Source: Methylomicrobium agile (GTDB taxonomy: Bacteria > Pseudomonadota > Gammaproteobacteria > Methylococcales > Methylomonadaceae). Taken from it: a stretch of DNA of 64,000 bases. The notes beneath the pieces are model-generated. The model was not told the origin of the DNA. It saw nothing but the letters and a program-made list of their open reading frames with translations, and ran no database searches. Positions 1 to 64,000 of the stretch are shown here, in pieces. The stretch lies in assembly GCF_000733855.1 (NCBI RefSeq), contig NZ_JPOJ01000001.1, forward strand, positions 1,922,001-1,986,000, read 5' to 3'. The position numbers and the translations under genes are program-made. The first letter of the stretch is position 1, and every line of letters begins with the position of its first letter.

Positions 1-2
1 TC

Positions 3-3000
3 GAGCTGGGCAGCGGTGCTTATGCGGTCGACGGATTCGGTCAGGTGACCGTGAATGCCGCCGAGGCGGTGAAGGGCGCGGGTCAGGTGCTGGACCCCGC
101 GACCGGCAACAGCAGCCTGTCGGCGCCCGGCACCTGGCGCGTCGACGGCGACCTGGCCCTGAACGCCGGACATTTCATCGGCGACGCAGGCGCCACGACC
201 GCTATCGACGCCACGGGCCATCGGGTTTCATTGGCTTCGCCGGCCGGCGCGGAAGGACTGGCTTCGGGCGGGCTGGGCGTCCGCTGGTCGATCACGGCCG
301 ATGCGATTGACAGCAGCGGCCGTTTCGATCTGCCTTCCGGGATTCTGGAGCTGAATGCGCTGACCGGCAATCTGGATTTGAACGCGGGCACTTCGATCGA
401 CGTGTCCGGCCGGACCGTCCCGTTCGACACACTTACTCGCTTTTCGCCCGCGGGCACCGTGATGCTGGCTTCGGCGCTCGGCAACGTCGCTTTGGCCGGC
501 GGAGCCGAAATCCGGTTGGCCGGCGCGGCGAGCGACGGCGAGCAGGCCGGCGACGCGGGCCTGCTCGATGTCCGGGCGGCCCGAGGGCAATTTTTCTGGA
601 ACGGTCTGGTCAGCGCGTTGGGCGGCGAACTGGCGAATGCCGAACAGCGTGCGGGCAGTCTGCGCCTCGACGTGAAAACTTTCGGCGACGGCGGCTTTTC
701 GGACCTGAACGCCAAACTTGCGGCGGCCGGATTTGCCGAGGAAGTGTCTCTGCGCCAGCGCAGCGGCGACGTGAACATCGCCGCCGGCGATACCGTGGCG
801 GCGCGCCAATTCAATCTTTCGGCCGACCAGGGCAAGGTGAGTCTGAACGGAACGCTCGACGTGAGCGGCAGCCAGGGCGGCGACGTCACGATTTACGGTA
901 GAAACGGCATCGCGCTCGGCCCTTCCGCCCGCATCGACGCGAGTTCCTCCGCTTCGGGCGCGGAAGGCGGCCGCGTCACGCTGGATACCGTGCACCGGGA
1001 CGACGCCGGCAGCGGTCTCCTGGATCTGGCCGGCGGCGCGATCGAGCTGGCCGGCGGCGAAGGCGGGCCGGGCGGCTCGCTGCATCTGCGCACCGGCCGG
1101 GATGCGGACAATACGGTCAACGTGGCCGCGCTCCATACCGCGATCACCGGCGCGGACCCCGACCGGGCCGTGCTGGAGGCCGCGCGCGTTTACGACGGCC
1201 AAACGACGATCACCGCCGCGAACATCGCGTCCTGGAAGGCGGATACCGCCGATTTCATGGCGCATGCGCCCAGCTTGCAGGATTTCTCCGGCGCCGGCAT
1301 CGCCCTGCTGCCGGGCCTGGAAATCCGCGGCGAAAACCTGACGCTGGCGGATACCTGGGATCTGATCGACTGGCGCTACGGCGGCGGCAATGCCTTGCCC
1401 GGCTTTTTGACCCTCAGAGCCGGCAACGACCTGAACGTCAACGCCTCGCTGACCGACGCTTTCGCGACCGATTCGATTCCGGGCCAGACCAACCGGGTCT
1501 ACCAGGACATGCTGCAAGCGGGCAAGTCCTGGAGCTATAACCTGATCGCGGGCAACGACGTGAATCTGGCCTCGTCCTATCTGGCGCGGAATCCTTTGAC
1601 GCCGAATTCGAGCACGCCGGTCAAAACCCAGGTCAAGGTGCGGACCGGCACCGGTTCGATCGCGATCGACGCAAGCCACGACATCCGCTTCGTCAGCGAT
1701 CCGTCCGACGCGACGGCGGCCGCGGCGGTTTACACGATCGGCACGACCGCCAAATACACCCGGGATCAATTGCTGAACGGCGAAGTGCCCGGCGTGCCTG
1801 CGCGCCTGGCCGGCGAGAGCGACGCGGATTACCTGAACCGCCTGGACCCTGCGTTGATGGACGAGCTGCTTCGCTTCGGCTATCTGGACGAGACCCGGAT
1901 CGGCACGCTGTTTCAAAAAGCCGAATTCCCGACCCAGGGCGGCGACATCCAACTGCGCGCGGGCGGCGACATCGACGGCGTGAATACCGGGCAGAAAATG
2001 ACCGACTGGCTGGTCCGGAGCGGCACGCTGGCGGACAACAACACGCCGACGCTGTGGGGCATCAACGTCAGCGGCGACCGCAGCAATCAGACCGGCAGCA
2101 CCCCTGCCGCCAAAGGCATCCGCAACTTCAACCAGAACGTCGGCGCGCTGGGCGGCGGCAACGTCACCGTCGAAGCCGGCGGCAATATCCGCAATCTGTC
2201 GGTGATGATCCCGACCACCGGCAAGCCGCTCGGCACGGTCGGCTCCGCGCCGAACCAATGGCTCAAGAACGGCATGGCGGTCAACGGCGGCGGCGATCTG
2301 GCGGTGACGGCCGGCAACGACATCGTCGGCGGCGAATTTTATACCGGACTCGGCACCGCCGCGCTGAAGGCCGGCGGCAGCGTGGCGGCCAACGCCGCCG
2401 GAAAAGGCGCGGTATTCGAACTGGGCGACGCCCGCTTCGCCATTCAGGCGCGCCAGGACATCAACCTGGGCGGCGTCTACAACCCGACCGTAACGAAACA
2501 GACGCAGTTGGTCGGCGGCGAGTCGCGGTTTTTCACCTATGGCGCCGGCAGCGCGGTCGAGTTCTTGTCGACCGCGGGGAACATCCTGTTCCAGAACAAC
2601 GCCGGCACCGGCTTCGAGTATTCGGTTTATCCCGGCACCGTCAAAGCGGCCGCGCTGTCCGGCGATATTTCGATCAACAAATCGATGACTCTGTTTCCGT
2701 CCGTCCAGGGTCAACTGGAGCTTTTGGCCGGCAGGAACGTCCGTTCTTCGGCGGTCGCCGGCGAGACGGTGGCGGTGAACATGTCCGATGCGGACGTGTC
2801 GCTGCTGCCGGACAGCCTGTCGCCGGCCCGGTCGCTGGAAGGCAGCCTGAAGGACGGCCTGATCAGGGCGCAGGAGCGGCTCGATCCGTTCAGCCCGGTG
2901 GCGAACATCATTCATGCCGCGACCCCGGTGCACCTGAACAACGGCAGCAAACCGGCGGTCGTGGCCAATCTTGGCGACATCGCCTTCGCGCCGGGCGCGC

Positions 3001-4334
3001 AGGTGATTTTCTTCCTGCCGAAGGCTTCCGAATTCGTCGCGGGCCGGGACATCAAGAATTTGAGCTTGTCGGCGCAGAATCTGACGAGCGGGGACGTTAC
3101 GCGGATTCAGGCGGGCCGCGACATCGCCTTCAATACCCAGATCAGTCCGGACGGGGTCGTGCTGGCCAATCCGAACAAGATCGAGGTGGGCGGACCTGGC
3201 CAATTGCAGGTGCTGGCGGGCCGCAACATCAACCTGGGCAGTTCCGCCGGCATTCAGACGATCGGCAACATCGTGAATCCGGCCTTGAGCCAGAATGGGG
3301 CCTCGATCAACGTGCTGGCCGGGCTCTCCGACGCGATCGATTTCGACGGCTTCATCGAACGCTATCAGGCGCAGCCCGAATACCGCGCGGCATTGCAGGC
3401 GCTGGCGGGGCTCGGCGAAGGCGAGCAGCGCGAGCATCTGGACGTGTTTCTGAAGGTGCTGTTCGAGGAAATCAAGCAGTCGGCGGCCGCGGCGGCCGCC
3501 GCCCCGACCGGCGAACGCGCGAAGCTTTATCAGCGCGGTTTCGATGCCATTAAAACGTTGTTTCCGGGCGATCAATACGCCGGCGACCTCAGCCTCGTAT
3601 TCAGCCAGATCAAGACGCTGGACGGCGGCGGCATCAACCTGGCCGCGCCCGGCGGCAAGATCGACGTCGGGCTGGCGGGCCAGCTCGCAGGCATCCGCAA
3701 GGCCGCGGACGAGCTTGGCATCGTGGTGCAGCAGGAAGGCGACCTGAACGCGCTGATCGAAAAGGATTTCAACGTGAACCAGTCGCGCGTATTCACGCTG
3801 AGCGGCGGCGATATCACGGTCTGGTCGTCGAAAGGCAGCATCGACGCCGGCAAAGGCGCCAAGTCGGCGATCGCGGCGCCGCCGCCGGTCACGATGGTCG
3901 ATGAGAAGGGCAACATCGTCACGATCTTTCCGCCGATCGTGTCCGGCAGCGGCATCCAGGCGATCGGCGACGGCCAGGTCACGCTGGCGGCGCCGCAGGG
4001 GATCGTCGACGCGGGCGAGGCGGGCATCAGCGGCGGGCGGATCGTGATCGCGGCGACCGCGGTGGTCGGCGCTTCCAACATCCAGGCTTCCGGCGGCACG
4101 GTCGGCGTGCCGACCGCGCCGCCGGCGCCGGTAGTGCCTTCGGGCGCGGACAGCGCCGCGGCCAGCGCGGCGAAATCGGCCACCGACAGCGCCGAGAACA
4201 GCGGCGGGCAGGATGACGACGAGCAAAAGAACGGCCGGAAGTCGGTCGTCAGCATGATCAGCACCGACGTGGTCGGCTACGGCAACTGCTCGGTCAACGA
4301 TATCCGCGAAGGCAAGCCGGGCTGCGGGATTTAA
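3..4334 (+). CDS. Filamentous haemagglutinin-type exoprotein, C-terminal part (5' end outside window)
   Basis: The frame is already open at base 3 with no convincing start, so this is the last 1443 residues or so of a longer protein. The sequence is a long run of Gly/Asn/Asp-rich strands of the type 'L.AG.D....' and 'GGDI.V.A', typical of the right-handed beta-helix of two-partner-secretion exoproteins. The stretch around bases 1255-1470 (LPGLEIRG... then W-x-L-x-x-W-R-Y-G-G) resembles the DUF3739 region of filamentous haemagglutinin family proteins. The tail is low-complexity Ala/Ser/Asp/Lys-rich and ends in a short segment with two cysteines. The expected role is a secreted or surface adhesin; no toxin domain is visible at the C-terminus. 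The ExbB-ExbD-TonB-porin genes follow on the same strand, which suggests a functional link. Family placement is from recalled motifs and repeat character; the N-terminal TPS signal cannot be seen. Confidence 0.8.
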   Translation, partial: ELGSGAYAVDGFGQVTVNAAEAVKGAGQVLDPATGNSSLSAPGTWRVDGDLALNAGHFIGDAGATTAIDATGHRVSLASPAGAEGLASGGLGVRWSITADAIDSSGRFDLPSGILELNALTGNLDLNAGTSIDVSGRTVPFDTLTRFSPAGTVMLASALGNVALAGGAEIRLAGAASDGEQAGDAGLLDVRAARGQFFWNGLVSALGGELANAEQRAGSLRLDVKTFGDGGFSDLNAKLAAAGFAEEVSLRQRSGDVNIAAGDTVAARQFNLSADQGKVSLNGTLDVSGSQGGDVTIYGRNGIALGPSARIDASSSASGAEGGRVTLDTVHRDDAGSGLLDLAGGAIELAGGEGGPGGSLHLRTGRDADNTVNVAALHTAITGADPDRAVLEAARVYDGQTTITAANIASWKADTADFMAHAPSLQDFSGAGIALLPGLEIRGENLTLADTWDLIDWRYGGGNALPGFLTLRAGNDLNVNASLTDAFATDSIPGQTNRVYQDMLQAGKSWSYNLIAGNDVNLASSYLARNPLTPNSSTPVKTQVKVRTGTGSIAIDASHDIRFVSDPSDATAAAAVYTIGTTAKYTRDQLLNGEVPGVPARLAGESDADYLNRLDPALMDELLRFGYLDETRIGTLFQKAEFPTQGGDIQLRAGGDIDGVNTGQKMTDWLVRSGTLADNNTPTLWGINVSGDRSNQTGSTPAAKGIRNFNQNVGALGGGNVTVEAGGNIRNLSVMIPTTGKPLGTVGSAPNQWLKNGMAVNGGGDLAVTAGNDIVGGEFYTGLGTAALKAGGSVAANAAGKGAVFELGDARFAIQARQDINLGGVYNPTVTKQTQLVGGESRFFTYGAGSAVEFLSTAGNILFQNNAGTGFEYSVYPGTVKAAALSGDISINKSMTLFPSVQGQLELLAGRNVRSSAVAGETVAVNMSDADVSLLPDSLSPARSLEGSLKDGLIRAQERLDPFSPVANIIHAATPVHLNNGSKPAVVANLGDIAFAPGAQVIFFLPKASEFVAGRDIKNLSLSAQNLTSGDVTRIQAGRDIAFNTQISPDGVVLANPNKIEVGGPGQLQVLAGRNINLGSSAGIQTIGNIVNPALSQNGASINVLAGLSDAIDFDGFIERYQAQPEYRAALQALAGLGEGEQREHLDVFLKVLFEEIKQSAAAAAAAPTGERAKLYQRGFDAIKTLFPGDQYAGDLSLVFSQIKTLDGGGINLAAPGGKIDVGLAGQLAGIRKAADELGIVVQQEGDLNALIEKDFNVNQSRVFTLSGGDITVWSSKGSIDAGKGAKSAIAAPPPVTMVDEKGNIVTIFPPIVSGSGIQAIGDGQVTLAAPQGIVDAGEAGISGGRIVIAATAVVGASNIQASGGTVGVPTAPPAPVVPSGADSAAASAAKSATDSAENSGGQDDDEQKNGRKSVVSMISTDVVGYGNCSVNDIREGKPGCGI

Positions 4335-4344
4335 TTTCCGGTTG

Positions 4345-4380
4345 GAGACCTGCCAGGTTTTTAAAACCTGGCAGGTCTCT
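4345..4380. repeat. Family D palindrome
   Basis: Near-perfect inverted repeat (GAGACCTGCCAGG, A/T-rich centre, CCTGGCAGGTCTC) 11 bases after the exoprotein stop. Related copies lie at 26108-26140 and 49551-49583. It can form a strong hairpin, but there is no long T tract, so terminator function is uncertain. Confidence 0.8.
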
Positions 4381-4407
4381 AGGCCCGATCGGGGCCTGTA
4401 GAGACCT

Positions 4408-4509
4408 GTAGGATGTGCTGAAGAAGTGAAGCGCATCGCATCGCATCGCTCCGCGTATTTCAGGAGATTGCTCGCGAACGATGGGCTTCCTTGCGTCAGC
4501 CCATCCTAC
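4408..4509. repeat. Family C-like interspersed element (GTAGGATGTGC...CCCATCCTAC)
   Basis: Starts GTAGGATG and ends CATCCTAC, with imperfectly complementary arms carrying GAAGCGCATCG-type sequence. It belongs with the looser 'GTAGGATG' members at 28252-28336 and 60716-60782. It fills most of the gap between the exoprotein and the exbB-like gene. Confidence 0.6.
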
Positions 4510-4579
4510 GAAGGCCGGCTTCAAGGCAAAGGCAGTGACGAAATTTAACGAGCTTTCAATTTTTAGGACTTTATTTTCG

Positions 4580-6400
4580 ATGAACAAATCGCTTATCGGC
4601 CGTTTCCGGTTGGGAATGGCGCTTCTCCTGATCCCGTTGTGCGCCCAGGCGTGGTGGAACGACGACTGGTCATCGCGCAAACAGTTGACCGTGGATGCCG
4701 GCGCGACCGGCGCCGACATTCGGGAAACCCTGCACGACGTTCCGCTGCTGGTGCGCCTGCACGCGGGCAACTTCGGGTTTTTTCTCGACCTGGCGGAAAA
4801 CGGCAAGGACCTGCGCTTCATGCTGGACGACAAGACCCAACTGAAACACCACGTCGAAAAGCTGGATACGCTGACCGAGCTCGGGCTGGTCTGGGTCAAG
4901 ATGCCGGTCGTCCGCGGCGGCGAGAGCACCGACGGCTTTTCGATGTATTACGGCAACGCGAACGCGGCGGACGGTTCCGATGCGCAGGGCATCTATGACG
5001 CGAACCAGGCGCTGGTCTTCCATTTCCGCGAAGGCGAGGCGCTGCCGCAGGACGCCACCGCTTATGCGCTGCATGCGGCGTCCTCCAAGGCGGCGATCGA
5101 TCCGGCCGGCTTTATCGGAGCCGCGGCGAAATTCGACGGCCAGGGCGGGATTGGCGTCAACGCGAACCCGGCCCTGGCGGTTGCGCCCGACAGCGGCCTG
5201 ACCTTCAGCGCCTGGATCAAAATCGATCAGCCCCAAGGGAATGCCGTGCTGTTCGAAGCGAAGGACGCGGCCGGACGCATCGAACTGGCGCTGGAAGGCA
5301 CCTCCGCGATCGCCCGCTACCAGGGCGCGGGCGGCAATGCGGCGCAAACGGCCGCGGCCGCTGTCGAGCCGGCGAAATGGCAGCATCTGGCGCTGGTCGC
5401 CAAAAGGGACGCGCTGGAACTGTACCTGAACGGCCAAAGCGTCGGCACCGCGCCGATCGAGCTGGCCGCGTTCACGCCGGCGCTGGCGATCGGCGGTGAC
5501 GGGCAGGGCCGGAACCTGACCGGCCTGCTCGACGAAGTGCAGGTGGCCAAACAGGCGCGCAGCGCGGATTGGATCAAGCTGCAATTCCGCAGCCAGAGCC
5601 CCGATTTCACCGTGCTCAATTTCGGCCAGGACGAATCTTCGGGTTCGGGCGACGACCTGAATTATTTCGCGATCATCCTGCAAAGCCTGACCGTCGACGG
5701 CTGGGTCGTAATCGCGCTGTGCGGCGTGATGCTGGTGATCAGCCTCCTGGTGATGATCGGCAAGGCCCTGACCCTGAACCGGGCCCGCAAGGAAAATGCG
5801 GACTTCCTGGTGCAATACCGCAATCTTGCCGTCACCGATTTCGGCCAGCTGGATGCCGAAGAAACCGAGGAAGAGCGCGAGAACGAACAATCGGAGTTTC
5901 TGTCGGCGGTGGCCGGCAAGCACGACCATTTCCAGGGTTCGCCGATTTACCACATCTATCATGCCGGCGTGCAGGAGCTGAAGCTGCATTTCGGCGGAGC
6001 CGACACCGCGCTGAGCGCGGAAGCGCTGAACGTGGTGCGCGCCCGGCTGGACGCGGCGGTGGTGCGGGAGAGCCAGAAGCTGAACAAGAACATGGTGCTG
6101 CTGACGATCGCGATTTCCGGCGGCCCGTTCCTCGGCCTGCTCGGCACCGTGCTCGGGGTGATGATCACCTTCGCGGTGATCGCGGCGACCGGCGACGTGA
6201 ACATCAACTCGATCGCGCCGGGCATCTCCGGCGCGCTGCTAGCGACCGTCGCGGGGCTGGCGGTCGCGATTCCGGCGCTGTTCGCCTACAACTACCTGTT
6301 GACCCGGATCAAGGAGGTGACCGCCGACATGCAGGTCTTCACCGATGAATTCCTGGCGATCGTGTCGCTGCGCAGCGCCGACCGGCAGCGGGGAGCCTAG
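4580..6400 (+). CDS. DUF2341-LamG-ExbB fusion: MotA/TolQ/ExbB proton channel with large periplasmic N-terminus
   Basis: A 606-residue inner-membrane protein. The start at 4580 gives a clean signal peptide (MNKSLIGRF...LCAQA) followed by WWNDDWSSRKQL, a DUF2341-type opening. Residues about 175-330 look like a LamG/concanavalin-type jelly roll (FSAWIKIDQ..., LYLNGQSVG, LLDEVQVA). A membrane segment lies near 374-396. The ExbB/TolQ core is at about 500-572 (GPFLGLLGTVLGVM, then SGALLATVAGLAVAIPALFAYN). The core would form the proton channel of a TonB energiser, with the extra domains outside the membrane. An upstream in-frame start at 4481 was rejected because it lies inside the repeat element and would bury the signal peptide. 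exbD follows after 2 bases. Ordinary ExbB is about 240 residues, so the N-terminal fusion is striking. Its ligand is unknown. Confidence 0.88.
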   Translation: MNKSLIGRFRLGMALLLIPLCAQAWWNDDWSSRKQLTVDAGATGADIRETLHDVPLLVRLHAGNFGFFLDLAENGKDLRFMLDDKTQLKHHVEKLDTLTELGLVWVKMPVVRGGESTDGFSMYYGNANAADGSDAQGIYDANQALVFHFREGEALPQDATAYALHAASSKAAIDPAGFIGAAAKFDGQGGIGVNANPALAVAPDSGLTFSAWIKIDQPQGNAVLFEAKDAAGRIELALEGTSAIARYQGAGGNAAQTAAAAVEPAKWQHLALVAKRDALELYLNGQSVGTAPIELAAFTPALAIGGDGQGRNLTGLLDEVQVAKQARSADWIKLQFRSQSPDFTVLNFGQDESSGSGDDLNYFAIILQSLTVDGWVVIALCGVMLVISLLVMIGKALTLNRARKENADFLVQYRNLAVTDFGQLDAEETEEERENEQSEFLSAVAGKHDHFQGSPIYHIYHAGVQELKLHFGGADTALSAEALNVVRARLDAAVVRESQKLNKNMVLLTIAISGGPFLGLLGTVLGVMITFAVIAATGDVNINSIAPGISGALLATVAGLAVAIPALFAYNYLLTRIKEVTADMQVFTDEFLAIVSLRSADRQRGA

Positions 6401-6402
6401 CC

Positions 6403-6807
6403 ATGAAAGTCGGAGAAGAAGGCAAAGTTTACGACGACATCAACATCACGCCGATGCTCGACGTGGCCTACGTGCTGTTGTTGATCTTCATCATCATGAC
6501 GACCGCGACGGTACAGGGCATCACGGTCAACCTGCCGAAGGCCAGCAGCACCCCGTCGCTGTCGAAGCCGAAGACCAAGGCGATTTCGATCGCGCAGGAC
6601 GGCACGATCTATCTCGACACCTATCCGGTTTCGATTCAGGAACTGGAAACCCGGCTCGCGCAATACAAGGCCGCGACGCCGGACCTGCCGGTCGTGCTGA
6701 AGGCCGACGCGACGATCCCGTATGAAAAAGTGATCGAGGTGCTGGATGTGGTGACCCGGCTCGAAATCGGCCAGCTCGGGCTGGTAACGCAGAAACTGGT
6801 GAAGTAA
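6403..6807 (+). CDS. exbD: ExbD/TolR-type biopolymer transport protein
   Basis: 134 residues with a short cytoplasmic N-terminus, one membrane helix and a periplasmic domain. The helix carries the conserved proton-path aspartate in ITPMLDVAYVLLLIFI (D20). The family partners ExbB in a proton-driven motor that energises TonB. The gene starts 2 bases after the exbB-like stop and the tonB-like gene begins 5 bases after its own stop, so the three are very likely co-translated. The sequence supports ExbD/TolR membership; ExbD rather than TolR follows from the adjacent tonB-like gene. Confidence 0.92.
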   Translation: MKVGEEGKVYDDINITPMLDVAYVLLLIFIIMTTATVQGITVNLPKASSTPSLSKPKTKAISIAQDGTIYLDTYPVSIQELETRLAQYKAATPDLPVVLKADATIPYEKVIEVLDVVTRLEIGQLGLVTQKLVK

Positions 6808-6812
6808 GGGCG

Positions 6813-7484
6813 ATGGATTCACGCAAGCAATGGCTGAAACGGCTGCCCATGATCATCGGCGGCGTCCTGGCCCTGCTGATCGCGGTCGGCGTGTACTGGA
6901 TTCAGGGCCTGTTCGAAAAACCGCTGCAGCCGAAAAAGCAGATCCAGCAGATCACCGTGATCCAGCCGCCCCCGCCGCCGCCTCCGCCGCCGGAACAGAA
7001 ACCGCCGGAGCCCGAACCCGAGCCGGAGAAGGTCCCGGAGCCTGAGCCCGAGGAAGAGCCGCCGCCCGAACCCGACGAGGCGGAACAGCCGCCCGGCGAG
7101 GAACTGGGCGTCGATGCCGAAGGCGGAGCCGGCTCGGACGGTTTCGGGCTGGTCGGAAAAAAAGGCGGCCGGGGACTGCTGGGCGGCAGCGGCGGCAGCG
7201 CGATTCTCTGGTACGGCGGCCAGGTCAAGCGCCGCCTGGAAGGCGAGATACAAACCTTGCTGGCCGGAAGCCCGGCCGGCAAGGCGGCTTACAGCGTGCT
7301 GCTGAATGTCTGGGTCGGTGCGGACGGCAGGGTCTCTCGCGCCGAGCTGGCCTCGGGCAGCGGCAAGTCCGACATCGATCAGAGCATCCGCTCGGCTTTG
7401 CCGAAACTGCGTTTCGCGTTATCGAAAGCGCCGCCGGAAAACATGCCTCAGCCGCTGAAAATCAAGGTCACTTCGAGAATTTAA
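6813..7484 (+). CDS. tonB: TonB-family energy transducer
   Basis: 223 residues. A single N-terminal membrane anchor at about 11-30 (LPMIIGGVLALLIAVGVYW) is followed by a proline/glutamate-rich spacer at about 50-95 (runs of P, then PEPEPE repeats). A glycine-rich hinge and a TonB C-terminal-type domain come next (about 135-223; LLNVWVGADGRVSRAEL...). TonB spans the periplasm and passes energy from ExbB/ExbD to outer-membrane partners. It is the third gene of the exbB-exbD-tonB set and is followed by a porin, so it may serve an outer-membrane partner of the exoprotein locus rather than general siderophore uptake. The partner is inferred only from gene order. Confidence 0.88.
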   Translation: MDSRKQWLKRLPMIIGGVLALLIAVGVYWIQGLFEKPLQPKKQIQQITVIQPPPPPPPPPEQKPPEPEPEPEKVPEPEPEEEPPPEPDEAEQPPGEELGVDAEGGAGSDGFGLVGKKGGRGLLGGSGGSAILWYGGQVKRRLEGEIQTLLAGSPAGKAAYSVLLNVWVGADGRVSRAELASGSGKSDIDQSIRSALPKLRFALSKAPPENMPQPLKIKVTSRI

Positions 7485-7492
7485 AACAGTAG

Positions 7493-7565
7493 GTAGGGTG
7501 GATAAGCGAAGCGCATCCACCGTCGGAAGCAAATTTGGCGGATGTGCTTCGCTTATCCACCCTAC
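7493..7565. repeat. Family C palindromic element
   Basis: Begins GTAGGGTGGATAAGCGAAGCG and ends with the complement CGCTTCGCTTATCCACCCTAC around a 30-base centre. Close copies are at 16147-16212 and, as a half copy, near 17518-17553. It lies between the tonB and porin genes and could stabilise or attenuate the transcript. Confidence 0.85.
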
Positions 7566-7629
7566 ATCGAAGCAATTGGCTACGGCTCAATCTCATCGAA
7601 TCAATATTCAAGCATTACCGAGAGTAACA

Positions 7630-9459
7630 ATGATCGTTATCAGAAACACCCTGGCCGCCGTCTTGACGGGCGCCTTTCTGTCGCCTGCGTTGGCCGGCGA
7701 GAAAGAGGAACTTCTCAAACTCAAGAAACAGATGGACGGCGAGCGCGAAGAGCTGCTGGAACTGAAAAACACCGCGGAAAACCTGGTCGAACTGTTCGTC
7801 GAACAGGGCCTGCTGGACAAGCAGAAAGCGGAACGGCTGATCAATAAGGCAAAGGCGAAAGCGCAAACCGAAGCGAAACAGCAGCTGGTCCAGGAGCAGG
7901 AGCAGGCGGAGGAGCCGTTGGCGCACAATGCCGCGGCCGCAGGGCCGGGCGTCGGGACCGGCAACGGCAAATCGGTGTTTGTCGGTTATGTGCCCGAATT
8001 CGTGAAGGAAGAAATCCGCCAGCAGGTGCGCGCCGATTTGAAAAACGAAGTCGTCAAGGAAGTCAAGGCGGACGCCAAGCAGGAACAATGGGGAATTCCG
8101 GGCGCCTTGCCGGAATGGGTCGCGAATACCAAGCTCAGCTTCGACATGCGCATCCGCGGCGCCGACGATTTTTTTCAGCCGGATAACGAGCCGCTGCTCG
8201 ATTATCTGTCGATCAACGAGGAAGGGGGGCATCTGGCTGCGCGCAATAAGGGCCGGGAATATTTGAATACCACGAAGGACAGGTTTCGGTTTTCCGAACG
8301 CTTCCGTCTCGGCCTGGACATGAAGATCGACGAGCATCTGAAAGCGGGCCTCCGGCTGGCGACCAGCAATATCCGCAACCCGGTGTCCAACGATCAGGCA
8401 TTGGGGAATACCGGCCAATCTTTCGAATTCGCGATCGACCGGGGATTCCTGCAATACGACTTCGTCGACAACAAAGGCAACGACTGGTTTACGGTCTACG
8501 GCGGCCGTTTCGCGAATCCCTGGGTGTCGACCGACGTGGTGTTCGATCCGGACTTGAGCTTCCAAGGGCTGGCCGGCACCTTCCGGTATCGATTCAACCA
8601 GGATTCCGCCAAAGTCAAATCGTATAAGGCGGCGCTGACCAACGATCTCGGCGGCCGCGCCGGGATCAACTTCGGTCCGCAAACGCCGGATAGTGTGTTC
8701 GCCACGCTGGGCGTCTTCCCGATCCAGGAAATCAACCTGTCGACCGCCGACAAATGGCTGTTCGGCGGACAGCTCGGCGCGGACTGGCTGGTGCGGAACG
8801 ATTCGCGGCTCAAAGTCGCGGCCTCCTATTACGATTATAAGAATATTCGCGCCCGGCCGAACGCGCGCGGCAGTTTCGAGAACGATTGGACCGCGCCCGA
8901 GTTTATCCAGAAGGGCAATTCGCTGGTGCCGATTAACCTGAACGACGGTTTCAATCCGCGCTGCACCAGCGCGCAGAGCGCGATCGGCCAGGGCTGTCTG
9001 TACGGCCTGGCTTCGGATTTCAGGATATTCAACTTGACAGCCATTTACGATGTCGACTTTGCGGGCACCCATGTCGTGCTGACCGGCGATTACGCGAAAA
9101 ACTTCGGCTATGACGCGGCCCGGATCGAACGAGAGTTTCCGGGGCTCCTGGCCGACAATACGGCCAAAACCAGCGCGTTCCAGGTCAGGCTCGACGTCGG
9201 CGATCCGGACATCCGGCGCTTCATGGCCTGGAACGTGTTTCTGGCCTACCGCTACGTAGAGCGCGACGCGGTGCTGGATGCGTTCACCGAATCGCTGTTC
9301 CACGCCGGCGGCACCGACGCGAAAGGCTGGTGGATCGGCGGCAGCTACGGACTGGCCAGAAATACCTGGGTCAACCTGCGCTGGAGCAGCACCGATTCGA
9401 TCGATGGGCCGAAGCTGAGCATCGATACGGCCGCGGTCGACCTGAACGTACGCTTCTAA
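7630..9459 (+). CDS. Putative outer-membrane porin with N-terminal coiled coil
   Basis: 609 residues. The start at 7630 gives a signal peptide (MIVIRNTLAAVLTGAFLSPALA). Residues about 23-90 form a Lys/Glu-rich coiled coil (EELLKLKKQMDGEREELLELK, then LDKQKAERLINKAKAKAQ). From about residue 170 alternating aromatic and polar strands run to the end (DMRIRGADDFF, SERFRLGLDMKIDEHLKAGLRL, FTVYGGRFANPW, VDLNVRF with terminal Phe), as in 16-18-strand porins of the 'putative porin' family. An earlier in-frame start at 7498 falls inside a repeat and lacks a signal peptide. It follows tonB and precedes a coiled-coil protein on the same strand. It may be the outer-membrane partner of the TonB set; no plug domain is evident. 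Confidence 0.8.
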   Translation: MIVIRNTLAAVLTGAFLSPALAGEKEELLKLKKQMDGEREELLELKNTAENLVELFVEQGLLDKQKAERLINKAKAKAQTEAKQQLVQEQEQAEEPLAHNAAAAGPGVGTGNGKSVFVGYVPEFVKEEIRQQVRADLKNEVVKEVKADAKQEQWGIPGALPEWVANTKLSFDMRIRGADDFFQPDNEPLLDYLSINEEGGHLAARNKGREYLNTTKDRFRFSERFRLGLDMKIDEHLKAGLRLATSNIRNPVSNDQALGNTGQSFEFAIDRGFLQYDFVDNKGNDWFTVYGGRFANPWVSTDVVFDPDLSFQGLAGTFRYRFNQDSAKVKSYKAALTNDLGGRAGINFGPQTPDSVFATLGVFPIQEINLSTADKWLFGGQLGADWLVRNDSRLKVAASYYDYKNIRARPNARGSFENDWTAPEFIQKGNSLVPINLNDGFNPRCTSAQSAIGQGCLYGLASDFRIFNLTAIYDVDFAGTHVVLTGDYAKNFGYDAARIEREFPGLLADNTAKTSAFQVRLDVGDPDIRRFMAWNVFLAYRYVERDAVLDAFTESLFHAGGTDAKGWWIGGSYGLARNTWVNLRWSSTDSIDGPKLSIDTAAVDLNVRF

Positions 9460-9473
9460 CCGGGTGAGGATTT

Positions 9474-10214
9474 ATGAATAAGTTTCCGATTTTTGCCGGA
9501 ATAAGGCTTCCGGTGTCGAGCAAAGGCTGGTTGTTGTTGGCGTTCTTGCTGGTTGCGCCGTCCTGGAGCCTGGAAATCCGCGCCGCGCCCAAGCAGAACG
9601 ACGCGGCGGCGCAGGCCCTGCGCAAAGCCCAGGGCATGCTGCGGCAGTTGAGCGAGGAAAAAGCCGCGCTCGAAACCGAGAAAAAAGCGCTGGCGGACGA
9701 AGCGGAAAAGCTGCGTGGCGAGGTCGCCCGGCTCGAACCGCTCAAAGGCCAGGTCGAACAATACCGGGCCGGCCTGGAGAGCTCGCGAGGCGCCAACGGC
9801 GCGCTGCAGGAACAATTGCAGCGCGCGGGCACGCGCGAGCGCAATCTGCAGGACAAGCTGAAGGAAATCGTCGCCCAGGCCAGAGCGATCCAGAACGATA
9901 ACCAACTGCTGGTCGCGGCGGTTCGGGAGCGGGAAAAATGGATCGGCCAATGCGCCGAAAACAATAAGGCGCTGATCGCGGCCAACGGCGAAATGCTCGA
10001 ACAATACCGGAACAAGGGTTTTTGGGACAAACTTGCCGAGATCGAGCCGATTACCGGGATCGGCAAGGTCGAAACCGAAAATCTGGCCGAGGCTTACCAA
10101 TTCAAACTGCAAGACCTGAAGGTGACGCCGTTTGAAACTGAAGCGCAGGCGGACACGAACGCAGACGGAGCCGGCCAGCCGCCGGTTTCCGCTCAGGCCG
10201 GCCGGAGCGAATGA
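9474..10214 (+). CDS. Periplasmic coiled-coil protein of unknown function
   Basis: 246 residues. An N-terminal hydrophobic segment (WLLLAFLLVAPSWSLEIRA) acts as signal or anchor. A long heptad-rich region follows at about residues 38-170 (AAQALRKAQGMLRQLSEEKAALETEKKAL..., then EQYRAGLESSRGANGALQEQLQ). A conserved-looking block (FWDKLAEIEPITGIGKVETENLAEAYQFKLQDLKV) and an Ala/Pro tail close the protein. It begins 14 bases after the porin stop and is probably the last gene of the exbB-exbD-tonB-porin unit. I do not recognise a named family. A long helical rod could scaffold the porin or bridge the periplasm; this is a guess from shape. Confidence 0.75.
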   Translation: MNKFPIFAGIRLPVSSKGWLLLAFLLVAPSWSLEIRAAPKQNDAAAQALRKAQGMLRQLSEEKAALETEKKALADEAEKLRGEVARLEPLKGQVEQYRAGLESSRGANGALQEQLQRAGTRERNLQDKLKEIVAQARAIQNDNQLLVAAVREREKWIGQCAENNKALIAANGEMLEQYRNKGFWDKLAEIEPITGIGKVETENLAEAYQFKLQDLKVTPFETEAQADTNADGAGQPPVSAQAGRSE

Positions 10215-10752
10215 GTCCGCTGCGGCGGTGGGTGAGCTGGTTGTTTTACAGCACCGGTGTTGCGGGAGTGCCCGCCCGCCAGCAGTCCGGAGGCGGCGGC
10301 CGGACGGGATATTTATCTCGTCCGTAACGTTTTAAAGAGGGACGGATAGGGATGATGATTTTGTGTTTGCGGAGAATTTTCAAACATTGAGGACGGGGTT
10401 ATAAGCCGGCCAAGCGGTAGGGTACGCTGTGCGTACCATGAGAGGTGGAAAGCTCTTGTAGGGCGGATTCGCCGCCAGGCAATCCGCCATCACATTCAGC
10501 GATCCGTCATCCTGCGGCGGAACCCGGCAGAGCCGGTTCCGCCTTACGGATTGGCGTTTTGCTGTCGCGAAAACGCCCTACAGCTTTCCTATTTCAAATC
10601 CAGCCTTGAACTCCGAGGCTTGCGTTTTACAGGACGGGTATCTAACGGCGAGCGCGCGCGTGGAAACTATGAGAGGGAAGTTATTATCGACCGAATCCTT
10701 AGTGAGTTCCTTCCGTGGGCCGAGGCAAATCCCCAGCCCGTTTTTTTGTCCG
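10215..10752. other. Intergenic region with three repeat elements
   Basis: No credible gene. It holds a family F palindrome (10299-10330), a half family B copy (10417-10437), a family A element (10458-10581) and an imperfect plus-strand hairpin followed by seven T (10717-10747) that could end transcription of the upstream unit. The minus-strand cupin gene ends directly after it. Confidence 0.6.
10458..10581 (+). repeat. Family A interspersed element (long form)
   Basis: Begins GTAGGGCGGATTCGCCGCC and ends GAAAACGCCCTAC, with an extra internal hairpin (GGCGGAACCCGGCAG...CCGGTTCCGCC) absent from the 76-base form. An inverted counterpart of this long form is at 29621-29749. Confidence 0.85.
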
Positions 10753-11220
10753 TTATTTTTTCGGCGCGGGCGTGGAGGTGGCCGGTCCCATCCCGACGAT
10801 TTGAAGAATCGTATCTTCGTCCTTGGCCCCGTCGTAATGGACTTCATTGCCGTAGTGAGTGACGAAGCTGCCCGCCGGCACTGGCTTTAAATCGTCCGGA
10901 TTATAGTCGCTGCCGGTGCCGACCCACCAGGTGCCGGAAAGGACCGTAATGAACCGGTCGTGCGGATGCGCGTGCGGCTTGCTGTTGTGATGGGCTTTCC
11001 ATTTATTCAGCACCACGTACAGGCCGGGTTTTGAAGGATCGCCGACCAGCACCGCGGTTTCCGAGCCGCTGGGATTGGCGACCCATTTGATCTGGTCAGG
11101 CAGTTTGATCGATATGGCCTTGGGATCGAGGTCGGCGGCGGCCGCGGCGCCAACGCACAGGGACAGGCCGATTGCCAGCAGGCGCCGGTCGGGAATGGAG
11201 GGGCGGATGATATGAAACAT
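10753..11220 (-). CDS. Exported cupin-domain protein
   Basis: 155 residues with an N-terminal signal segment ending near VGAAAAA. A single cupin barrel follows, with the metal-binding set visible as HHNSKPHAHPHDRFITVLSG (His cluster) and a second His in THYGNEVHYDG. Cupins of this shape are small metal-binding sensors, isomerases or oxygenases; the substrate cannot be read. The gene starts 30 bases after the arylsulfotransferase-like gene on the same strand, so the two form an operon probably driven by the sigma-54-type promoter at 12737-12751. The envelope location matches the rest of the locus. Confidence 0.75.
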   Translation of the reverse strand: MFHIIRPSIPDRRLLAIGLSLCVGAAAAADLDPKAISIKLPDQIKWVANPSGSETAVLVGDPSKPGLYVVLNKWKAHHNSKPHAHPHDRFITVLSGTWWVGTGSDYNPDDLKPVPAGSFVTHYGNEVHYDGAKDEDTILQIVGMGPATSTPAPKK

Positions 11221-11250
11221 CGGATTCTCCTGACAAGGGATGTGTGGGGA

Positions 11251-12684
11251 TCAAGGTGCGGCGGAAATGCGGAATTGAGCCGGATCCGGCGGCGTCACGG
11301 CCTTTTCGCTATGCGGCGTGCCGGCCGGCACCCAAGCGTAAGGTACCGGCTGCCCCCGGTAGAGCTGGCGGTTGATGGTTGCCTTGCCGGTCACCGGGTC
11401 TTTCCCGACTTTGGCGTAGGGATTGACGTATTCCCAGACGATGTCGCCGCCGGGCGTCACCTGAAACAATCGGCCGCTCTGGCCTTCGTCGATGAAGGTA
11501 TTGCCGTTCGGCAGGCGGCGGGCCGCGCTGATATGCGTGCTGCGGAACGACCAGGCCGGCTCGCCGGAGCTTTCGCCGCTGTACTGCCAGACGATCTCGT
11601 TTTTGACCGGGTCGATTTCCAGTACCCGCGAGCCGCCGGTTCTGGGCACCGCGGCCGGCGGGTAGCCGGCGACGCCCTGATTGTCGAATACCAGCAAGTT
11701 GCCGGCGCCGGGCAGATCTTCCGGAATGATGTGGGCGTCATGCTGGGCGCTGATCTGATCGACCGGCCTCGGCACCTGGCGGGGCAATTGGCCTTCGAGC
11801 GTCGCGTCGGCATAATGCGGCCCCAGTCGCCAGACGATTTTGCCGGACTTCCGGTCGATGATCGCGATGAAGTTGGCGTTGCGGGAGTCGAACAGCAGAT
11901 TGCCGGGCGCGAAGCGCTTGTCGCCGGCCGCGAACCAGCGGTTCGGTCCGACCACCTTCAGGTTGTTCACATGCAGATAGTCCGCGATCGGCGCATTCCT
12001 GACCAGCTTCAGTTCGGCAGGCGTAAAGCCGAATGCTTGCAAGTGTTCGGAAGCGACCCATCTCCATACCACCTCGCCGGCCGGATTGACTTCGTAGATT
12101 ACATCGTCCAGCACCTGTGGCTGTTTGAAGCCTTTGATGGGATGGACCCGATTGGCCAGCACCACGGTATTGCCGTTCGGCAGCCGGGCCCAGTCGTGAT
12201 GTTGTTGCGCGGCGCCGCCGGGCGCCTTTTCGCCGAAACGCCATACCGTCTTACCTTCCCAATCCAGTTCGCCGATGGTCTTGGCGATGCGCCGGTTGAT
12301 CTGGCCCGGCACCAGGCTCGTTCCCTGGCCCTCGGCTGTTTCCAGCGTCACGAACACATGCCCCAGTTTCCCGCCGTTCACGGCCGGATCGATCAGCGTG
12401 CTGTGGCTGGCGGCGTCTTTCCATTCGTGCACCGGATTGCCGTTCATGTCGATCAGGCGGGCGACATTGTCGCCGCCGGTAAACAACACGAAGCTGTTGT
12501 AAGCGCGGGCCGGGTCGTAGAGGGTCGTGCCGGTCGGATAGATGCTGGGCGCAGCGGAGACCGCGGCGGCAACGAGGCCGCTAGCCAACAGGTAAGCGGC
12601 ATGACGCCGCACGTTTTTTGCAAGGCCGGACGCATGAAAGCGCGTCCGCGTCGGAGCGGGATTTGATTCGGAAAATGGAGTCAT
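11251..12684 (-). CDS. Arylsulfotransferase-like (ASST) beta-propeller protein, exported
   Basis: 477 residues with a signal peptide after a long charged N-terminus (YLLASGLVAAAVSAAPS). The body has repeated propeller blades with the family's wording: LIDMNGNPVHEWKD, NGNTVVLANR, IYEVNPAGEVVWRW, ARRLPNGNTFIDEGQSGRLFQVTPGGDIVWEYVNPY. This pattern matches the Arylsulfotran-type families, periplasmic enzymes that move a sulfuryl group between phenolic acceptors through a catalytic histidine. Candidate histidines are in QQHHDW and SAQHDAHII. Many relatives have no proven activity, so 'ASST-like' is as far as I go. It is the first gene of a two-gene minus-strand unit with a cupin, and is divergent from the TonB-dependent receptor. 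Confidence 0.78.
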   Translation of the reverse strand: MTPFSESNPAPTRTRFHASGLAKNVRRHAAYLLASGLVAAAVSAAPSIYPTGTTLYDPARAYNSFVLFTGGDNVARLIDMNGNPVHEWKDAASHSTLIDPAVNGGKLGHVFVTLETAEGQGTSLVPGQINRRIAKTIGELDWEGKTVWRFGEKAPGGAAQQHHDWARLPNGNTVVLANRVHPIKGFKQPQVLDDVIYEVNPAGEVVWRWVASEHLQAFGFTPAELKLVRNAPIADYLHVNNLKVVGPNRWFAAGDKRFAPGNLLFDSRNANFIAIIDRKSGKIVWRLGPHYADATLEGQLPRQVPRPVDQISAQHDAHIIPEDLPGAGNLLVFDNQGVAGYPPAAVPRTGGSRVLEIDPVKNEIVWQYSGESSGEPAWSFRSTHISAARRLPNGNTFIDEGQSGRLFQVTPGGDIVWEYVNPYAKVGKDPVTGKATINRQLYRGQPVPYAWVPAGTPHSEKAVTPPDPAQFRISAAP

Positions 12685-12736
12685 GTCGGGTTAGGGCGAA
12701 TGGCCGGGTTGTTGATCGATGAGCTTCCGGATTCCA

Positions 12737-12751
12737 GCAAGTTTTATTCCA
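12737..12751 (-). promoter_or_regulatory. Sigma-54 (-24/-12) promoter for the ASST-like/cupin unit
   Basis: On the minus strand this reads TGGAATAAAACTTGC. GG and GC are separated by exactly 10 bases, with one mismatch in the TGGCA block and a perfect TTGC. It ends 52 bases before the ASST-like start. The match is good, and two more such sites front the other units of this locus. Confidence 0.6.
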
Positions 12752-12776
12752 GCATCTTTAAACACAACCTTCAGTT

Positions 12777-12797
12777 GTAGGGTACGCTGTGCGTACC
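12777..12797 (+). repeat. Family B half element
   Basis: Left arm only (GTAGGGTACGCTGTGCGTACC), followed by ATGAAGGGTGAAAAG as in full copies and then directly by a family C variant, suggesting insertion of one element into another. Confidence 0.8.
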
Positions 12798-12816
12798 ATG
12801 AAGGGTGAAAAGCCCC

Positions 12817-12893
12817 GTAGGTTGGGTTAGCGAAGCGTAACCCAACACTCGAAGCCGAATCCTGTTGGGTTACGCTTCGCTAACCCAACCTAC
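12817..12893. repeat. Family C variant palindrome (GTAGGTTGGGTTAGCG...)
   Basis: Perfect inverted arms, GTAGGTTGGGTTAGCGAAGC against GCTTCGCTAACCCAACCTAC, about 30 bases each around a short centre. It has the same outer GTAGG/CCTAC and inner GCGAAGCG as family C but a different middle. Confidence 0.85.
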
Positions 12894-12905
12894 GGGACTT
12901 CAGTT

Positions 12906-12961
12906 GTAGGGTACGCTGTGCGTACTATGAAGGGTGAAAAGGTACGCACAGCGTACCCTAC
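12906..12961. repeat. Family B palindromic element
   Basis: Full copy: GTAGGGTACGCTGTGCGTAC, 15-base loop, GGTACGCACAGCGTACCCTAC. It is followed at once by a family F palindrome, as also happens at 28137-28241. Confidence 0.9.
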
Positions 12962-12969
12962 GGGGCTCT

Positions 12970-13001
12970 GCATGCCGGATGGGATATTTATCCCGTCCGT
13001 G
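12970..13001. repeat. Family F palindrome
   Basis: GCATGCCGGATGGGATATT followed by TATCCCGTCCGT. Other copies are at 10299-10330 and 28202-28241. Always found near a family B element in this window. Confidence 0.75.
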
Positions 13002-13165
13002 GAAGCACCGCAAGGAAAAGGCTGCTGGCTGAAGTACAGATCGTCAGCAGGGCATGTGGACGAATCAACAGCTTCAGATTGTGATTCAGGCGCTTTCCGA
13101 AGCGTGCTTCGCGTTTTTATAGAATTGAAAAGCATTTGAATATCATCGGGTTATTCATTTTTTAC

Positions 13166-13186
13166 CGGCAGGAGGCGATCCTGCCG
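13166..13186. promoter_or_regulatory. Perfect inverted repeat just upstream of the sigma-54 promoter
   Basis: CGGCAGGA-5 bases-TCCTGCCG, ending 7 bases before the -24 element of the receptor promoter. It could be an operator or a hairpin. A different inverted repeat sits in the same relative position before the rhodanese promoter. Confidence 0.4.
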
Positions 13187-13193
13187 CAGTCCT

Positions 13194-13208
13194 TGGCATA
13201 CGGCTTGC
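13194..13208 (+). promoter_or_regulatory. Sigma-54 (-24/-12) promoter for the TonB-dependent receptor
   Basis: TGGCATACGGCTTGC has GG-N10-GC spacing, with TGGCA and TTGC both intact. Transcription would begin near 13220, leaving a leader of about 90 bases before the GTG start. Confidence 0.72.
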
Positions 13209-13309
13209 GTTAAGGCTTGGTAATGGCCAAGGCATCGTATTCCCCGGGAACGGAACGGTTTGCCTTGCCTGAGAACGGATTTATCAACGTTTAACGCATA
13301 GGTGAATGA

Positions 13310-16048
13310 GTGAAAGAACATGAAACGGGCGTATTTCCAGTAAGCGCCGAACGACAGGATGTGCCGCCCTCGATCAGCCGCCGGCGCAAACTGGCGTCTT
13401 CGGTGGCGCTGGCGGTTGCGGGCGCTGCACTGCTGGGGGCTTACAATGTGTCCGCTGCGCCGGCGGACGAGGCCAAGAAGGCGGCGGGAGGCGAGCCGTC
13501 CGTTGCCGAACTGAAGGCCCAGGTCGAACGCCTGACGCGGGAGCTAGAAGCCTCCAAGCAGCGCGAGCAGGATTTGATTAACCAGGGCGCTGCCGAAGCG
13601 CCGTTGGATACGCCGGTGGCTGCCGGCGCGGTGGCGGGAGGAAACGGTCAGGGCGAGGCGGTGGCGGCGGCCGAGCCGCAAGCCGAAGAGGAGAAACCGG
13701 AAGAGCCCAAGAATCTGGCCGAAGTGACAGTGACCTCGCGGCGGAAGGAAGAAAAACTGCAGGACGTGCCGATTCCGATCGCGGTGATCGGCGGCGAGCA
13801 GATGAAGCGGGACAACATTGTCAGCGTGCAGGATTTTGCGCGCCGGGTGCCCAACCTCGGTGTGACCAATACCAATGCCCGGCAGACCAGTATCGCGTTG
13901 CGTGGGTTGGGCAAGAACAGCGGCAACGAATCGATGGAGTCCAGCGTCGGCGTGATGATCGACAACGTCTGGCAATCGTGGGTCGGCTCGACCTGGGTCA
14001 ACTTCGCCGATATCGATCATGTCGAGGTCTTGCGCGGTCCGCAGGGAACGTTGCAGGGCAAGAACAGCAACCTGGGCCTGATCAACGTGGTCAGTCAGAC
14101 GCCCAGCTTCAAGTCGGGTTATTACGCGGACGGCTTTGCCGGCAACCGTAATTCCCTGCAGGGCAAGTTCGGCGCGACCGGCACGATTTTGCCCGGCTTA
14201 CTGGCCTACCGCGCGTCCGGCTATATCGACAAGCGCGACGGCTGGGTCCAAAATCTCGACGTCGCCGTGACCGACGGCAAATTGCAGGAAACCGATTCGA
14301 TGGGCGGACGTCTCCAGTTTTTGCTGACGCCGAGCGACACGCTGTCGGCGCGCTTCATCCTGGATCGAACCTCTTCCACGCAAAGCATGAGCGTGAATCC
14401 CAACATGCTGGATCCGGCGACCTTTGCGGACGGCACGGTTCGCCCGACCACCTACAGCTCCCGTCTGGCGCGGGACTGGTTCGATGTCTTCGAACGGTCC
14501 GGACAGCCGATCACGGTGATCGGCGATCCCCGGAAAGTCGCGCAGGACAATAAACTGAAATCCCGCGCCGATAGCGAGGGCGTGTCCGCCGAAATTAATT
14601 GGGACGTGCTGGGCCACCGCTTCACCTCGGTTTCGGCCTACCGGAATTCGCTGTTCGAACCGCACCATGACGGCGACCGGTCGGTGGCCGACATCATGCG
14701 GATCGGGGGGGTGACCGTCGATAATGAACAGTGGTCGCAGGAGTTTCGCATCGCCTCCAAGGAGCCGGGGCCGATCGATTACCAGGCCGGCGTCTTCACG
14801 ATGCGCAGCGTGGCGGAAACCCTCAGCCAGAACCATTATGGCGACGACGCGGGCGCTTTTTATGCCAGCAACGCGCAATACGGCCGGCTGAATTCGACGG
14901 CCGTGGGACGGCAAATGATGTCGGCGTCGATGCGCGAGTTGATGGATACGGCCTATCTGAATCCCGCCACCGACAGTTACGCCGCCTACGGGCAGATCAA
15001 CTGGCATATCACCGACGCGGCGACGCTGACGCTGGGCTTGCGCGATACGTTCGAGCAGCGTTCCAACTCGGGCAACCATTACGCCATCGGGGGCGCCGAT
15101 TTGACCGCCTTGGCTTCCTCGATCGGCGCAACCGCGCAGAACCTGACCGATGCGCTGGCGATTCGGAGCGGACAGATCAAACCGAATTGGGTGGCCGCGC
15201 GGCAGGGTTTCGACCAGAACTCGCAAAACTGGCTGGTCAATCCGAGCTATAAAATCACCGATGACATCATGGCTTATTTCTCGGTCGCAGGCGGCCAGAA
15301 ATCCGGCGCCGCGCAATTCAACGCGAATACCGGCGAGGTCGAAAACGTCGATCCGGAAAACGTGATGGATTACGAATTGGGGATCAAGAGCAGCTGGCTG
15401 AATAAAACGCTGGTGTTCAACCTGAACTTGTACCAGACCGATATCGAAGGCTTCCAATCGCAACTGGTCATACCGGACGAAGTGCGGCCCGGCCAGTTCA
15501 GGACCCGTTTGGGTAACGTCGATGGCATCCAGCTGCGCGGCATCGAGCTGGAGTCGAGCTGGGACGTCACGCCCGGCCTGAATCTGTTTATGAACGGTTC
15601 GTACAATCACGCGATTTATACCGACTTCAAGAACGCGCCTTGCCCGCCCGAGGCGAACAAGGCGGTTTGCGACCAGACCGGCCTGACGCTGCCGAATGCG
15701 CCGGCTTTCACCGCCAACTTCGGTTTCGATTACCGGGTGCCGTTCGGTTTCGGCGTCGTCGACGATTATGGATTGCAGTGGCACGCCTATATGGTGGACA
15801 GCTTCAAGTCCGCGGCCAACTATAACGCCAGCCTCTCCGCATCCGGCAAGCAGCCGGCCTATCACGTGACCGACGGCGGTATCGGCCTGGGCACCAAGGA
15901 CGGCAAATACAACCTGGATCTGGTCGGCAGGAACGTCTTCGACACGATCTATTTGACCAACTCCAGCAACTGGTCCAGTACCGGCGCTTCCACCGGGACT
16001 TACGGCGATGCGCGTTATTACGGGGTGCATTTCCGGGCCAAATTTTAA
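13310..16048 (+). CDS. TonB-dependent outer-membrane receptor with N-terminal coiled-coil extension
   Basis: 912 residues from a GTG start; the ATG at 13320 is out of frame. A long signal region (RRRKLASSVALAVAGAALLGAYNVSAA) precedes a coiled coil at about 66-95 (VAELKAQVERLTRELEASKQREQDL) and an Ala/Glu linker. The TonB box-like segment is LAEVTVTSRRKEEKLQDVP. The plug follows (PIPIAVIGGEQMKRDNIVSVQDFARRVPNL; HVEVLRGPQGTLQGKNS), then a 22-strand barrel ending YYGVHFRAKF with terminal Phe. It belongs to the large siderophore/carbohydrate-type receptors; the substrate is not evident. A sigma-54 promoter stands about 100 bases upstream, unusual for an iron receptor and more in line with a nutrient-scavenging role. 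The SMP-30 gene follows on the same strand. Confidence 0.92.
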   Translation: MKEHETGVFPVSAERQDVPPSISRRRKLASSVALAVAGAALLGAYNVSAAPADEAKKAAGGEPSVAELKAQVERLTRELEASKQREQDLINQGAAEAPLDTPVAAGAVAGGNGQGEAVAAAEPQAEEEKPEEPKNLAEVTVTSRRKEEKLQDVPIPIAVIGGEQMKRDNIVSVQDFARRVPNLGVTNTNARQTSIALRGLGKNSGNESMESSVGVMIDNVWQSWVGSTWVNFADIDHVEVLRGPQGTLQGKNSNLGLINVVSQTPSFKSGYYADGFAGNRNSLQGKFGATGTILPGLLAYRASGYIDKRDGWVQNLDVAVTDGKLQETDSMGGRLQFLLTPSDTLSARFILDRTSSTQSMSVNPNMLDPATFADGTVRPTTYSSRLARDWFDVFERSGQPITVIGDPRKVAQDNKLKSRADSEGVSAEINWDVLGHRFTSVSAYRNSLFEPHHDGDRSVADIMRIGGVTVDNEQWSQEFRIASKEPGPIDYQAGVFTMRSVAETLSQNHYGDDAGAFYASNAQYGRLNSTAVGRQMMSASMRELMDTAYLNPATDSYAAYGQINWHITDAATLTLGLRDTFEQRSNSGNHYAIGGADLTALASSIGATAQNLTDALAIRSGQIKPNWVAARQGFDQNSQNWLVNPSYKITDDIMAYFSVAGGQKSGAAQFNANTGEVENVDPENVMDYELGIKSSWLNKTLVFNLNLYQTDIEGFQSQLVIPDEVRPGQFRTRLGNVDGIQLRGIELESSWDVTPGLNLFMNGSYNHAIYTDFKNAPCPPEANKAVCDQTGLTLPNAPAFTANFGFDYRVPFGFGVVDDYGLQWHAYMVDSFKSAANYNASLSASGKQPAYHVTDGGIGLGTKDGKYNLDLVGRNVFDTIYLTNSSNWSSTGASTGTYGDARYYGVHFRAKF

Positions 16049-16146
16049 CGCTGGCGGACCGGGCGGCGTTATGCCCGGTTCTGTTAAGGAGGCTCTGATT
16101 AAGTCCGGGAAACCTCCTTCGGGCAATGCCGTTATGTCAATGGGCC

Positions 16147-16212
16147 GTAGGGTGGATAAGCGAAGCGCATCCACCACACAATCGCCGAATACGCTTCGCT
16201 TATCCGGCCTAC
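16147..16212. repeat. Family C palindromic element
   Basis: GTAGGGTGGATAAGCGAAGCG with arm CGCTTCGCTTATCCGGCCTAC. It lies between the receptor and SMP-30 genes. Confidence 0.85.
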
Positions 16213-16310
16213 GGGAATCCTTAGATTTAACGGTCTTGCGGAAGAAGGGGACTTTATTCAGCGTTTCCTTGAGCTTGAGACTAAACGTAATGCAATTTCA
16301 GGAGAATTTC

Positions 16311-17264
16311 ATGTTATTCAAATCAATTTCCGCGTTAGGGATTTTATTCGCTGCAACTGCCGTGCAGGCCGACGATCCGGTCACGCCGGCGATACCGGGC
16401 GTCGCGGCCGGCGGGGTGGTGATCGAACTGATCAAGGACGGCTTCAAGGGCACCGAAGGGCCGATCGCGCATCCCGACGGCAGCCTGTTGTTTACCGAAA
16501 CGCAGGCCAACAACATCGTGCGCATCGCTCCCGACGACAAGGTGTCGGTGTTTTTGAAAAACTCCAACGGGTCCAACGGACTGGCCTGGACGCCGGAAGG
16601 CGAACTCGTTGCGGTGCAGGTGGCGAAAACCCAGGTCGGCGTTGTCTACCCCGTCAACAAGAAAAAGACCCTGGCCGAAAAATTCGAAGGCGCGGCATTC
16701 CAGCGCCCGAACGATCTGGTGCGCGCCAGCAACGGCGGCATTTATTTTACCGACAGCGGCACGCGGCCGACGAAGGAACAGCCCAATCCGCCGCCGTCGC
16801 ATCCGGGCGTGTTTTACATTAGCCCGTCCGGCGAATTGAAGCGGCTGGCCAACGATATCGAACGGCCCAACGGCATTCAATTGAGCAAGGACGAAAAAGT
16901 GCTGTATGTCGCCAATACGCCCGGCGAACATATCCTCGCCTACGATATCGCCGCCGACGGATCGATCGGGAATCGGCGCAACTTCGCCAAGCTGGAAGGC
17001 TGGAAGCAAGGCGAAGATAAAACCTGGTCCAGCGGCGCCGATGGTTTGGCTCTGGATGATGAGGACCGGCTGTATGTGGCATCGAATGCCGGCGTCGAGG
17101 TGTTCGACGCCAAGGGCGCGGCGCTGGGCGTGATTCCGATTCCGAATAAGCCGCAGAATCTGGCCTTCGCGGGTAAGGACAAGAAAATCCTGTATGTGGT
17201 CGGGCGCGGCGCCGCCTACAAAATCCCGCTGCTGGTGCAAGGCATCGGCAGCCGGGCGAAGTAA
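16311..17264 (+). CDS. SMP-30/gluconolactonase-like exported beta-propeller
   Basis: 317 residues. The start at 16311 has GGAG 8-11 bases upstream and gives a signal peptide (MLFKSISALGILFAATAVQA). The SMP-30/gluconolactonase/LRE pattern is clear: TEGPIAHPDGSLLFTETQAN (first metal-ligand Glu), SNGLAWTPEGELVAVQ, FQRPNDLVRASNGGIYFTDSG (Asn/Asp ligands), ERPNGIQLSKDEKVLYVANT and GADGLALDDEDRLYVASNAG. The family comprises calcium- or zinc-dependent lactonases and hydrolases; the true substrate here is unknown. An upstream start at 16008 was rejected because it overlaps the receptor gene and lacks the signal peptide. It may be co-transcribed with the receptor through the repeat, and is followed by a strong terminator. 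Confidence 0.87.
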   Translation: MLFKSISALGILFAATAVQADDPVTPAIPGVAAGGVVIELIKDGFKGTEGPIAHPDGSLLFTETQANNIVRIAPDDKVSVFLKNSNGSNGLAWTPEGELVAVQVAKTQVGVVYPVNKKKTLAEKFEGAAFQRPNDLVRASNGGIYFTDSGTRPTKEQPNPPPSHPGVFYISPSGELKRLANDIERPNGIQLSKDEKVLYVANTPGEHILAYDIAADGSIGNRRNFAKLEGWKQGEDKTWSSGADGLALDDEDRLYVASNAGVEVFDAKGAALGVIPIPNKPQNLAFAGKDKKILYVVGRGAAYKIPLLVQGIGSRAK

Positions 17265-17305
17265 GCCGCCGGTATCCCTTCGTTTTAGTCCCGTAGTGTG
17301 CTCCT

Positions 17306-17342
17306 GACGGGTCAAGGATTGATTCCTTGGCCCGTTTTTTTT
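17306..17342 (+). terminator. Rho-independent terminator after the SMP-30 gene
   Basis: Stem ACGGGTCAAGGA/TCCTTGGCCCGT with a short loop and a run of eight T. It sits 42 bases after the stop codon. Confidence 0.85.
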
Positions 17343-18128
17343 GTTGACTGCAGGTTTCGGGATGATCTTGCGAATGCCTGAAGGATGCATGGCGATAAGT
17401 TACACCGTTTGCCGGTATCTCTATCTGAAGCGGGGGAGCCGTGCAATACCATGAAGTCATGGATGTTGCGTAGACCGGGTAAGTCAAGCGCACTTGTGCT
17501 CTTTGGGGTATCCGGCGATTGCGTGGCGGATGCGCTTCGCTTATCCACCCTACACCCATCCTACGACCCTACATTCTTACAGTCGTACCCATCCTACGGC
17601 TCTTGTAGCGCTTGTAGGGCGGATTCGCCGTCAGGCTCCGCCATTGCTTTGAAGCCTGCTGGCGTTTTGTTATCGCGAAAACGCCCTACAGCTCTGGAGG
17701 CGATCAAGTGGGTATAGCGTTGTGGGAGCGACGCTTTCGTCGCGATGCTCGATGGCCGTTGATATTGAAAACCTTATGGCGGAACCGCTAGACCCCTTAT
17801 GGCGGAACCGCTGGCGCGTTCCGCCCTACCCATTCTGCATTCTTGCAAGTCGTACCCATCCCACGACCCTTGTGAGCGGATTCGCCGAAGGCAATCCGCC
17901 ATCAGGATGGCAAATGGTGTTTTGCTATCGCGAAAACACCCTACGGTTCTGCAATTTTCGGTGAGCCGGTCTGCGCTAAGGTCTTGCTAGCCGAGCAGCA
18001 GCCGGTGTTGTACGGCTGTTGGTATTTCATCAGCGAGAAAATGGGAGAGAGTTCCGGATTCTCTTCCGCATTGCTCACGTTCCGGAAATCAAGCAAAAAA
18101 TCCTTATGAATCATTCGTAAAGACGGTT
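17343..18128. other. Gene-poor spacer with decayed repeats
   Basis: No credible gene was found. It contains a half family C copy (17518-17553), a family A element (17614-17689), a degenerate family A relative (about 17872-17942) and short GGCGGAACCGCTGGCGCGTTCCGCC-type hairpins near 17790-17825. It separates the SMP-30 gene from the rhodanese promoter. Confidence 0.6.
17614..17689 (+). repeat. Family A interspersed element (short form)
   Basis: GTAGGGCGGATTCGCC... TTTGAAGCCTG...GGCGTTTT...GAAAACGCCCTAC, 76 bases, slightly diverged from the units of the tandem array at 56021-56704. Confidence 0.85.
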
Positions 18129-18148
18129 TTTTCCGATGCGTCGGAAAA
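18129..18148. promoter_or_regulatory. Perfect inverted repeat upstream of the rhodanese sigma-54 promoter
   Basis: TTTTCCGA-TGCG-TCGGAAAA ends 11 bases before the -24 element. It is too close to the promoter for a classic remote enhancer, so a repressor or IHF-like role is possible. TTCCGG motifs recur at about 18052-18057 and 18080-18085. Confidence 0.4.
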
Positions 18149-18159
18149 TCGACCGGTTC

Positions 18160-18174
18160 TGGCATACATGTTGC
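18160..18174 (+). promoter_or_regulatory. Sigma-54 (-24/-12) promoter for the rhodanese-DUF1549-DUF1501 unit
   Basis: TGGCATACATGTTGC has GG-N10-GC spacing and intact TGGCA and TTGC. It shares TGGCATAC with the receptor promoter, which supports common control. The first gene begins 72 bases downstream. Confidence 0.75.
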
Positions 18175-18245
18175 TTCGTGCTCTGAGTGCAATATGAGCC
18201 CCGCGTATCGACGGATGCGTTTTACGAAAATAAAGAGAAGAAACC

Positions 18246-18704
18246 ATGATCAAAAATACCGCAAATACCCTTCTGCTGGCGATGATGCTGGTCGCTCCGC
18301 TCGGTTTGGCCGACGCGGCGGAACATGGCGGCAAGCCCGCGCCGGCCGCCAAGCCTTACCTTTACAAAACCCCGAAACTTAATCGCGCTCAATTCGATGT
18401 GCTGTTGGCCAAGCCGGAAGAATTGCTGATTATCGACGTGCGCCGTCCCGATGAAGTCAGCAAGATCGGCGGCTTTCCGGTTTATCTGAGCGTTCAGGCC
18501 AAACAGCTGGACGCGGCGCTGCCTTTCATTCCCAAGGAAAGATCCATCGTGACCGTTTCGAATCACGCCGGCCGCGCGGGTGCCGCAGGCGATTTCCTGG
18601 CCGATAAAGGCTTCAAGGTGGTCGGGGCGGTAGGGTCGCAGAATTATGAAGAGGAAGGTGGAAAAGTTACGCGAATCGAGCCGGTGCAGAAAAAAGCCAA
18701 GTAG
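18246..18704 (+). CDS. Exported rhodanese-like protein without cysteine
   Basis: 152 residues with signal peptide MIKNTANTLLLAMMLVAPLGLADA. The rhodanese fold is suggested by LLIIDVRRPDEVSKIGGFP (the D-x-R-x-x-x-E element) and the later IVTVSNHAGRAGAAGDFLADKGF, which matches the active-site loop region. The sulfur-carrying cysteine is replaced (serine or asparagine at the loop) and the whole protein has no cysteine, so ordinary sulfurtransferase chemistry is not expected. It is the first gene after a sigma-54 promoter and heads a long plus-strand run of envelope genes. A binding or structural role in the periplasm is the safest reading. Confidence 0.75.
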   Translation: MIKNTANTLLLAMMLVAPLGLADAAEHGGKPAPAAKPYLYKTPKLNRAQFDVLLAKPEELLIIDVRRPDEVSKIGGFPVYLSVQAKQLDAALPFIPKERSIVTVSNHAGRAGAAGDFLADKGFKVVGAVGSQNYEEEGGKVTRIEPVQKKAK

Positions 18705-18815
18705 CCGCGCGATAAACGCAGCGTGACGAATAACTGAGTACGGTTGCTGCCAGCGCCGCCGTTCGGGACGGTGAAATCGAGAGAATTTCATCTCCGCTTG
18801 TTTTGGAGTAGGTCA

Positions 18816-21155
18816 ATGAAAAGAAAATTATCTTATGTGCTTTTTTGGGGGATTTCGGTGGCGTTGAGCATCGATGCCCCAACGGCGGACGATACCCCGG
18901 CGGCCGGCAAGGAAAATGCGCCGGCAGTAAAGTCCAAGTCGAAACTGTGGTCGTATCAGCCGGTGCAAGCGCCGGTGTTTCCGCCGGTCAAGCAGCAGGG
19001 CTGGGTTAGAACGCCGATCGACAACTATATTCTGGCGCAACTGGAAGCCAAGGGGCTGCAGCCGTCCAAGGACATCGACCGCGCCGCGTTTATCCGCCGC
19101 GCGACGCTGGATGTCTGGGGCGTGATTCCGACTCCGGAAGAAGTCGACGCGTTCGTGAACGACAAGTCCGACAACGCGTACGAGAAGCTGGTCGACCGCC
19201 TGCTGGCTTCCCCGAAATACGGCGAGCGCCAGGGGCGTAAATGGCTGGATCTGGCCCGCTACGCGGACAGCACCGGCTTCCAGAACGACAACGACCGGCT
19301 GAACATGTGGCGCTACCGCGATTACGTGATCAATGCGTTCAATCAGGACAAATCTTACGACCGTTTCATCCAGGAGCAGTTGGCGGGCGACGAGTTATGG
19401 CCGGGAGACGAGCAGGCTTTAATTGCGACCGGCTTCATGGCGCAGTTCCCGGACAATGCGAACTCGCGCGACCTGGTGCAGCGCAAATACCAGATCACCA
19501 CCGATATTACCGATACGGTCGGCAAGGTGGTGCTGGGCCAGACGGTCGAGTGCGCGCGCTGCCATAACCACAAATTCGACAAGATTAGCCAGAAGGATTA
19601 TTTCTCGCTGCAGGCGTTTTTCGCGAACGTGGCGCCGGTCGACAACATTCCGGCCAGGAAGGGCGACGTCGAGCGCGATTACGAAAAACAGTACGCCAAG
19701 TGGGAAGAAGCCACCAAAGAGATTCGCGCCAAGCAGAAAGCGATCATCGACACGCATCGCGAAGAGGCGCTGAAGTATCACAAGGAACGTTATCTGACCG
19801 ACTCGCGGGAAGCGATCTTCAAGCCGAAAGAAAAACGGAACGCGCAGGACCGCTGGATCAACCATCGCCTGGCCAATGTGACCGACGAGCGCAGCATGCA
19901 GTCCTTCTTCCAGGAGAAAGGCGAGAGTACCGATCCGAAAACCTACGACAAAAAGATCGCGGCACAATGGGCGGAGTTGGATAAATTACAAAAAGAGCTC
20001 AGAAAATTCAACGATTTGAAGCCGGCCACCAGCTCCGACACGATTTCGGCGATGACCGAGCTGGGCCATCCCGATGCGCCGCCGAGCTATGTCTATGCGG
20101 TCGGCGACCACGAAAAGCCGCAAGAAGAGGTACAGCCTGCGTTTCCGGCCGCGATCACCGACGAGAAGCCGGACATCAAGCCGCTGCCGTTCTCGTCCGG
20201 GCGCCGCGCCGCGCTGGTCAAGTGGCTGACCAGTCCGACCAACCCGCTGACCGCGCGCGTTTATGTCAATCGGGTCTGGGATCAATATTTCGGCAGAGGC
20301 ATCGTGGCAACGGTCAGCGATTTCGGCAAGGCCGGCGAAAAGCCGACCCATCCGGAACTGCTCGACTATCTGGCCGGCAAGTTCGTGAAGGACGGCTGGA
20401 GCGTCAAGAAACTGCACCGCGAAATCCTGCTGTCGAGCGTCTACCGGCAGTCTTCCGACTACCGCGAGGATGTCCAGAAAGCCGATGCCGAAAATAAATT
20501 CTTGGCGGTGTTCCCGCGCAAACGCCTGGAAGCCGAGCAGGTGCGGGATTCCTTGCTGGTGGCGGCCGCCAAGCTGGAGGATAAGGTCGGCGGCCCCAGC
20601 GTGTACCCGCCGTTGCCGAAAGTGATCAACACCAACGGCGGCAATTTCGCGAACGATCCGGCCTGGCGTACTTCGAAGGACGCTCACGACCACAACCGCC
20701 GCAGCCTGTACGTGTTTACGCGCCGCAGCATCCCGTACCCGATCCTGGATTCGTTCAACATGGCCTCGCCGCAGGAAGCGCACAGCAAGCGCGAGGTGAC
20801 CACCACCCCGTTGCAGGCGTTGACCTTGTTCAACAGCGAACTGATTTTCGACTGGTCGAAGGCGCTGGCCGGCCGGGTCATCAACGAAGGCGGCAAGGAC
20901 GAAGCCGCGCGTATCGACCGCTTGTATCAGATCCTGTTCGCCCGCCATGCGGACGATGCCGAAAAACAAGCGCTGCTGACATTCCTGAAGGAACAGGAAG
21001 GCGTGATCCGCGAAAAAGCCGCGGACGGCAAGTTCGAGATCAATATCCCGACCGGCCTGAAGGACAAGAAGCTGGACGATCCGATCCGGGCGGCGGCGTT
21101 CGTGGATTTGGTACACGCGGTGGCCAATTCGAACGAGTTCATTTACCGGTTTTAA
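18816..21155 (+). CDS. DUF1549/DUF1553 exported haem-motif protein
   Basis: 779 residues. The start at 18816 has GGAG at good spacing and a signal peptide (MKRKLSYVLFWGISVALS). N-terminal DUF1549-type sequence includes TPIDNYILAQLEAKGLQPS, DRAAFIRRATLDVWGVIPTP, RKWLDLARYADSTG and YDRFIQEQLAGDEL. One c-type haem motif, C-A-R-C-H, lies at residues 246-250. A coiled region then leads to DUF1553 (RAALVKWLTSPTNPLTARVYVNRVW, HREILLSSVYRQSS, PRKRLEAEQVRDSLL). Such proteins are abundant in planctomycetes, usually paired with a DUF1501 gene as here (next gene, 26 bases on). The biochemical role is unproven; the haem site suggests redox function. Confidence 0.85.
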   Translation: MKRKLSYVLFWGISVALSIDAPTADDTPAAGKENAPAVKSKSKLWSYQPVQAPVFPPVKQQGWVRTPIDNYILAQLEAKGLQPSKDIDRAAFIRRATLDVWGVIPTPEEVDAFVNDKSDNAYEKLVDRLLASPKYGERQGRKWLDLARYADSTGFQNDNDRLNMWRYRDYVINAFNQDKSYDRFIQEQLAGDELWPGDEQALIATGFMAQFPDNANSRDLVQRKYQITTDITDTVGKVVLGQTVECARCHNHKFDKISQKDYFSLQAFFANVAPVDNIPARKGDVERDYEKQYAKWEEATKEIRAKQKAIIDTHREEALKYHKERYLTDSREAIFKPKEKRNAQDRWINHRLANVTDERSMQSFFQEKGESTDPKTYDKKIAAQWAELDKLQKELRKFNDLKPATSSDTISAMTELGHPDAPPSYVYAVGDHEKPQEEVQPAFPAAITDEKPDIKPLPFSSGRRAALVKWLTSPTNPLTARVYVNRVWDQYFGRGIVATVSDFGKAGEKPTHPELLDYLAGKFVKDGWSVKKLHREILLSSVYRQSSDYREDVQKADAENKFLAVFPRKRLEAEQVRDSLLVAAAKLEDKVGGPSVYPPLPKVINTNGGNFANDPAWRTSKDAHDHNRRSLYVFTRRSIPYPILDSFNMASPQEAHSKREVTTTPLQALTLFNSELIFDWSKALAGRVINEGGKDEAARIDRLYQILFARHADDAEKQALLTFLKEQEGVIREKAADGKFEINIPTGLKDKKLDDPIRAAAFVDLVHAVANSNEFIYRF

Positions 21156-21181
21156 AAAATTATTATTCAGAGGCTTACATT

Positions 21182-22654
21182 ATGAAAAACAAATCGCGTC
21201 GAGATTTTTTGATTAAAACCGGCTACGGATTGGGGGGCTTGGGTGGACTGGCCGTGACCGGCCTGATTCCGGGGGGCGGGGTGATCGCCAGTGCGCTGGC
21301 CGACGATGCCGGCCTGCAGGCGCTGGCCGGCGCCAATCCGCTGGCATCGAAAGCGCCGCATTTCCCGGCCAAGGCCAAGACCGTAATCTGGCTGCACATG
21401 GCCGGCGCGCCGAGCACGCTGGACCTGTACGACTACAAACCGGAGCTGGTCAAACGGGCCGGAACCGGCATACCGGCGTCGTTCCTGCAAGGAATTAAAA
21501 CTAGCACCCAGGGCGGCATCACCAAACTGATCGCGACCAAGCGCACCTGGAAGCAGTACGGGCAGAGCGGCGCCTGGTTCTCGGATTGGCTGCCGAATCT
21601 GGCCGAGCATGCGGACGATCTGGCCTTCATCAAGTCCAGCGTCACGATCGGCGCGACCCATGACATTTCGATCATGAAGCTGAACTCCGGCGGCCTGAAC
21701 CCCGGCCGGCCGACGCTGGGCGCTTGGGTGCAGTATGCGCTGGGTTCGGCGAACCCGAACCTGCCGGCCTATGTGGTGCTCTACAACGACAAGCGCGAGC
21801 CGAGAGGCGGCGTCACCAACTGGGAGTCGGGCTTTCTGCCGGCGGTTTATCAGGGCACCCCGTTCCGTCCAGGCAACTCGCCGATTCTGCACCTGAACAA
21901 CCCGGAATATCTGGCCACGGCCGAAAAACGCCATGCGCTGGACTTGCTGAAACGGTTGAACGAAAAGCACGGTTCGCGCTATCCCGAGGACACCGAACTG
22001 AAGGCCCGCACCGAATCCTACGAGCTGGCTTACCGGATGCAGGAAACCGCGCCGGAAGCGGTCGACTACAGCAAGGAATCCGATGCAACCAAAGAATTGT
22101 ACGGACTCAACGACGAGCTGACCAAGCCGTACGGCGAACTGCTGCTGCGCGCCCGGCGTCTGGCCGAGCGCGGCGTGCGCTTCATCCAGGTGGTTTCCGG
22201 CCCGACCGACATCAAGGGCGACAGCCGTGACTGGGACGCGCACCAGAACATCGAAGACAATCACGGCAAGCATACCAAGATCGTCGACAAGCCGATCGCG
22301 GGCTTGCTGAAGGATTTGAAGGAGAAGGGCCTGCTGGACTCGACGCTGGTCGTATGGACCTCCGAGTTCGGCCGCACGCCATGGAGCGAATCGGGCGACG
22401 GCCGCGACCACAATCCCTGGGGTTACACCCAATGGATCGCGGGCGGCGGCATCAAGGCGGGCTACACCCATGGCGGCACCGACGAACTCGGCGTGCAGGC
22501 GCTGAAGGGGACCGAGGTCGATACCTACGACCTGCATGCAACGGTCTTGAACCAGTTGGGGCTCGATCACCTGAAGCTGATCTACAAGTACCAGGGCCGT
22601 TCCGAACGGCCGACCGTGGTTTACGGCAAGGTGGTCAAAGAACTGATCGCCTGA
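21182..22654 (+). CDS. DUF1501 protein, Tat-exported, sulfatase/phosphatase-fold family
   Basis: 490 residues. A twin-arginine signal (SRRDFLIKTG, then a glycine-rich hydrophobic stretch to ASALADD) indicates folded export. The body matches DUF1501: KTVIWLHMAGAPSTLDLYD, GQSGAWFSDWLPNLAEHADDLAFIKS, FIQVVSGPTDIKGDSRDWDAH, VVWTSEFGRTPWSESGDGRDHNPWGYT, DLHATVLNQLGLDH. The family belongs to the alkaline phosphatase/sulfatase superfamily. The Asp/His clusters (WDAHQ, SEFGRTP, GRDHNP, DLHATV) are the likely metal site. There is no cysteine, so no formylglycine sulfatase chemistry. It is paired with the DUF1549/DUF1553 gene; tatA and tatB about 3.5 kb downstream may serve this substrate. The substrate itself is unknown. 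Confidence 0.88.
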   Translation: MKNKSRRDFLIKTGYGLGGLGGLAVTGLIPGGGVIASALADDAGLQALAGANPLASKAPHFPAKAKTVIWLHMAGAPSTLDLYDYKPELVKRAGTGIPASFLQGIKTSTQGGITKLIATKRTWKQYGQSGAWFSDWLPNLAEHADDLAFIKSSVTIGATHDISIMKLNSGGLNPGRPTLGAWVQYALGSANPNLPAYVVLYNDKREPRGGVTNWESGFLPAVYQGTPFRPGNSPILHLNNPEYLATAEKRHALDLLKRLNEKHGSRYPEDTELKARTESYELAYRMQETAPEAVDYSKESDATKELYGLNDELTKPYGELLLRARRLAERGVRFIQVVSGPTDIKGDSRDWDAHQNIEDNHGKHTKIVDKPIAGLLKDLKEKGLLDSTLVVWTSEFGRTPWSESGDGRDHNPWGYTQWIAGGGIKAGYTHGGTDELGVQALKGTEVDTYDLHATVLNQLGLDHLKLIYKYQGRSERPTVVYGKVVKELIA

Positions 22655-22664
22655 GGATGCTGCC

Positions 22665-22778
22665 ATGAAAGCGCTTGCGCTGCCGGTCGATCAAGGCCGG
22701 TTCGGCCTTCGGGTTGAGCCGGCGGCCGGCAAGCGCGGCAAGGATTACAGGGATACCGGGATGAGGACTGTTTTTTAA
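22665..22778 (+). CDS. Possible 37-residue small ORF between the DUF1501 and CX3CH genes
   Basis: ATG at 22665 with GAGG about 9 bases upstream, 37 codons, ending TAA one base before the next ATG (22780), a spacing that would favour translational coupling. The product (MKALALPVDQGRFGLRVEPA...) is basic with no recognised domain. It could equally be chance. Confidence 0.25.
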   Translation: MKALALPVDQGRFGLRVEPAAGKRGKDYRDTGMRTVF

Positions 22779-22779
22779 G

Positions 22780-23166
22780 ATGCGAAATGCAATGATTTTA
22801 GGCGCGATCTTGTTCGCGTCGGCGACCGGCAACGCGTCGGCCGAAAGCGATTTCGACTTCGAGGAATTGATGAACGATGTCGAAACCAAGACGCAGGAAG
22901 TGCAGAACAATATAGCGGCGAAGGATTTCGCCACTGCCGGCAAGGAAGCGGAGGAACTGAAACAGGCGTTCAAGCTGGTCGAAGGCTACTTCGCCGACCG
23001 CGGCGATGCGGCCGATGCGGTCGCCAATGCGCAGGATTACCAGAAAAAGGCGCAAGCGATTCAGGATGCGCTGAGCGCCGGCGATGCCGCCAAGGCGGCC
23101 GATACCGCCGCCGATTTTTCCAAACAATGCCGCGGCGCCTGCCACGACAAGTATAAACCTTTGTAA
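22780..23166 (+). CDS. Small periplasmic helical protein with C-terminal CX3CH haem-like motif
   Basis: 128 residues with signal peptide MRNAMILGAILFASATGNASA. The mature part is predicted helical (ELMNDVETKTQEVQNNIAAKDFATAGKEAEELKQAFKLVEGYF, then two more amphipathic helices), like a cytochrome c' / b562 four-helix bundle. Near the C-terminus is C117-R-G-A-C121-H122-DKYK, in the place where cytochrome c' carries CXXCH followed by Lys/Arg-rich sequence. The three-residue spacing is confirmed at the DNA level (tgc cgc ggc gcc tgc cac). CX3CH is rare; covalent haem is possible but not assured. It sits among haem and redox proteins. Confidence 0.75.
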   Translation: MRNAMILGAILFASATGNASAESDFDFEELMNDVETKTQEVQNNIAAKDFATAGKEAEELKQAFKLVEGYFADRGDAADAVANAQDYQKKAQAIQDALSAGDAAKAADTAADFSKQCRGACHDKYKPL

Positions 23167-23173
23167 AAACGGA

Positions 23174-23767
23174 ATGATGATGAAACATTTATTTCTAACA
23201 ATCCTGCTTTCCCATCTGCTTGCCTTGCCGGCATTTGCGGTCCTGCCCGAAGGCCATCCGGCCCCCGCTGTGCAGGCGCAAGCCTCGCTGGCCGGCAAAG
23301 CCTTCGATTATTCACTGCAGGAGGCGCTGCAGAAGGGCCTCGTGGTGGTGTATTTCTTCCCTTCGGCCTATACCGGCGGCTGCAACATTCAGGCGCACGG
23401 TTTCGCGGTGGATCACGATAAATTCGCCGCCGCCGGAGCCACTATCGTCGGCGTCTCGCTGGACAGCATCGAACGGCTGAATTCGTTTTCCGCCGATCCT
23501 CAATATTGCGCCGGCAAGTTTCCGGTGGTCGCGGATGTCGACGGCAGCATCGCGAAAGCCTTCGACGTGGCGGTCCGGGATCCGTCGCCCGGCAAGACCG
23601 ATACGCGCGGGGACGAAATTACGCACGGCTTCGCCGAGCGGGCGACCTTCATCATTACTCCCGACGGCAAAATCGCCGCCACGGTCGGCGGCCTGAAACC
23701 GAAAGAAAATGTCGCCAAGGCCCTGGAAATCGTGCAGCAACTGAAAGCAGGGCGGAAGGCGATCTGA
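23174..23767 (+). CDS. Exported peroxiredoxin (AhpC/TSA family)
   Basis: About 197 residues. Three ATGs lie in a row (23174, 23177, 23180); GGA at 23171-23173 favours the third, and the product differs by only two residues. A signal peptide (MKHLFLTILLSHLLALPAFA) is followed by a thioredoxin-fold domain with the peroxidatic loop FFPSAYTGGCNIQAHGF (P-x-x-x-T-x-x-C) and a second cysteine in PQYCAGKF that could resolve the sulfenic acid. GVSLDS and ERATFIITPDGKI are also typical. It would reduce peroxides in the periplasm, consistent with neighbouring haem proteins, though its reductant is not evident. It lies 7 bases after the CX3CH gene and 3 bases before the cytochrome gene, so is clearly in the same operon. 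Confidence 0.87.
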   Translation: MMMKHLFLTILLSHLLALPAFAVLPEGHPAPAVQAQASLAGKAFDYSLQEALQKGLVVVYFFPSAYTGGCNIQAHGFAVDHDKFAAAGATIVGVSLDSIERLNSFSADPQYCAGKFPVVADVDGSIAKAFDVAVRDPSPGKTDTRGDEITHGFAERATFIITPDGKIAATVGGLKPKENVAKALEIVQQLKAGRKAI

Positions 23768-23770
23768 AGG

Positions 23771-24436
23771 ATGGCGTTTTCGCAATGGATGGCCGCGGGG
23801 TTGCTCTTGGCGTTTTCATCAATCGGCGCAAGCGCGGCCGGGCTTGGCGGTGAAGGCTTGCCTTCGCGCGCCGGTAACGGCGATCCCGTGGCGGGCAGGG
23901 AAAAGGCCGACTCCGGCCGCTGCCTGGAATGCCACGGCGATGACGGCAACAGCGGCGACTCCAGGATTCCGAATCATGCCGGCCAATATGCCGGCTATCT
24001 GGTCAAGCAACTCCATGATTTTCAAACCGGCGCGCGGCAGCATGCGGTGATGTCGGTGATGGCGGAAGATCTGGACGCGGCCGACATGGCCGACATTGCG
24101 GCCTATTTCGCCGCTCAACAGCCGATGCAGGGCCGCGACGGCAGCGGCAAGCGCGCCGCGCCCGGCCTGTTTCTGCACGGCGATGCCGGCCGCGGCATTC
24201 CGGCCTGCGCCGACTGCCACGGCCGGCACGGGGAGGGCCGGGCGGGCGAGGACGGCACGCTTTATCCGCTGATCGGCGGCCAGCGCAAGGTGTATTTGCG
24301 CGCCCAGTTGACTGCCTGGAAGCTGGGCGAACGCAAAAACAGCCCCGACGGCGTGATGAACCGGATCGCCGCGTCTTTGAGCGACGATGAATTCGAGGCG
24401 TTGGTCGATTATCTGTCGGGGCTCCGGCCTCCCTAG
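23771..24436 (+). CDS. Dihaem cytochrome c (c4-like)
   Basis: 221 residues with signal peptide MAFSQWMAAGLLLAFSSIGASA. Two haem c motifs, C51-L-E-C-H and C146-A-D-C-H, each head a cytochrome c domain. Likely axial Met ligands are in HAVMSVMAEDL and GVMNRIAASLSDDEF. The tandem class I layout at this length matches cytochrome c4, a periplasmic electron carrier often feeding terminal oxidases. In this operon it may instead take electrons from, or give them to, the DUF1549/DUF1553 or CX3CH protein; that is inference from position. It starts 3 bases after the peroxiredoxin stop. Confidence 0.9.
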   Translation: MAFSQWMAAGLLLAFSSIGASAAGLGGEGLPSRAGNGDPVAGREKADSGRCLECHGDDGNSGDSRIPNHAGQYAGYLVKQLHDFQTGARQHAVMSVMAEDLDAADMADIAAYFAAQQPMQGRDGSGKRAAPGLFLHGDAGRGIPACADCHGRHGEGRAGEDGTLYPLIGGQRKVYLRAQLTAWKLGERKNSPDGVMNRIAASLSDDEFEALVDYLSGLRPP

Positions 24437-24466
24437 TTTTAACGAATGAAGTTTAGGATCACAGCA

Positions 24467-26089
24467 ATGAAATTTTTGAACTGGCTGCTCTACGAAGTTC
24501 ACCGTTGGCTTGGAATTGCGTTGGCCGTGTTCATGTTCGCGTGGTTTTTGACCGGCATCGCGATCATGTATTCGACGCCGGCCACGCAAAGCCGAATCCA
24601 GCAATTGGCCCACGCCGAAGCCTTGGCGCCGCAGCCAGGCTGGCTGAGCCTGGGCGAGACCTGGGAACGCAGCGCCGCGCAGCGTCGAGCGGCGGCGGCC
24701 GAACGTCGGGTCGAAGCGCCCGGCGACGCCGATGCGGCAGACAAACAACCGGCCGTGCCTCCGGCGATCGCCGATGCCCGCCTGCTCAGAATAGCCGGCG
24801 CGCCGGTCTGGCTGGTCGAGGATACGCAAGGGATGCGTTTTGCGTTGTCGGCCAACGACGGCTCGCTGCGCGAGACTTCGGCCGAGCAGGCTTTGCAGAT
24901 CGCCGGGGACTGGTTTAAAGCCGGGGACGCGGCGCCGCCCGCGCTGCGTTACCTGGCGTCGGTCGAGAAAACGATCATCCTGCGCAATCAGGATACTTTA
25001 CGCCCGTTTCATCATATCGCCGCCGAGGACGGCAGGGAACTGCTGATTTCCGCGCGCACCGGCGAGGTGTTGCACGCCTCGACCCGTCTGGAGCGGGCGT
25101 TTTATTGGAGCGGCAACTGGCTGCATCTTCTCAAGCCCCTGGAAGCGGTCGGCCTCGGCGAATACCGCCACGCCATCCAGTTGGGGCTGGGCCTGTTCGC
25201 GACGGTCGCCTCCTTGACCGGGCTGATCATCGGCTGGCTGCGCTGGCGGCCGGGGTTCGGCGGCAAGCCGACCTATTCGCAGGGCCGCACGCAGCCTTAC
25301 CGCGAATTCTGGGCCAAATGGCATTTCTGGAGCGGGCTGCTCGGCGGCACCGCCGCGCTGTGCTGGGCTTTCAGCGGTTTTCTCGATACCAATCCGGGAA
25401 AATGGTTTACCGAGGCGAATTACAGTCAGGCGGAATTGAGCCGTTTCCTGGGCGGCGGCGAATTGCCGGCGGCAATGCGCGACTGGCGGTCGGGACCTTC
25501 GCTCGCGTCGGCAGAGGGCGGCGCCGAAATCGTCGGCCTGAACTGGCGGCGCCTGGGCGGCGAAGCGATATTGCTGGCGGAAACCCGCGAGGGCGGGCGC
25601 CTGCCGCTGACAGGGAGCGGCGGCGGCTTCGGCGAGGCCGCTGTCAAGGCGGCCGTACAGCGCCTGGCCGGCGAAACGAAAGTCACGAGTATCGAAACGT
25701 TGCTCGATTACGACAGTTATTATTACCCCCGGCATCATCAAGACCTGAAGGACAGGCCTTTGCCGGTGTATTTGGCGAAACTCGCCGACGACAGCGGCAC
25801 GTTGATCTATCTCGATCCGCAGGACGGCCGCCTGATCGGCAAATTCGACCGCAGCCGCCGCGTTTTCCGCTGGCTGTATTCGGCATTGCACCACTGGGAT
25901 TTCGGCTGGCTGTATTACCGGCCGATCTGGGACGTCTGGATGCTGGTCTGGATTTCGTTCGGTCTGGTGCTCGGGGCCAGCTCGCTGGTGATCGGCTGGC
26001 GGCGGCTGAAAAAGTCTTTCGCGCCGAAAAAACAGGCCGTCCCGCGGGCGGTGCAAGCCGCGAAGCTGAAGGCGGAGAACGCGGTTTGA
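24467..26089 (+). CDS. PepSY-associated membrane protein
   Basis: 540 residues starting at 24467 (AGGA upstream); an alternative start 21 bases earlier has no ribosome site. It has four membrane segments: residues about 10-32 (WLGIALAVFMFAWFLTGIAIMY), a pair in the middle (LGLGLFATVASLTGLIIGWLRW; FWSGLLGGTAALCWAFSGFL) and one near the end (VWMLVWISFGLVLGASSLVIGW). Two large periplasmic PepSY-type loops lie between them (LRETSAEQALQIAGDWFK; LIYLDPQDGRLIGKFDRSRRVFRWLYSALHHWDF). The helix His residues resemble those of haem-binding or ferric-reductase-like PepSY proteins. The family is often linked to TonB-dependent uptake and transmembrane electron transfer. Placed after the cytochrome gene, it could pass electrons across the inner membrane. 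Confidence 0.82.
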   Translation: MKFLNWLLYEVHRWLGIALAVFMFAWFLTGIAIMYSTPATQSRIQQLAHAEALAPQPGWLSLGETWERSAAQRRAAAAERRVEAPGDADAADKQPAVPPAIADARLLRIAGAPVWLVEDTQGMRFALSANDGSLRETSAEQALQIAGDWFKAGDAAPPALRYLASVEKTIILRNQDTLRPFHHIAAEDGRELLISARTGEVLHASTRLERAFYWSGNWLHLLKPLEAVGLGEYRHAIQLGLGLFATVASLTGLIIGWLRWRPGFGGKPTYSQGRTQPYREFWAKWHFWSGLLGGTAALCWAFSGFLDTNPGKWFTEANYSQAELSRFLGGGELPAAMRDWRSGPSLASAEGGAEIVGLNWRRLGGEAILLAETREGGRLPLTGSGGGFGEAAVKAAVQRLAGETKVTSIETLLDYDSYYYPRHHQDLKDRPLPVYLAKLADDSGTLIYLDPQDGRLIGKFDRSRRVFRWLYSALHHWDFGWLYYRPIWDVWMLVWISFGLVLGASSLVIGWRRLKKSFAPKKQAVPRAVQAAKLKAENAV

Positions 26090-26107
26090 CGGCATATCTT
26101 TATCGTG

Positions 26108-26140
26108 AAACCTGCCAGGTTTTGAAAACCCGGCAGGTCT
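26108..26140. repeat. Family D palindrome
   Basis: AAACCTGCCAGGTTTT facing AAAACCCGGCAGGTCT, between the PepSY gene and tatA. Slightly diverged from the copies at 4345-4380 and 49551-49583. Confidence 0.8.
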
Positions 26141-26176
26141 AAAACTGAAACTATATAAATGATTTGGAGAGTAAAC

Positions 26177-26392
26177 ATGGGCTTTAGCATTCCCCATCTG
26201 TTGATGGTATTGGCGATTGCGATTCTGGTTTTCGGCACCCGGCGCCTGAAGCATGCCGGTTCCGACCTGGGCGAGGCGATCAAAGGGTTTCGGAACGCGG
26301 TCAGAGAAAGCGAGAACTCTCAGACCCTGATTCATCGAGGCGGTGGAGCCTTGGAGGCCGAGATCGCCGAACCGCAAAAATCCAAGGTTTGA
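26177..26392 (+). CDS. tatA: TatA/TatE-type twin-arginine translocase subunit
   Basis: 71 residues starting at 26177 with GGAGA upstream. MGFSIPHLLMVLAIAILVFGTRRLKHAGSDLGEAIKGFRNAV shows the short membrane helix, the FG-T-x-x-L hinge and the amphipathic helix of TatA, followed by a short acidic tail. TatA multimers form the Tat pore. The tatB gene follows after 7 bases and no tatC is in the window. Its place 3.5 kb behind a Tat-signal DUF1501 gene suggests extra Tat capacity for that locus, or a relocated general tatAB pair. Confidence 0.88.
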   Translation: MGFSIPHLLMVLAIAILVFGTRRLKHAGSDLGEAIKGFRNAVRESENSQTLIHRGGGALEAEIAEPQKSKV

Positions 26393-26399
26393 TCCGAAC

Positions 26400-26711
26400 G
26401 TGTTCGAAATCGGCTTATCGGAATTAATGATGGTCGGCCTGGTCGCGCTGGTCGTGATCGGCCCGGAAAAACTGCCCGCGGTGGCGCGGCATGCGGGCTT
26501 CTGGCTGGGCAAGTCCCGGCGGACGATCGCGGCGGTCAAGGCGGAAATGCAGCGCGAATTACAGGCCGAGGAATTGCGGCGGCAGTGGGCCGCCGGAGAG
26601 CTGCAAAGTGCGCTGGACGACGGCAGGGCGGCGGCGATGGAAATCGATGCCGCGATGGACGCTCTGGCGGAGTCGGCGGCCGGACGTGATGCGCCTACAC
26701 CGTCATCCTGA
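26400..26711 (+). CDS. tatB: TatB-type twin-arginine translocase subunit
   Basis: 103 residues from a GTG start at 26400, which yields the expected MFEIGLSELMMVGLVALVVIGPEKLPAVAR opening (F-x-x-G-x-x-E and GP-x-x-LP are TatB hallmarks). An amphipathic helix and a charged region follow. TatB with TatC recognises twin-arginine signals, but tatC is not adjacent: the next gene is the sigma-54 activator. An upstream in-frame ATG at 26343 lies inside tatA and would place charged residues before the helix, so it was rejected. Confidence 0.88.
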   Translation: MFEIGLSELMMVGLVALVVIGPEKLPAVARHAGFWLGKSRRTIAAVKAEMQRELQAEELRRQWAAGELQSALDDGRAAAMEIDAAMDALAESAAGRDAPTPSS

Positions 26712-26948
26712 GCGCTCTTGAATAGCGGCATGCTCAATGCGAAGCATGGGCACGGCCTTATGCCGGAAATGCATTTGTAATTCGAATAATATCGTTTTTA
26801 AGCAGACGACAGAAACCCTATCATACAATCAAAACGGGTTTGAACGACGACTGGACGACCGGAGGTTTCGTTTCGCCCTTTATGAAAATTTTATCGATGA
26901 AAGCATTTTTCGGGAGCATGCCCCGATTCCAGCTAAAGAGGGACTCTG

Positions 26949-28031
26949 ATGACATTACTGGCTTTTGACGAACTGCAGTCGCGCTCGCAGTCGCTTTCGC
27001 TCCGGGCGACGGCAATGGTTTTCGAAGACCCCGTTTCCCGCCGCCTGCTCGAACAGATCGAACGGATTGCGCCCAGCGACGCCACCGTATTGATCATCGG
27101 CGAAACCGGCACCGGCAAGGAACTGGTCGCCCGCCACATTCACTCCCTCAGCCGGCGCAGCCGGAACACTTTCGGCGCCTTGAACTGCGCGGCATTGAGC
27201 GAAAACCTGATCGAAAGCGAATTGTTCGGCCACGAAAAAGGCGCTTTCACCGGCGCGTTGGCGGGCAAGGACGGCTGGTTCAAGATTGCCGACAAAGGTA
27301 CCCTGTTCCTCGACGAGGTCGGCGACTTGCCGCTGGGCCTGCAGGCCAAGCTGCTCAGGGTTCTGCAGGAGCGCGAGGTGGTCAGGGTCGGTTCCCGCCA
27401 GGCCGTGCCGGTGGATGTCAGGATCATCGCCGCCACCAACGTGAATCTGGAGGAAGCGGTGGCGGCCTCGCATTTCCGCGCCGACTTGTATTACCGGTTC
27501 AATGTCGCCACGATTCATCTGTCGCCGCTGCGCGATCGGCCCGGCGATATTCTGCCGCTGGCCCGGCACTTTCTGAAAATTTACGGCGACCGTCTGAGCT
27601 ACGGCGAGATCAATCTGTTGCCTGCCGCCGAGCAGTTATTGTTGAACTACGACTGGCCGGGCAACATCCGCGAGCTGGAAAACGCGATTCACCGCTCGCT
27701 GTTGGTCTGCCCCGGCAATCGCCTCCGGCCCGAAGATTTCAAGCTGTCCGGCGTCCGCGCCGTCGATGCTACACCCGCGATATCGATCACTTCTTTGGAG
27801 AATGCGCTGCTGCGCCTCTGCGAACAAGCGCCGCCCCAGTTATACGATCTGATCGAGGAAACGGTGATCCGCACCGCGTTCGAGTTCTGCGAGGAAAACC
27901 AGGTGCAGACCGCCAAGCTGTTGAACATCAGCCGTAACGTGTTGCGGCATAAACTGGCGGTATACGGCATGTTGCCGAACGGCCAGAAAAAAACCGCCGA
28001 CGGCGGGATAGCCGCGGTGGCGCTGGCTTAG
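26949..28031 (+). CDS. Sigma-54-dependent transcriptional activator without a sensor domain (PspF/SfnR-like architecture)
   Basis: 360 residues. The AAA+ domain starts almost at once: Walker A G51-ETGTGKE, the sigma-54-contacting GAFTGA loop at 98-103, Walker B GTLFLDEVGDLPL, the R-finger region FRADLYYRFN and the PGNIREL sensor II. The C-terminal Fis-type helix-turn-helix reads FEFCEENQVQTAKLLNISRNVLRHKLAVYGML. No receiver, GAF or PAS domain precedes the AAA+ part. The leader (SLSLRATAMVFEDPVSRRLLEQIERIAP) resembles my memory of SfnR, an activator of organosulfur use in Pseudomonas. Three -24/-12 promoters lie within 14 kb upstream, so it is the obvious activator of this locus. Its start overlaps an upstream TGA (TGATG). 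Confidence 0.92.
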   Translation: MTLLAFDELQSRSQSLSLRATAMVFEDPVSRRLLEQIERIAPSDATVLIIGETGTGKELVARHIHSLSRRSRNTFGALNCAALSENLIESELFGHEKGAFTGALAGKDGWFKIADKGTLFLDEVGDLPLGLQAKLLRVLQEREVVRVGSRQAVPVDVRIIAATNVNLEEAVAASHFRADLYYRFNVATIHLSPLRDRPGDILPLARHFLKIYGDRLSYGEINLLPAAEQLLLNYDWPGNIRELENAIHRSLLVCPGNRLRPEDFKLSGVRAVDATPAISITSLENALLRLCEQAPPQLYDLIEETVIRTAFEFCEENQVQTAKLLNISRNVLRHKLAVYGMLPNGQKKTADGGIAAVALA

Positions 28032-28136
28032 GATGTGGCTAAAAATCATTTTCCGGCATGCTGCCCCGATCGTTTTCACCGCGGCGCGCGTTCTCGTAGG
28101 GCGGCAACGGGGCGGAGGCGTTTTTTAAACACAAGT

Positions 28137-28192
28137 GTAGGGTACGCTGTGCGTACCATTGGGGATGAAAAGGTACGCACAGCGTACCCTAC
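28137..28192. repeat. Family B palindromic element
   Basis: GTAGGGTACGCTGTGCGTACC, loop, GGTACGCACAGCGTACCCTAC; full copy. Confidence 0.9.
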
Positions 28193-28201
28193 AACTACAA
28201 C

Positions 28202-28241
28202 GCATGCCGGACGGGATATTTATTCCGTCCGTAACGTTTGA
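28202..28241. repeat. Family F palindrome
   Basis: GCATGCCGGACGGGATATT followed by TATTCCGTCCGTAACGTTTG. It follows a family B copy directly, as at 12970. Confidence 0.75.
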
Positions 28242-28251
28242 AGACAGGGCC

Positions 28252-28336
28252 GTAGGATGTGGTGAGGAACGAACCGCATCGTTTGCGATTGGCATCGTTC
28301 GCGATTGATGCGGTTCCTATCGTCACCACATCCTAT
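28252..28336. repeat. Family C-like element (GTAGGATGTGGTGA...TCACCACATCCTAT)
   Basis: Arms GTAGGATGTGGTGA and TCACCACATCCTAT with inner GAACCGCATCG/GATGCGGTTC complementarity. It forms the third element of a B-F-C string ending at the transposase remnant. Confidence 0.75.
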
Positions 28337-28346
28337 GACCCTCCAG

Positions 28347-28538
28347 ATGACGCGGCATATTTCCGTGAACATCAAAGATGGCTTTGCCGTGTTGCCTGAA
28401 CGTTGGGGGGTGGAGCGGACTTTTGCCTGGCTTGGACAGTTTCGGCTTTTCGCCAAGGATTTTGAAGTCCTCGCCGCCACCGCTGAAAGCGGGGTACGGA
28501 TTGCCATGATCACATTAATCCTTGCAAAATGCTTGTGA
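28347..28538 (+). pseudogene. IS5-family transposase remnant (C-terminal end only)
   Basis: The last 60 or so codons of a DDE transposase: GFAVLPERWGVERTFAWLGQF then RLFAKDFEVLAA and an Ala/Leu-rich tail. This matches the conserved 'RWVVERTFAWL..YRRL..DYE' end of IS5/IS427-type enzymes, including the final catalytic Glu. The rest of the gene and both IS ends are missing, and a repeat element abuts the 5' side. It is a decayed insertion, not functional. Confidence 0.75.
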
Positions 28539-28606
28539 TGTTTTGCAAGACAGCTTCTAAATCCCGTCCCGCTCAGTTTCCGACGACAACGATCCCGGAC
28601 GCTTCA

Positions 28607-29479
28607 TCATGCGTATAACGGCGCCTCGGTTTTTTCCCAGCCTAAATACGGGGTGCCGTAAAAGTCTCCTTCGACCAGCTCGAAACCCGTGTTCTGCGCC
28701 AGCGCACTGCCTTTGATCTGGGTCACGTTCGCCAGCAGGCTTTGCCCGCCGATCGAGCGGACCAGCGCATTCCATTGGCTCAGTTTCTCGATCATTCCGG
28801 CTTCGCGTATCCGGTCCAGCGAATTGGCCGACAGGCTGACGAAATTCGGTTCCAATGCCTGAATGAGCTGGTTGGCTTGCCGGCCGAGCGCGGCATAGTC
28901 GAATTTCAGCGCGATTCGATAGCCGCGGCTCCGGTAATTTTCCAGGCCTTGGTTCAACTGCTGCTGAAAACGCGCATAGGCGGGACTGACCGGCACCGTA
29001 ATCGCCACGTTGCGGGTTTCCAGTCCGCAGCGGACGATGATTTCCTCGAAATAGACGCCGTGATTTTCCCTCACGCCGAGAATATGCCGCGGATCGACAT
29101 CCAGAAACAAGGCGTCGGTCTCCGACTGCGCCGGCAGCAAGAGATAATTCAGCATGTGGACGGTCCGCGACAGCCTGTCGAAATTCAGGATCGACAGCGT
29201 ATCGATCGAGGGAGACAACGGGTGCTTCAGCAAATGCTCGATGTCGTCTCCGTATAAAGGTTCCGCCGGACTGTTGGTCAGCACCTGTCCAGCGCAGTAT
29301 CCGGCGATCCGCGACGGATTTTCGGTCGCCCGGACCGGCGACAGCCGGCTGCCGATCTGAATCGGGCCGAATAAACCGTGAACGACGCCGTTATTGAAGA
29401 CGAACGGCCGCGAATTGCCGTGAAATCCCAATCGGTCGTTGAAGTGTTCGACTAACTGCTGTAATGGCATGGTATGCAA
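28607..29479 (-). CDS. Degenerate EAL-domain-like protein
   Basis: 290 residues, soluble, no signal peptide. The C-terminal half has EAL-fold landmarks in altered form: LFLDVDPRHILG (in place of LSVNLSP-type), EEIIVRCGLE, GYRIALKFDYAALGRQANQLIQALEPNFVSLSAN (matching 'G..IAIDDFGTGYSSL..L..L..D.IKID') and QIKGSALAQNTGFELVEGDFYGTPYLG (matching 'AEGVET...L..LGCD..QGY.F..P'). The EAL signature and most catalytic metal ligands are missing, so phosphodiesterase activity is unlikely; it may bind c-di-GMP or a protein. Two near starts exist (29479, 29470). A GGDEF-EAL protein is encoded 1.4 kb away. Confidence 0.6.
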   Translation of the reverse strand: MHTMPLQQLVEHFNDRLGFHGNSRPFVFNNGVVHGLFGPIQIGSRLSPVRATENPSRIAGYCAGQVLTNSPAEPLYGDDIEHLLKHPLSPSIDTLSILNFDRLSRTVHMLNYLLLPAQSETDALFLDVDPRHILGVRENHGVYFEEIIVRCGLETRNVAITVPVSPAYARFQQQLNQGLENYRSRGYRIALKFDYAALGRQANQLIQALEPNFVSLSANSLDRIREAGMIEKLSQWNALVRSIGGQSLLANVTQIKGSALAQNTGFELVEGDFYGTPYLGWEKTEAPLYA

Positions 29480-29806
29480 GCCCTAAATAAAACGCGCGGG
29501 AAAATGACCCATGATTAACGATAACCGATAGGTTAGGGCATTCGGCGGGCGAAAGGAAACGATAGTTTTAGAAATCCATATCTAAATCGATAATAACCTG
29601 ATCACTGCGTAGAGAGAGCGGTAGGGCGTTTTCGCGATAGCAAAACGCCAATCCGTAATCCGTAAGGCGGAACCGGCTCTGCCGGGTTCCGCCGCAGGAT
29701 GACGGATCGCTGAGTGTAACGGCGGATCGCCTGTCGGCATCCGCCCTACAAGAGCTTTCACGGTAAAAAGGTCGGCAAAGAGGGGGCCGGCCCGTAATCC
29801 AAGAGG
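29480..29806. other. Intergenic spacer with a family A element
   Basis: Apart from the family A copy at 29621-29749, nothing is recognised. It includes the upstream region of the degenerate EAL gene, which is A/T-rich around 29485-29530. Confidence 0.6.
29621..29749 (-). repeat. Family A interspersed element (long form, inverted)
   Basis: GTAGGGCGTTTTCGCGATAGC...GGAACCGGCTCTGCCGGGTTCC...CCGCCCTAC: the reverse complement layout of the copy at 10458-10581, including its extra hairpin. Confidence 0.85.
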
Positions 29807-30586
29807 TCATCCCGGATTGTGCGTGCGCTGCGCCACCAGGTGAACGTAGCGCCCCATGTCCCGGTAGGTGGGCATCCGGCAATAACGGTATTCCAGCTCG
29901 AACAGTTCGGCCGGATCGCTGTTTTTCAGGGCCTCTTTGTCGAGATAGTCGTGGAATACCCGAATGCCGGTATGCGCCATGATCTTGAATCCCCACGTTT
30001 CGAGCTGTTCGAGAATTTTGTGCGGATATTGCGGATTGGGCGGGGTCAGCTTGTCGCCCTTGCCGAGATAGCTGTCGTCCAACAGGTGCCTGAGACGCCA
30101 GCCGCCTTTCAGCGCATTGGTGTAAACCATCGCGTTCCGGTTGTAGAACAGCAACGACAGGTAGCCTCCCGTTGCGACCCGGTCGGCGATGATCTGCAGC
30201 GTCGGGATCGGCTCCGCCAGCCATTCCAGCAGCGCATGGCACAGAACCAAGTCGAAGCGGGGCAGTTCGGGTGCCAGCGCCTGCGCCGCCCGGTGGTGGA
30301 ACTGGGCTTCCAGCCTCTGGCTCAGGAAAAGTTGTTCGGCGCGGGCCAGCATTTTTTCGGACAGATCGCACAGCGTCAGCCGGTGCCCTTTTTCGGCCAG
30401 TTCCGCGCTGATTTGCGCGAAGCCGCAGCCGGCGTCCCAAACGGTGAGCGGCTCGGGGTAGCGGTAGAAGGGATCGAGATCCTCTTTCAGCAGCTTGAGG
30501 CGCCAGTCGCCCTTTGCGGTCGCATAGATTTTCTTCTCGAATCGCTCGATCAGTTTATCGAAATTTTTGTCCTGTTTGAGTTTCAT
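29807..30586 (-). CDS. cmoM: tRNA 5-carboxymethoxyuridine methyltransferase
   Basis: 259 residues, class I SAM methyltransferase. Motif I is VWDAGCGFAQISAELAEKGH, motif II LTLCDLSEKMLARAEQL, then FDLVLCHALLEWLAEP and LSLLFYNRNAMVYTN. The C-terminal part (KIMAHTGIRVFHDYL, LELEYRYCRMPTYRDMGRYVHLVAQ) matches E. coli CmoM (formerly SmtA) closely along its length. The enzyme methylates cmo5U to mcmo5U at the wobble position of certain tRNAs in the cytoplasm. It stands alone between repeat-filled spacers, with no cmoA or cmoB in view. Confidence 0.88.
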   Translation of the reverse strand: MKLKQDKNFDKLIERFEKKIYATAKGDWRLKLLKEDLDPFYRYPEPLTVWDAGCGFAQISAELAEKGHRLTLCDLSEKMLARAEQLFLSQRLEAQFHHRAAQALAPELPRFDLVLCHALLEWLAEPIPTLQIIADRVATGGYLSLLFYNRNAMVYTNALKGGWRLRHLLDDSYLGKGDKLTPPNPQYPHKILEQLETWGFKIMAHTGIRVFHDYLDKEALKNSDPAELFELEYRYCRMPTYRDMGRYVHLVAQRTHNPG

Positions 30587-30740
30587 GGCCGCTCGCCGTT
30601 TGCCGTCTTCGGCGGGGCTGCCGAAGCGCGGCCTTTAGCTTATCAAATCCGCACGCGGTGCACACCCGCCTGTCAGGCGGCTTTGATCGAGGATGTGGCT
30701 AAAAATAATCTCCCGGCATGCCGCTGATCGCTCCTCATTT

Positions 30741-30791
30741 GTAGGTACGCCGTGCGTACCTGAGGGGCAAGGTACGCACAGCGTACCCTAC
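30741..30791. repeat. Family B palindromic element (short left arm)
   Basis: GTAGGTACGCCGTGCGTACC, loop, GGTACGCACAGCGTACCCTAC. The left arm has lost one GG step relative to other copies. Confidence 0.88.
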
Positions 30792-30843
30792 AGAGGTTCC
30801 TCGGGCAGGGGAGCAAGCCGGCAGAGCGACAAAGCGCGCGTTG

Positions 30844-32967
30844 TCACTCCGGTTCGGAGCTTTCTTTACCGAAAGGAGGCGATTGCAGCCGCTGCGCGAT
30901 ATCCCGATTGTTCAGCATTTGCGCGATCCGCCCGCAGGGGACCGGCTGTCCGAACAAGAACCCCTGCACGGCGTCGCAGCCGTAGCGCTTGACGTAATCG
31001 TACTGGAGCCGGGTCTCGACGCCTTCGGCCACGACTTTCAGATTCAGGTTGTGAGCCATGGCGATGATGGTCCGCACGAGCGTTTCGTCGTCGGGGTCCT
31101 GGCCCAGGTCGCGTACGAACGATTGGTCGATTTTCAGGGTGTGCAGCGGCAACTGTTTCAGCCGGCTCAGCGAAGAGTAGGCGGTGCCGAAATCGTCGAT
31201 GCTGACCTCGATGCCGAGCTCCCTGACCCATTCCAGGACTTTCCGGGCGTTGGCGTTGCCGGGCCCGAACAGGCTTTCGGTAATCTCCAGTTCGAGTTTG
31301 ACGCCCGGAAAGCCCGTGCGCCGGAGGATGCCGGAAATCACCAAGTGCAGGTCTTCCCGGATAAACTGCGCGGGAGACAGGTTCACGGCCAGGCGGATAT
31401 CCTTGTCGGCCTGAGTGCACCAGGGCCGCATTTCGCGGCAGGCGGTTTCGAGAACCCACTCGTCGATCGAGGCAATCAGGCCGCATTCCTCGGCCAGCGG
31501 GATGAATTCCGCGGGCGCAATGGGCCCTTCTTCGGGGTCGTCCCAGCGCACCAGGGCTTCGAAGCCGACAATCTCCAGACTGACCGTCTCGCGCCGGGAT
31601 TGATAGAGGATGCTCAATCCGCCTTCGCGGATGGCTTGTTTTAATTTGGTTTCCAGCGCCAGGCGGCGTTCGGCGCGGGCGTTCATGTCGGCCGAAAAGA
31701 AAGTGTACTGGTTGCCGCCGCGGTCCTTGGAACGGTACATGGCGGTGTCGGCGTTCTTGACGATCGTCTCGGCGCGGCTGCCGTCCTCCGGGAACAGGCT
31801 GACTCCGATGCTGGCCGTTACATGCAGGCTGTAGCCGTCCACCTGGATCGGCTCGGCGATCGCGGCGGTGATTTTCATCGCCACCTCGGACGCATCGGTT
31901 TCCTGGCGGGGCTGCGGCAACAGCACCGCAAATTCGTCGCCGCCGAGGCGGGCCAGCGTGTCGCTGCTTCGCAAGCAGGCTTTCAGCCGTTGCGCCACCT
32001 GGATTAGAAGCTTGTCTCCGACGGCGTGGCCCAAGGTATCGTTGATAATCTTGAAGCGGTCCAGGTCGAGGAACATCACCGCGATGCGCCGGCCTTCGCG
32101 CTTGGCCTGGCTGGCCGCCAGGCGAAGATGGTCGTCGAAGGTGACGCGGTTGGACAGGCCGGTCAGCGTATCATGGTAGGCTTGGTGCTCCAGTTGCCGC
32201 GTCAATTCGGTCAGCTCCCGGGTGCGCGCGCGCACCTTTTCTTCCAGCTCGTTGCGCGCCTTCTGCAGTTCGATGTCGCGCAGTTGAATCTGGCTCAGCA
32301 TGCCGTTGAAGTCGTCGACCAGCGCGCCGATCTCGTCGGCGGACAGTTTTTCGGCACGCAGGCTGTAATCCTGTGACTCGGACACGCGCCGGGCCGTCCG
32401 GGCGAGTTTCAGGATCGGCTCGGATACGAGCCGCTGGAGCCGGCTGGAAAACAGTACGGCAATCAGGAGCGACAGCGAAAACACGCCGGCGCCGATGGCC
32501 AGCTCCCGCAACTGCCGGTGTTTCCATCCGCTGAGGTCCGAGATCAGCATGACGCTGCCGATGCGATCGCCGTCGAAAACGATCGGCGAAACGGCGAACA
32601 GATTGCCGTTGACGATTCCCGAATCCTGTTCCGGCACGATGGCCGGAACGCTTCCGGTTTCTCGCGTGTAATGCGCAAATAGCCGGCCTTGAGCCGAGAA
32701 CAGGGCCGCGCCGACGATATCCGGTTCTTTCTTCAGGCTCGACAGCGTATCGAGCGCCGCGTCCGGATCGCCGAATGCCAAGGCCGCCACGGTATTGAAG
32801 CCGATGATATCGGCCTGGGTGCGGAGTCTGTCGAACATTGCATGGCGCAACGACAGGAGATCGTTTACGGCGAAGCCGAAGACCGATAACAGCAGGGCGC
32901 AGCTGCTGGTCAGCAGCAGCAGGCGCATCAGTTTTTTTCTCAGCGAGGTTTTGCCTGTGATAATCAT
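30844..32967 (-). CDS. YfiN-like membrane GGDEF-EAL c-di-GMP protein
   Basis: 707 residues. Membrane helix near 15-35, a periplasmic CHASE8-like sensor (RTQADIIGFNTVAALAFGDPDAALDTLSSL), a second helix near 150-175, then HAMP and a coiled coil. GGDEF with an intact GGDEF motif near residue 340 is followed by EAL with FEALVRW near 468, VNLSPAQF, LEITES, IDDFGTAYSSL, KIDQSFV and VAEGVET. Both cyclase and phosphodiesterase sites look complete. YfiN (TpbB/DgcN) has the same sensor but normally lacks EAL. The yfiR-like gene ends 6 bases upstream on the same strand, so YfiR-type periplasmic repression is likely. No yfiB follows. Confidence 0.87.
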   Translation of the reverse strand: MIITGKTSLRKKLMRLLLLTSSCALLLSVFGFAVNDLLSLRHAMFDRLRTQADIIGFNTVAALAFGDPDAALDTLSSLKKEPDIVGAALFSAQGRLFAHYTRETGSVPAIVPEQDSGIVNGNLFAVSPIVFDGDRIGSVMLISDLSGWKHRQLRELAIGAGVFSLSLLIAVLFSSRLQRLVSEPILKLARTARRVSESQDYSLRAEKLSADEIGALVDDFNGMLSQIQLRDIELQKARNELEEKVRARTRELTELTRQLEHQAYHDTLTGLSNRVTFDDHLRLAASQAKREGRRIAVMFLDLDRFKIINDTLGHAVGDKLLIQVAQRLKACLRSSDTLARLGGDEFAVLLPQPRQETDASEVAMKITAAIAEPIQVDGYSLHVTASIGVSLFPEDGSRAETIVKNADTAMYRSKDRGGNQYTFFSADMNARAERRLALETKLKQAIREGGLSILYQSRRETVSLEIVGFEALVRWDDPEEGPIAPAEFIPLAEECGLIASIDEWVLETACREMRPWCTQADKDIRLAVNLSPAQFIREDLHLVISGILRRTGFPGVKLELEITESLFGPGNANARKVLEWVRELGIEVSIDDFGTAYSSLSRLKQLPLHTLKIDQSFVRDLGQDPDDETLVRTIIAMAHNLNLKVVAEGVETRLQYDYVKRYGCDAVQGFLFGQPVPCGRIAQMLNNRDIAQRLQSPPFGKESSEPE

Positions 32968-32972
32968 AAGCT

Positions 32973-33602
32973 TCAGGTTCCGTCGCCGACGATTTTGGCT
33001 AGTTTGAGCAGATTGGAGCTCATCCGGAGGCCGGTCCTGCGCGCCTTGGCCAGATTGATTTCGAAGCCGATCCTCGCCGCGTTGCGCACCAGCGTTATCA
33101 GGGCGGGCCGATGCGGGGAAGGGAGATCGGTGTCCGTCAGATCGGCGATCGTCAGCAGGGGGCGGTTCGGGGCTTGCCGGGACTCTTCGCTGAAGTGCCG
33201 CATTTCATCCGGCCCGACCAGCAGGATGCGGCAGGAATCGCTTTGTGCCAGCGACCGGATCAGGCCGATCTGTAAGGGACGCCCGTTTACGATTTTTCCT
33301 TCGATGGTCCGGATCGCTTCGCCGAAGGGATTGCTTCGATACAGGCACAGCAGCAGCGGGGTTACCTGCTGTTCGGGGGCTTCCTTCGGCCAGGAAACGA
33401 AACGCGCGATGTTCAGAACGAATGACGCTTTTATTCGCCCGGCGCGGTCGGTTTCCGTTTCCGCTTCTGCGAGCGGAGGCCATAAGGCGGCGAGCAAGGC
33501 TCCGGTCATTGCGTAACGCCGGATCCACCCCGGTTTGGGTAGGGGCTGCAGGCTGTCTCTAGCGGTTTTTGCCCGTCTTCCGATCCAGGGCCGCAACTCC
33601 AT
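32973..33602 (-). CDS. YfiR-like periplasmic repressor (DUF4154)
   Basis: 209 residues from the start at 33602 (GGGGG upstream); a later start at 33509 would give a tighter signal peptide (MTGALLAALWPPLAEA), and the frame is open back to 33779. The mature domain matches YfiR/DUF4154: RIKASFVLNIARFVSWPKEAPE, LLLCLYRSNPFGEAI, VNGRPLQIGLIRSL, SCRILLVGPDE, PLLTIADLTD, ALITLVRNAARIGFEINLAKARRTGLRMSSNLLKLAKIV. Two cysteines fit one disulfide. YfiR binds the periplasmic part of YfiN and keeps the cyclase off. The overlapping arrangement with the GGDEF-EAL gene supports the pair. Confidence 0.85.
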   Translation of the reverse strand: MELRPWIGRRAKTARDSLQPLPKPGWIRRYAMTGALLAALWPPLAEAETETDRAGRIKASFVLNIARFVSWPKEAPEQQVTPLLLCLYRSNPFGEAIRTIEGKIVNGRPLQIGLIRSLAQSDSCRILLVGPDEMRHFSEESRQAPNRPLLTIADLTDTDLPSPHRPALITLVRNAARIGFEINLAKARRTGLRMSSNLLKLAKIVGDGT

Positions 33603-34351
33603 GTGATGCAACCCCCACTTTCCGGCCGCGGCGTTCCGAGCCGAATGGTTAAAAACCGCGTAATCCTTGCCACTGACGTTGGGGACGGCCAACAGCGGCC
33701 CGGTTTCGGGAGGATTCAGGAAGCATTTGCTGAAATGAAAGCGACGTTCGAAATCCATATCGATGGCCTCGGTATGCATTCAGTTGAGTTCCAATGCGCA
33801 TGCGCGCGCCGCATCAGGCGATTGAAGCCGGTAACCGTGCCGCCTGCCAGGACCGCGCATCCCGTTGCGTTCATTATATCCCAGAGCCCGCCTTTGGTTT
33901 TCTATTTCGTATTCACGGTATTGGCTCAGAGCTGTAGAACTGTAGGGCGTTTTCGCGACAGCAAAACGCCAATGGCCTTCAAAGCGAGGCGGATTGCCTG
34001 GCGGCGAATCCGCCCAGCTCTATTTCGTATTCACGGGTTACCTCTGTAATAAACATCCGCCCGTTCCAACAAGTTGGCGGTTTCGTCTAGTTCGGGTGAT
34101 GCGGGGAATTATCTGAAAAATGGGGCCTGCCGGATTACGTTTTTCCCTCCCGTATCCTGCCGCTTGCCTTCCTCTGAACCGTTCATAAACTTCGACTCGG
34201 AAAGCGAAATTTGCTACAATGCCTGAGTTAACCACCGATTCAACCTGATCTTTCCGCAGCACATCGCCGGCGTGCCTGGGAAGGAGTGTAGGAACCAGCA
34301 ATGGCCGGTCAGCGCTGATAGCGTAGCGGCTTTGCTTAGAATAAAACAGCC
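33603..34351. other. Spacer between yfiR-like gene and gyrA, with one family A element
   Basis: Contains the family A copy at 33942-34016 and the gyrA upstream region. No gene is supported; the open frame upstream of the yfiR start (to 33779) shows no family features. Confidence 0.55.
33942..34016 (-). repeat. Family A interspersed element (short form, inverted)
   Basis: GTAGGGCGTTTTCGCGACAGC ... GGCGGATTGCCTGGCGGCG ... CCGCCC; the last bases of the right end differ (CAG in place of TAC). Confidence 0.8.
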
Positions 34352-36958
34352 ATGTCGAACTACGCGAAAGAAATCATTCCTGTCAATCTCGAAGACGAGA
34401 TGCGCCAGTCCTATCTCGATTACGCGATGAGCGTGATCGTCGGGCGCGCCTTGCCGGATGTCAGGGACGGCCTGAAGCCGGTGCATCGGCGCGTGCTGTA
34501 TGCGATGAGCGAGCTCGGCAACGACTGGAACAAGCCCTATAAAAAGTCCGCGCGTGTGGTCGGCGACGTGATCGGTAAATACCACCCGCACGGCGACACC
34601 GCGGTTTACGACACGATCGTGCGGATGGCGCAGCCGTTTTCGATGCGCTACATGCTGATCGACGGCCAGGGCAACTTCGGTTCGGTTGACGGCGATTCCC
34701 CGGCGGCGATGCGTTACACCGAAGTCCGGATGGCGAAAATCTCGCACGAACTGCTCGCCGACCTCGACAAGGAAACGGTCGATTTCATTCCGAACTACGA
34801 CGAATCCGAGTCCGAGCCGAAAGTGCTGCCGACCCGGATTCCGGCGCTCCTGATCAACGGGTCGTCCGGCATCGCGGTCGGGATGGCGACCAATATTCCG
34901 CCGCACAATCTGAACGAAACGGTCGGCGCCTGCCTGGCGCTGATCGACCATCCCGAAGCCACGATCCTCGAACTGATGGAGCACCTGCCGGGCCCCGATT
35001 TCCCGACCGCCGGCATCATCAACGGCGCCTCCGGCATCTACAGCGCCTACACGACCGGCCGCGGCAAGATCTACCTGCGCGCGCGCTGCCATTTCGAGGA
35101 CATCGGCGACAGCAACCGGCAGGCGATTATCGCCACCGAGCTGCCTTATCAGGTCAACAAGGCGACCCTGCAGATGAAGATCGCCGAACTGGTCAAGGAA
35201 GGCAGGATCGAAGGCATTTCAGCGATCCGCGACGAGTCCGACAAGGACGGCATGCGTCTGGTCATCGAACTGCGCCGCGGCGAAATGCCCGAGGTCGTGC
35301 TGAACAATCTGTACAAACAGACCCAGTTCCAGAGCGTGTTCGGAATCAACATGGTCGCGCTGCTCGACGGCCGTCCGCACCTGTTGAATCTGAAAGAGAT
35401 TCTGAACGCGTTCATCGACCACCGCCGCGAAATCGTCACCCGCCGGACGATCTACAACCTGCGCAAGGCGCGGGAGCGGGCGCATATCCTGGAAGGTCTC
35501 GCGGTCGCGCTGGCGAACATCGACGAGATGATCGAGCTGATCAAGAACTCGGCGAGCCCTGCGGTGGCGAGGGAAGGCTTGCTGGCCAGAACCTGGAACA
35601 GCGGTTTGGTGACTTCGCTGCTCGAACGCGCCGATGCCGACCGGTCGCGTCCGGAAGACCTGCCGCCCGGCTTCGGGATCGCGGGCGGCAGGTACCGTCT
35701 TTCCGAGGCGCAGGCGCAGGCGATTCTCGACTTGCGGCTGCACCGCCTGACCGGGCTCGAACAGGACAAGATCATCGATGAATACAAGGAACTCCTGCGG
35801 CGGATCGACGAATACCTGGAAATTCTGGGTAGCGATATCCGCCTGATGGAGGTCGTTAGGGAGGAGCTGGTCGAGATCCGGGACAATTACCGCGACGAGC
35901 GCCGCACCGAAATCATTCACGACCGCCTGGATCTGTCCGAAGAGGATCTGATCACCGAAGAAGACATGGTCGTCACGATGTCGCACGCAGGCTACGTGAA
36001 GGCCCAGCCGCTCAGCGATTACAAGGCGCAGCGGCGCGGCGGCCGCGGCAAGCTGGCGACCGCGACCAAGGAGGAAGATTTTGTCGACAAGCTGATCGTC
36101 GCCAACAGCCACGATACGATCCTGTGTTTTTCCTCGCTCGGCAAGGCCTATTGGCTGAAAGTCTATCAACTGCCGATCGCCAGCCGCACCTCGCGCGGCA
36201 AGCCGTTCGTGAACCTGTTGCCTCTGGAGCAGGGCGAAAAGATCAACGCGATGCTGCCGGTCCGGGAGTTCAGCGAGAACAAATACATTTTCATGGCGAC
36301 CACGGCGGGCACGGTCAAGAAGACGCCGCTGATCGAGTTCGAGCGCCAGCGTACCGGCGGCAAGATTGCGATCGATCTGCAGGAAGGCGACAGGCTGGTC
36401 GGCTGCGCGATCACCGACGGTAGCCAGAACGTCCTGCTGTTCAGCAGCGACGGCAAAGCCGTCTGCTTCAACGAAACCGACGTCAGGCCGATGGGTAGGA
36501 ATGCGGCCGGTGTGCGCGGAATGCGCCTGGCGGAAGGCCAACAGGTCATTTCGCTGATCATCGGCACCGAGGGCACGGTCCTGAACATCACCGAAAACGG
36601 CTATGGCAAGCGGACCCGGCTCGAAGAGTTCCCTTGCCACAACCGCGGCGGCCAAGGCGTGATCGCGATCCAGACTTCGGCGCGCAACGGCGCGGTCGTA
36701 GGCGCGGTGCTGGTCAACGCGCACGACGAAATCATGCTGATCACCGACGGCGGCACGCTGGTGCGCACGCCGGTGGACGGCATTTCGGTGCTCAGCCGGA
36801 ATACCCAGGGCGTCACGATCATCCGTCTGGACAAAAAGGAAAAAGTGATCGGCGTCGACCGGATCGAGGGGTTGGGCGGCGAAGAGGAAGACGACATCGA
36901 ACAAGAAGGCGCACCGGAGAACGGTGCGGACAACGAAGCGGAATCAGGAGAAGAGTGA
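34352..36958 (+). CDS. gyrA: DNA gyrase subunit A
   Basis: 868 residues. The N-terminal breakage-reunion domain starts [20 protein letters not shown], and the catalytic tyrosine is Y122 ([10 protein letters not shown]). The quinolone-resistance region reads [17 protein letters not shown], with Thr83 and Asp87 in E. coli numbering; Thr83 is natural in several genera. The C-terminal pinwheel carries the GyrA box QRRGGRG, and the end is acidic ([12 protein letters not shown]...). With GyrB it forms the cytoplasmic A2B2 enzyme that introduces negative supercoils. serC starts 2 bases after the stop, placing gyrA at the head of the serC-pheA-hisC-tyrA-aroA-cmk run. Confidence 0.98.
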
Positions 36959-36960
36959 TT

Positions 36961-38040
36961 ATGTCACGAGTTTACAATTTTAGCGCCGGCCCTTCGGCGC
37001 TGCCGGAAGAAGTGCTGAACCAGGCGCGGGAAGAAATGCTCGAATGGCGCGACAGCGGCATGTCGGTGATGGAAATGAGCCATCGCGGCAAGTTTTTCTC
37101 AATCATCGCCGATGAACTGGAACAGGATCTTCGCGAGCTGATGGCGGTCCCGGAAAACTACAAGGTACTCTTCCTGCAGGGCGGCGCGACCGCGCAGTTT
37201 TCGATGATCCCGCAAAATCTGCTGCGCGGCAAGACCAAGGCCTGTTACGTGAACACCGGCGCCTGGTCCGAAAAGGCCATCAAGGACGCGGGCAACTACT
37301 GCGAGGCGGTGCTCAGCGCGAGTTCCGAAGATACCCGATTCACCACGATCCCCGATGTCGCCGGCTGGCGCGTCGACCCGGATGCGGCTTATCTGCACTA
37401 TACCTCGAACGAAACGATCCACGGCGTCGAATTCCAGTCGATCCCGGATAGCAAGGGGTTGACTCTGGTGTCCGACATGTCGTCGAACATCCTGTCGCGG
37501 CCTGTCGACATCGGCAAATTCGGTCTGATCTATGCGGGCACCCAGAAAAACATGGGACCGGCCGGCGTCACCGTGGTGATCGTGCGCGACGATCTGATCG
37601 GACATGCGCCGAAATCCGTGCCGCAGGTCTTCAATTATGCGGATCAGGCCAAGAACGGCTCGATGCTGAATACGCCGGCGACCTACAACTGGTATCTGGT
37701 CGGCCTGGTCTTGAAATGGCTGAAGGCGCAGGGCGGCGTCGCCGCGATCGAACAGCGCAATATCGCGAAGAGCCGGCTGCTTTACGATCTGGTCGACAAA
37801 TCGTCGCTGTACCGGAATCCGGTCGAAGTGCCTTACCGTTCGCGGATGAACGTGCCGTTCATTCTGGTCGACGACGCGCTCGACAAGCCGTTCCTGGCCG
37901 CGGCGGAAGCGAACGGCCTGTTCGAACTGAAAGGCCACCGTTCGGTCGGCGGCATGCGTGCGAGCATTTATAATGCGATGCCGGAAGCCGGCGTGAAGGC
38001 GCTGTGCGAATTCATGGCCGAATTCGAAAGAACGCATTAA
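36961..38040 (+). CDS. serC: Phosphoserine aminotransferase
   Basis: 359 residues, full length. The start MSRVYNFSAGPSALPEEVL is diagnostic. The PLP lysine is K196 in YAGTQKNMGPAG; MEMSHRGKFF, FLQGGATAQF and GGMRASIYNAMP also match SerC. It converts 3-phosphohydroxypyruvate and glutamate to phosphoserine (serine synthesis) and also serves pyridoxal phosphate synthesis. It is tightly spaced behind gyrA and before pheA, the usual arrangement in Pseudomonas-like gammaproteobacteria. Confidence 0.97.
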   Translation: MSRVYNFSAGPSALPEEVLNQAREEMLEWRDSGMSVMEMSHRGKFFSIIADELEQDLRELMAVPENYKVLFLQGGATAQFSMIPQNLLRGKTKACYVNTGAWSEKAIKDAGNYCEAVLSASSEDTRFTTIPDVAGWRVDPDAAYLHYTSNETIHGVEFQSIPDSKGLTLVSDMSSNILSRPVDIGKFGLIYAGTQKNMGPAGVTVVIVRDDLIGHAPKSVPQVFNYADQAKNGSMLNTPATYNWYLVGLVLKWLKAQGGVAAIEQRNIAKSRLLYDLVDKSSLYRNPVEVPYRSRMNVPFILVDDALDKPFLAAAEANGLFELKGHRSVGGMRASIYNAMPEAGVKALCEFMAEFERTH

Positions 38041-38065
38041 GCCGCCACTGCGAGGCGAAGTGTTT

Positions 38066-39160
38066 ATGTCGTCCATCCCGTCCGTCAGGCCGCTTGCGGA
38101 AATCAGAACCGAAATCGACGCGATCGATGCCGAGATCCTGCGCCTGATCAACCGGCGCGCGCAGTGCGCCGAAGAGGTCGCGAAAGCCAAGATCGCCGAC
38201 GGCGAACAGGGCACCTTTTACCGGCCGGACCGCGAGGCGATGGTGCTGAGAAGGATCAAGGACTTGAATCGGGGGCCGCTCCCGGACCCGACCGCGATGC
38301 GCTTCTTTCGCGAGCTGATGTCCGCCTGTCTCGCGCTCGAAAAGCCGCTTGAAGTCGCTTTTTTGGGACCTGAGGGCACTTTTTCCCAGCAGGCGGTGTT
38401 CAAGCATTTCGGCTCCTCCGTAAATACCCAGCCGGTTGCGGCGATCAGTGACGTATTCAATGCGGTCGAACTGGACAAATGCCATTTCGGCGTGGTGCCG
38501 GTCGAAAACTCGACCGAAGGCGTGATCAACCACACGCTGGACCGCTTCTTGATGTCGCCGCTCAGAATCTGCGGTGAGGTCGAGGTCCGGGTTCATCAAA
38601 ACTTGATGGGCCATGCCGCCTCCCTGTCCGAGATTCGCGAGATTTTTTCTCATCAGCAATCGCTGGCGCAGTGCCGGCTTTGGCTCGACCGGCACCTGCC
38701 GCAGGTGAAGGTGACAGCGGTCAGCAGCAATGCCGAAGCCGCGCGGCTGGCGTCGCTGGACAAGCATGCCGCCGCGATCGCGGGCGTGGCGGCTGCCGAG
38801 GTTTACCAATTGCCGGTACTTGAAACCAGTATCGAAGACCAGGCGAACAATACGACCCGCTTCATCGTGATCGGCAAACAGGATTCCGCCCCGACCGGCA
38901 AGGACAAGACCTCGCTGGTGTTTTCGACCGGCAACCAGCCGGGCGCGCTGTATAAAGCCCTGGAATCGTTCGCGAAATTCGGTATCGGAATGGTGAATAT
39001 CGAATCCCGCCCGTCGCGGCAGGAGCTGTGGGAATATGTGTTTTTCATCGATATCGACGGGCATGGCGCGGACCCGAAAGTCGCCGAAGCGTTGGGTCTG
39101 CTGAGAGCGAATGTGAACATGCTCAAGCTGCTCGGCTCCTATCCGAAGGCCGTACTTTGA
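38066..39160 (+). CDS. pheA: Bifunctional chorismate mutase/prephenate dehydratase
   Basis: 364 residues; ATG at 38066 chosen because GAGG sits 10 bases upstream (a GTG at 38060 is too close). The N-terminal AroQ-type mutase (IRTEIDAIDAEILRLINRRAQCAEEVAKAK) is followed by the dehydratase domain (VAFLGPEGTFSQQAVFKHFG, VVPVENSTEGVINHTLDRF, NNTTRFIVIGKQ). A C-terminal ACT domain carries the phenylalanine-site wording ESRPSRQELWEYVFFIDIDGH. It makes phenylpyruvate from chorismate and is probably feedback-inhibited by phenylalanine. Followed by hisC, whose product can aminate phenylpyruvate. Confidence 0.96.
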   Translation: MSSIPSVRPLAEIRTEIDAIDAEILRLINRRAQCAEEVAKAKIADGEQGTFYRPDREAMVLRRIKDLNRGPLPDPTAMRFFRELMSACLALEKPLEVAFLGPEGTFSQQAVFKHFGSSVNTQPVAAISDVFNAVELDKCHFGVVPVENSTEGVINHTLDRFLMSPLRICGEVEVRVHQNLMGHAASLSEIREIFSHQQSLAQCRLWLDRHLPQVKVTAVSSNAEAARLASLDKHAAAIAGVAAAEVYQLPVLETSIEDQANNTTRFIVIGKQDSAPTGKDKTSLVFSTGNQPGALYKALESFAKFGIGMVNIESRPSRQELWEYVFFIDIDGHGADPKVAEALGLLRANVNMLKLLGSYPKAVL

Positions 39161-39264
39161 TGATTTGACGAGGGTATGAGCGAAGCGCGTCCGCTCCGCC
39201 TGCCGGCCCTGCGTGCCGCTTGAGTTTTTGAATTTCCTTGCTGCGACCAGAAGACGAGATATCT

Positions 39265-40377
39265 ATGAACACTCCATCATCGCTTTACCAATATGCCGTT
39301 GCCGGCGTTCAGCAACTGGTGCCCTATGTGCCCGGCAAACCGATCGAGGAATTGCAGCGCGAGTTGGGGCTCGAGCGCGTGGTCAAGCTCGCGTCGAACG
39401 AAAATCCGCTGGGGCCCAGCAAGAAAGCCTTGGCGGCGATGCAAAAGGCGATGGCCGAGTTGGCGCTGTATCCCGACGGCAGCGGTTTCAACCTGAAAAA
39501 GGCATTGGCGAAAAAATTCCTCGTCGATCCCGCGCAAATCACGCTCGGCAACGGTTCGAACGAGATTCTGGAACTGGTCGCGCGGGCATTTCTGGCGCCC
39601 GGCCTGAATGCGGTGTTTTCCCAGCATGCCTTCGCGGTCTATCCGATCGTGACCCAGGCCGCCGGGGCCGCGTCGATCGTCGCGCCGGCCGTGCATTATT
39701 CGCACGATCTGCAGGCGATCCGGGAGCGCGTCAACGCGCAGACGCGCGTGGTGTTCATCGCGAATCCGAACAATCCGACCGGTACGCTGCTGTCGCAGCC
39801 GCATCTGGAAGATTTCGTCAAATCGCTGCCGCCGAGCTGCGTCTGCGTGCTCGATGAGGCCTATTACGAATTCGTGCACAGCAAGGGCGAACAGGATGCG
39901 GTCGAATGGCTTGGGCAATGCCCCAATCTGGTGGTTATGCGCACCTTTTCAAAAGCCTACGGGCTGGCCGGCCTGCGCGTGGGCTATTGTTTTTCGAGCC
40001 CGGAAATGGCCGATATCCTGAACCGGGTCAGACAGCCGTTCAATAACAATTCGATGGCGCTGGCCGCCGCCGAGGCGGCGCTGGACGACGTCGAGCACTT
40101 GCAGAATACGGTCAAGAACAATACGCTCGGTATGAAGCAATTGGTCGAGGGCTTCAAAAATCTGGGGCTTGGCTGGATTACGTCGGCCGGCAATTTCGTT
40201 TCGGTCGACCTCAGCGAGCCGGCCTATCCGGTCTACGAAGCCCTGCTGCGGAAAGGGGTGATCGTCCGGCCGGTGGCGAATTACGAAATGCCGAACCATC
40301 TTCGCATCAGCATCGGCACGCCGGAAGAAAACAATCTGTTCCTGCAGGCGCTGACCGAATGTCTGAATGATGTTTGA
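39265..40377 (+). CDS. hisC: Histidinol-phosphate/aromatic aminotransferase
   Basis: 370 residues from ATG 39265, with the family opening PYVPGKPIEELQRELGL. Class I/II PLP fold: KLASNENPLGPS, LGNGSNEILELVARAFL, ANPNNPTGT, LDEAYYEF, and the PLP lysine K230 in RTFSKAYGLAGLRVGY. HisC2-type enzymes in this operon position act on histidinol phosphate and often on prephenate or aromatic keto acids. Its C-terminal 11 bases overlap tyrA. An in-frame start at 39238 lacks the conserved context and was not used. Confidence 0.94.
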   Translation: MNTPSSLYQYAVAGVQQLVPYVPGKPIEELQRELGLERVVKLASNENPLGPSKKALAAMQKAMAELALYPDGSGFNLKKALAKKFLVDPAQITLGNGSNEILELVARAFLAPGLNAVFSQHAFAVYPIVTQAAGAASIVAPAVHYSHDLQAIRERVNAQTRVVFIANPNNPTGTLLSQPHLEDFVKSLPPSCVCVLDEAYYEFVHSKGEQDAVEWLGQCPNLVVMRTFSKAYGLAGLRVGYCFSSPEMADILNRVRQPFNNNSMALAAAEAALDDVEHLQNTVKNNTLGMKQLVEGFKNLGLGWITSAGNFVSVDLSEPAYPVYEALLRKGVIVRPVANYEMPNHLRISIGTPEENNLFLQALTECLNDV

Positions 40378-41245
40378 CCGGCTCTGCATCATTGGCGTCG
40401 GCCTGATCGGCGGGTCGGTCGCGCGCGCCGCACGCAGTCAGGGCCTGGCCAGATGCATCGTCGGCTATGGCCGCGAGCAGGAAAAACCGAACCTCGAAAC
40501 CGCAAAGCGGCTGGGCGTGATCGATGAGTATTTTCTCGATATCGGGCCGGCGCTGCGGGAGGCCGACGGGGTCGTGATCGCGGTCCCTGTCGGGGCGATC
40601 GAATCGGTTTTTGAGCAGTTGAAGCCTTACTGGTCCGACAACTGCATCTACAGCGATGTTGGCAGCACCAAGAGCAATGTGATCGCCGCCGCCGGGCGCG
40701 TATTCGGCACGGTGCCGGCCAATCTGGTGCCGGCGCATCCGATTGCGGGTGCCGAAAACAGCGGCGTCGAAGCGGCTCTGCCCGACCTTTTCCAGCGCCG
40801 GCGCCTGATTGTCACGCCGCTGCCTCAAACCGAGCCTTCCGCGCTGAATAAAATCCAAGTTTTCTGGGAACGCATGGGCGCACAGGTTTCGGTGATGAGT
40901 GCGGACCATCACGATGCGGTGCTGGCGGCGACCAGCCATCTGCCGCATTTGCTTGCGTTCGCGCTGGTCGATATGCTCGGACGGCAGGACGAGCAGTGCG
41001 AGATCTTCAAGTATGCGGCCGGCGGTTTCCGCGACTTTACCCGGATCGCGTCGAGCGACCCGACCATGTGGAGGGACATCTGCGCCGCGAACAAAGAGCA
41101 GCTGATTCCGCTGCTGCATCAACTCAAAACCGAACTGGACAAGATCGAACAATTGCTGGCGGATAACGATGGCCGGCGCCTTTTTGAAACCTTCTCGTAT
41201 GCCAGGAATGCGAGGCAACGCTTTTTAGATCAGTTAGAAAATTAA
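40367..41245 (+). CDS. tyrA: Prephenate (arogenate) dehydrogenase
   Basis: 292 residues; tandem ATGs at 40367/40370 overlap the end of hisC. The N-terminal Rossmann fold is LCIIGVGLIGGSVARAAR. Later motifs are VVIAVPVGAIESVFEQL, YSDVGSTKSNVI, PAHPIAGAENSGVEAALPDLFQ (catalytic His) and ATSHLPHLLAFALVD, typical of TyrA. It oxidises prephenate (or arogenate) to the tyrosine precursor with NAD(P). It lacks a mutase domain and an ACT domain. The overlap with hisC and the 1-base gap to aroA show a compact operon. Confidence 0.95.
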   Translation: MMFDRLCIIGVGLIGGSVARAARSQGLARCIVGYGREQEKPNLETAKRLGVIDEYFLDIGPALREADGVVIAVPVGAIESVFEQLKPYWSDNCIYSDVGSTKSNVIAAAGRVFGTVPANLVPAHPIAGAENSGVEAALPDLFQRRRLIVTPLPQTEPSALNKIQVFWERMGAQVSVMSADHHDAVLAATSHLPHLLAFALVDMLGRQDEQCEIFKYAAGGFRDFTRIASSDPTMWRDICAANKEQLIPLLHQLKTELDKIEQLLADNDGRRLFETFSYARNARQRFLDQLEN

Positions 41246-41246
41246 T

Positions 41247-42569
41247 ATGAGCAAATCCATTACCTTCAAAGTCAATCCGGGCGGCAGTTTGAAAGGCGAG
41301 GCGCGGGTGCCTGGCGACAAATCGGTTTCGCACCGTTCGATCATGCTGGGTTCGCTGGCGGAAGGCGTCACCCGCGTCAAAGGCTTTCTCGAAGCCGAGG
41401 ATGCGCTGGCGACCCTGCAGGCGTTCCGCGACATGGGCGTCGAGATCGAAGGCCCGGTCAACGGCGAACTGACCATTCACGGCGTCGGCAAGCATGGCTT
41501 GAAGGCGCCGGAAAAGGAATTGTATCTCGGCAATTCCGGCACCTCGATGCGGCTTTTGAGCGGCCTTCTGGCGGGGCAGGCGTTCGATGCCGTGTTGACC
41601 GGCGACAAATCGCTGTCGGGCCGGCCGATGAAACGGGTTACCGAGCCGTTGAAAACGATGGGCGCCGAAATCAAAACCACCGAAAAAGGCACCGCGCCTT
41701 TGCGTATCACCGGCAAGGACGGCCAACTGAACGGAATCGATTACACGATGCCGATGGCGAGCGCGCAGGTCAAATCCTGCCTGCTTCTGGCCGGGATGTA
41801 CGCGCAAGGAGACACTTCGGTGACCGAGCCCGCGCCGACCCGCGACCATACCGAACGGATGCTGGCCGGCTTTAATTACCCGGTCAAGAAGGAAGGCAAC
41901 AAGGTCACGATCAATGCGGACGGCAAACTGACCGCCTGTGAAATCGACGTGCCGAGCGACATTTCTTCGGCCGCGTTTTTCCTGGTCGGCGCCTCGATCG
42001 CGCCCGGTTCCGACCTGCTCTTGAAGCATGTCGGGATCAACCCGACCCGCACCGGCGTGATCGACATTCTGAAGCTGATGGGTGCCCGTATCGAGGTGCT
42101 GAACGAGCGCATCGTCGGCGGCGAGCCGGTCGCCGATTTGCATGTGACTCACAGCCGGTTGAATGGCATCGACATTCCGGAAGAGCTGGTGCCTCTGGCG
42201 ATCGACGAGTTTCCGGTGCTGTTCGTCGCCGCCGCCTGCGCGGAAGGCCAAACCCGCCTGAGCGGCGCGGAAGAACTGCGCGTGAAGGAATCCGACCGGA
42301 TTCAGGTGATGGCCGACGGCCTAAAGATTTTAGGCGTCGATGCCGAGCCGACGCCGGACGGGATGCTGATCCAGGGCGGCAAGCCGATCGGCGGCGGTAC
42401 GGTCGAGTCGCACGGCGATCACCGGATCGCGATGGCGTTTTCGATCGCGGGCCTCAAGGCGCATGCGCCGATCACGATTCTGGATTGCCTGAACGTGAAC
42501 ACTTCCTTTCCCGAGTTCAAGGATCTGGTCAAACGGCTCGGCCTCGACATCAGTGTTGCGGAGGCATGA
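41247..42569 (+). CDS. aroA: 3-phosphoshikimate 1-carboxyvinyltransferase (EPSP synthase)
   Basis: 440 residues. GEARVPGDKSVSHRSIMLGSLAEG, LGNSGTSMRLLSGLLAGQ, MPMASAQVKSCLLLAGMYAQG and LRVKESDRIQVMADGL are the EPSP synthase signatures. The SMRLLSG and MASAQVKS wording looks more like class II enzymes than the E. coli type. It catalyses the sixth step of the shikimate pathway using phosphoenolpyruvate. Preceded by tyrA with one base between and followed by cmk with overlapping stop and start. Confidence 0.96.
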   Translation: MSKSITFKVNPGGSLKGEARVPGDKSVSHRSIMLGSLAEGVTRVKGFLEAEDALATLQAFRDMGVEIEGPVNGELTIHGVGKHGLKAPEKELYLGNSGTSMRLLSGLLAGQAFDAVLTGDKSLSGRPMKRVTEPLKTMGAEIKTTEKGTAPLRITGKDGQLNGIDYTMPMASAQVKSCLLLAGMYAQGDTSVTEPAPTRDHTERMLAGFNYPVKKEGNKVTINADGKLTACEIDVPSDISSAAFFLVGASIAPGSDLLLKHVGINPTRTGVIDILKLMGARIEVLNERIVGGEPVADLHVTHSRLNGIDIPEELVPLAIDEFPVLFVAAACAEGQTRLSGAEELRVKESDRIQVMADGLKILGVDAEPTPDGMLIQGGKPIGGGTVESHGDHRIAMAFSIAGLKAHAPITILDCLNVNTSFPEFKDLVKRLGLDISVAEA

Positions 42570-43231
42570 TGGCGGTTCCGGTGCTGACGATCGACGGGCC
42601 GAGCGGGGCCGGCAAAGGCACGGTCAGCCGTTTGGTCGCCAAGATGCTGGGCTGGCACTACCTGGACAGCGGTTCGATTTACCGTTCGCTGGCGCTGGCC
42701 GTGTCGAAGCAGGGGATCGATTTGGCCGATGAGGCGGGGATTGTCAAGGCGGCAGAGGCGATACGGCTCGAATTCGAATGCGGCGAGGAACTAACCGTTA
42801 GATTGAACGGTCAAGACATTACTGCAGAGATTCCTTTGGAAAGTACCGGAAATAGGGCTTCGACCGTCGCGGCGATCCCGGAAGTCAGGCGCGTCCTGTT
42901 GCAAAAACAAAGGGATTTCAAGCAGTTGCCAGGGCTCGTCGCGGACGGCCGCGATATGGGTACGGTGGTGTTTCCCGAAGCGCCTTTCAAGGTGTTTTTG
43001 ACCGCAAGCGCTTCGGAAAGGGCCGTGAGGCGATATAAACAGTTGAAAGAAAAAGGAATTGATGCTAGTCTAGTACAAATAACGAATGAGATAGAAGAAC
43101 GCGATCGCCGCGACAGGGAGCGGGCAACGGCCCCTTTAGCGATGGCGAGCGATGCGCTTTTTCTCGATTCTTCCGATATGACGATAGACTCAGTCGTCGA
43201 GGAAATCCTGAACTTAGTCCGCAAGGGTTAA
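42569..43231 (+). CDS. cmk: Cytidylate kinase
   Basis: 220 residues from ATG 42569; an ATG at 42566 is also in frame, but GGAGG at 42560-42564 would be only one base away. P-loop TIDGPSGAGKGTVSRLVAK, LDSGSIYRSLALAV, VADGRDMGTVVFPEA and DRRDRERATAPLAMASDA are typical. It phosphorylates CMP and dCMP. A cmk-rpsA-ihfB series is standard in gammaproteobacteria. The start overlaps the aroA stop by one base. Confidence 0.96.
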   Translation: MAVPVLTIDGPSGAGKGTVSRLVAKMLGWHYLDSGSIYRSLALAVSKQGIDLADEAGIVKAAEAIRLEFECGEELTVRLNGQDITAEIPLESTGNRASTVAAIPEVRRVLLQKQRDFKQLPGLVADGRDMGTVVFPEAPFKVFLTASASERAVRRYKQLKEKGIDASLVQITNEIEERDRRDRERATAPLAMASDALFLDSSDMTIDSVVEEILNLVRKG

Positions 43232-43320
43232 TAAACGGCCGCAATCTCCGGATATGCGGTTTTCATCCACTTTAACATTAATTATGCCGGCCGTTCTGCG
43301 GCGGGCGGGATACGAACAAA

Positions 43321-44979
43321 ATGAGCGAAAGCTTTGCTGCGTTACTTGAAGAAAGTTTAAACAAGACGAAAATGTCGCCAGGCGACATGCTGATCGGCAC
43401 CGTTGTCGACATTGAAAACGACATGATCATTGTCAGCACCCATGCCAAGTCGGAAGGCGTGATTCCGAAGTGGCAGTTCCTGAACAACGATGGCGAATTG
43501 GAAGTCAAGATCGGCGACGAAGTCGAAGTCGCATTGGATCTCTTCGAAGACGGCTTGGGAGCTACTCTTCTGTCGCGCGACAAAGCGAAGAAGAACAAGG
43601 CCTGGGCCGAACTCGAAAACGCTTTCGAAAAAAGCGCCACCGTGGTCGGCCGGATCAACGGCAAGGTCCGCGGCGGCTTTACCGTGGCGGTCGGCGCATT
43701 GCGCGCGTTCCTGCCGGGTTCCTTGGTCGACGTGCGCCCGATTCGCGACACCGCGTTCCTGGAAAACCGCGATCTGGAATTCAAGGTCATCAAGATCGAC
43801 CAGAAACGCAACAACGTGGTTCTGTCCCGCCGCGCCGTCGTCGAGAAGGAATACAGCGAGGAGCGCGAAGAACTGCTGAAGACGCTCGAAGAGGGCGCGG
43901 TCGTGACCGGTATCGTGAAGAACCTGACCGACTACGGCGCCTTTATCGACCTCGGCGGCATCGACGGCCTGCTGCACATTACCGACATGGCCTGGCGCCG
44001 TGTTCGCCATCCTTCCGAGTGCGTCGAAATCGGCCAGGAAGTGAAGGTCAGGGTACTGAAATACGACAAAGACAAGAACCGCGTCTCGCTGGGCATGAAG
44101 CAAATGGGCGAAGACCCGTGGCAAAACATCGCCCGCCGTTATCCTGCGGGCCACCGCGTATTCGGCAAGGTCAACAATCTGACCGACTACGGTTGCTTCG
44201 TCGAAATCGAAGAAGGCGTTGAAGGTTTGGTTCACGTGTCCGAAATGGACTGGACCAACAAGAACGTCAATCCATCCAAGATCGTCCAGTTGGGCGACGA
44301 AGTCGAAGTGATGATCCTGGAAATCGACGAAGACCGCCGCCGTATTTCGCTGGGCATGAAGCAGTGTAAGATCAATCCGTGGGATGAATTTGCGGCGACC
44401 CACAACAAGGGCGACAAGATTTCGGGCAAGATCAAATCGATTACCGATTTCGGCATCTTCATCGGCCTGGAAGGCGGCATCGACGGTCTGGTGCACATGT
44501 CCGATATTTCCTGGGCGGACGACGGCGAAACCGCGGTACGCGATTATAAGAAAGGCGACGAGATCGAAACGGTCATCCTGGCGGTCGATCCGGAGCGCGA
44601 ACGCATCTCGCTGGGCATCAAGCAGCTGGAACAGGATCCGTTCCAAAACTTCCTGGCAACCCATGAAAAAGGCAGCCTGGTCAAGGGCGTGATCAAGGAA
44701 GTCGATGCGAAAGGCGCCACCGTCACCTTGGCCGACTATGTCGAAGGCTATATCCGCGCTTCCGAAATCCAGCGCGACCGCGTCGAAGATGCGCGCACGC
44801 TGCTGAAGGAAGGCGAAACCGTCGAAGCCAAATTCATCGGCGTCGACAAGAAGAGCAAGTCGATTTCATTGTCGATCAAGGCGAAGGATCAGGACGAAGA
44901 AACCAGCGCAATCAAGGACTACACGCAACAATCGGCTACGCCGACGCTGGGCGATCTGTTCAAGCAAATTGAAAAATAA
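43321..44979 (+). CDS. rpsA: 30S ribosomal protein S1
   Basis: 552 residues, close to the usual 557. It begins [34 protein letters not shown] and contains six S1 repeats, the last four with near-identical wording such as [41 protein letters not shown] and [22 protein letters not shown]1 binds mRNA leaders on the small ribosomal subunit. The gene has an 89-base spacer after cmk, which probably contains its own promoter, and is followed by a hairpin before ihfB. Confidence 0.97.
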
Positions 44980-44992
44980 ACACCATCGATCC

Positions 44993-45035
44993 GGGATGCG
45001 CCGTTCGGCGCGTCCCATTCATGCTTTTAATTTTT
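44993..45035 (+). terminator. Hairpin with T-rich tail between rpsA and ihfB
   Basis: Stem GGGATGCGCC-GTTC-GGCGCGTCCC (one bulge pair) followed within 10 bases by CTTTTAATTTTT. It is likely a full or partial terminator of rpsA. The tail nearly touches the ihfB ribosome site, so ihfB expression may depend on read-through. Confidence 0.65.
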
Positions 45036-45048
45036 CGCAGGATTGAAT

Positions 45049-45354
45049 GTGACAAAATCCGAACTGATCGAAGCATTGGCCCGGCAGCAGCCTCATCTCG
45101 CCATCAAGGATGTCGAACTGGCGGTCAAATGCATCATCGAAAAAATGAACCACGCCTTGTCTACCGGCGATCGGATCGAAATCAGAGGCTTTGGCAGCTT
45201 TTCTTTACACATGCGTCCGCCGCGCATGGGGCGGAACCCGAAAACAGGCGAATCGGTCGCTCTGGCCAAAAAGTTTGTTCCGCACTTCAAACCCGGCAAG
45301 GAATTGCGGGACCGCGTGGACAGCTCTGCCGATAAATATGAAATCACCGGCTAA
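45049..45354 (+). CDS. ihfB: Integration host factor subunit beta
   Basis: 101 residues from GTG 45049, with AGGA 6 bases upstream; this start gives the conserved [11 protein letters not shown] opening. [29 protein letters not shown] is the DNA-bending arm with the proline at its tip. IHF alpha/beta bends DNA and is needed for looping at many sigma-54 promoters, of which three are predicted in this window. It follows rpsA as in other gammaproteobacteria; a lapA gene, often next, is absent. Confidence 0.96.
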
Positions 45355-45693
45355 CCGAAACGGTTTGCCGACCTCCCTTCCTTTATCTCCATTGAATTGC
45401 CTTGTAAAAGCATCGGGGCAATGAACGCGGCTTGACAAAAACCAGAGCGGACACACTTTCGTAGGGTACGCTTTGCGTACCTCATTGGAGCAGTCCAGAA
45501 GGCTTCGAAACGGTGCGCGGAAGCGTATTGCGCGGGTTTGTAATTTCCGTCAAGCCCTATATCCCTTCCTTCATCGGAAGTCAAAGTGGCATCGGAATAA
45601 ATCCGTGTGAGAACGGGGGGTATTTTAAAAGAAAATCAGGGGCGCCTGTTCCAGCAAGAGGTCGGCGCACCCTGAAGGTTAGCTTGTTGCCGC
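45355..45693. other. Intergenic spacer with half family B element
   Basis: A left-arm family B copy is at 45461-45481 (GTAGGGTACGCTTTGCGTACC). No gene is supported. Confidence 0.55.
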
Positions 45694-46173
45694 TTAATGA
45701 TGGCAGCCTGAGCTGTGAATATGTCCGTGATCGAGTTCTTCCTGCGTGGCCGGCCTGACGTTCACGATTTCGACGTCGAAGGTCAGCGGCACCCCGGCCA
45801 GCGGATGATTGCCGTCGATGGTGATGTTGTCGCCGTCGATGTCGACGATCGAGACGATACCGGGTCCCGAGCTGACTTCGGCATGAAACTGCATACCGAC
45901 TTCGAGAGGGTCGATGCCTTCGAACATCGAGCGCGGAATGACCTGTACCCGCTCCGGCATGAATTCGCCGTAGGCATCCTCGGCCGGAATGCGTACCGTG
46001 AATTGATCGCCGATTTCTTTACCTGTCAATTCCTGCTCCAGGCCGGAAATGATGTTGCCTTTGCCGTGCAGATAAACGAGCGCATCGCTACCGATGGAGC
46101 TGTCGATCACTTCGCCTTCGTCATTGGTCAGCGTATAGTGAATCGAAACCGCCATATTGTTAGCTACTTGCAT
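45694..46173 (-). CDS. slyD: FKBP-type peptidyl-prolyl isomerase SlyD
   Basis: 159 residues. The FKBP part (VSIHYTLTNDEGEVIDSSIGSDALVYLHGKGNIISGLEQELTG) is split by the insert-in-flap domain (AYGEFMPERVQVIPRSMF...FHAEVSSGPGIVSIVDIDGDNITIDGNHPLAGVPLTF). The short C-terminal tail is His-rich (DHGHIHSSGCHH), suited to nickel binding as in SlyD. A cytoplasmic folding helper. It is separated from the HerA-like gene by a family B element. The start is at MQVANNMAV; MAVSIHY, 18 bases on, is an alternative. Confidence 0.92.
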   Translation of the reverse strand: MQVANNMAVSIHYTLTNDEGEVIDSSIGSDALVYLHGKGNIISGLEQELTGKEIGDQFTVRIPAEDAYGEFMPERVQVIPRSMFEGIDPLEVGMQFHAEVSSGPGIVSIVDIDGDNITIDGNHPLAGVPLTFDVEIVNVRPATQEELDHGHIHSSGCHH

Positions 46174-46294
46174 GATGTAAACCCATAGTGATATAAATCT
46201 CTATCATATCGGTTTAATCCGGCTTTGTCAGAAAAATATTGCGAAATATCAGCAAGAAAGCCGGAGATCGCGCCCATATTCCGGCACGAAATCC

Positions 46295-46371
46295 GTAGGG
46301 TACGCTATGCGTACCTTGAACAACGCTTCTGCAATGTAACATTTCGAAAAGGTACGCACAGCGTACCCTAC
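46295..46371. repeat. Family B palindromic element (long loop)
   Basis: GTAGGGTACGCTATGCGTACC, 35-base loop, GGTACGCACAGCGTACCCTAC. The loop is longer than the 12-16 bases of other copies. Confidence 0.88.
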
Positions 46372-46413
46372 GGGAATTTCGAAGCGATGCGCCTTATCCG
46401 AACCGGGATAGCC

Positions 46414-48075
46414 TTATTTCCGCGTCTGCGTCCGCCACAAATTGACGATATCGGCCACATCGAGATCGGCCTTGCCTTCGCGCCAGCCGGTGAAATAATC
46501 GACGTCGTTGCTTTTCGGTTCCGGATTCGGCCGGTAGATCTGTACGCGCGTTGGCAGCGGCGCGGCTTCTCCGACAACCAGGGCCTCGCCACGGCCGAGC
46601 GAGGTCAGGATGTCGGTCAAGTCGCCTTCCGCCTCGGGAACGAGACCTCTGATATAAGCCTGGTCGTCCGGATTGGTGGTGCGCAGGCAAATGAACGAAC
46701 TGCATTGAGCCAGCATCGTTTCGGACAGTTCGGTCGGCCGCTGGCTGACCACGCCGATCGAGACGCCGTATTTCCGGCCTTCCTTCGCGATTCGTTCCAT
46801 CATCCGCTTGGTGCCGTCGAACTGGCCGCCTTTCTCGCGCGGAATATACGCATGCGCTTCCTCGCAGATCAGCGTGATCGGAAATTCGCGCCGGTGCGGA
46901 TTCCAGTAATTGAATTCGTAGGCCAGCCGGCCGACCTGCGCCGAGACGGCCGGCCTGACGTCGGTCGGCACCGAGCTCAAATCGACCACCGTGATATTGG
47001 CTTTTTTGTGGCCCAGGCCCACGAATTCGCCGAGCAGTTCGGCCATGCTCTCGGAATTGTTCCGGCGTTTCGGCTTCAACAAAAAGTCGTAGCGTACGTC
47101 GTTGAAGCGGCTTTGCATCCGGATCAGAAACTCGTCGAACATGCCGAACAGTGCGCCTTGCGATTTGCCGAAATCCTTCCGTTCCTCGTTCGCGGCCTTG
47201 AACAGCATATACATCTCGGCGAGCGAGAAATGGATCGGCGTATCGATCGACACGGTCGGCAGTCCGATCCGCTTGGCTTCCTTGCGTTTGAGCTGTTGCA
47301 GAATCTCGCGCATGTACGACATCTGGATCGTCGCGCCCTTGTCGTCGCGGTCGATGAACAGGTCGACCAGTTCGGCATAGGTCATCATCCAGTACGGCAT
47401 TTCCATTTCCATCGCGTCGATGTAATTGACCTGATTTTCCGCGAAGGCGGACTGCACGACGCCGTTTTCGTCCTTCCAGCAATACTCGCCGTGCAGGTCG
47501 AGCATGATCAGATGGGTTCTGGGCATCGCCCGGATCGTGTTCTGGATCAGGCTGGTGACGGTCCAGGATTTGCCGGAGCCGGACTGGCCGAGAATCGCGA
47601 AATGCCGGCCGAACAGCGCGCGCGGGTCGAGGCTTAAATGGTAATCCTTGTGCGCCGACAACTGGCCGATGAAAAACTGGTAGCTCCGGTATTTCGAAAA
47701 AATCGCGTTGATCTCGTCGAGCCCGACCGCATAAACCTTGGCGCCCGGCGTCGGATAATGGCGCACGCCGCGCACGAACAGGCCGTCCTCCTGAATTTCG
47801 CCGACAGGGATCAGGGAGATGAAGCGATCCGATTTGCGGGCGCCGTTACCGTCATAGCGATCCCTTTCCCAGATCTTGAACACCAGCGCCAGAACCCCGA
47901 TGTTCGCTTGGCGGATCACTACATAAGAGCCGATATGGCCGGCCAGAATCTCTTCATTGCCGACCTTGATGATCGGCAGTTCGCTGGCGTGTTCGTCGGC
48001 GATCCGGGCTTCCATCCCGTCGCCGCGGACTTCGGATAAATAGCCGATATGAATGGGGGCTTGTTGTTCGGACAT
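46414..48075 (-). CDS. HerA-like ATPase (DUF87 family)
   Basis: 553 residues. An N-terminal HAS-barrel-like segment (IHIGYLSEVRGDGMEARI...GSYVVIRQANIGVLALVFKI) precedes a RecA/FtsK-type ATPase with Walker A FAILGQSGSGKSWTVTSLIQN, Walker B ITLICEEAHAYIP and the sensor region GVSIGVVSQRPTELSETMLAQCSSFICLRTTNPDD. This is the HerA/FtsK-HerA superfamily, hexameric DNA motors that in archaea work with NurA in end resection. No nurA-like nuclease is adjacent. Bacterial members are often in defence or repair contexts, but this one sits among housekeeping genes. The DNA partner and process are unknown. Confidence 0.85.
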   Translation of the reverse strand: MSEQQAPIHIGYLSEVRGDGMEARIADEHASELPIIKVGNEEILAGHIGSYVVIRQANIGVLALVFKIWERDRYDGNGARKSDRFISLIPVGEIQEDGLFVRGVRHYPTPGAKVYAVGLDEINAIFSKYRSYQFFIGQLSAHKDYHLSLDPRALFGRHFAILGQSGSGKSWTVTSLIQNTIRAMPRTHLIMLDLHGEYCWKDENGVVQSAFAENQVNYIDAMEMEMPYWMMTYAELVDLFIDRDDKGATIQMSYMREILQQLKRKEAKRIGLPTVSIDTPIHFSLAEMYMLFKAANEERKDFGKSQGALFGMFDEFLIRMQSRFNDVRYDFLLKPKRRNNSESMAELLGEFVGLGHKKANITVVDLSSVPTDVRPAVSAQVGRLAYEFNYWNPHRREFPITLICEEAHAYIPREKGGQFDGTKRMMERIAKEGRKYGVSIGVVSQRPTELSETMLAQCSSFICLRTTNPDDQAYIRGLVPEAEGDLTDILTSLGRGEALVVGEAAPLPTRVQIYRPNPEPKSNDVDYFTGWREGKADLDVADIVNLWRTQTRK

Positions 48076-48486
48076 TCTTGAACCTATCTAAAATGAAGCA
48101 TTGCCATTAAGATTAGATCAGTTCGGCCAGAGTTGAAGGAAACGGGCTTCGATCTCTCCTGTACGGAGAGCGGGCCGAAGCGGAGTGGTAAGGCGGGGGA
48201 CAAGGTGCGGATTGGTTTGGACAAGGGCACGCAGGATTTTACCCGTTGCGAAGATGGCGGCAAGGATAGCCGTGCCGGCGGCTTGAGAAAGTTACCGGTA
48301 CCCGGCCGAAATGAATATTGTAGGGTACGCTGCGCGTACTCTTGGGCTTGAAAAGGTACGCACAGCGTACCCTACTGCGGAAGCATACAAGCGATGTTGC
48401 CGCCATGATGAATAGACGGCGGTTGCCGCGTTCTGCAATTCTAGGCATACTCATTTCCAAGATAATCTTTTCCAGGAACGCGCTGC
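48076..48486. other. Divergent intergenic region with family B element
   Basis: Lies between the minus-strand HerA-like gene and the plus-strand permease, so must hold promoters for both. A family B copy occupies 48320-48374. No gene is supported. Confidence 0.55.
48320..48374. repeat. Family B palindromic element
   Basis: GTAGGGTACGCTGCGCGTAC, loop, GGTACGCACAGCGTACCCTAC. Confidence 0.88.
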
Positions 48487-49542
48487 ATGACCGACTCGCA
48501 AAAATGGCTGCTGTTTTCGATCACCGGTCTCGCGGCCTGGCTGACTTATCTGCTCGCGCCGATACTGACGCCGTTCGTGGTTTCAATGACGCTAGCTTAT
48601 CTGGGCGATCCGTTGACCGACCGGCTGGAGCGGTACCGGCTATCCCGAACGCTGGCGGTTACCGTAGTCTTTCTTGCGATGACCCTGATCTTCGTCCTGA
48701 TTCTGCTCTGGCTGGTTCCCCAGCTTGAACGGCAGATCGGACACTTTATCGACAGCCTGCCGGCCTATGCGCAATTCCTGAACGAAAGCGCGATTCCGTG
48801 GCTGAACCGGCGTTTCAATTTCGATGTCCGGCCGTTCGACACTCAGGCCCTGGTCGAGCTGATCAAAAGCCATTGGCAGAGCGCGGGCGGCGTTGCGCAG
48901 TCACTGCTGCGTTCGCTGTCGCATTCCGGCGGAATGCTCCTGGGTTGGCTGATGAACCTGCTGCTGGTCCCGGTCGTGACGTTTTATCTGCTGCGCGACT
49001 GGGACAGCCTGATGGCCAAACTGTACAATCTTTTGCCCCGGCGTATCGCGCCGAACGTCGCCGAGCTGACCGGCGAATTCGATACGGTCCTGTCGGCGTT
49101 CCTGCGCGGGCAATTCTACGTGATGCTGGCTTTGGGCACGATTTACAGCGTCGGGCTCGCGCTGGTCGGAATCGATCTGGCCTTGCTGATCGGCATGACG
49201 TCCGGCCTGCTCAGCTTCGTGCCGTATCTCGGCACGGCGATCGGGATCTTCAGCGCATCGTTGGCGGCATTGCTGCAGTTCCAGGATACGGTGCACCTGC
49301 TCTGGGTTCTGGCCGTATTCGGCGTCGGCCAGGTGTTGGAAGGTTCGGTGCTGACCCCTTTGCTGGTCGGCGACAAGATCGGGCTGCATCCGGTCGCGGT
49401 GATTTTCGCGGTGTTGGCCGGCGGGCAACTGTTCGGGTTTATCGGGATCCTGCTGGCATTGCCTATCGCTTCGATGATCATGGTCGTGCTCAGGCATGCG
49501 CACGACTGGTATAAGGACAGCGATTTTTACAGCCTGACTTGA
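48487..49542 (+). CDS. AI-2E family (PerM-type) membrane permease
   Basis: 351 residues with about seven membrane segments: two at the N-terminus (WLLFSITGLAAWLTYLLAPILTPFVVS; TLAVTVVFLAMTLIFVLILLWLVP), a soluble central region, then GGMLLGWLMNLLLVPVVTFYLLRDW and the hydrophobic C-terminal set. GLLSFVPYLGTAIGIFSA and LTPLLVGDKIGLHPVAVIFAVLAGGQLFGFIGILLALPIAS are the conserved family motifs. Family members include Na+/H+ antiporters and proposed AI-2 exporters; the substrate is open. Convergent with purM, its common gammaproteobacterial neighbour. Confidence 0.9.
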   Translation: MTDSQKWLLFSITGLAAWLTYLLAPILTPFVVSMTLAYLGDPLTDRLERYRLSRTLAVTVVFLAMTLIFVLILLWLVPQLERQIGHFIDSLPAYAQFLNESAIPWLNRRFNFDVRPFDTQALVELIKSHWQSAGGVAQSLLRSLSHSGGMLLGWLMNLLLVPVVTFYLLRDWDSLMAKLYNLLPRRIAPNVAELTGEFDTVLSAFLRGQFYVMLALGTIYSVGLALVGIDLALLIGMTSGLLSFVPYLGTAIGIFSASLAALLQFQDTVHLLWVLAVFGVGQVLEGSVLTPLLVGDKIGLHPVAVIFAVLAGGQLFGFIGILLALPIASMIMVVLRHAHDWYKDSDFYSLT

Positions 49543-49550
49543 AAACGCAT

Positions 49551-49583
49551 AGACCTGCCAGGTTTTAAAAACCTGGCAGGTCT
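49551..49583. repeat. Family D palindrome between convergent genes
   Basis: AGACCTGCCAGGTTTT-AAAACCTGGCAGGTCT, perfect arms. Lying between the stops of the permease (+) and purM (-), it is placed to act as a two-way terminator or mRNA 3' stabiliser. Confidence 0.82.
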
Positions 49584-49608
49584 TCGGATGGGAGTCGGGT
49601 TCGGAACG

Positions 49609-50646
49609 TTAGACGTAAACGACCTTCGGCTTGCCTTCGCCGCCGATCAGCTTGCCGACCGGATACACCGTTTCGCCCAAAGCGGCCAGAATGTCCGATG
49701 CCGCCTGTTCGTCTTCCGGCGCCACGCAGACGATCATGCCGATTCCGCAATTGAAAGTCGTCAGCATATCGGCCTCGGCGATATGGCCCTGCGCCTGCAG
49801 CCACTCGAAAACCGGCGGCATTTGCCAGGCCGAAAGATCGATCTCCGCATGGGTGCCGTCCAGCAGGACGCGGGGCAGGTTCTCGGTGATGCCGCCGCCG
49901 GTAATGTGCGCCAGCGCATGCACGTCGATTTTTTCGAGCAGCGCCAGCAGCGGCTTCACATAGATCCTCGTCGGCGTAAGCAGGGTTTTGCCGAGCGTTT
50001 TGCCTTCGAACGGGGCGTCCAGGGCGGCGCCGCTGACCGCAAGAATCTTGCGGATCAGCGAATAACCGTTCGAATGCGGACCCGAAGAGGCAATCCCGAG
50101 CAGCTTGTCGCCGGCCTTGACCTTGCTGCCGTCCAGCGCCCTGCTTTTCTCGACGATGCCGACGCAAAAGCCGGCCAGGTCGTATTCGCCGTCCGGATAC
50201 ATGCCCGGCATTTCCGCCGTTTCGCCGCCGACCAGCGCCGCGCCGGCTTGCTCGCAGCCCTTGCCGATGCCTTCGATCACCGCCGCGGCGGTGTCGACGT
50301 CGAGCTTTCCGGTCGCGAAATAGTCGAGAAAAAACAGCGGCTCGGCCCCTTGCACGATAATGTCGTTCACGCACATCGCAACCAGATCGATGCCGATCGT
50401 ATCGTGCACATTCATCTCATTCGCCAGCTTCAGCTTGGTGCCGACGCCGTCGGTGCCGGAAACCAGAACCGGCTCGCGGAAGCGGTCCAAAGGCAGCTCG
50501 AACATCGAACCGAAACCGCCCAATCCCGCCATCACGCCGGGAATCCGCGTTCTTGCCGCAATCGGCTTGATCCGTTCGACCAGGCTGTTGCCGGCTTCGA
50601 TATCGACGCCGGCGCTTTTGTAATTCAGGCTCTGTTGCTCGCTCAA
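49609..50646 (-). CDS. purM: Phosphoribosylformylglycinamidine cyclo-ligase (AIR synthetase)
   Basis: 345 residues. [113 protein letters not shown] and [16 protein letters not shown] are the classic PurM blocks. It catalyses ATP-driven ring closure to aminoimidazole ribonucleotide in purine synthesis. purN, often next to purM, is not downstream here, since purM converges on the permease gene. Confidence 0.97.
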
Positions 50647-50862
50647 GGCAGTGCTCTCTCAATAAAATGCAATCGGCTTATTGTACAAGACAACCCGCAT
50701 TTTGGGCGAACCTGTCGAAGGGCTTTTTAGGGCGAAACGGCCGATAGGTTTCTAATCAGTAAAAACTTTACGGTTGAATTTACATCTAAAACTCATTAAA
50801 GTGCGTCGGATTGGTTCCTCGGCAGGGATGGATTTTTTCAAAAGTCACTGGTAGGTATGTCT

Positions 50863-51426
50863 ATGAAAACAAGAATAATAAAAGTTATATCCGTCATCGC
50901 GATCCTTCTGACGGCGCAATCCGCGTTCGCCTACAAAGACGAAAAAGTGGAAGAAACCTGCAAGAAACCCAAATTCACCGACTTCACGTTGAAAGAATAC
51001 ATCGAACCGGAAAGGGCTGAAGTTTCCCCGGAAACCGCGTTCGAATTCAAAGTTTCGGCCTGGTCGAACCCGAGCACGATCCGCCTGACCGGCAAAGGCG
51101 AAAAAATTCCTTTTACGGTCGAAAGCAACAGCAGCTTTCACCGGGTCAAAGCCAAGCTGCCTGCCAGCCTGAACGGCAAATTCGTCCGGATCAATGCCGC
51201 GGTCAAAGCGGTGTTGGGCTGCGAAGAGAAGGAGGGTTGGCTGGTCAAAGTGGCCGAAAGCGCCCCAGCCGCCCCGGCGCCGGCAACGCCTGCGGAGGAG
51301 GCCAAGCCTGAAAATGCCGAGTCGGCGCCACAAAACGAAGCCCCTGCCACGCCTTCCGCACCGGCGAATCCGGCGCCTGCGGGAGCGGCCGAATCCGCCC
51401 AACCCGGGGCATCCGCACCGCAGTAA
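50863..51426 (+). CDS. Exported protein of unknown function with Ala/Pro-rich tail
   Basis: About 187 residues. ATG 50863 is preferred over 50857 because AGG lies 7 bases upstream. A signal peptide (MKTRIIKVISVIAILLTAQSAFA) precedes a compact domain of about 100 residues (PKFTDFTLKEYIEPERAEVSPETAFEFKVSAWSNPSTIRLTGKGEKIPF..., RVKAKLPASLNGKFVRINAAVKAVLGCEEKEGWLVKVAE) with two cysteines that could pair. The sheet-like pattern recalls an Ig-like or sulfur-carrier-type fold, but I cannot name a family. The last 60 residues are Ala/Pro/Glu low complexity. It stands alone between purM (divergent) and the methyltransferase gene. Confidence 0.75.
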   Translation: MKTRIIKVISVIAILLTAQSAFAYKDEKVEETCKKPKFTDFTLKEYIEPERAEVSPETAFEFKVSAWSNPSTIRLTGKGEKIPFTVESNSSFHRVKAKLPASLNGKFVRINAAVKAVLGCEEKEGWLVKVAESAPAAPAPATPAEEAKPENAESAPQNEAPATPSAPANPAPAGAAESAQPGASAPQ

Positions 51427-51627
51427 TGCTTTTTCGCTGCGCCGGATTCTTCGAATTTGCCCGGTGCAACTGCCGATCTTCCGCAAACGGAAGATCGGCG
51501 CTCCGTAACAAAAACTGTTTTTACGCAAAATCGGCAAGAACTCTTTCGATGCCGGGCGTTCTAATCCGGAAAAATATTTTCGATAGCTTCCCGGCATGTG
51601 TTTCATTCCTCTAACCCCCAAGCTTCC

Positions 51628-52176
51628 ATGAGCGCGTCCGACAATCGCCAAGGCCCTGTACGCGGCCGTATCCGCTATGCGCTCGGCCAATCTGCCTTGG
51701 GCGCGGTGCTGGCCGCGATGAGCGAGCGCGGCCTTTGCGAAATCGCCCTGGGAGACGATCCCGATGAACTGGCGCGCGACTTTCAACGGCGTTTTCCGGA
51801 GGCCGAGCCGGCGAGCGGCAAGGAAGCCGAAGCTTGGCTTGTCAAAGTGATCCGTTTTGTCGAAATGCCGGCATCGGGTTTGGATCTGCCGCTGGATATC
51901 CGGGGCACCGCGTTTCAGCAAAAAGTCTGGCAAGCGTTAAGACAAATTCCGGCCGGTACGAAAGTCAGCTATACGGACATCGCGGAACGGATCGGGGCTC
52001 CGAAGAAGTCGGTGCGCGCAGTCGCCGCCGCCATCGCCGCCAATACGCTGGCAGTGGCGGTTCCCTGTCATCGCGTGATCAGGGCCGACGGCAGCTTGTC
52101 GGGCTACCGCTGGGGCGTCGAACGCAAGGCCGAGCTGCTCCGCCGGGAAAGCGGGGTCGGCGGGTCCAACCGATAA
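51628..52176 (+). CDS. ogt: Methylated-DNA-[protein]-cysteine S-methyltransferase
   Basis: 182 residues from ATG 51628. The C-terminal domain is textbook: FQQKVWQALRQIPAGTKVSYTDIAERIGAPKKSVRAVAAAIAAN, then AVAVPCHRVIRADGSLSGYRWGVERKAELL with the acceptor cysteine in PCHRV. The enzyme takes alkyl groups from O6-alkylguanine in a one-time reaction. The N-terminal part is shorter than Ada and has no AdaA zinc domain, so Ogt or Ada C-terminal-like fits. The symbol is by family, not a proven orthologue. Confidence 0.9.
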   Translation: MSASDNRQGPVRGRIRYALGQSALGAVLAAMSERGLCEIALGDDPDELARDFQRRFPEAEPASGKEAEAWLVKVIRFVEMPASGLDLPLDIRGTAFQQKVWQALRQIPAGTKVSYTDIAERIGAPKKSVRAVAAAIAANTLAVAVPCHRVIRADGSLSGYRWGVERKAELLRRESGVGGSNR

Positions 52177-52450
52177 GCCGCCCGGCCTGCAGCCCAGGCC
52201 CCGAATTTGCCGCAAAAGCAAAGAAATGGATATGCGCTTGTCGACGCAAACGCGCTGTTTTCCTGCCGAAGCGCATCGAGTCCTCGTTTTTTATTAAGGG
52301 ATTGCCGCCTTACTTTCAGGCACCCGCAGGCCCCGGCATTCATGCCCCGTTAATATCCGGCAGAGTACGGTAATCCCGCCGATCGCGGCTAAAATGATCC
52401 TGTTCTTCAAAATCCATACATTAATCCGCATTTGAGGGAATCAATTTTCT

Positions 52451-53923
52451 ATGGCGCGTACCGTACTGGTTGTTGACGATCTGGCCGACTGGAATCCGTA
52501 TTATCCCAGCGAGCATGTGATCACCTTTGAAACCTATCTGGCCACCGAGCAGAGCGGCGCGGACGAACGCGTACGGGTAATCAATCTGTGCGGCAGTTAC
52601 AAGTACCTGTCCGACGGCTATTACTGTTCGCTGCTGGCCGAAGCGCGCGGCCATCATGTGATCCCCTCGGTCAAGGCGTTGAACGATCTGGGCAGGAAAG
52701 CCCTGTACCGGCTGCAGATCGAGGATTTGTCGCAGGCGCTGGACAAGGCCTTCAAGACCAAAAACAAACACGGAGAAATCAAGCTGCTCAGCTATTTCGG
52801 CACCACGCCGGATCCGGATTTTCAGGATCTGGCGCGACTGCTCTTCGAACGCTTTTCGTGCCCCGTGCTGGAAGTCACCCTGAGCTACCGGGACCGGTGG
52901 GAAATCACCGCGTTGCGCGCAGTCTCCCACCGGAGCCTCGACGATACGCAACAGACGCTGTTTGCCGAGGCGCTCGACCGGTTCAGCAAGAAGGTCTGGC
53001 GCAAGGGACGCGCCCGCAAAGCGATGCGCTACGATCTCGCGATTCTGGTCAATCCGGAAGAAAAGCTGCCGCCGAGCAACGCCGGCGCGCTGAAAAAATT
53101 CATTGCGGCCGGCCGGCAGTTCGGCATCGATGTCGAGTTGATCACCCAGCAGCATTATGTCCGCCTGCCGGAGTTCGACGCTTTGTTCATTCGCGAAACG
53201 ACCGCGATCGATCATCATACTTACCGCTTCGCCAAAAAGGCCGAGGCTGAAGGGCTGGTCGTGATCGACGATCCGACTTCGATGCTGCGCTGTACGAACA
53301 AGATTTATCTGGCCGACCTGTTTCGCACCCATAAGGTACCTTCGCCGAACGCTTGGCTGCTGCACAAGGGTAATTCGATGCACCTGGACCGGCTGGAGGC
53401 CGAAGCCGGCTATCCGGTCGTCATCAAGATCCCGGACGGCTCGTTTTCGCGGGGTATCGTGAAGATGAACAACCGTCAGGAACTTGAGCAAAAGCTGCCG
53501 GAGCTGTTCCAAAAATCCGCGCTGCTGCTGGCCCAGGAATTTCTTTATACCGACTTCGACTGGCGCATCGGCGTATTCAACAACCAGCCGCTTTACGCCT
53601 GCCGCTATTATATGGTGAAGAATCATTGGCAAATCTACCGGCACGGCGGCAGCCGGACAGATTCCGGCCATTTCGAAACCCTGCCGACTTTCGAAGTGCC
53701 CCGAGTCGTGATCGACGCGGCTCTGAAAGCCACGCAGCCGATCGGGAACGGTTTTTACGGCGTCGACGTGAAGGAAAAAAACGGCAGGGGCTACGTGATC
53801 GAAGTGAACGACAACCCGAATATCGACAGCGGCATCGAAGACAGATTTCTGGGCGACGAACTCTACCGGCTGATCATGAAGGAATTGCTGCGGCGAATGG
53901 AAAATCGCAGCAAGGGAATCTAA
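52451..53923 (+). CDS. RimK-family ATP-grasp protein with RLAN N-terminal domain
   Basis: 490 residues. The N-terminal 190 residues (TVLVVDDLADWNPYYPSEHVITFETYL, LCGSYKYLSDGYYCSLLAEARGHHVIPSVKALNDL) match the RLAN domain found before RimK-like ligases. The C-terminal half is ATP-grasp: FIRETTAIDHHTYRFAKKAEAEGLVVIDDPTSMLRCTNKIYLADLF, GYPVVIKIPDGSFSRGIVKM, QEFLYTDFDWRIGVFNNQPLYACRYYM and IEVNDNPNIDSGIEDRFLG (metal ligands). Such enzymes ligate amino acids to a peptide or protein; the acceptor is not evident. Many RLAN-RimK genes neighbour a glutamate-cysteine-ligase-like or peptidase gene, which is missing here. Confidence 0.87.
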   Translation: MARTVLVVDDLADWNPYYPSEHVITFETYLATEQSGADERVRVINLCGSYKYLSDGYYCSLLAEARGHHVIPSVKALNDLGRKALYRLQIEDLSQALDKAFKTKNKHGEIKLLSYFGTTPDPDFQDLARLLFERFSCPVLEVTLSYRDRWEITALRAVSHRSLDDTQQTLFAEALDRFSKKVWRKGRARKAMRYDLAILVNPEEKLPPSNAGALKKFIAAGRQFGIDVELITQQHYVRLPEFDALFIRETTAIDHHTYRFAKKAEAEGLVVIDDPTSMLRCTNKIYLADLFRTHKVPSPNAWLLHKGNSMHLDRLEAEAGYPVVIKIPDGSFSRGIVKMNNRQELEQKLPELFQKSALLLAQEFLYTDFDWRIGVFNNQPLYACRYYMVKNHWQIYRHGGSRTDSGHFETLPTFEVPRVVIDAALKATQPIGNGFYGVDVKEKNGRGYVIEVNDNPNIDSGIEDRFLGDELYRLIMKELLRRMENRSKGI

Positions 53924-54025
53924 GGATTGGGTCGATTATCACTTTCCCCTGTCGTTCCCCGCCGGGCGCTTATCGTGATCTCCCCTTTGCCGGCTTGGAC
54001 TACACCTCAAAGAATACAAACCGCT

Positions 54026-54083
54026 GTAGGGTACGCTGTGCGTACCATTGGCGGGGTGAAAAGGTACGCACAGCGTACCCTAC
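54026..54083. repeat. Family B palindromic element
   Basis: GTAGGGTACGCTGTGCGTACC, 15-base loop, GGTACGCACAGCGTACCCTAC. Confidence 0.9.
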
Positions 54084-54189
54084 AATTGCGTCAAAGTCCG
54101 TAGGATGGGTACGGATGCAGGAGGTAGGGCAATGCATGGAGCAGTTGCCGAGAGGCGTCAGCCGAAACCCATCGTGAATAGCTAAACGG

Positions 54190-55092
54190 CTACGCTTCGG
54201 CGTTTAGCGCCGCGCGGAGTTCGGCGGCCGATTGCGGCCGGTCTTGCGGAGAAACCGCCATCGCCCAATCGATGGCGTTCAACAGCGGCTCGGAGTATTT
54301 CCGCTTGAACAATTTTACCACAGGCTCCAGGGCGTCTTTTTCGGCCCGTTCGGGAGCCGGTTGCGGCGATTTCATTTCCAGGCAGACGCGCATGCTGGCG
54401 CCTATCGCATAAATGTCGGTCCACGGCCCGAGCGGAGTGCAAAGATCATATTGCTCGACCGGCGAAAAGCCTTTCGTCAGCACTTTGGTCTTATGCTGGG
54501 GATTGGCGCAGGGAAAGCTCTGATAAGCGCCGAAATCGAGCAATACCGAATCGTTGCCGGGCTGCACCAGAATATTGGCCGGTTTGATGTCCAGGTGCAG
54601 AAAGCCGTGCTGGTGAATATAGCCGACGCCGTCCAATAAGGAATTGAACACCGCCTTGACGAACGCTTCGGTGATATTCCAGGATTTCCTGACCAGTAAT
54701 TTTTCGAGCGTGACGCCGTAATTGTAGACCATCACCATATAAACGGTCGAATTGGCTTCGAAGAAATTGATCACCTCGACGATATTCGGATGCTTCAGCG
54801 TAGCGAGCACCCGGGCCTCCTCGAAAAACAACCGGCGGCCGCGCCTGAACATGACGCGGGATTCCTCGTCGTTCAACACGACCACATTGTTCCAGGTCCG
54901 ATGCGCCAATTTGCGCGGCAGGTATTCCTTGATCGCAACCTGCACCTGATCGGAAGTCTGCCGGGCCAGATAGACCGAGCTGAATCCGCCGTGCGCCAAT
55001 TCCCGTTCGATCACATACTGGTCTATAATGGTGCCGGTTTGCAGATAATTCCACTCTTTGGGATATGTTTCGGGTTCGTAATATTCCGCCAT
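54190..55092 (-). CDS. Serine/threonine protein kinase (non-RD type)
   Basis: 300 residues from the start at 55092. The frame stays open upstream, but only because it runs antisense to yicC. Glycine loop ERELAHGGFSSVYLA, lysine in VAIKEYLP, catalytic loop FLHLDIKPANILVQPG (Leu before the Asp in place of Arg, so non-RD), VLLDFGAYQSF (DFG) and GFSPVEQYDLCTPLGPWTDIYAIGA (activation segment and helix F). Hanks-type kinase domain only, with no membrane segment or sensor. Its start is 42 bases from the divergent yicC gene. Substrate unknown. Confidence 0.9.
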   Translation of the reverse strand: MAEYYEPETYPKEWNYLQTGTIIDQYVIERELAHGGFSSVYLARQTSDQVQVAIKEYLPRKLAHRTWNNVVVLNDEESRVMFRRGRRLFFEEARVLATLKHPNIVEVINFFEANSTVYMVMVYNYGVTLEKLLVRKSWNITEAFVKAVFNSLLDGVGYIHQHGFLHLDIKPANILVQPGNDSVLLDFGAYQSFPCANPQHKTKVLTKGFSPVEQYDLCTPLGPWTDIYAIGASMRVCLEMKSPQPAPERAEKDALEPVVKLFKRKYSEPLLNAIDWAMAVSPQDRPQSAAELRAALNAEA

Positions 55093-55134
55093 CTTTCCAC
55101 TTCGCTTTAAAGCTCCGTTTATTATAGGTGATGA

Positions 55135-56001
55135 ATGACTAAAAGTATGACCGCGTTTGCCAGCGGCGAGGCCGAGATCGGCGCGCTGACGATCAATTGT
55201 GAACTGCGGTCGGTCAATCACCGCTATCTCGACATTTCGATCAAGCTGCCGGAGCGCCTGCGTTTTGCCGAGGCCGATATCCGTTCCGCGATCACCGCGA
55301 AAATCAGCCGCGGCAAAATCGAATGCACGCTGACCTTTAAGAAACTGGCCAAGGACTCGCCGAGTTTGTTCGTCAACCGGGAAGCGGTCGCCGCGCTGCT
55401 GGCCGCCGCCCAGCAAATCGAGGCGCAAATGACCGGCCCGTTGTCCTTCTCCGCGCTCGATGTGCTGGCCTTTCCGGGCATTCAGCAGGAGCCCGAGCTG
55501 GACAAGGAAACACTGAGCCGGGGTATCGCCGGACTGGTCGGCCAGACCCTGCTGAAACTGCTGGAGGTACGCGAACGGGAAGGCCGGCAACTGCAAAGCC
55601 TGATCCGCGACCGCTGCAAGAAAATGCAGCTTCACGCCGCCGCCGCGAGGAAACGGATTCCGGAAGTGCTGCAGGCGATCCGCAACAAACTGAAGGACCG
55701 CATTGCGGAGCTGGTCGCGCAGCCCGATTTCGACCGCCTCGAACAGGAACTGGTGTTCCTGGCGCAAAAGCTCGACATCGACGAGGAACTGGACCGGTTG
55801 GAAACGCATATCACGGAAGTGCTGCGCGTAATCGAGCAGAACGAACCGGTCGGGCGGCGGCTCGATTTTCTGATGCAGGAAATGAACCGCGAAGCGAACA
55901 CGCTCGGCTCCAAATCGGCCGACAAGGAAATCACCAAAATCTCGATCGAACTGAAAGTGCTGATCGAGCAGATCAGGGAACAGATCCAGAACATCGAATA
56001 G
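55135..56001 (+). CDS. yicC: YicC/YloC family endoribonuclease
   Basis: 288 residues. MTKSMTAFASGEAEIGALTINCELRSVNHRYLDISIKLPERLRFAEADIRSAI and the C-terminal DUF1732 block (GRRLDFLMQEMNREANTLGSKSADKEITKISIELKVLIEQIREQIQNIE) define the family. YicC proteins are ring-shaped endoribonucleases involved in small-RNA turnover. gmk often follows yicC, but here the gene is followed by the 121-base tandem array, so gmk has been separated or lies elsewhere. Confidence 0.94.
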   Translation: MTKSMTAFASGEAEIGALTINCELRSVNHRYLDISIKLPERLRFAEADIRSAITAKISRGKIECTLTFKKLAKDSPSLFVNREAVAALLAAAQQIEAQMTGPLSFSALDVLAFPGIQQEPELDKETLSRGIAGLVGQTLLKLLEVREREGRQLQSLIRDRCKKMQLHAAAARKRIPEVLQAIRNKLKDRIAELVAQPDFDRLEQELVFLAQKLDIDEELDRLETHITEVLRVIEQNEPVGRRLDFLMQEMNREANTLGSKSADKEITKISIELKVLIEQIREQIQNIE

Positions 56002-56020
56002 CGCCAGCAAGGTAGGATGG

Positions 56021-56704
56021 GTAGGGCGGATTCGCCGCCAGGCAATCCGCCATCGCTTTGAAGCCTGTCGGCGTTTTGCTATCGCGAAAACGCCCTACGG
56101 CATGGATCGAGCCGATCGGGAAACAGATCCCGCAAGGCCGGGTAGGGCGGATTCGCCGCCAGGCAATCCGCCATGGCTTTGAAGCCTGTCGGCGTTTTGC
56201 TATCGCGAAAACGCCCTACGGCAAGGATCGAGCCGATCGGGAAACAGATCCCGCAAGGCCGGGTAGGGCGGATTCGCCGCCAGGCAATCCGCCATGGCTT
56301 TGAAGCCTGTCGGCGTTTTGCTATCGCGAAAACGCCCTACGGCATGGATCGAGCCGATCGGGAAACAGATCCCGCAAGGCCGGGTAGGGCGGATTCGCCG
56401 CCAGGCAATCCGCCATCGCTTTGAAGCCTGTCGGCGTTTTGCTATCGCGAAAACGCCCTACGGCAAGGATCGAGCCGATCGGGAAACAGATCCCGCAAGG
56501 CCGGGTAGGGCGGATTCGCCGCCAGGCAATCCGCCATGGCTTTGAAGCCTGTCGGCGTTTTGCTATCGCGAAAACGCCCTACGGCAGGGATCGAGCCGAT
56601 CGGGAAACAGATCCCGCAAGGCCGGGTAGGGCGGATTCGCCGCCAGGCAATCCGCCATGGCTTTGAAGCCTGTCGGCGTTTTGCTATCGCGAAAACGCCC
56701 TACG
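56021..56704 (+). repeat. Tandem array of family A: six copies of a 121-base unit
   Basis: Units start at 56021, 56142, 56263, 56384, 56505 and 56626, exactly 121 bases apart; the last lacks the linker. Each is a 79-81-base family A element (GTAGGGCGGATTCGCCGCC ... TTTTGCTATCGCGAAAACGCCCTAC) plus a linker (ATCGAGCCGATCGGGAAACAG then ATCCCGCAAGGCCGG). Units differ only at a few places (GCATGG/GCAAGG/GCAGGG; CATCGC/CATGGC). Spurious 81-83-residue frames run through it. The near identity shows recent expansion. Confidence 0.95.
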
Positions 56705-56867
56705 GTACTTAACGGCATGGATTATAAACGCCGTCCCACTCAGGGAGCGCCAGTTCCCTACTTGTAGATAAATCCCCCTAGCCGGTGGGGAAGACATCAG
56801 CTTTCTAACAACTCTGACCTTGCTTTTTGGCGTATCTTCACCTAAACTTAAGGATGTGGAAGAGCTT

Positions 56868-56997
56868 GGCCAATGATGGCCAATGATGGCCAATGATGGC
56901 CAATGATGGCCAATGATGGCCAATGATGGCCAATGATGGCCAATGATGGCCAATGATGGCCAATGATGGCCAATGATGGCCAATGATGGCCAATGAT
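56868..56997 (+). repeat. Thirteen perfect copies of a 10-bp tandem repeat upstream of the collagen-like gene
   Basis: GGCCAATGAT repeated 13 times without error, then a diverged copy (GGCCGATGTT). It ends 77 bases before the collagen-like start. The 10-base period is near one helical turn. The segment 56705-56867 between the two arrays shows no gene. Confidence 0.97.
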
Positions 56998-57074
56998 GGC
57001 CGATGTTAGTACAGGCGGCCCTCATTTTTCATGAGCATCACATCATCGAAATGCGCAATTATTGAGGGAAATGA

Positions 57075-58484
57075 ATGAAAACAAAATTTACCAAGTCGCT
57101 TTTGGCATCCGCCATTCTGGCTGCGAGCGTATCATCGGCGGAAGCCGTGCCGATTAAAACCTATGAGGGCGCCTGGAATTCCACGATTAAATACAAAGTG
57201 GGCCGCGCAGTGAGCTATGACGGCAAACTTTACGTTTCCGTCCTGAACGCGCCGCGTAACCCAAATGTTAACAAAACACCTAACGCCACCGAAAATTCCC
57301 AATTTTGGCAATTAGTCGATTTACAAGGCAGCGGCGGGACGGAGGGAGCGACAGGCGCCACCGGGGCTACGGGCGCCACGGGCGAAGCAGGCCCGATAGG
57401 ACTGCAAGGCCCGGCCGGTGCCACGGGTGCAGCAGGCCCAGCCGGCGCCACGGGCGCGGCAGGCCCAGCCGGTGCCACGGGCGCGGCAGGCGCTACCGGT
57501 GCCACGGGCGTGGCGGGCCCAGCCGGCGCCACGGGCGCGGTAGGCGCTACCGGTGCCACGGGCGCAGCGGGTCCAGCCGGCGCTACCGGCGCCACCGGTG
57601 AAGCGGGTCCGGCCGGCGCCACGGGCGCAGCGGGCCCGGCCGGTGCCACGGGCGCGGCAGGCGCAACCGGCGCCACGGGCGCGGCAGGTCCAGCCGGCGC
57701 CACGGGCGCGGCGGGCGCAACCGGCGCCACGGGCGCGGCAGGTCCAGCCGGCGCCACGGGCGCGGCAGGCGCAACCGGCGCCACGGGCGCCACGGGCGCG
57801 GCAGGTCCAGCCGGCGCCACGGGAGCGGCGGGCGCAACCGGCGCCACGGGCGCGGCAGGCCCAGCCGGCGCCACGGGCGCGGCAGGCGCTACCGGTGCCA
57901 CGGGCGCGGCCGGAGCGACAGGCGCTACTGGTGCCACGGGCGCGGGCGCTACCGGAGCAACGGGCGCGACCGGTGAAACAGGCCCAGCCGGCCCAACAGG
58001 AGAAACAGGCCCAACCGGCCCAGCGGGTGACATTGGCCCAACAGGCGGCGTAGGCCCAACCGGCCCAACCGGTGCCGGTATTGAAGCATTCGGTTATTTC
58101 TATTATGAGTCGGCGTATGAAGAAAATGTTGTTGTCGATGAAGGAGTTGACGTTCCTCTTTTCGATAACGGGCCGGTGCAGGGAATTACTCATACCGCCA
58201 GCAACGCATTTGTGTCCATAACCTCGACCGGCACCTATAAGATCGATTATAAAGTCAATCTCACGGACGGTCTCGGATCCGTAATAGCGATCACAGTCAA
58301 CGGCATGGCTAATCCGTCAACGTCTGTACCCGTCCTGGCTGTACCAGGCCAAGTTTCCGGCACGGCGATTTTGGAGCTGAATGCAGGCGACAAAATCACG
58401 CTCCGTAATTTTTCGTTGATACCATTTACTTTGAGTGACGAGGCCGGGGTCGGTGCGCAGTTGAGCGTCTTGCGCTTGGATTAA
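57075..58484 (+). CDS. Collagen-like surface protein with chitin-binding-like N-domain and BclA-like C-terminal domain
   Basis: 469 residues. Signal peptide [24 protein letters not shown], then a 60-residue module ([27 protein letters not shown]...FWQLVDLQG) resembling a carbohydrate-binding type 5/12 fold. About 83 Gly-X-Y triplets span residues about 86-335, mostly GAT-GAA-GPA and later GPT-GET, so very Thr-rich. The last 130 residues ([10 protein letters not shown]..., [44 protein letters not shown]) look like the TNF-like trimerising domain of BclA-type exosporium proteins. Expected: a trimeric filament on the cell surface. A glycosyltransferase lies downstream, and in BclA the triplet threonines are glycosylated. 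The repeats invite copy-number change. Confidence 0.88.
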
Positions 58485-59528
58485 GAGCCGGAGCTGTAAC
58501 GGCGATTGCGCCGAACGGCACAAAATCGATCCGTCCATGTCGATATCCGTATCGGCGTGCGGCGGACGTTGTGCCGGTCGCGGCAAGTCGTGTAGGTCGG
58601 GCACGCGCTTTTCGTGCCCGACATTTCCCACGCCTTGAAAAGTGACAGGGTTTTAGACTCGCGCCATATTCCGAAGCATGATCGCCACATGGACGTCGGG
58701 CTACGCGGTTGAACAATTGTTTTTCTGGTTCTGTCCAGAGTCGTGTAGTCGCGTAGGTCGGGCACGCGCTTTTCGTGCCCGACATTTCCCATGCCTTGAA
58801 AAGTGACAGGGTTTTAGACCCGCGCCATATTCCGAAGCATGATCGCCACATGGACGTCGGGCAACGATAAAACCGTTGCCCGACCTACGCGGTTGAACAA
58901 TTGTTTTTCTGGTTCTGTCCAGAGTGGGAAGTCGCGTAGGTCGGGCGCGCGCTTTTCGCGCCCGACATTTCCCATGCCTTGAAAAGCGACGGGGTTTTAG
59001 ACCCGCGCCATATTCCGAGGCATGACCGCCGCATGGACGTCGGGCAACGATAAAACCGTTGCCCGACCTACGCGGTTGAACAATTGTTTTTCTGGTTCTG
59101 TCCAGTCGCGTAGGTCGGGCGCGCGCTTTTCGCGCCCGACATTTCCCATGCCTTGAAAAGCGACGGGGTTTTAGACCCGCGCCATATTCCGAGGCATGAC
59201 CGCCGCATGGACGTCGGGCAACGATAAAGCCGTTGCCCGACCTACGCGGTTGAACAATTGTTTTTCTGGTTCTGTCCAGTCGCGTAGGTCGGGCACGCGC
59301 TTTTCGTGCCCGACATTTCCCATGCCTTGAAAAGTGACAGGGTTTTAGACCCGCGCCATATTCCGAAGCATGATCGCCACATGGACGTCGGGCAACGATA
59401 AAACCGTTGCCCGACCTACGCGGTTGAACAATTGTTTTTCTGGTTCTGTCCAGAGTGGGAAGAACCCACTTGCGTTTATCGGGAGGCAGGCCGGTTTCCG
59501 GCCTGCCGCATGTACTACAGGAGGTTTT
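58485..59528. other. Spacer filled by the family E array
   Basis: Between the collagen-like gene and the glycosyltransferase. Apart from the five-unit family E array nothing is coding; overlapping minus-strand frames here are repeat translations. Confidence 0.7.
58592..59461 (+). repeat. Family E tandem array, five units of about 161-183 bases
   Basis: Units begin with GTAGGTCGGGC at 58592, 58753, 58936, 59110 and 59284. Each has a hairpin (GTCGGGCACGCGCTTTTCGTGCCCGAC or the GCGCGC variant), a central part (CATTTCCCATGCCTTGAAAAG...GCCATATTCCGA), a second hairpin with CCGACCTAC, and the linker CGGTTGAACAATTGTTTTTC then TGGTTCTGTCCAG. Units 1, 2 and 5 read 'cacgcg...cgtg', units 3 and 4 'cgcgcg...cgcg'. 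Unit 1 has lost its second hairpin. Confidence 0.9.
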
Positions 59529-60674
59529 ATGGCCCGTATCGGCCTGTGTATGATCGTCAAAAACGAAGCGCCGATCATCCGCCGCTGTCTGGAAAACGTG
59601 CAGCCTTTGGCGGACTACGTGCTGATCGTGGACACCGGTTCCACGGACGGCACGCAAGCGGCGATTCGCCGGTTTTTGCATGAACGGTCCGTGCCCGGCG
59701 AAGTGATCGAGGAGCCGTGGCGCGACTTTGCCTATAATCGCAGCTTTGCGCTGCAAAAGCTCCGGGAGCATCGGGACATTGACTATGGCCTGATGATCGA
59801 TGCCGACGAGGTGCTGGTCTATGAGCCCGGCTTCGAGCCGAAGCGTTTCAAGCAGGGGCTGACCCTGGACCTTTACGATATCGAAACCCGCTACGGCAAT
59901 ATCAGTTATACAAGGCCGCAGTTGTTCAGCAATCGGCTGGACTTTTGCTACAAGGGCGTCTTGCATGAATATCTGGACGGCCCGCCCCCGTTGTCCCGCG
60001 CGCGCGCCAGCGGCTTTTTCAACCGTCCCTTGCAGGACAGCGCGCGCAGCCATAACCCCCAAAAATTTCAGGACGATGCCCGTTTGCTGGAAGCCGCCCT
60101 GGCCGAGGAAACCGATCCGTTCCTGATTTCCCGCTATACCTTTTACCTGGCGCAAAGTTATCGCGACAGCGGCGATCACGCGCCGGCGCTGCAGGCTTAC
60201 CTGCGCCGCGCAGGGCAGGGATTCTGGCGGGAAGAGGTCTTTGTCAGCCTGCTCAATGCCGCCCGCCTCAAAGAGCGTTTAGGGCATGAGGCGGCCGAGA
60301 TCGTACAGGCCTTCATGGCGGCGCATGAAAGTCTGCCCACCCGCCTGGAAGGGCTGCATGGCGCGGCCCGTATCTGCCGGATCCACAATTTATACCAGCA
60401 AGGCTACATTCTGGCGCGGCATGCCTTGCGTCTGCCGCCCCCCGCCACCGGCTTGTTCGTCGAAGCCTGGATAGCCGATTACGGCTTGCGGGACGAGTAT
60501 GCCGTACTGGCCTACTGGACGGGACATTACCGCGAAACGTTCGATATCTGTCTGCAATTGTTGAAGGAAAACCGGGCGCCCGCCAACTACCGGCCGCGCC
60601 TGCGCCAAAATGCCGAGTTCGCCATAAGCAAATTAAGCCAGCCCGAATTGGCCAAATTGATTCCGGCAATCTGA
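59529..60674 (+). CDS. Family 2-type glycosyltransferase with helical-repeat C-terminus
   Basis: 381 residues from ATG 59529 behind GGAGG. The N-terminal GT-A fold reads MARIGLCMIVKNEAPIIRRCLENV, VLIVDTGSTDGTQAAIRRFL and the metal-binding D91-A-D93 in LMIDADEVLV. Residues about 190-381 form TPR-like helices (FLISRYTFYLAQSYRDSGDHAPALQAYLRRA..., FVEAWIADYGLRDEYAVLAYWTGHYRETFDICLQLL). Proteins of this layout glycosylate proteins or cell-surface polymers in the cytoplasm. It is the only gene beside the Thr-rich collagen-like protein, so O-glycosylation of that protein is a reasonable inference. The sugar donor is unknown. Confidence 0.87.
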   Translation: MARIGLCMIVKNEAPIIRRCLENVQPLADYVLIVDTGSTDGTQAAIRRFLHERSVPGEVIEEPWRDFAYNRSFALQKLREHRDIDYGLMIDADEVLVYEPGFEPKRFKQGLTLDLYDIETRYGNISYTRPQLFSNRLDFCYKGVLHEYLDGPPPLSRARASGFFNRPLQDSARSHNPQKFQDDARLLEAALAEETDPFLISRYTFYLAQSYRDSGDHAPALQAYLRRAGQGFWREEVFVSLLNAARLKERLGHEAAEIVQAFMAAHESLPTRLEGLHGAARICRIHNLYQQGYILARHALRLPPPATGLFVEAWIADYGLRDEYAVLAYWTGHYRETFDICLQLLKENRAPANYRPRLRQNAEFAISKLSQPELAKLIPAI

Positions 60675-60715
60675 CTGTGGCGGCTCGCCTGGCGGTGAAT
60701 CTACTACCAATACAA

Positions 60716-60782
60716 GGATGGGCTGAGGCACGAAGCCCATCGTTCGCGATCGATGCGCTTCGCTGCGTTCAACACATCCTAC
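60716..60782. repeat. Family C-like element (GGATGGGCTGAGGCACGAAG...CATCCTAC)
   Basis: Imperfect palindrome with GAAGCCCATCG and GATGCGCTTCG arms ending CATCCTAC, related to the element at 4408-4509. Confidence 0.6.
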
Positions 60783-60791
60783 GGCTCTTGT

Positions 60792-60867
60792 GTAGGGCGG
60801 ATTCGCCGCCAGGCAATCCGCCCGCTTTGAAGCCTGTTGGCGTTTTGCTATCGCGAAAACGCCCTAC
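60792..60867 (+). repeat. Family A interspersed element (short form)
   Basis: GTAGGGCGGATTCGCCGCCAGG...TTTTGCTATCGCGAAAACGCCCTAC, nearly identical to the array units at 56021-56704 but single and without the linker. The rest of the spacer to 60991 has one small hairpin (GGCGGAACGCGCC...GGTTCCGCC). Confidence 0.88.
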
Positions 60868-60991
60868 AGCCCTCACATCCTGCGCGGGTTGTTTGGTCCG
60901 CGTAGATCCGATTCGCGTAGCGTAACCCGCGTAAGGCGGAACGCGCCAGCGGTTCCGCCAGAACAGACATTGGCTTTGGAAGCGGTAGCGT

Positions 60992-61852
60992 TCAACTGTA
61001 ACGGGTTTGCCGCTCGACCGTCGCCAGCCGGCGCAAATTGCCCAGCACCTGCGTCAGTACCGCCGAATCGGTATCGAGCGGATATGCCATATACGACGGC
61101 AGTTTGAATTCCGGACTGCAGGGGACGCGGTGCAGGCGCCTTGCCCAGACGAAGGATTCGGCCATCCGGATCGGCAGGAAACACGAGCCGCCGTTGGACA
61201 AAATCAACTGAATGCCGAGCCAGCCGATATTGACCACTTGCGCGGGTCGCTCCATATCGGGATAGAAGCCGCTGTGCTGAGCGTAAAACTCGGGCCCCCA
61301 ATCGACATAGATATAGTCGTCTCCCGGCCAGGGGTCGTTCGGCCGGGTAGTCAGCAGCACCAGCGTCTCGTCGAATAAATGTTCGACTTTCAGCCCCGGG
61401 CTGTGCTGCGGGGCGTACATCATCCCGATATCCACGGTGCCCTCGATCAGCCGCCGCATCAAATCGTCCTCAAAGCCGATGTCGCAGCGCAGCGACACAT
61501 CCGGCAACGACGTGCGAATCTCGCCGATCCAGCGCGGCAGCATCGTTTCCCACAGCGCGATGCGCGCGCCGACGGTAATGCTGGCCCGAAAGCGGCTGGG
61601 CAGGCCGATATCGTGTTTCGCCTGCTCCAGCGTCAACAACATCGATTTCGCATGCTTCAGGAACCGCCTGCCCTGCTGGGTCAAATGCGCCCCGGACCGG
61701 TTGCGCACGAACAAAGGCACCCGCAGATACTCTTCCAGGCGCTGGATGCGCATGCTGACGGTGGATTGCGTCACGTAGAGGCGGTTGGCCGCCTCCTGAA
61801 AGCTGCCGTTCGCCGCTACGCTCAAAAAAGTACGGATCTGTTCGATATCCAT
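60992..61852 (-). CDS. LysR-family transcriptional regulator
   Basis: 286 residues. The N-terminal winged helix-turn-helix MDIEQIRTFLSVAANGSFQEAANRLYVTQSTVSMRIQRLEEYLRVPLFVRN is typical, and the LysR substrate-binding fold follows (SITVGARIALWETMLPRWIGEIRTSLPDVSLRCDIGFEDDLMRRLIEGTVDIGMMYAP). The effector is unknown. It is divergent from the lipoprotein gene, with a 189-base A/T-rich gap that should hold both promoters; the usual expectation is that it regulates that neighbour and itself. Confidence 0.93.
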   Translation of the reverse strand: MDIEQIRTFLSVAANGSFQEAANRLYVTQSTVSMRIQRLEEYLRVPLFVRNRSGAHLTQQGRRFLKHAKSMLLTLEQAKHDIGLPSRFRASITVGARIALWETMLPRWIGEIRTSLPDVSLRCDIGFEDDLMRRLIEGTVDIGMMYAPQHSPGLKVEHLFDETLVLLTTRPNDPWPGDDYIYVDWGPEFYAQHSGFYPDMERPAQVVNIGWLGIQLILSNGGSCFLPIRMAESFVWARRLHRVPCSPEFKLPSYMAYPLDTDSAVLTQVLGNLRRLATVERQTRYS

Positions 61853-62041
61853 CGCGTTTCCATTTGTTTTTTCGATATTAAAGTCAAATATAAATCATTT
61901 GTTTCATTTGTAAATTGAATTTATATTGGTAATTAAAAGTGATCGCCCTATTCTGGGTCATTGTCATTCGCTACCGAGTCGGGCGGTCCATTTCGGCGCA
62001 GAGATAAATTTCGCTTTCAGGGCTCAGGCAGGAGGTTTGCG

Positions 62042-62887
62042 ATGTTCGAGAAATACGCACAAAAGGGTTGGTATTGGCTGTTGCCGGCGTTGATGCTGGC
62101 CGGCTGCCAGACGGCTCCCACGGTCAGATTGCCCGGCGCGGCGGCGTCGGCGATCAAGACGGTCAGAATAGTGGCCGTCGAGGCGCCGCCCCTGGAGGTG
62201 TTGCCCGACCCGCTCGAAACCCGGATGCCGAATTACGCGCATGAATACAATATGGTTTTGGCTTTGCCCGGCACTGGCACTGCGCAGGAAGCCGTGTACC
62301 GGAGTCCTGGCGGTATCCTGATCGCTGGCAAGGTCGGGCAGGGCGACAGCGTGGAAATCGCCGACCTGTCGGCGAATGGCGACGCTTCGGCCTTGTCCGG
62401 TTATTGGATGCCGACGCTTGAACTGGCCTCCGCCGCGGAAGCGCAGTTGAAGGCCGCGCATATTACGGCCGACCTGAAGCCTCAAGCCGCCCGCCTGCCG
62501 ATCGCCGCCGGAGAACGCACCGCGTATATCGGACACTGGCGGGAAGCGGTCGATCGATGGTACGCCCGGAACGCTCCCGCATCCCTTGAAGGGGCGCAAA
62601 CAGCCGACGCGGTGCTCGAAGTCGGCATCGGCCGCTACCGTATTTTCGAAGGCCAGACGTCCCTTCAGGTCTTGCTCAAATTGATCGATCCGCACACGGG
62701 TCAAGTGCTCGCCAAGACCAGCAAAAAATCGCTAGTAGTCGGCGACACGGCAATACCCGCACTGCTCTATCCGCAAGGCGAAAGGTTCAAGGCTTCGATC
62801 CGCGAGAACGGCGGCCGGCTGATCGCGGAGGCGATGCAGGACATCGGCCTGACGCCGGTGCGCTTGTCGGCACTGTCAACTCCGTAG
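62042..62887 (+). CDS. Predicted lipoprotein of unknown function
   Basis: 281 residues from ATG 62042, with GGAGG upstream. The signal sequence ends in the lipobox LMLAGCQ, so the mature protein starts with a lipidated cysteine. Later sequence (ADAVLEVGIGRYRIFEGQTSLQVLLKLIDPHTGQVLAKTSKKSLV...RENGGRLIAEAMQDIGL) is like the CsgG/LpoB-type fold often seen in outer-membrane lipoproteins, but I cannot assign a family. It heads a plus-strand pair with the small membrane protein and is divergent from the LysR regulator. Confidence 0.8.
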   Translation: MFEKYAQKGWYWLLPALMLAGCQTAPTVRLPGAAASAIKTVRIVAVEAPPLEVLPDPLETRMPNYAHEYNMVLALPGTGTAQEAVYRSPGGILIAGKVGQGDSVEIADLSANGDASALSGYWMPTLELASAAEAQLKAAHITADLKPQAARLPIAAGERTAYIGHWREAVDRWYARNAPASLEGAQTADAVLEVGIGRYRIFEGQTSLQVLLKLIDPHTGQVLAKTSKKSLVVGDTAIPALLYPQGERFKASIRENGGRLIAEAMQDIGLTPVRLSALSTP

Positions 62888-62913
62888 TCGGAAGCGGCTT
62901 GTGGAGAAAGGTT

Positions 62914-63327
62914 ATGAGCATATCGCTAAAACAGAAGATCGGTTTCGGTTTGCCGATCGTAATCCTGTCGTATATGCTGTTCGATACGTTGCTCGAACTG
63001 TTTCTCGAACTCCTGGATTTGGCTTTCGAAGGCATCGAATACGTCTTCGATGCGGCCATCGAACATTTGTTCGATACATCGCGCCATACGGCGCAGGTCG
63101 TCACTTTTTACCTGTTGTTTCTGATTGCGGCGGCCTCCCTCTACAGGCTGAGCCGCCGGTTGCCGGGCTGGTACGAGGCATTCAAAGCCGAGTGGATCGA
63201 TACACGCCATCAGTTGGGTGCAGTGACGCTGGATTATTGGCATACCTCATCGGCATCGGATCGAATGAAATGGGGATCGGCCTTCACAATCGGCGTGGGT
63301 ATGCTGATGTGGGGACTTTTGATCTGA
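62914..63327 (+). CDS. Small membrane protein of unknown function
   Basis: 137 residues from ATG 62914 behind GGAGAAAGG; a TTG at 62899 is less likely. There are three hydrophobic segments (FGLPIVILSYMLFDTLLELFLELL; VVTFYLLFLIAAASLYRL; WGSAFTIGVGMLMWGLLI) with an acidic stretch (FEGIEYVFDAAIEHLFD) between the first two. No family recognised. It starts 27 bases after the lipoprotein gene and probably shares its transcript. Confidence 0.75.
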   Translation: MSISLKQKIGFGLPIVILSYMLFDTLLELFLELLDLAFEGIEYVFDAAIEHLFDTSRHTAQVVTFYLLFLIAAASLYRLSRRLPGWYEAFKAEWIDTRHQLGAVTLDYWHTSSASDRMKWGSAFTIGVGMLMWGLLI

Positions 63328-63334
63328 CGGGATT

Positions 63335-63384
63335 AAAAAAAAAGCCAGCGGTGCCCGCTTAATTAATCGGACAGAGGCGCTGGC
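63335..63384 (-). terminator. Possible minus-direction terminator-like hairpin
   Basis: GCCAGCG (63344-63350) pairs with CGCTGGC (63378-63384) around a long loop, with nine A on its left, which read as T in the minus direction. No minus-strand gene needs it here, so it may be chance. Confidence 0.25.
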
Positions 63385-63556
63385 GGCCGTTAACGGGCCG
63401 GCCTTTAAGGTCGTCGGCAATATCGGGCCGCGCCGTTTTTGCTTTATCATAGTATCGATTCGCTATTTTTTGAGAGTTTGCCAAATCTTATGCTGCGGAT
63501 TTTCCGTATGACTACACGCTTCGCAACCGCCTTCCCCGTCAGGAAATCTTCATAGC

Positions 63557-64000
63557 ATGGGCCTCATTTATAGCAAACGGCTGCGCGGCTGGCGCTTCGT
63601 GCTGTTCAACCTGTGTCTGGGCCTTGGTCATGCGGTGGTGATTTTCAATGCGGGAGCCTATATCGCGATGCTGCCGCGCGTGGCGGGCGGGCTTTCCATT
63701 CCGCCCAGCTTCGCGACCTGGACCCAGACCGATTACATGACCAGCCTGGCGCTCGGTTTTCCGCTCGGCTCGTGGTTTGCGCGGCAGAAGGGCGAATACC
63801 GCCCGTTCGTCTGGGCCTTCATGTTGTTTGCGGCCGCTTCGGCCGTCTGCGCCTACAGCACTTCACTCTACGGATACCTGGCCGCACGGGTCGTACTCGG
63901 TTTCGCGGGCGGCGTAACCCTGCCTTTGGGCCAGACGCTGGTTCTGAAAGAATATCCCGACCGCAAAAAGTCGGTCGGCATTGGCGTCTGGAGCCTGTTC
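63557..64000 (+). CDS. MFS transporter, N-terminal part (runs off window)
   Basis: The first 148 residues of a longer protein. The frame from ATG 63557 is open to the window end. It begins MGLIYSKRLRGWRFVLFNLCLGLGH and has at least four hydrophobic segments: FVLFNLCLGLGHAVVIFNAGAYIAM, YMTSLALGFPLGSWFA, PFVWAFMLFAAASAVCAYSTS and YLAARVVLGFAGGVTLPLGQTLVL. The last resembles motif C/D wording of drug:H+ antiporters of the EmrB (DHA2) type. The substrate cannot be read; a drug or organic-anion exporter is plausible. It may be under the nearby LysR regulator. Confidence 0.75.
   Translation, partial: MGLIYSKRLRGWRFVLFNLCLGLGHAVVIFNAGAYIAMLPRVAGGLSIPPSFATWTQTDYMTSLALGFPLGSWFARQKGEYRPFVWAFMLFAAASAVCAYSTSLYGYLAARVVLGFAGGVTLPLGQTLVLKEYPDRKKSVGIGVWSLF

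Follow-up and report, generated by a model that had tools for sequence, protein, structure and literature searches.

A Threonine-Rich Collagen-Like Protein with a BclA-Type Head and a Neighboring Glycosyltransferase of a Collagen-Linked Family in a Gram-Negative Bacterium

The stretch of DNA analyzed here (64,000 nucleotides; hereafter the window) encodes a collagen-like protein with a C-terminal BclA-type head and, 1,044 bp away, a GT2-family glycosyltransferase (GT) whose relatives are linked to threonine-rich collagens beyond this locus (Table 1). We consider it fairly probable that the two genes together make a glycosylated trimeric collagen stalk with a BclA-type head. The domain make-up, the predicted GT fold, the invariant motifs, the collagen linkage and the enrichment of Thr at position Y of the Gly-X-Y triplets were computed; from these we infer that the GT modifies the window collagen, as well as the sugar, timing, export route and surface location proposed below.

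Table 1. Features of the collagen/GT locus (window coordinates).
Feature	Position	Strand	Basis or remark
10-bp tandem array (TGGCCAATGA x13.9)	56867..57005	.	stops 69 bp 5' of collagen start
Collagen-like protein gene, 469 aa	57075..58484	+	ORF list, Pfam, Gly-X-Y count
Sec-type signal peptide, aa 1-24 (ends ...SSAEA)	57075..57146	+	by eye from sequence
N-terminal module, CBM5/12-like (Pfam match aa 33-54, sub-cut-off)	57147..57326	+	
Collagen run 1, 68 Gly-X-Y triplets, aa 85-288	57327..57938	+	
Collagen run 2, 15 triplets, aa 291-335, past 2-residue slip	57945..58079	+	
C-terminal head, BclA_C domain PF18573, aa 352-468	58128..58478	+	Pfam profile
Tandem array, 174-bp unit, 4.2 copies, between the two genes	58701..59458	.	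probably outside the system
Perfect hairpin just 5' of GT, without T tract; sister species too	59485..59507	+	by eye
GT2-family glycosyltransferase, 381 aa	59529..60674	+	
GT-A catalytic domain (DTGSTD aa 35-40, DAD aa 91-93)	59529..60038	+	
TPR-like helical domain, aa 179-377, 11 helices in model	60063..60659	+	

The Collagen-Like Protein and Its Host

The collagen ORF opens with an ATG that has a GAGGGA-like Shine-Dalgarno motif close 5' of it, and three parts of the protein named in an earlier note on this DNA were recovered: a signal peptide (Sec-type by eye), about 83 Gly-X-Y triplets (68 + 15 = 83 around a 2-residue slip) and a TNF-like C-terminus, which matches BclA_C at 73.3 bits (cut-off 38, E 2.2e-20, profile positions 11–127 of 128). 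An overlapping count gives 84 triplets, in runs at aa 85–291 (69) and 291–335 (15) with one residue in common; the Pfam Collagen profile (PF01391) scores 118 bits on the protein (cut-off 27.2). The carbohydrate-binding-like module of the same note corresponds to a weak match of CBM_5_12 (PF02839), 22 residues long, whose 20.9 bits lie below the gathering cut-off of 26.2. A third collagen match in the genome, at 342 kb (L003, L009), was rejected as a simple-repeat artefact.

Because of its score and E-value, the C-terminal head is, as judged from sequence, a real homologue of BclA_C. The assignment rests on the Pfam profile, since an AlphaFold model of the head, built from a two-sequence alignment, had a mean pLDDT of 40.8 and no meaningful fold; the only PDB matches that phmmer returned for the head had E 0.53 and 1. 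PF18573 is rare, being present in 3/81 relatives and, in the phylum sample, in 2/299 genomes above the cut-off and 7/299 at E 1e-3, and three of the weak matches listed there lack a collagen run.

The window protein thus shares with BclA of the Bacillus cereus group a collagen stalk and a homologous head. BclA, however, has an exosporium leader at its N-terminus, whereas the window protein shows by eye no such exosporium-targeting leader, carrying in its place the Sec-type signal and the CBM-like module, and belongs to a Gram-negative host. The latter point, also made by the earlier note, is borne out by the LpxC encoded in the genome, which implies an outer-membrane type cell; the genome further encodes GspD and two AMO/pMMO-A genes, and the Gram-negative host is probably methane-eating.

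The Glycosyltransferase

The GT most likely starts at 59529 and not at 59370; AGGAGG is found at 59519, and the ATG at 59370 falls inside a repeat. Its AlphaFold model has a mean pLDDT of 96.2 and shows TPR-like helices after the GT-A domain, in keeping with the GT2-type enzyme with helical repeats that had been proposed, and residues D35, T36, G37, S38, D40, D91 and D93 are invariant across 29 sequences. The best PDB matches of the model are ThuS and SunS (TM about 0.6), on which the whole chain superposes loosely (rmsd 10–13.6 Å), and its profile matches comprise SunS (7msp, E 3e-19), GmaR (22ao, E 3.4e-19) and TPR proteins. By score it is not a member of the SunS family TIGR04195 (27.6 bits vs. 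an equivalog cut-off of 350). The likeness to SunS/ThuS and GmaR lies in the order of a GT-A domain followed by helices. SunS and ThuS are peptide S-glycosyltransferases with bacteriocin peptides as substrates. The GlcNAc transferase GmaR is described as acting on flagellin (PMC9638930). By eye, the GT sequence shows no transmembrane or signal segment.

Linkage of the Transferase Family to Threonine-Rich Collagens

Among named bacterial loci, taken as the best 80 of the GT family, a strict collagen run is present in the available flank at 43, mostly at most 2.5 kb away, and absent from it at 37. The linkage depends on distance: flank sides with collagen number 34, 6, 4 and 4 at 0–2.5, 2.5–5, 5–7.5 and 7.5–10 kb, bins that cover 364, 306, 278 and 251 kb of flank, respectively. 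Within 1.5 kb, collagen occurs at 25/80 GT-family loci vs. 0/23 generic GT2-domain loci (flanks about 1.5 kb) under the same detector; this control had earlier used a stricter detector, and the matched rerun left it unchanged. Short contigs are not the whole reason for the collagen-less loci, since even of the 58 with at least 2.5 kb of flank on both sides 32 have collagen anywhere (23 within 2.5 kb).

A comparable association is seen between genomes. All six carriers of a full-length GT among the same-family genomes also encode collagen, vs. 15/75 relatives (p 1.7e-4), and in the phylum sample 6/7 carriers do so vs. 84/292 (p 0.0035), with two weaker partial GT matches entered as GT-less; the exception among these seven is G154, where no collagen matches at E 1e-6. 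As for position, a strict run lies near the GT in only two of the six family carriers, G000 and G010; in G010 the collagen precedes the GT on the same strand, with less than 60 bp between them. G005, G025, G028 and G034 show none in the 8–16 kb of surrounding sequence available. In the phylum sample, G000, G151, G251 and G354 (the last three from one genus) have collagen near the GT, and G154, G234 and G247 are without a strict run there. In a Bacillus relative (B. marasmi, 33%; L160), two collagen genes adjoin the GT.

The heads of these stalks vary. A scan of 35 collagen proteins took in 29 linked named ones (seven of the 36 were left out), those of the window and relatives, and one plasmid protein. 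BclA_C matched four of them: the window protein, two proteins of relatives in which the collagen is not next to the GT, and L097, whose match is below the cut-off. A few of the others have other known domains; the rest lack a Pfam head, and some of these sequences stop at a contig end. The recurrent unit is a collagen stalk plus a GT of this family, not BclA, so that the likeness to BclA put forward earlier holds for the head in the window and not for the conserved part of the system.

The linked collagens are rich in threonine. Thr at Y has a median of 0.72 in collagens within 3 kb of a GT (n=36), against 0.17 in GT-less genomes (p 6e-7) and 0.375 in 20 collagens that lie unlinked in GT-bearing genomes of the family (p 6e-5). 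The unlinked collagens and 20 control places were hand-picked from match lists; the GT-less control consists of mid-ranked hits under one detector, 15 of its 20 loci having a strict run and five being dropped. The linked loci are not independent, with 11/36 from Streptomyces, and without that genus the median is 0.71 (n=25, p 1.5e-6). Within the window genome itself, Thr occupies Y in 44/84 triplets of the linked collagen (overlapping count) vs. 0/41 of the other collagen. An earlier control of 41 collagens gave a median of 0.10 (p 3e-12) but was given up as the main one, since it drew on the best PF01391 scorers and demanded longer runs than were required of the linked collagens. Its 43 candidate loci, to which the sister species G001 and the other GT-bearing relatives contributed none, lost two: one lay in a GT-bearing genome and the other had no run. 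Thr at Y is reported to be common across bacterial collagens in general (31.6% overall, 48.3% in Gram-positives; PMC8968730).

The earlier note had taken the GT to belong with the collagen and had held that conservation of the GT in the absence of a collagen gene would speak against this. Such conservation is found in part (37/80 loci, 4/6 family carriers, G154 and a Citrobacter plasmid, on which a 31% GT relative sits after an autotransporter gene); the family is linked to Thr-rich collagens beyond the locus. These collagen-less cases, together with the 32/80 viral loci at which the downstream ORF lacks even 4 collagen triplets and the 1,044-bp gap in the window, favor the alternative that the GT acts elsewhere, on another surface protein, LPS or exopolysaccharide, with the collagen an incidental neighbor or one of several substrates. 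We regard this as rather unlikely in view of the distance-dependent clustering, the Thr-Y enrichment of the linked collagens, the peptide glycosyltransferases that are the closest solved folds, and a GT without a transmembrane or signal segment by eye.

Viral Relatives

The window GT falls into a clade formed by itself and 67 viral sequences (support 0.995), apart from the five GTs of same-family genomes, in a midpoint-rooted tree of bacterial and viral sets both chosen by similarity to it, from which 8 sequences with stops or frame breaks were left out. The branches are long, the nearest sequence being 1.1 substitutions per site away, and the sister placement has a support of 0.35. At 21/80 viral loci the next gene 3' of the GT, 10–111 bp away, is a collagen-bearing ORF, and the three of these examined also match a tail-collar domain, one below the cut-off. 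Near viral GTs, collagens have Thr at Y in a lower share of triplets (median 0.40 over 26 loci), and the two nearest viral relatives, L273 and L246, have no strict collagen run in 6 kb around the GT.

The viral clade and the collagen-bearing ORFs 3' of viral GTs, with their tail-collar matches, would fit a domesticated phage piece, that is, a phage-type virion-protein glycosyltransferase, perhaps with a tail-fiber-like stalk, that the host now uses or does not. This is partly compatible with the glycosylated stalk that we favor but, as an explanation, unlikely: no phage genes adjoining the locus were recognized by eye in the ORF lists, the collagen bears a signal peptide and a BclA head that has no relative in the viral contigs searched, and the branch lengths, sister support, rooting and choice of sequences given above also weigh against it.

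Proposed Function

The best reading of the GT, by analogy, is a dedicated cytosolic O-glycosyltransferase of the stalk that would work like Clostridioides difficile SgtA on BclA3. For SgtA, beta-O-GlcNAc transfer to Thr in collagen peptides derived from BclA3 has been demonstrated, and its gene lies immediately upstream of bclA3 (PMC7157674). In both cases a GT gene lies beside a Thr-rich Gly-X-Y collagen gene, the Thr acceptors being demonstrated in C. difficile and proposed for the window, and the likeness is one of gene arrangement and Thr-rich collagen. Unlike the Gram-positive spore exosporium pair, that of the window is Gram-negative, has a Sec-type signal and shows the reverse gene order. 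Ahead of export, while the Gly-X-Y region is still unfolded, the cytosolic GT would attach a sugar to the Thr residues at Y (most likely GlcNAc, with UDP-GlcNAc as donor), and the TPR-like helices of the GT would presumably bind the substrate. The modified chain would leave the cytosol by Sec, chains would trimerize via the head, and the stalk would be displayed on or released from the cell, possibly by a type II secretion system, in favor of which the genome encodes GspD. Against this proposal weigh the loci and carriers without a nearby collagen, the repeat-bearing gap in the window, the collagen retained by the sister species after loss of most of its GT, the findings for viral relatives, the non-independence of the linked loci and the general commonness of Thr at Y.

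More tentatively, and with somewhat less than even confidence, these genes may belong to a widespread mobile collagen-glycosylation system, in which one TPR-bearing GT-A family, present in many bacterial phyla, tail-module phages and giant viruses, would O-glycosylate Thr at Y of stalks with freely swapped heads. Thr at Y would then be partly an acceptor code, phages would coat the collagen parts of their tail fibers, and the window GT would be a phage-type copy whose substrate, in this methanotroph-like bacterium, is a stalk with a BclA head. If so, Thr at Y stands where animals put hydroxyproline.

In the literature found, known bacterial collagen glycosylation is mainly that of Firmicutes spore coats. 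Mimivirus L230, a collagen hydroxylase-glucosyltransferase, is reported to glycosylate collagen at hydroxylysine and to have a GLT25D1-related GT domain (PMC9614988); it and the window pair are both tied to collagen glycosylation, as a proposal in the case of the window GT, and no hydroxylase gene was noticed by eye beside the window pair. Two phage papers (PMC10202952, PMC7029224) mention glycosyltransferases alongside collagen-like or collagen-repeat proteins and attribute the transferases to DNA protection or host-surface change; among the matches listed in open-access PMC, no paper on a collagen-GT pairing in Gram-negatives or phages was found, which is a weak negative. If the pairing is true, Gram-negatives and phages own a separate route to glycosylated collagen, the high Thr of many bacterial collagens is partly enzymatic in origin, and the gene pair is simple enough for expression in E. 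coli, for testing and for making glycosylated collagen.

Surroundings of the Locus

The gap between the collagen gene and the GT holds about 4.2 copies of a dispersed 174-bp element with 53 matches genome-wide, which makes a single transcript for both genes doubtful. In the sister species, nearly all of the GT is deleted and a collagen with a different head and Thr at Y of 0.63 is kept at the corresponding place. That the genus is losing the GT from a decaying or dispensable locus, its collagen working unglycosylated, would accord with this deletion beside a still Thr-Y-rich collagen and with the repeats between the genes, but is improbable given a full-length window GT with invariant motifs and a confident fold, and open collagen and head frames.

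The GT had also been called the only neighbor of the collagen gene, which holds at most for surface-related genes (by eye), as a LysR-type gene lies downstream of the GT on the minus strand (60992–61852). The 10-bp array 5' of the collagen gene has exact 30-mers found at no other place in the genome, and is possibly an expression-varying element.

The collagen-like protein and its neighboring glycosyltransferase

The pairing described in the earlier note, of a BclA-like collagen protein with a glycosyltransferase (GT) of its own, is present, with corrections: in the former, 83 Gly-X-Y triplets form two runs with a 2-residue slip between them, and the BclA C-terminal domain scores well over its cut-off; the latter is assigned to GT2 by Pfam (Glyco_tranf_2_4). 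Of the proposed N-terminal modules, a Sec-type signal can be read by eye at the start of the protein, and the carbohydrate-binding module corresponds to a short CBM5/12-like stretch scoring under the family cut-off. The genes are separated by 1,044 bp, in which the 174-bp unit is a dispersed element with 53 matches genome-wide. The TGGCCAATGA array, an exact 30-mer of which has no other copy anywhere in the window genome, stops 69 bp upstream of the collagen start codon and could vary expression. This genome encodes LpxC, the GspD secretin and two matches to AMO/pMMO subunit A; thus, the host is an outer-membrane bacterium and, going by gene content, probably a methanotroph.

Positions of the features discussed, in the window and in fetched loci
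Feature	Sequence	Position	Details
Large ORF	window	45-4334	1,429 aa; filamentous-haemagglutinin-like by eye
121-bp tandem repeat	window	56019-56705	5.7 copies, 98% matches; upstream of collagen gene
10-bp tandem array	window	56867-57005	13.9 copies of TGGCCAATGA, 99% matches
Collagen-like protein gene	window	57075-58484	469 aa; same strand as GT
174-bp tandem array	window	58701-59458	about 4.2 copies; between collagen gene and GT
GT gene	window	59529-60674	381 aa; downstream of collagen gene, same strand
Second collagen of window genome	L008	5129-6451	Gly-Pro-Gln-rich stalk without Thr in position Y; N-terminal part DNRLRE-like by eye
GT relative, Mesorhizobium ciceri plasmid	L208	6001-8799	within 932-aa protein annotated GT family 25
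GT relative, Citrobacter plasmid	L210	2915-7191	directly after autotransporter gene; arsenic-resistance cluster downstream
GT relative, inovirus-like contig	L246	6001-7104	52% identical; Zot gene downstream

The transferase family

Against the PDB, the family profile matches SunS (E 3e-19), GmaR (E 3.4e-19) and TPR proteins. GmaR is reported to transfer GlcNAc to flagellin, and its TPR domain has been proposed to recognize the substrate (PMC9638930). The AlphaFold model of the GT (mean pLDDT 96.2) comprises a GT-A domain followed by eleven helices at the C-terminus, bearing out the helical repeats previously ascribed to the enzyme. Its closest folds are ThuS and SunS (TM about 0.6), with a whole-chain rmsd of 10-13.6 A, and the domain arrangement therefore differs. 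In 29 sequences, no residue of the DTGSTD and DAD motifs varies, other than Thr39 and Ala92. Family matches, predicted fold and motifs point to a protein or peptide glycosyltransferase. GT family 25, the annotation carried by the Mesorhizobium relative, is the family of the animal collagen galactosyltransferases.

Linkage with threonine-rich collagens

A family-profile scan of named genomes yielded, as the best 80 loci among the matches listed, representatives that by record title belong to Rhizobiales, Chlamydiae, Streptomyces, mycobacteria, Acinetobacter, Pasteurellaceae, Burkholderiales, Bacillus and others. A collagen run by the strict detector lies within the fetched flank of 43. Flank sides with such a run number 34 at 0-2.5 kb, 6 at 2.5-5 kb, 4 at 5-7.5 kb and 4 at 7.5-10 kb, so that linkage declines with distance in the same loci; where at least 2.5 kb of sequence is available on both sides, 23 of 58 have a run within 2.5 kb. 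With the same detector, a run lies within 1.5 kb at 25 of the 80 loci versus 0 of 23 generic GT2-domain loci of relatives. The full-length GT occurs in 6 of 81 relatives' genomes, and collagens over the cut-off are found in all 6 versus 15 of the 75 others (p 1.7e-4). Among 299 genomes sampled from the phylum, the figures are 6 of 7 full-length carriers versus 84 of 292 others (p 0.0035), two partial matches (E about 1e-26) being placed in the GT-less group. Adjacency is weaker than this genome-level co-occurrence: a strict run lies near the GT in 2 of the 6 family carriers, namely the window genome and a same-family relative (G010) whose pentapeptide-headed collagen lies less than 60 bp from the GT on the same strand, and in 4 of the 7 phylum carriers, namely the window genome and three members of one genus (G151, G251 and G354).

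With one detector across all sets, and tests that ignore kinship, the median share of triplets with Thr in position Y is 72% in collagens within 3 kb of a GT (n = 36; 71% without Streptomyces, n = 25), 37.5% in unlinked collagens of transferase-bearing family genomes (n = 20) and 17% in mid-ranked collagens of transferase-less genomes (run in 15 of 20), one of which reaches 80%. The counts in the window genome are 44/84 for the linked collagen and 0/41 for the second collagen, a different protein. A review gives general levels of 31.6% for bacteria as a whole and 48.3% for Gram-positives (PMC8968730); hence, the contrast between linked and control collagens is partly one of general composition.

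The closest worked-out case found is that of C. difficile SgtA, a beta-O-GlcNAc transferase whose acceptors are described as the Thr (and Ser) residues of collagen peptides from BclA3 and whose gene adjoins bclA3 (PMC7157674). On present evidence, the window pair would by analogy act in this manner; we infer the step from linkage to activity, as well as the sugar, export route and location. The pair can be seen as a variant with an unexpected host and a phage-type enzyme. The interpretation given in the earlier note is partly supported, by the GT-collagen linkage and the BclA head; a glycosylated surface filament would be the putative product. BclA_C is present in 4 of 35 scanned collagens (one under the cut-off, two without an adjoining GT).

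Variable heads and the sister species

The recurring unit is the stalk plus the GT, while the heads differ: tail-collar, pentapeptide, DUF4347 and CBM96 are single cases among the 35, and the remaining collagens matched no other Pfam family. The sister species of the same genus (G001) retains a collagen gene, cut at its 5' end by the contig end, with 70 triplets, a Thr share in position Y of 0.63 and a head unlike that of the window. On its 3' side follow a hairpin identical to the window's, only a frame-broken GT piece (from about codon 348; 24 residues match at 71%), a 1,173-aa ORF that the window is without, and a LysR gene common to both. The pair thus probably predates the species split, and the GT is dispensable in the sister species.

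Viral relatives

Relatives of the GT are abundant in IMG/VR: at least 585 were found among the candidates looked at, the best 80 of which (43-55% identity) formed the viral set. In a tree whose two sequence sets were both picked by similarity to the window GT, the latter groups with 67 viral sequences in one clade (support 0.995), separate from the five GTs of same-family genomes; the next clade outward holds 74 viral and two rhizobial GTs (0.998). The exact sister of the window GT has a low support of 0.35. A strict collagen run occurs in 26 of the 80 viral loci, with a median Thr share in position Y of 0.40, below the bacterial loci. In 21 of these 26, it sits in the next downstream gene, 10-111 bp from the GT, and three such genes examined combine a tail collar (one under the cut-off) with collagen; phages with this arrangement are probably related to each other. 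At a limit of at least 4 triplets, the downstream ORF has collagen in 32 of the 80 loci and is without it in 32, with no such ORF in 16; thus, the substrates of the viral enzymes may be tail proteins more broadly. Predicted viral structures sharing the GT fold include several from giant viruses, and the inovirus-like contig would represent a filamentous phage with a candidate protein-glycosyltransferase.
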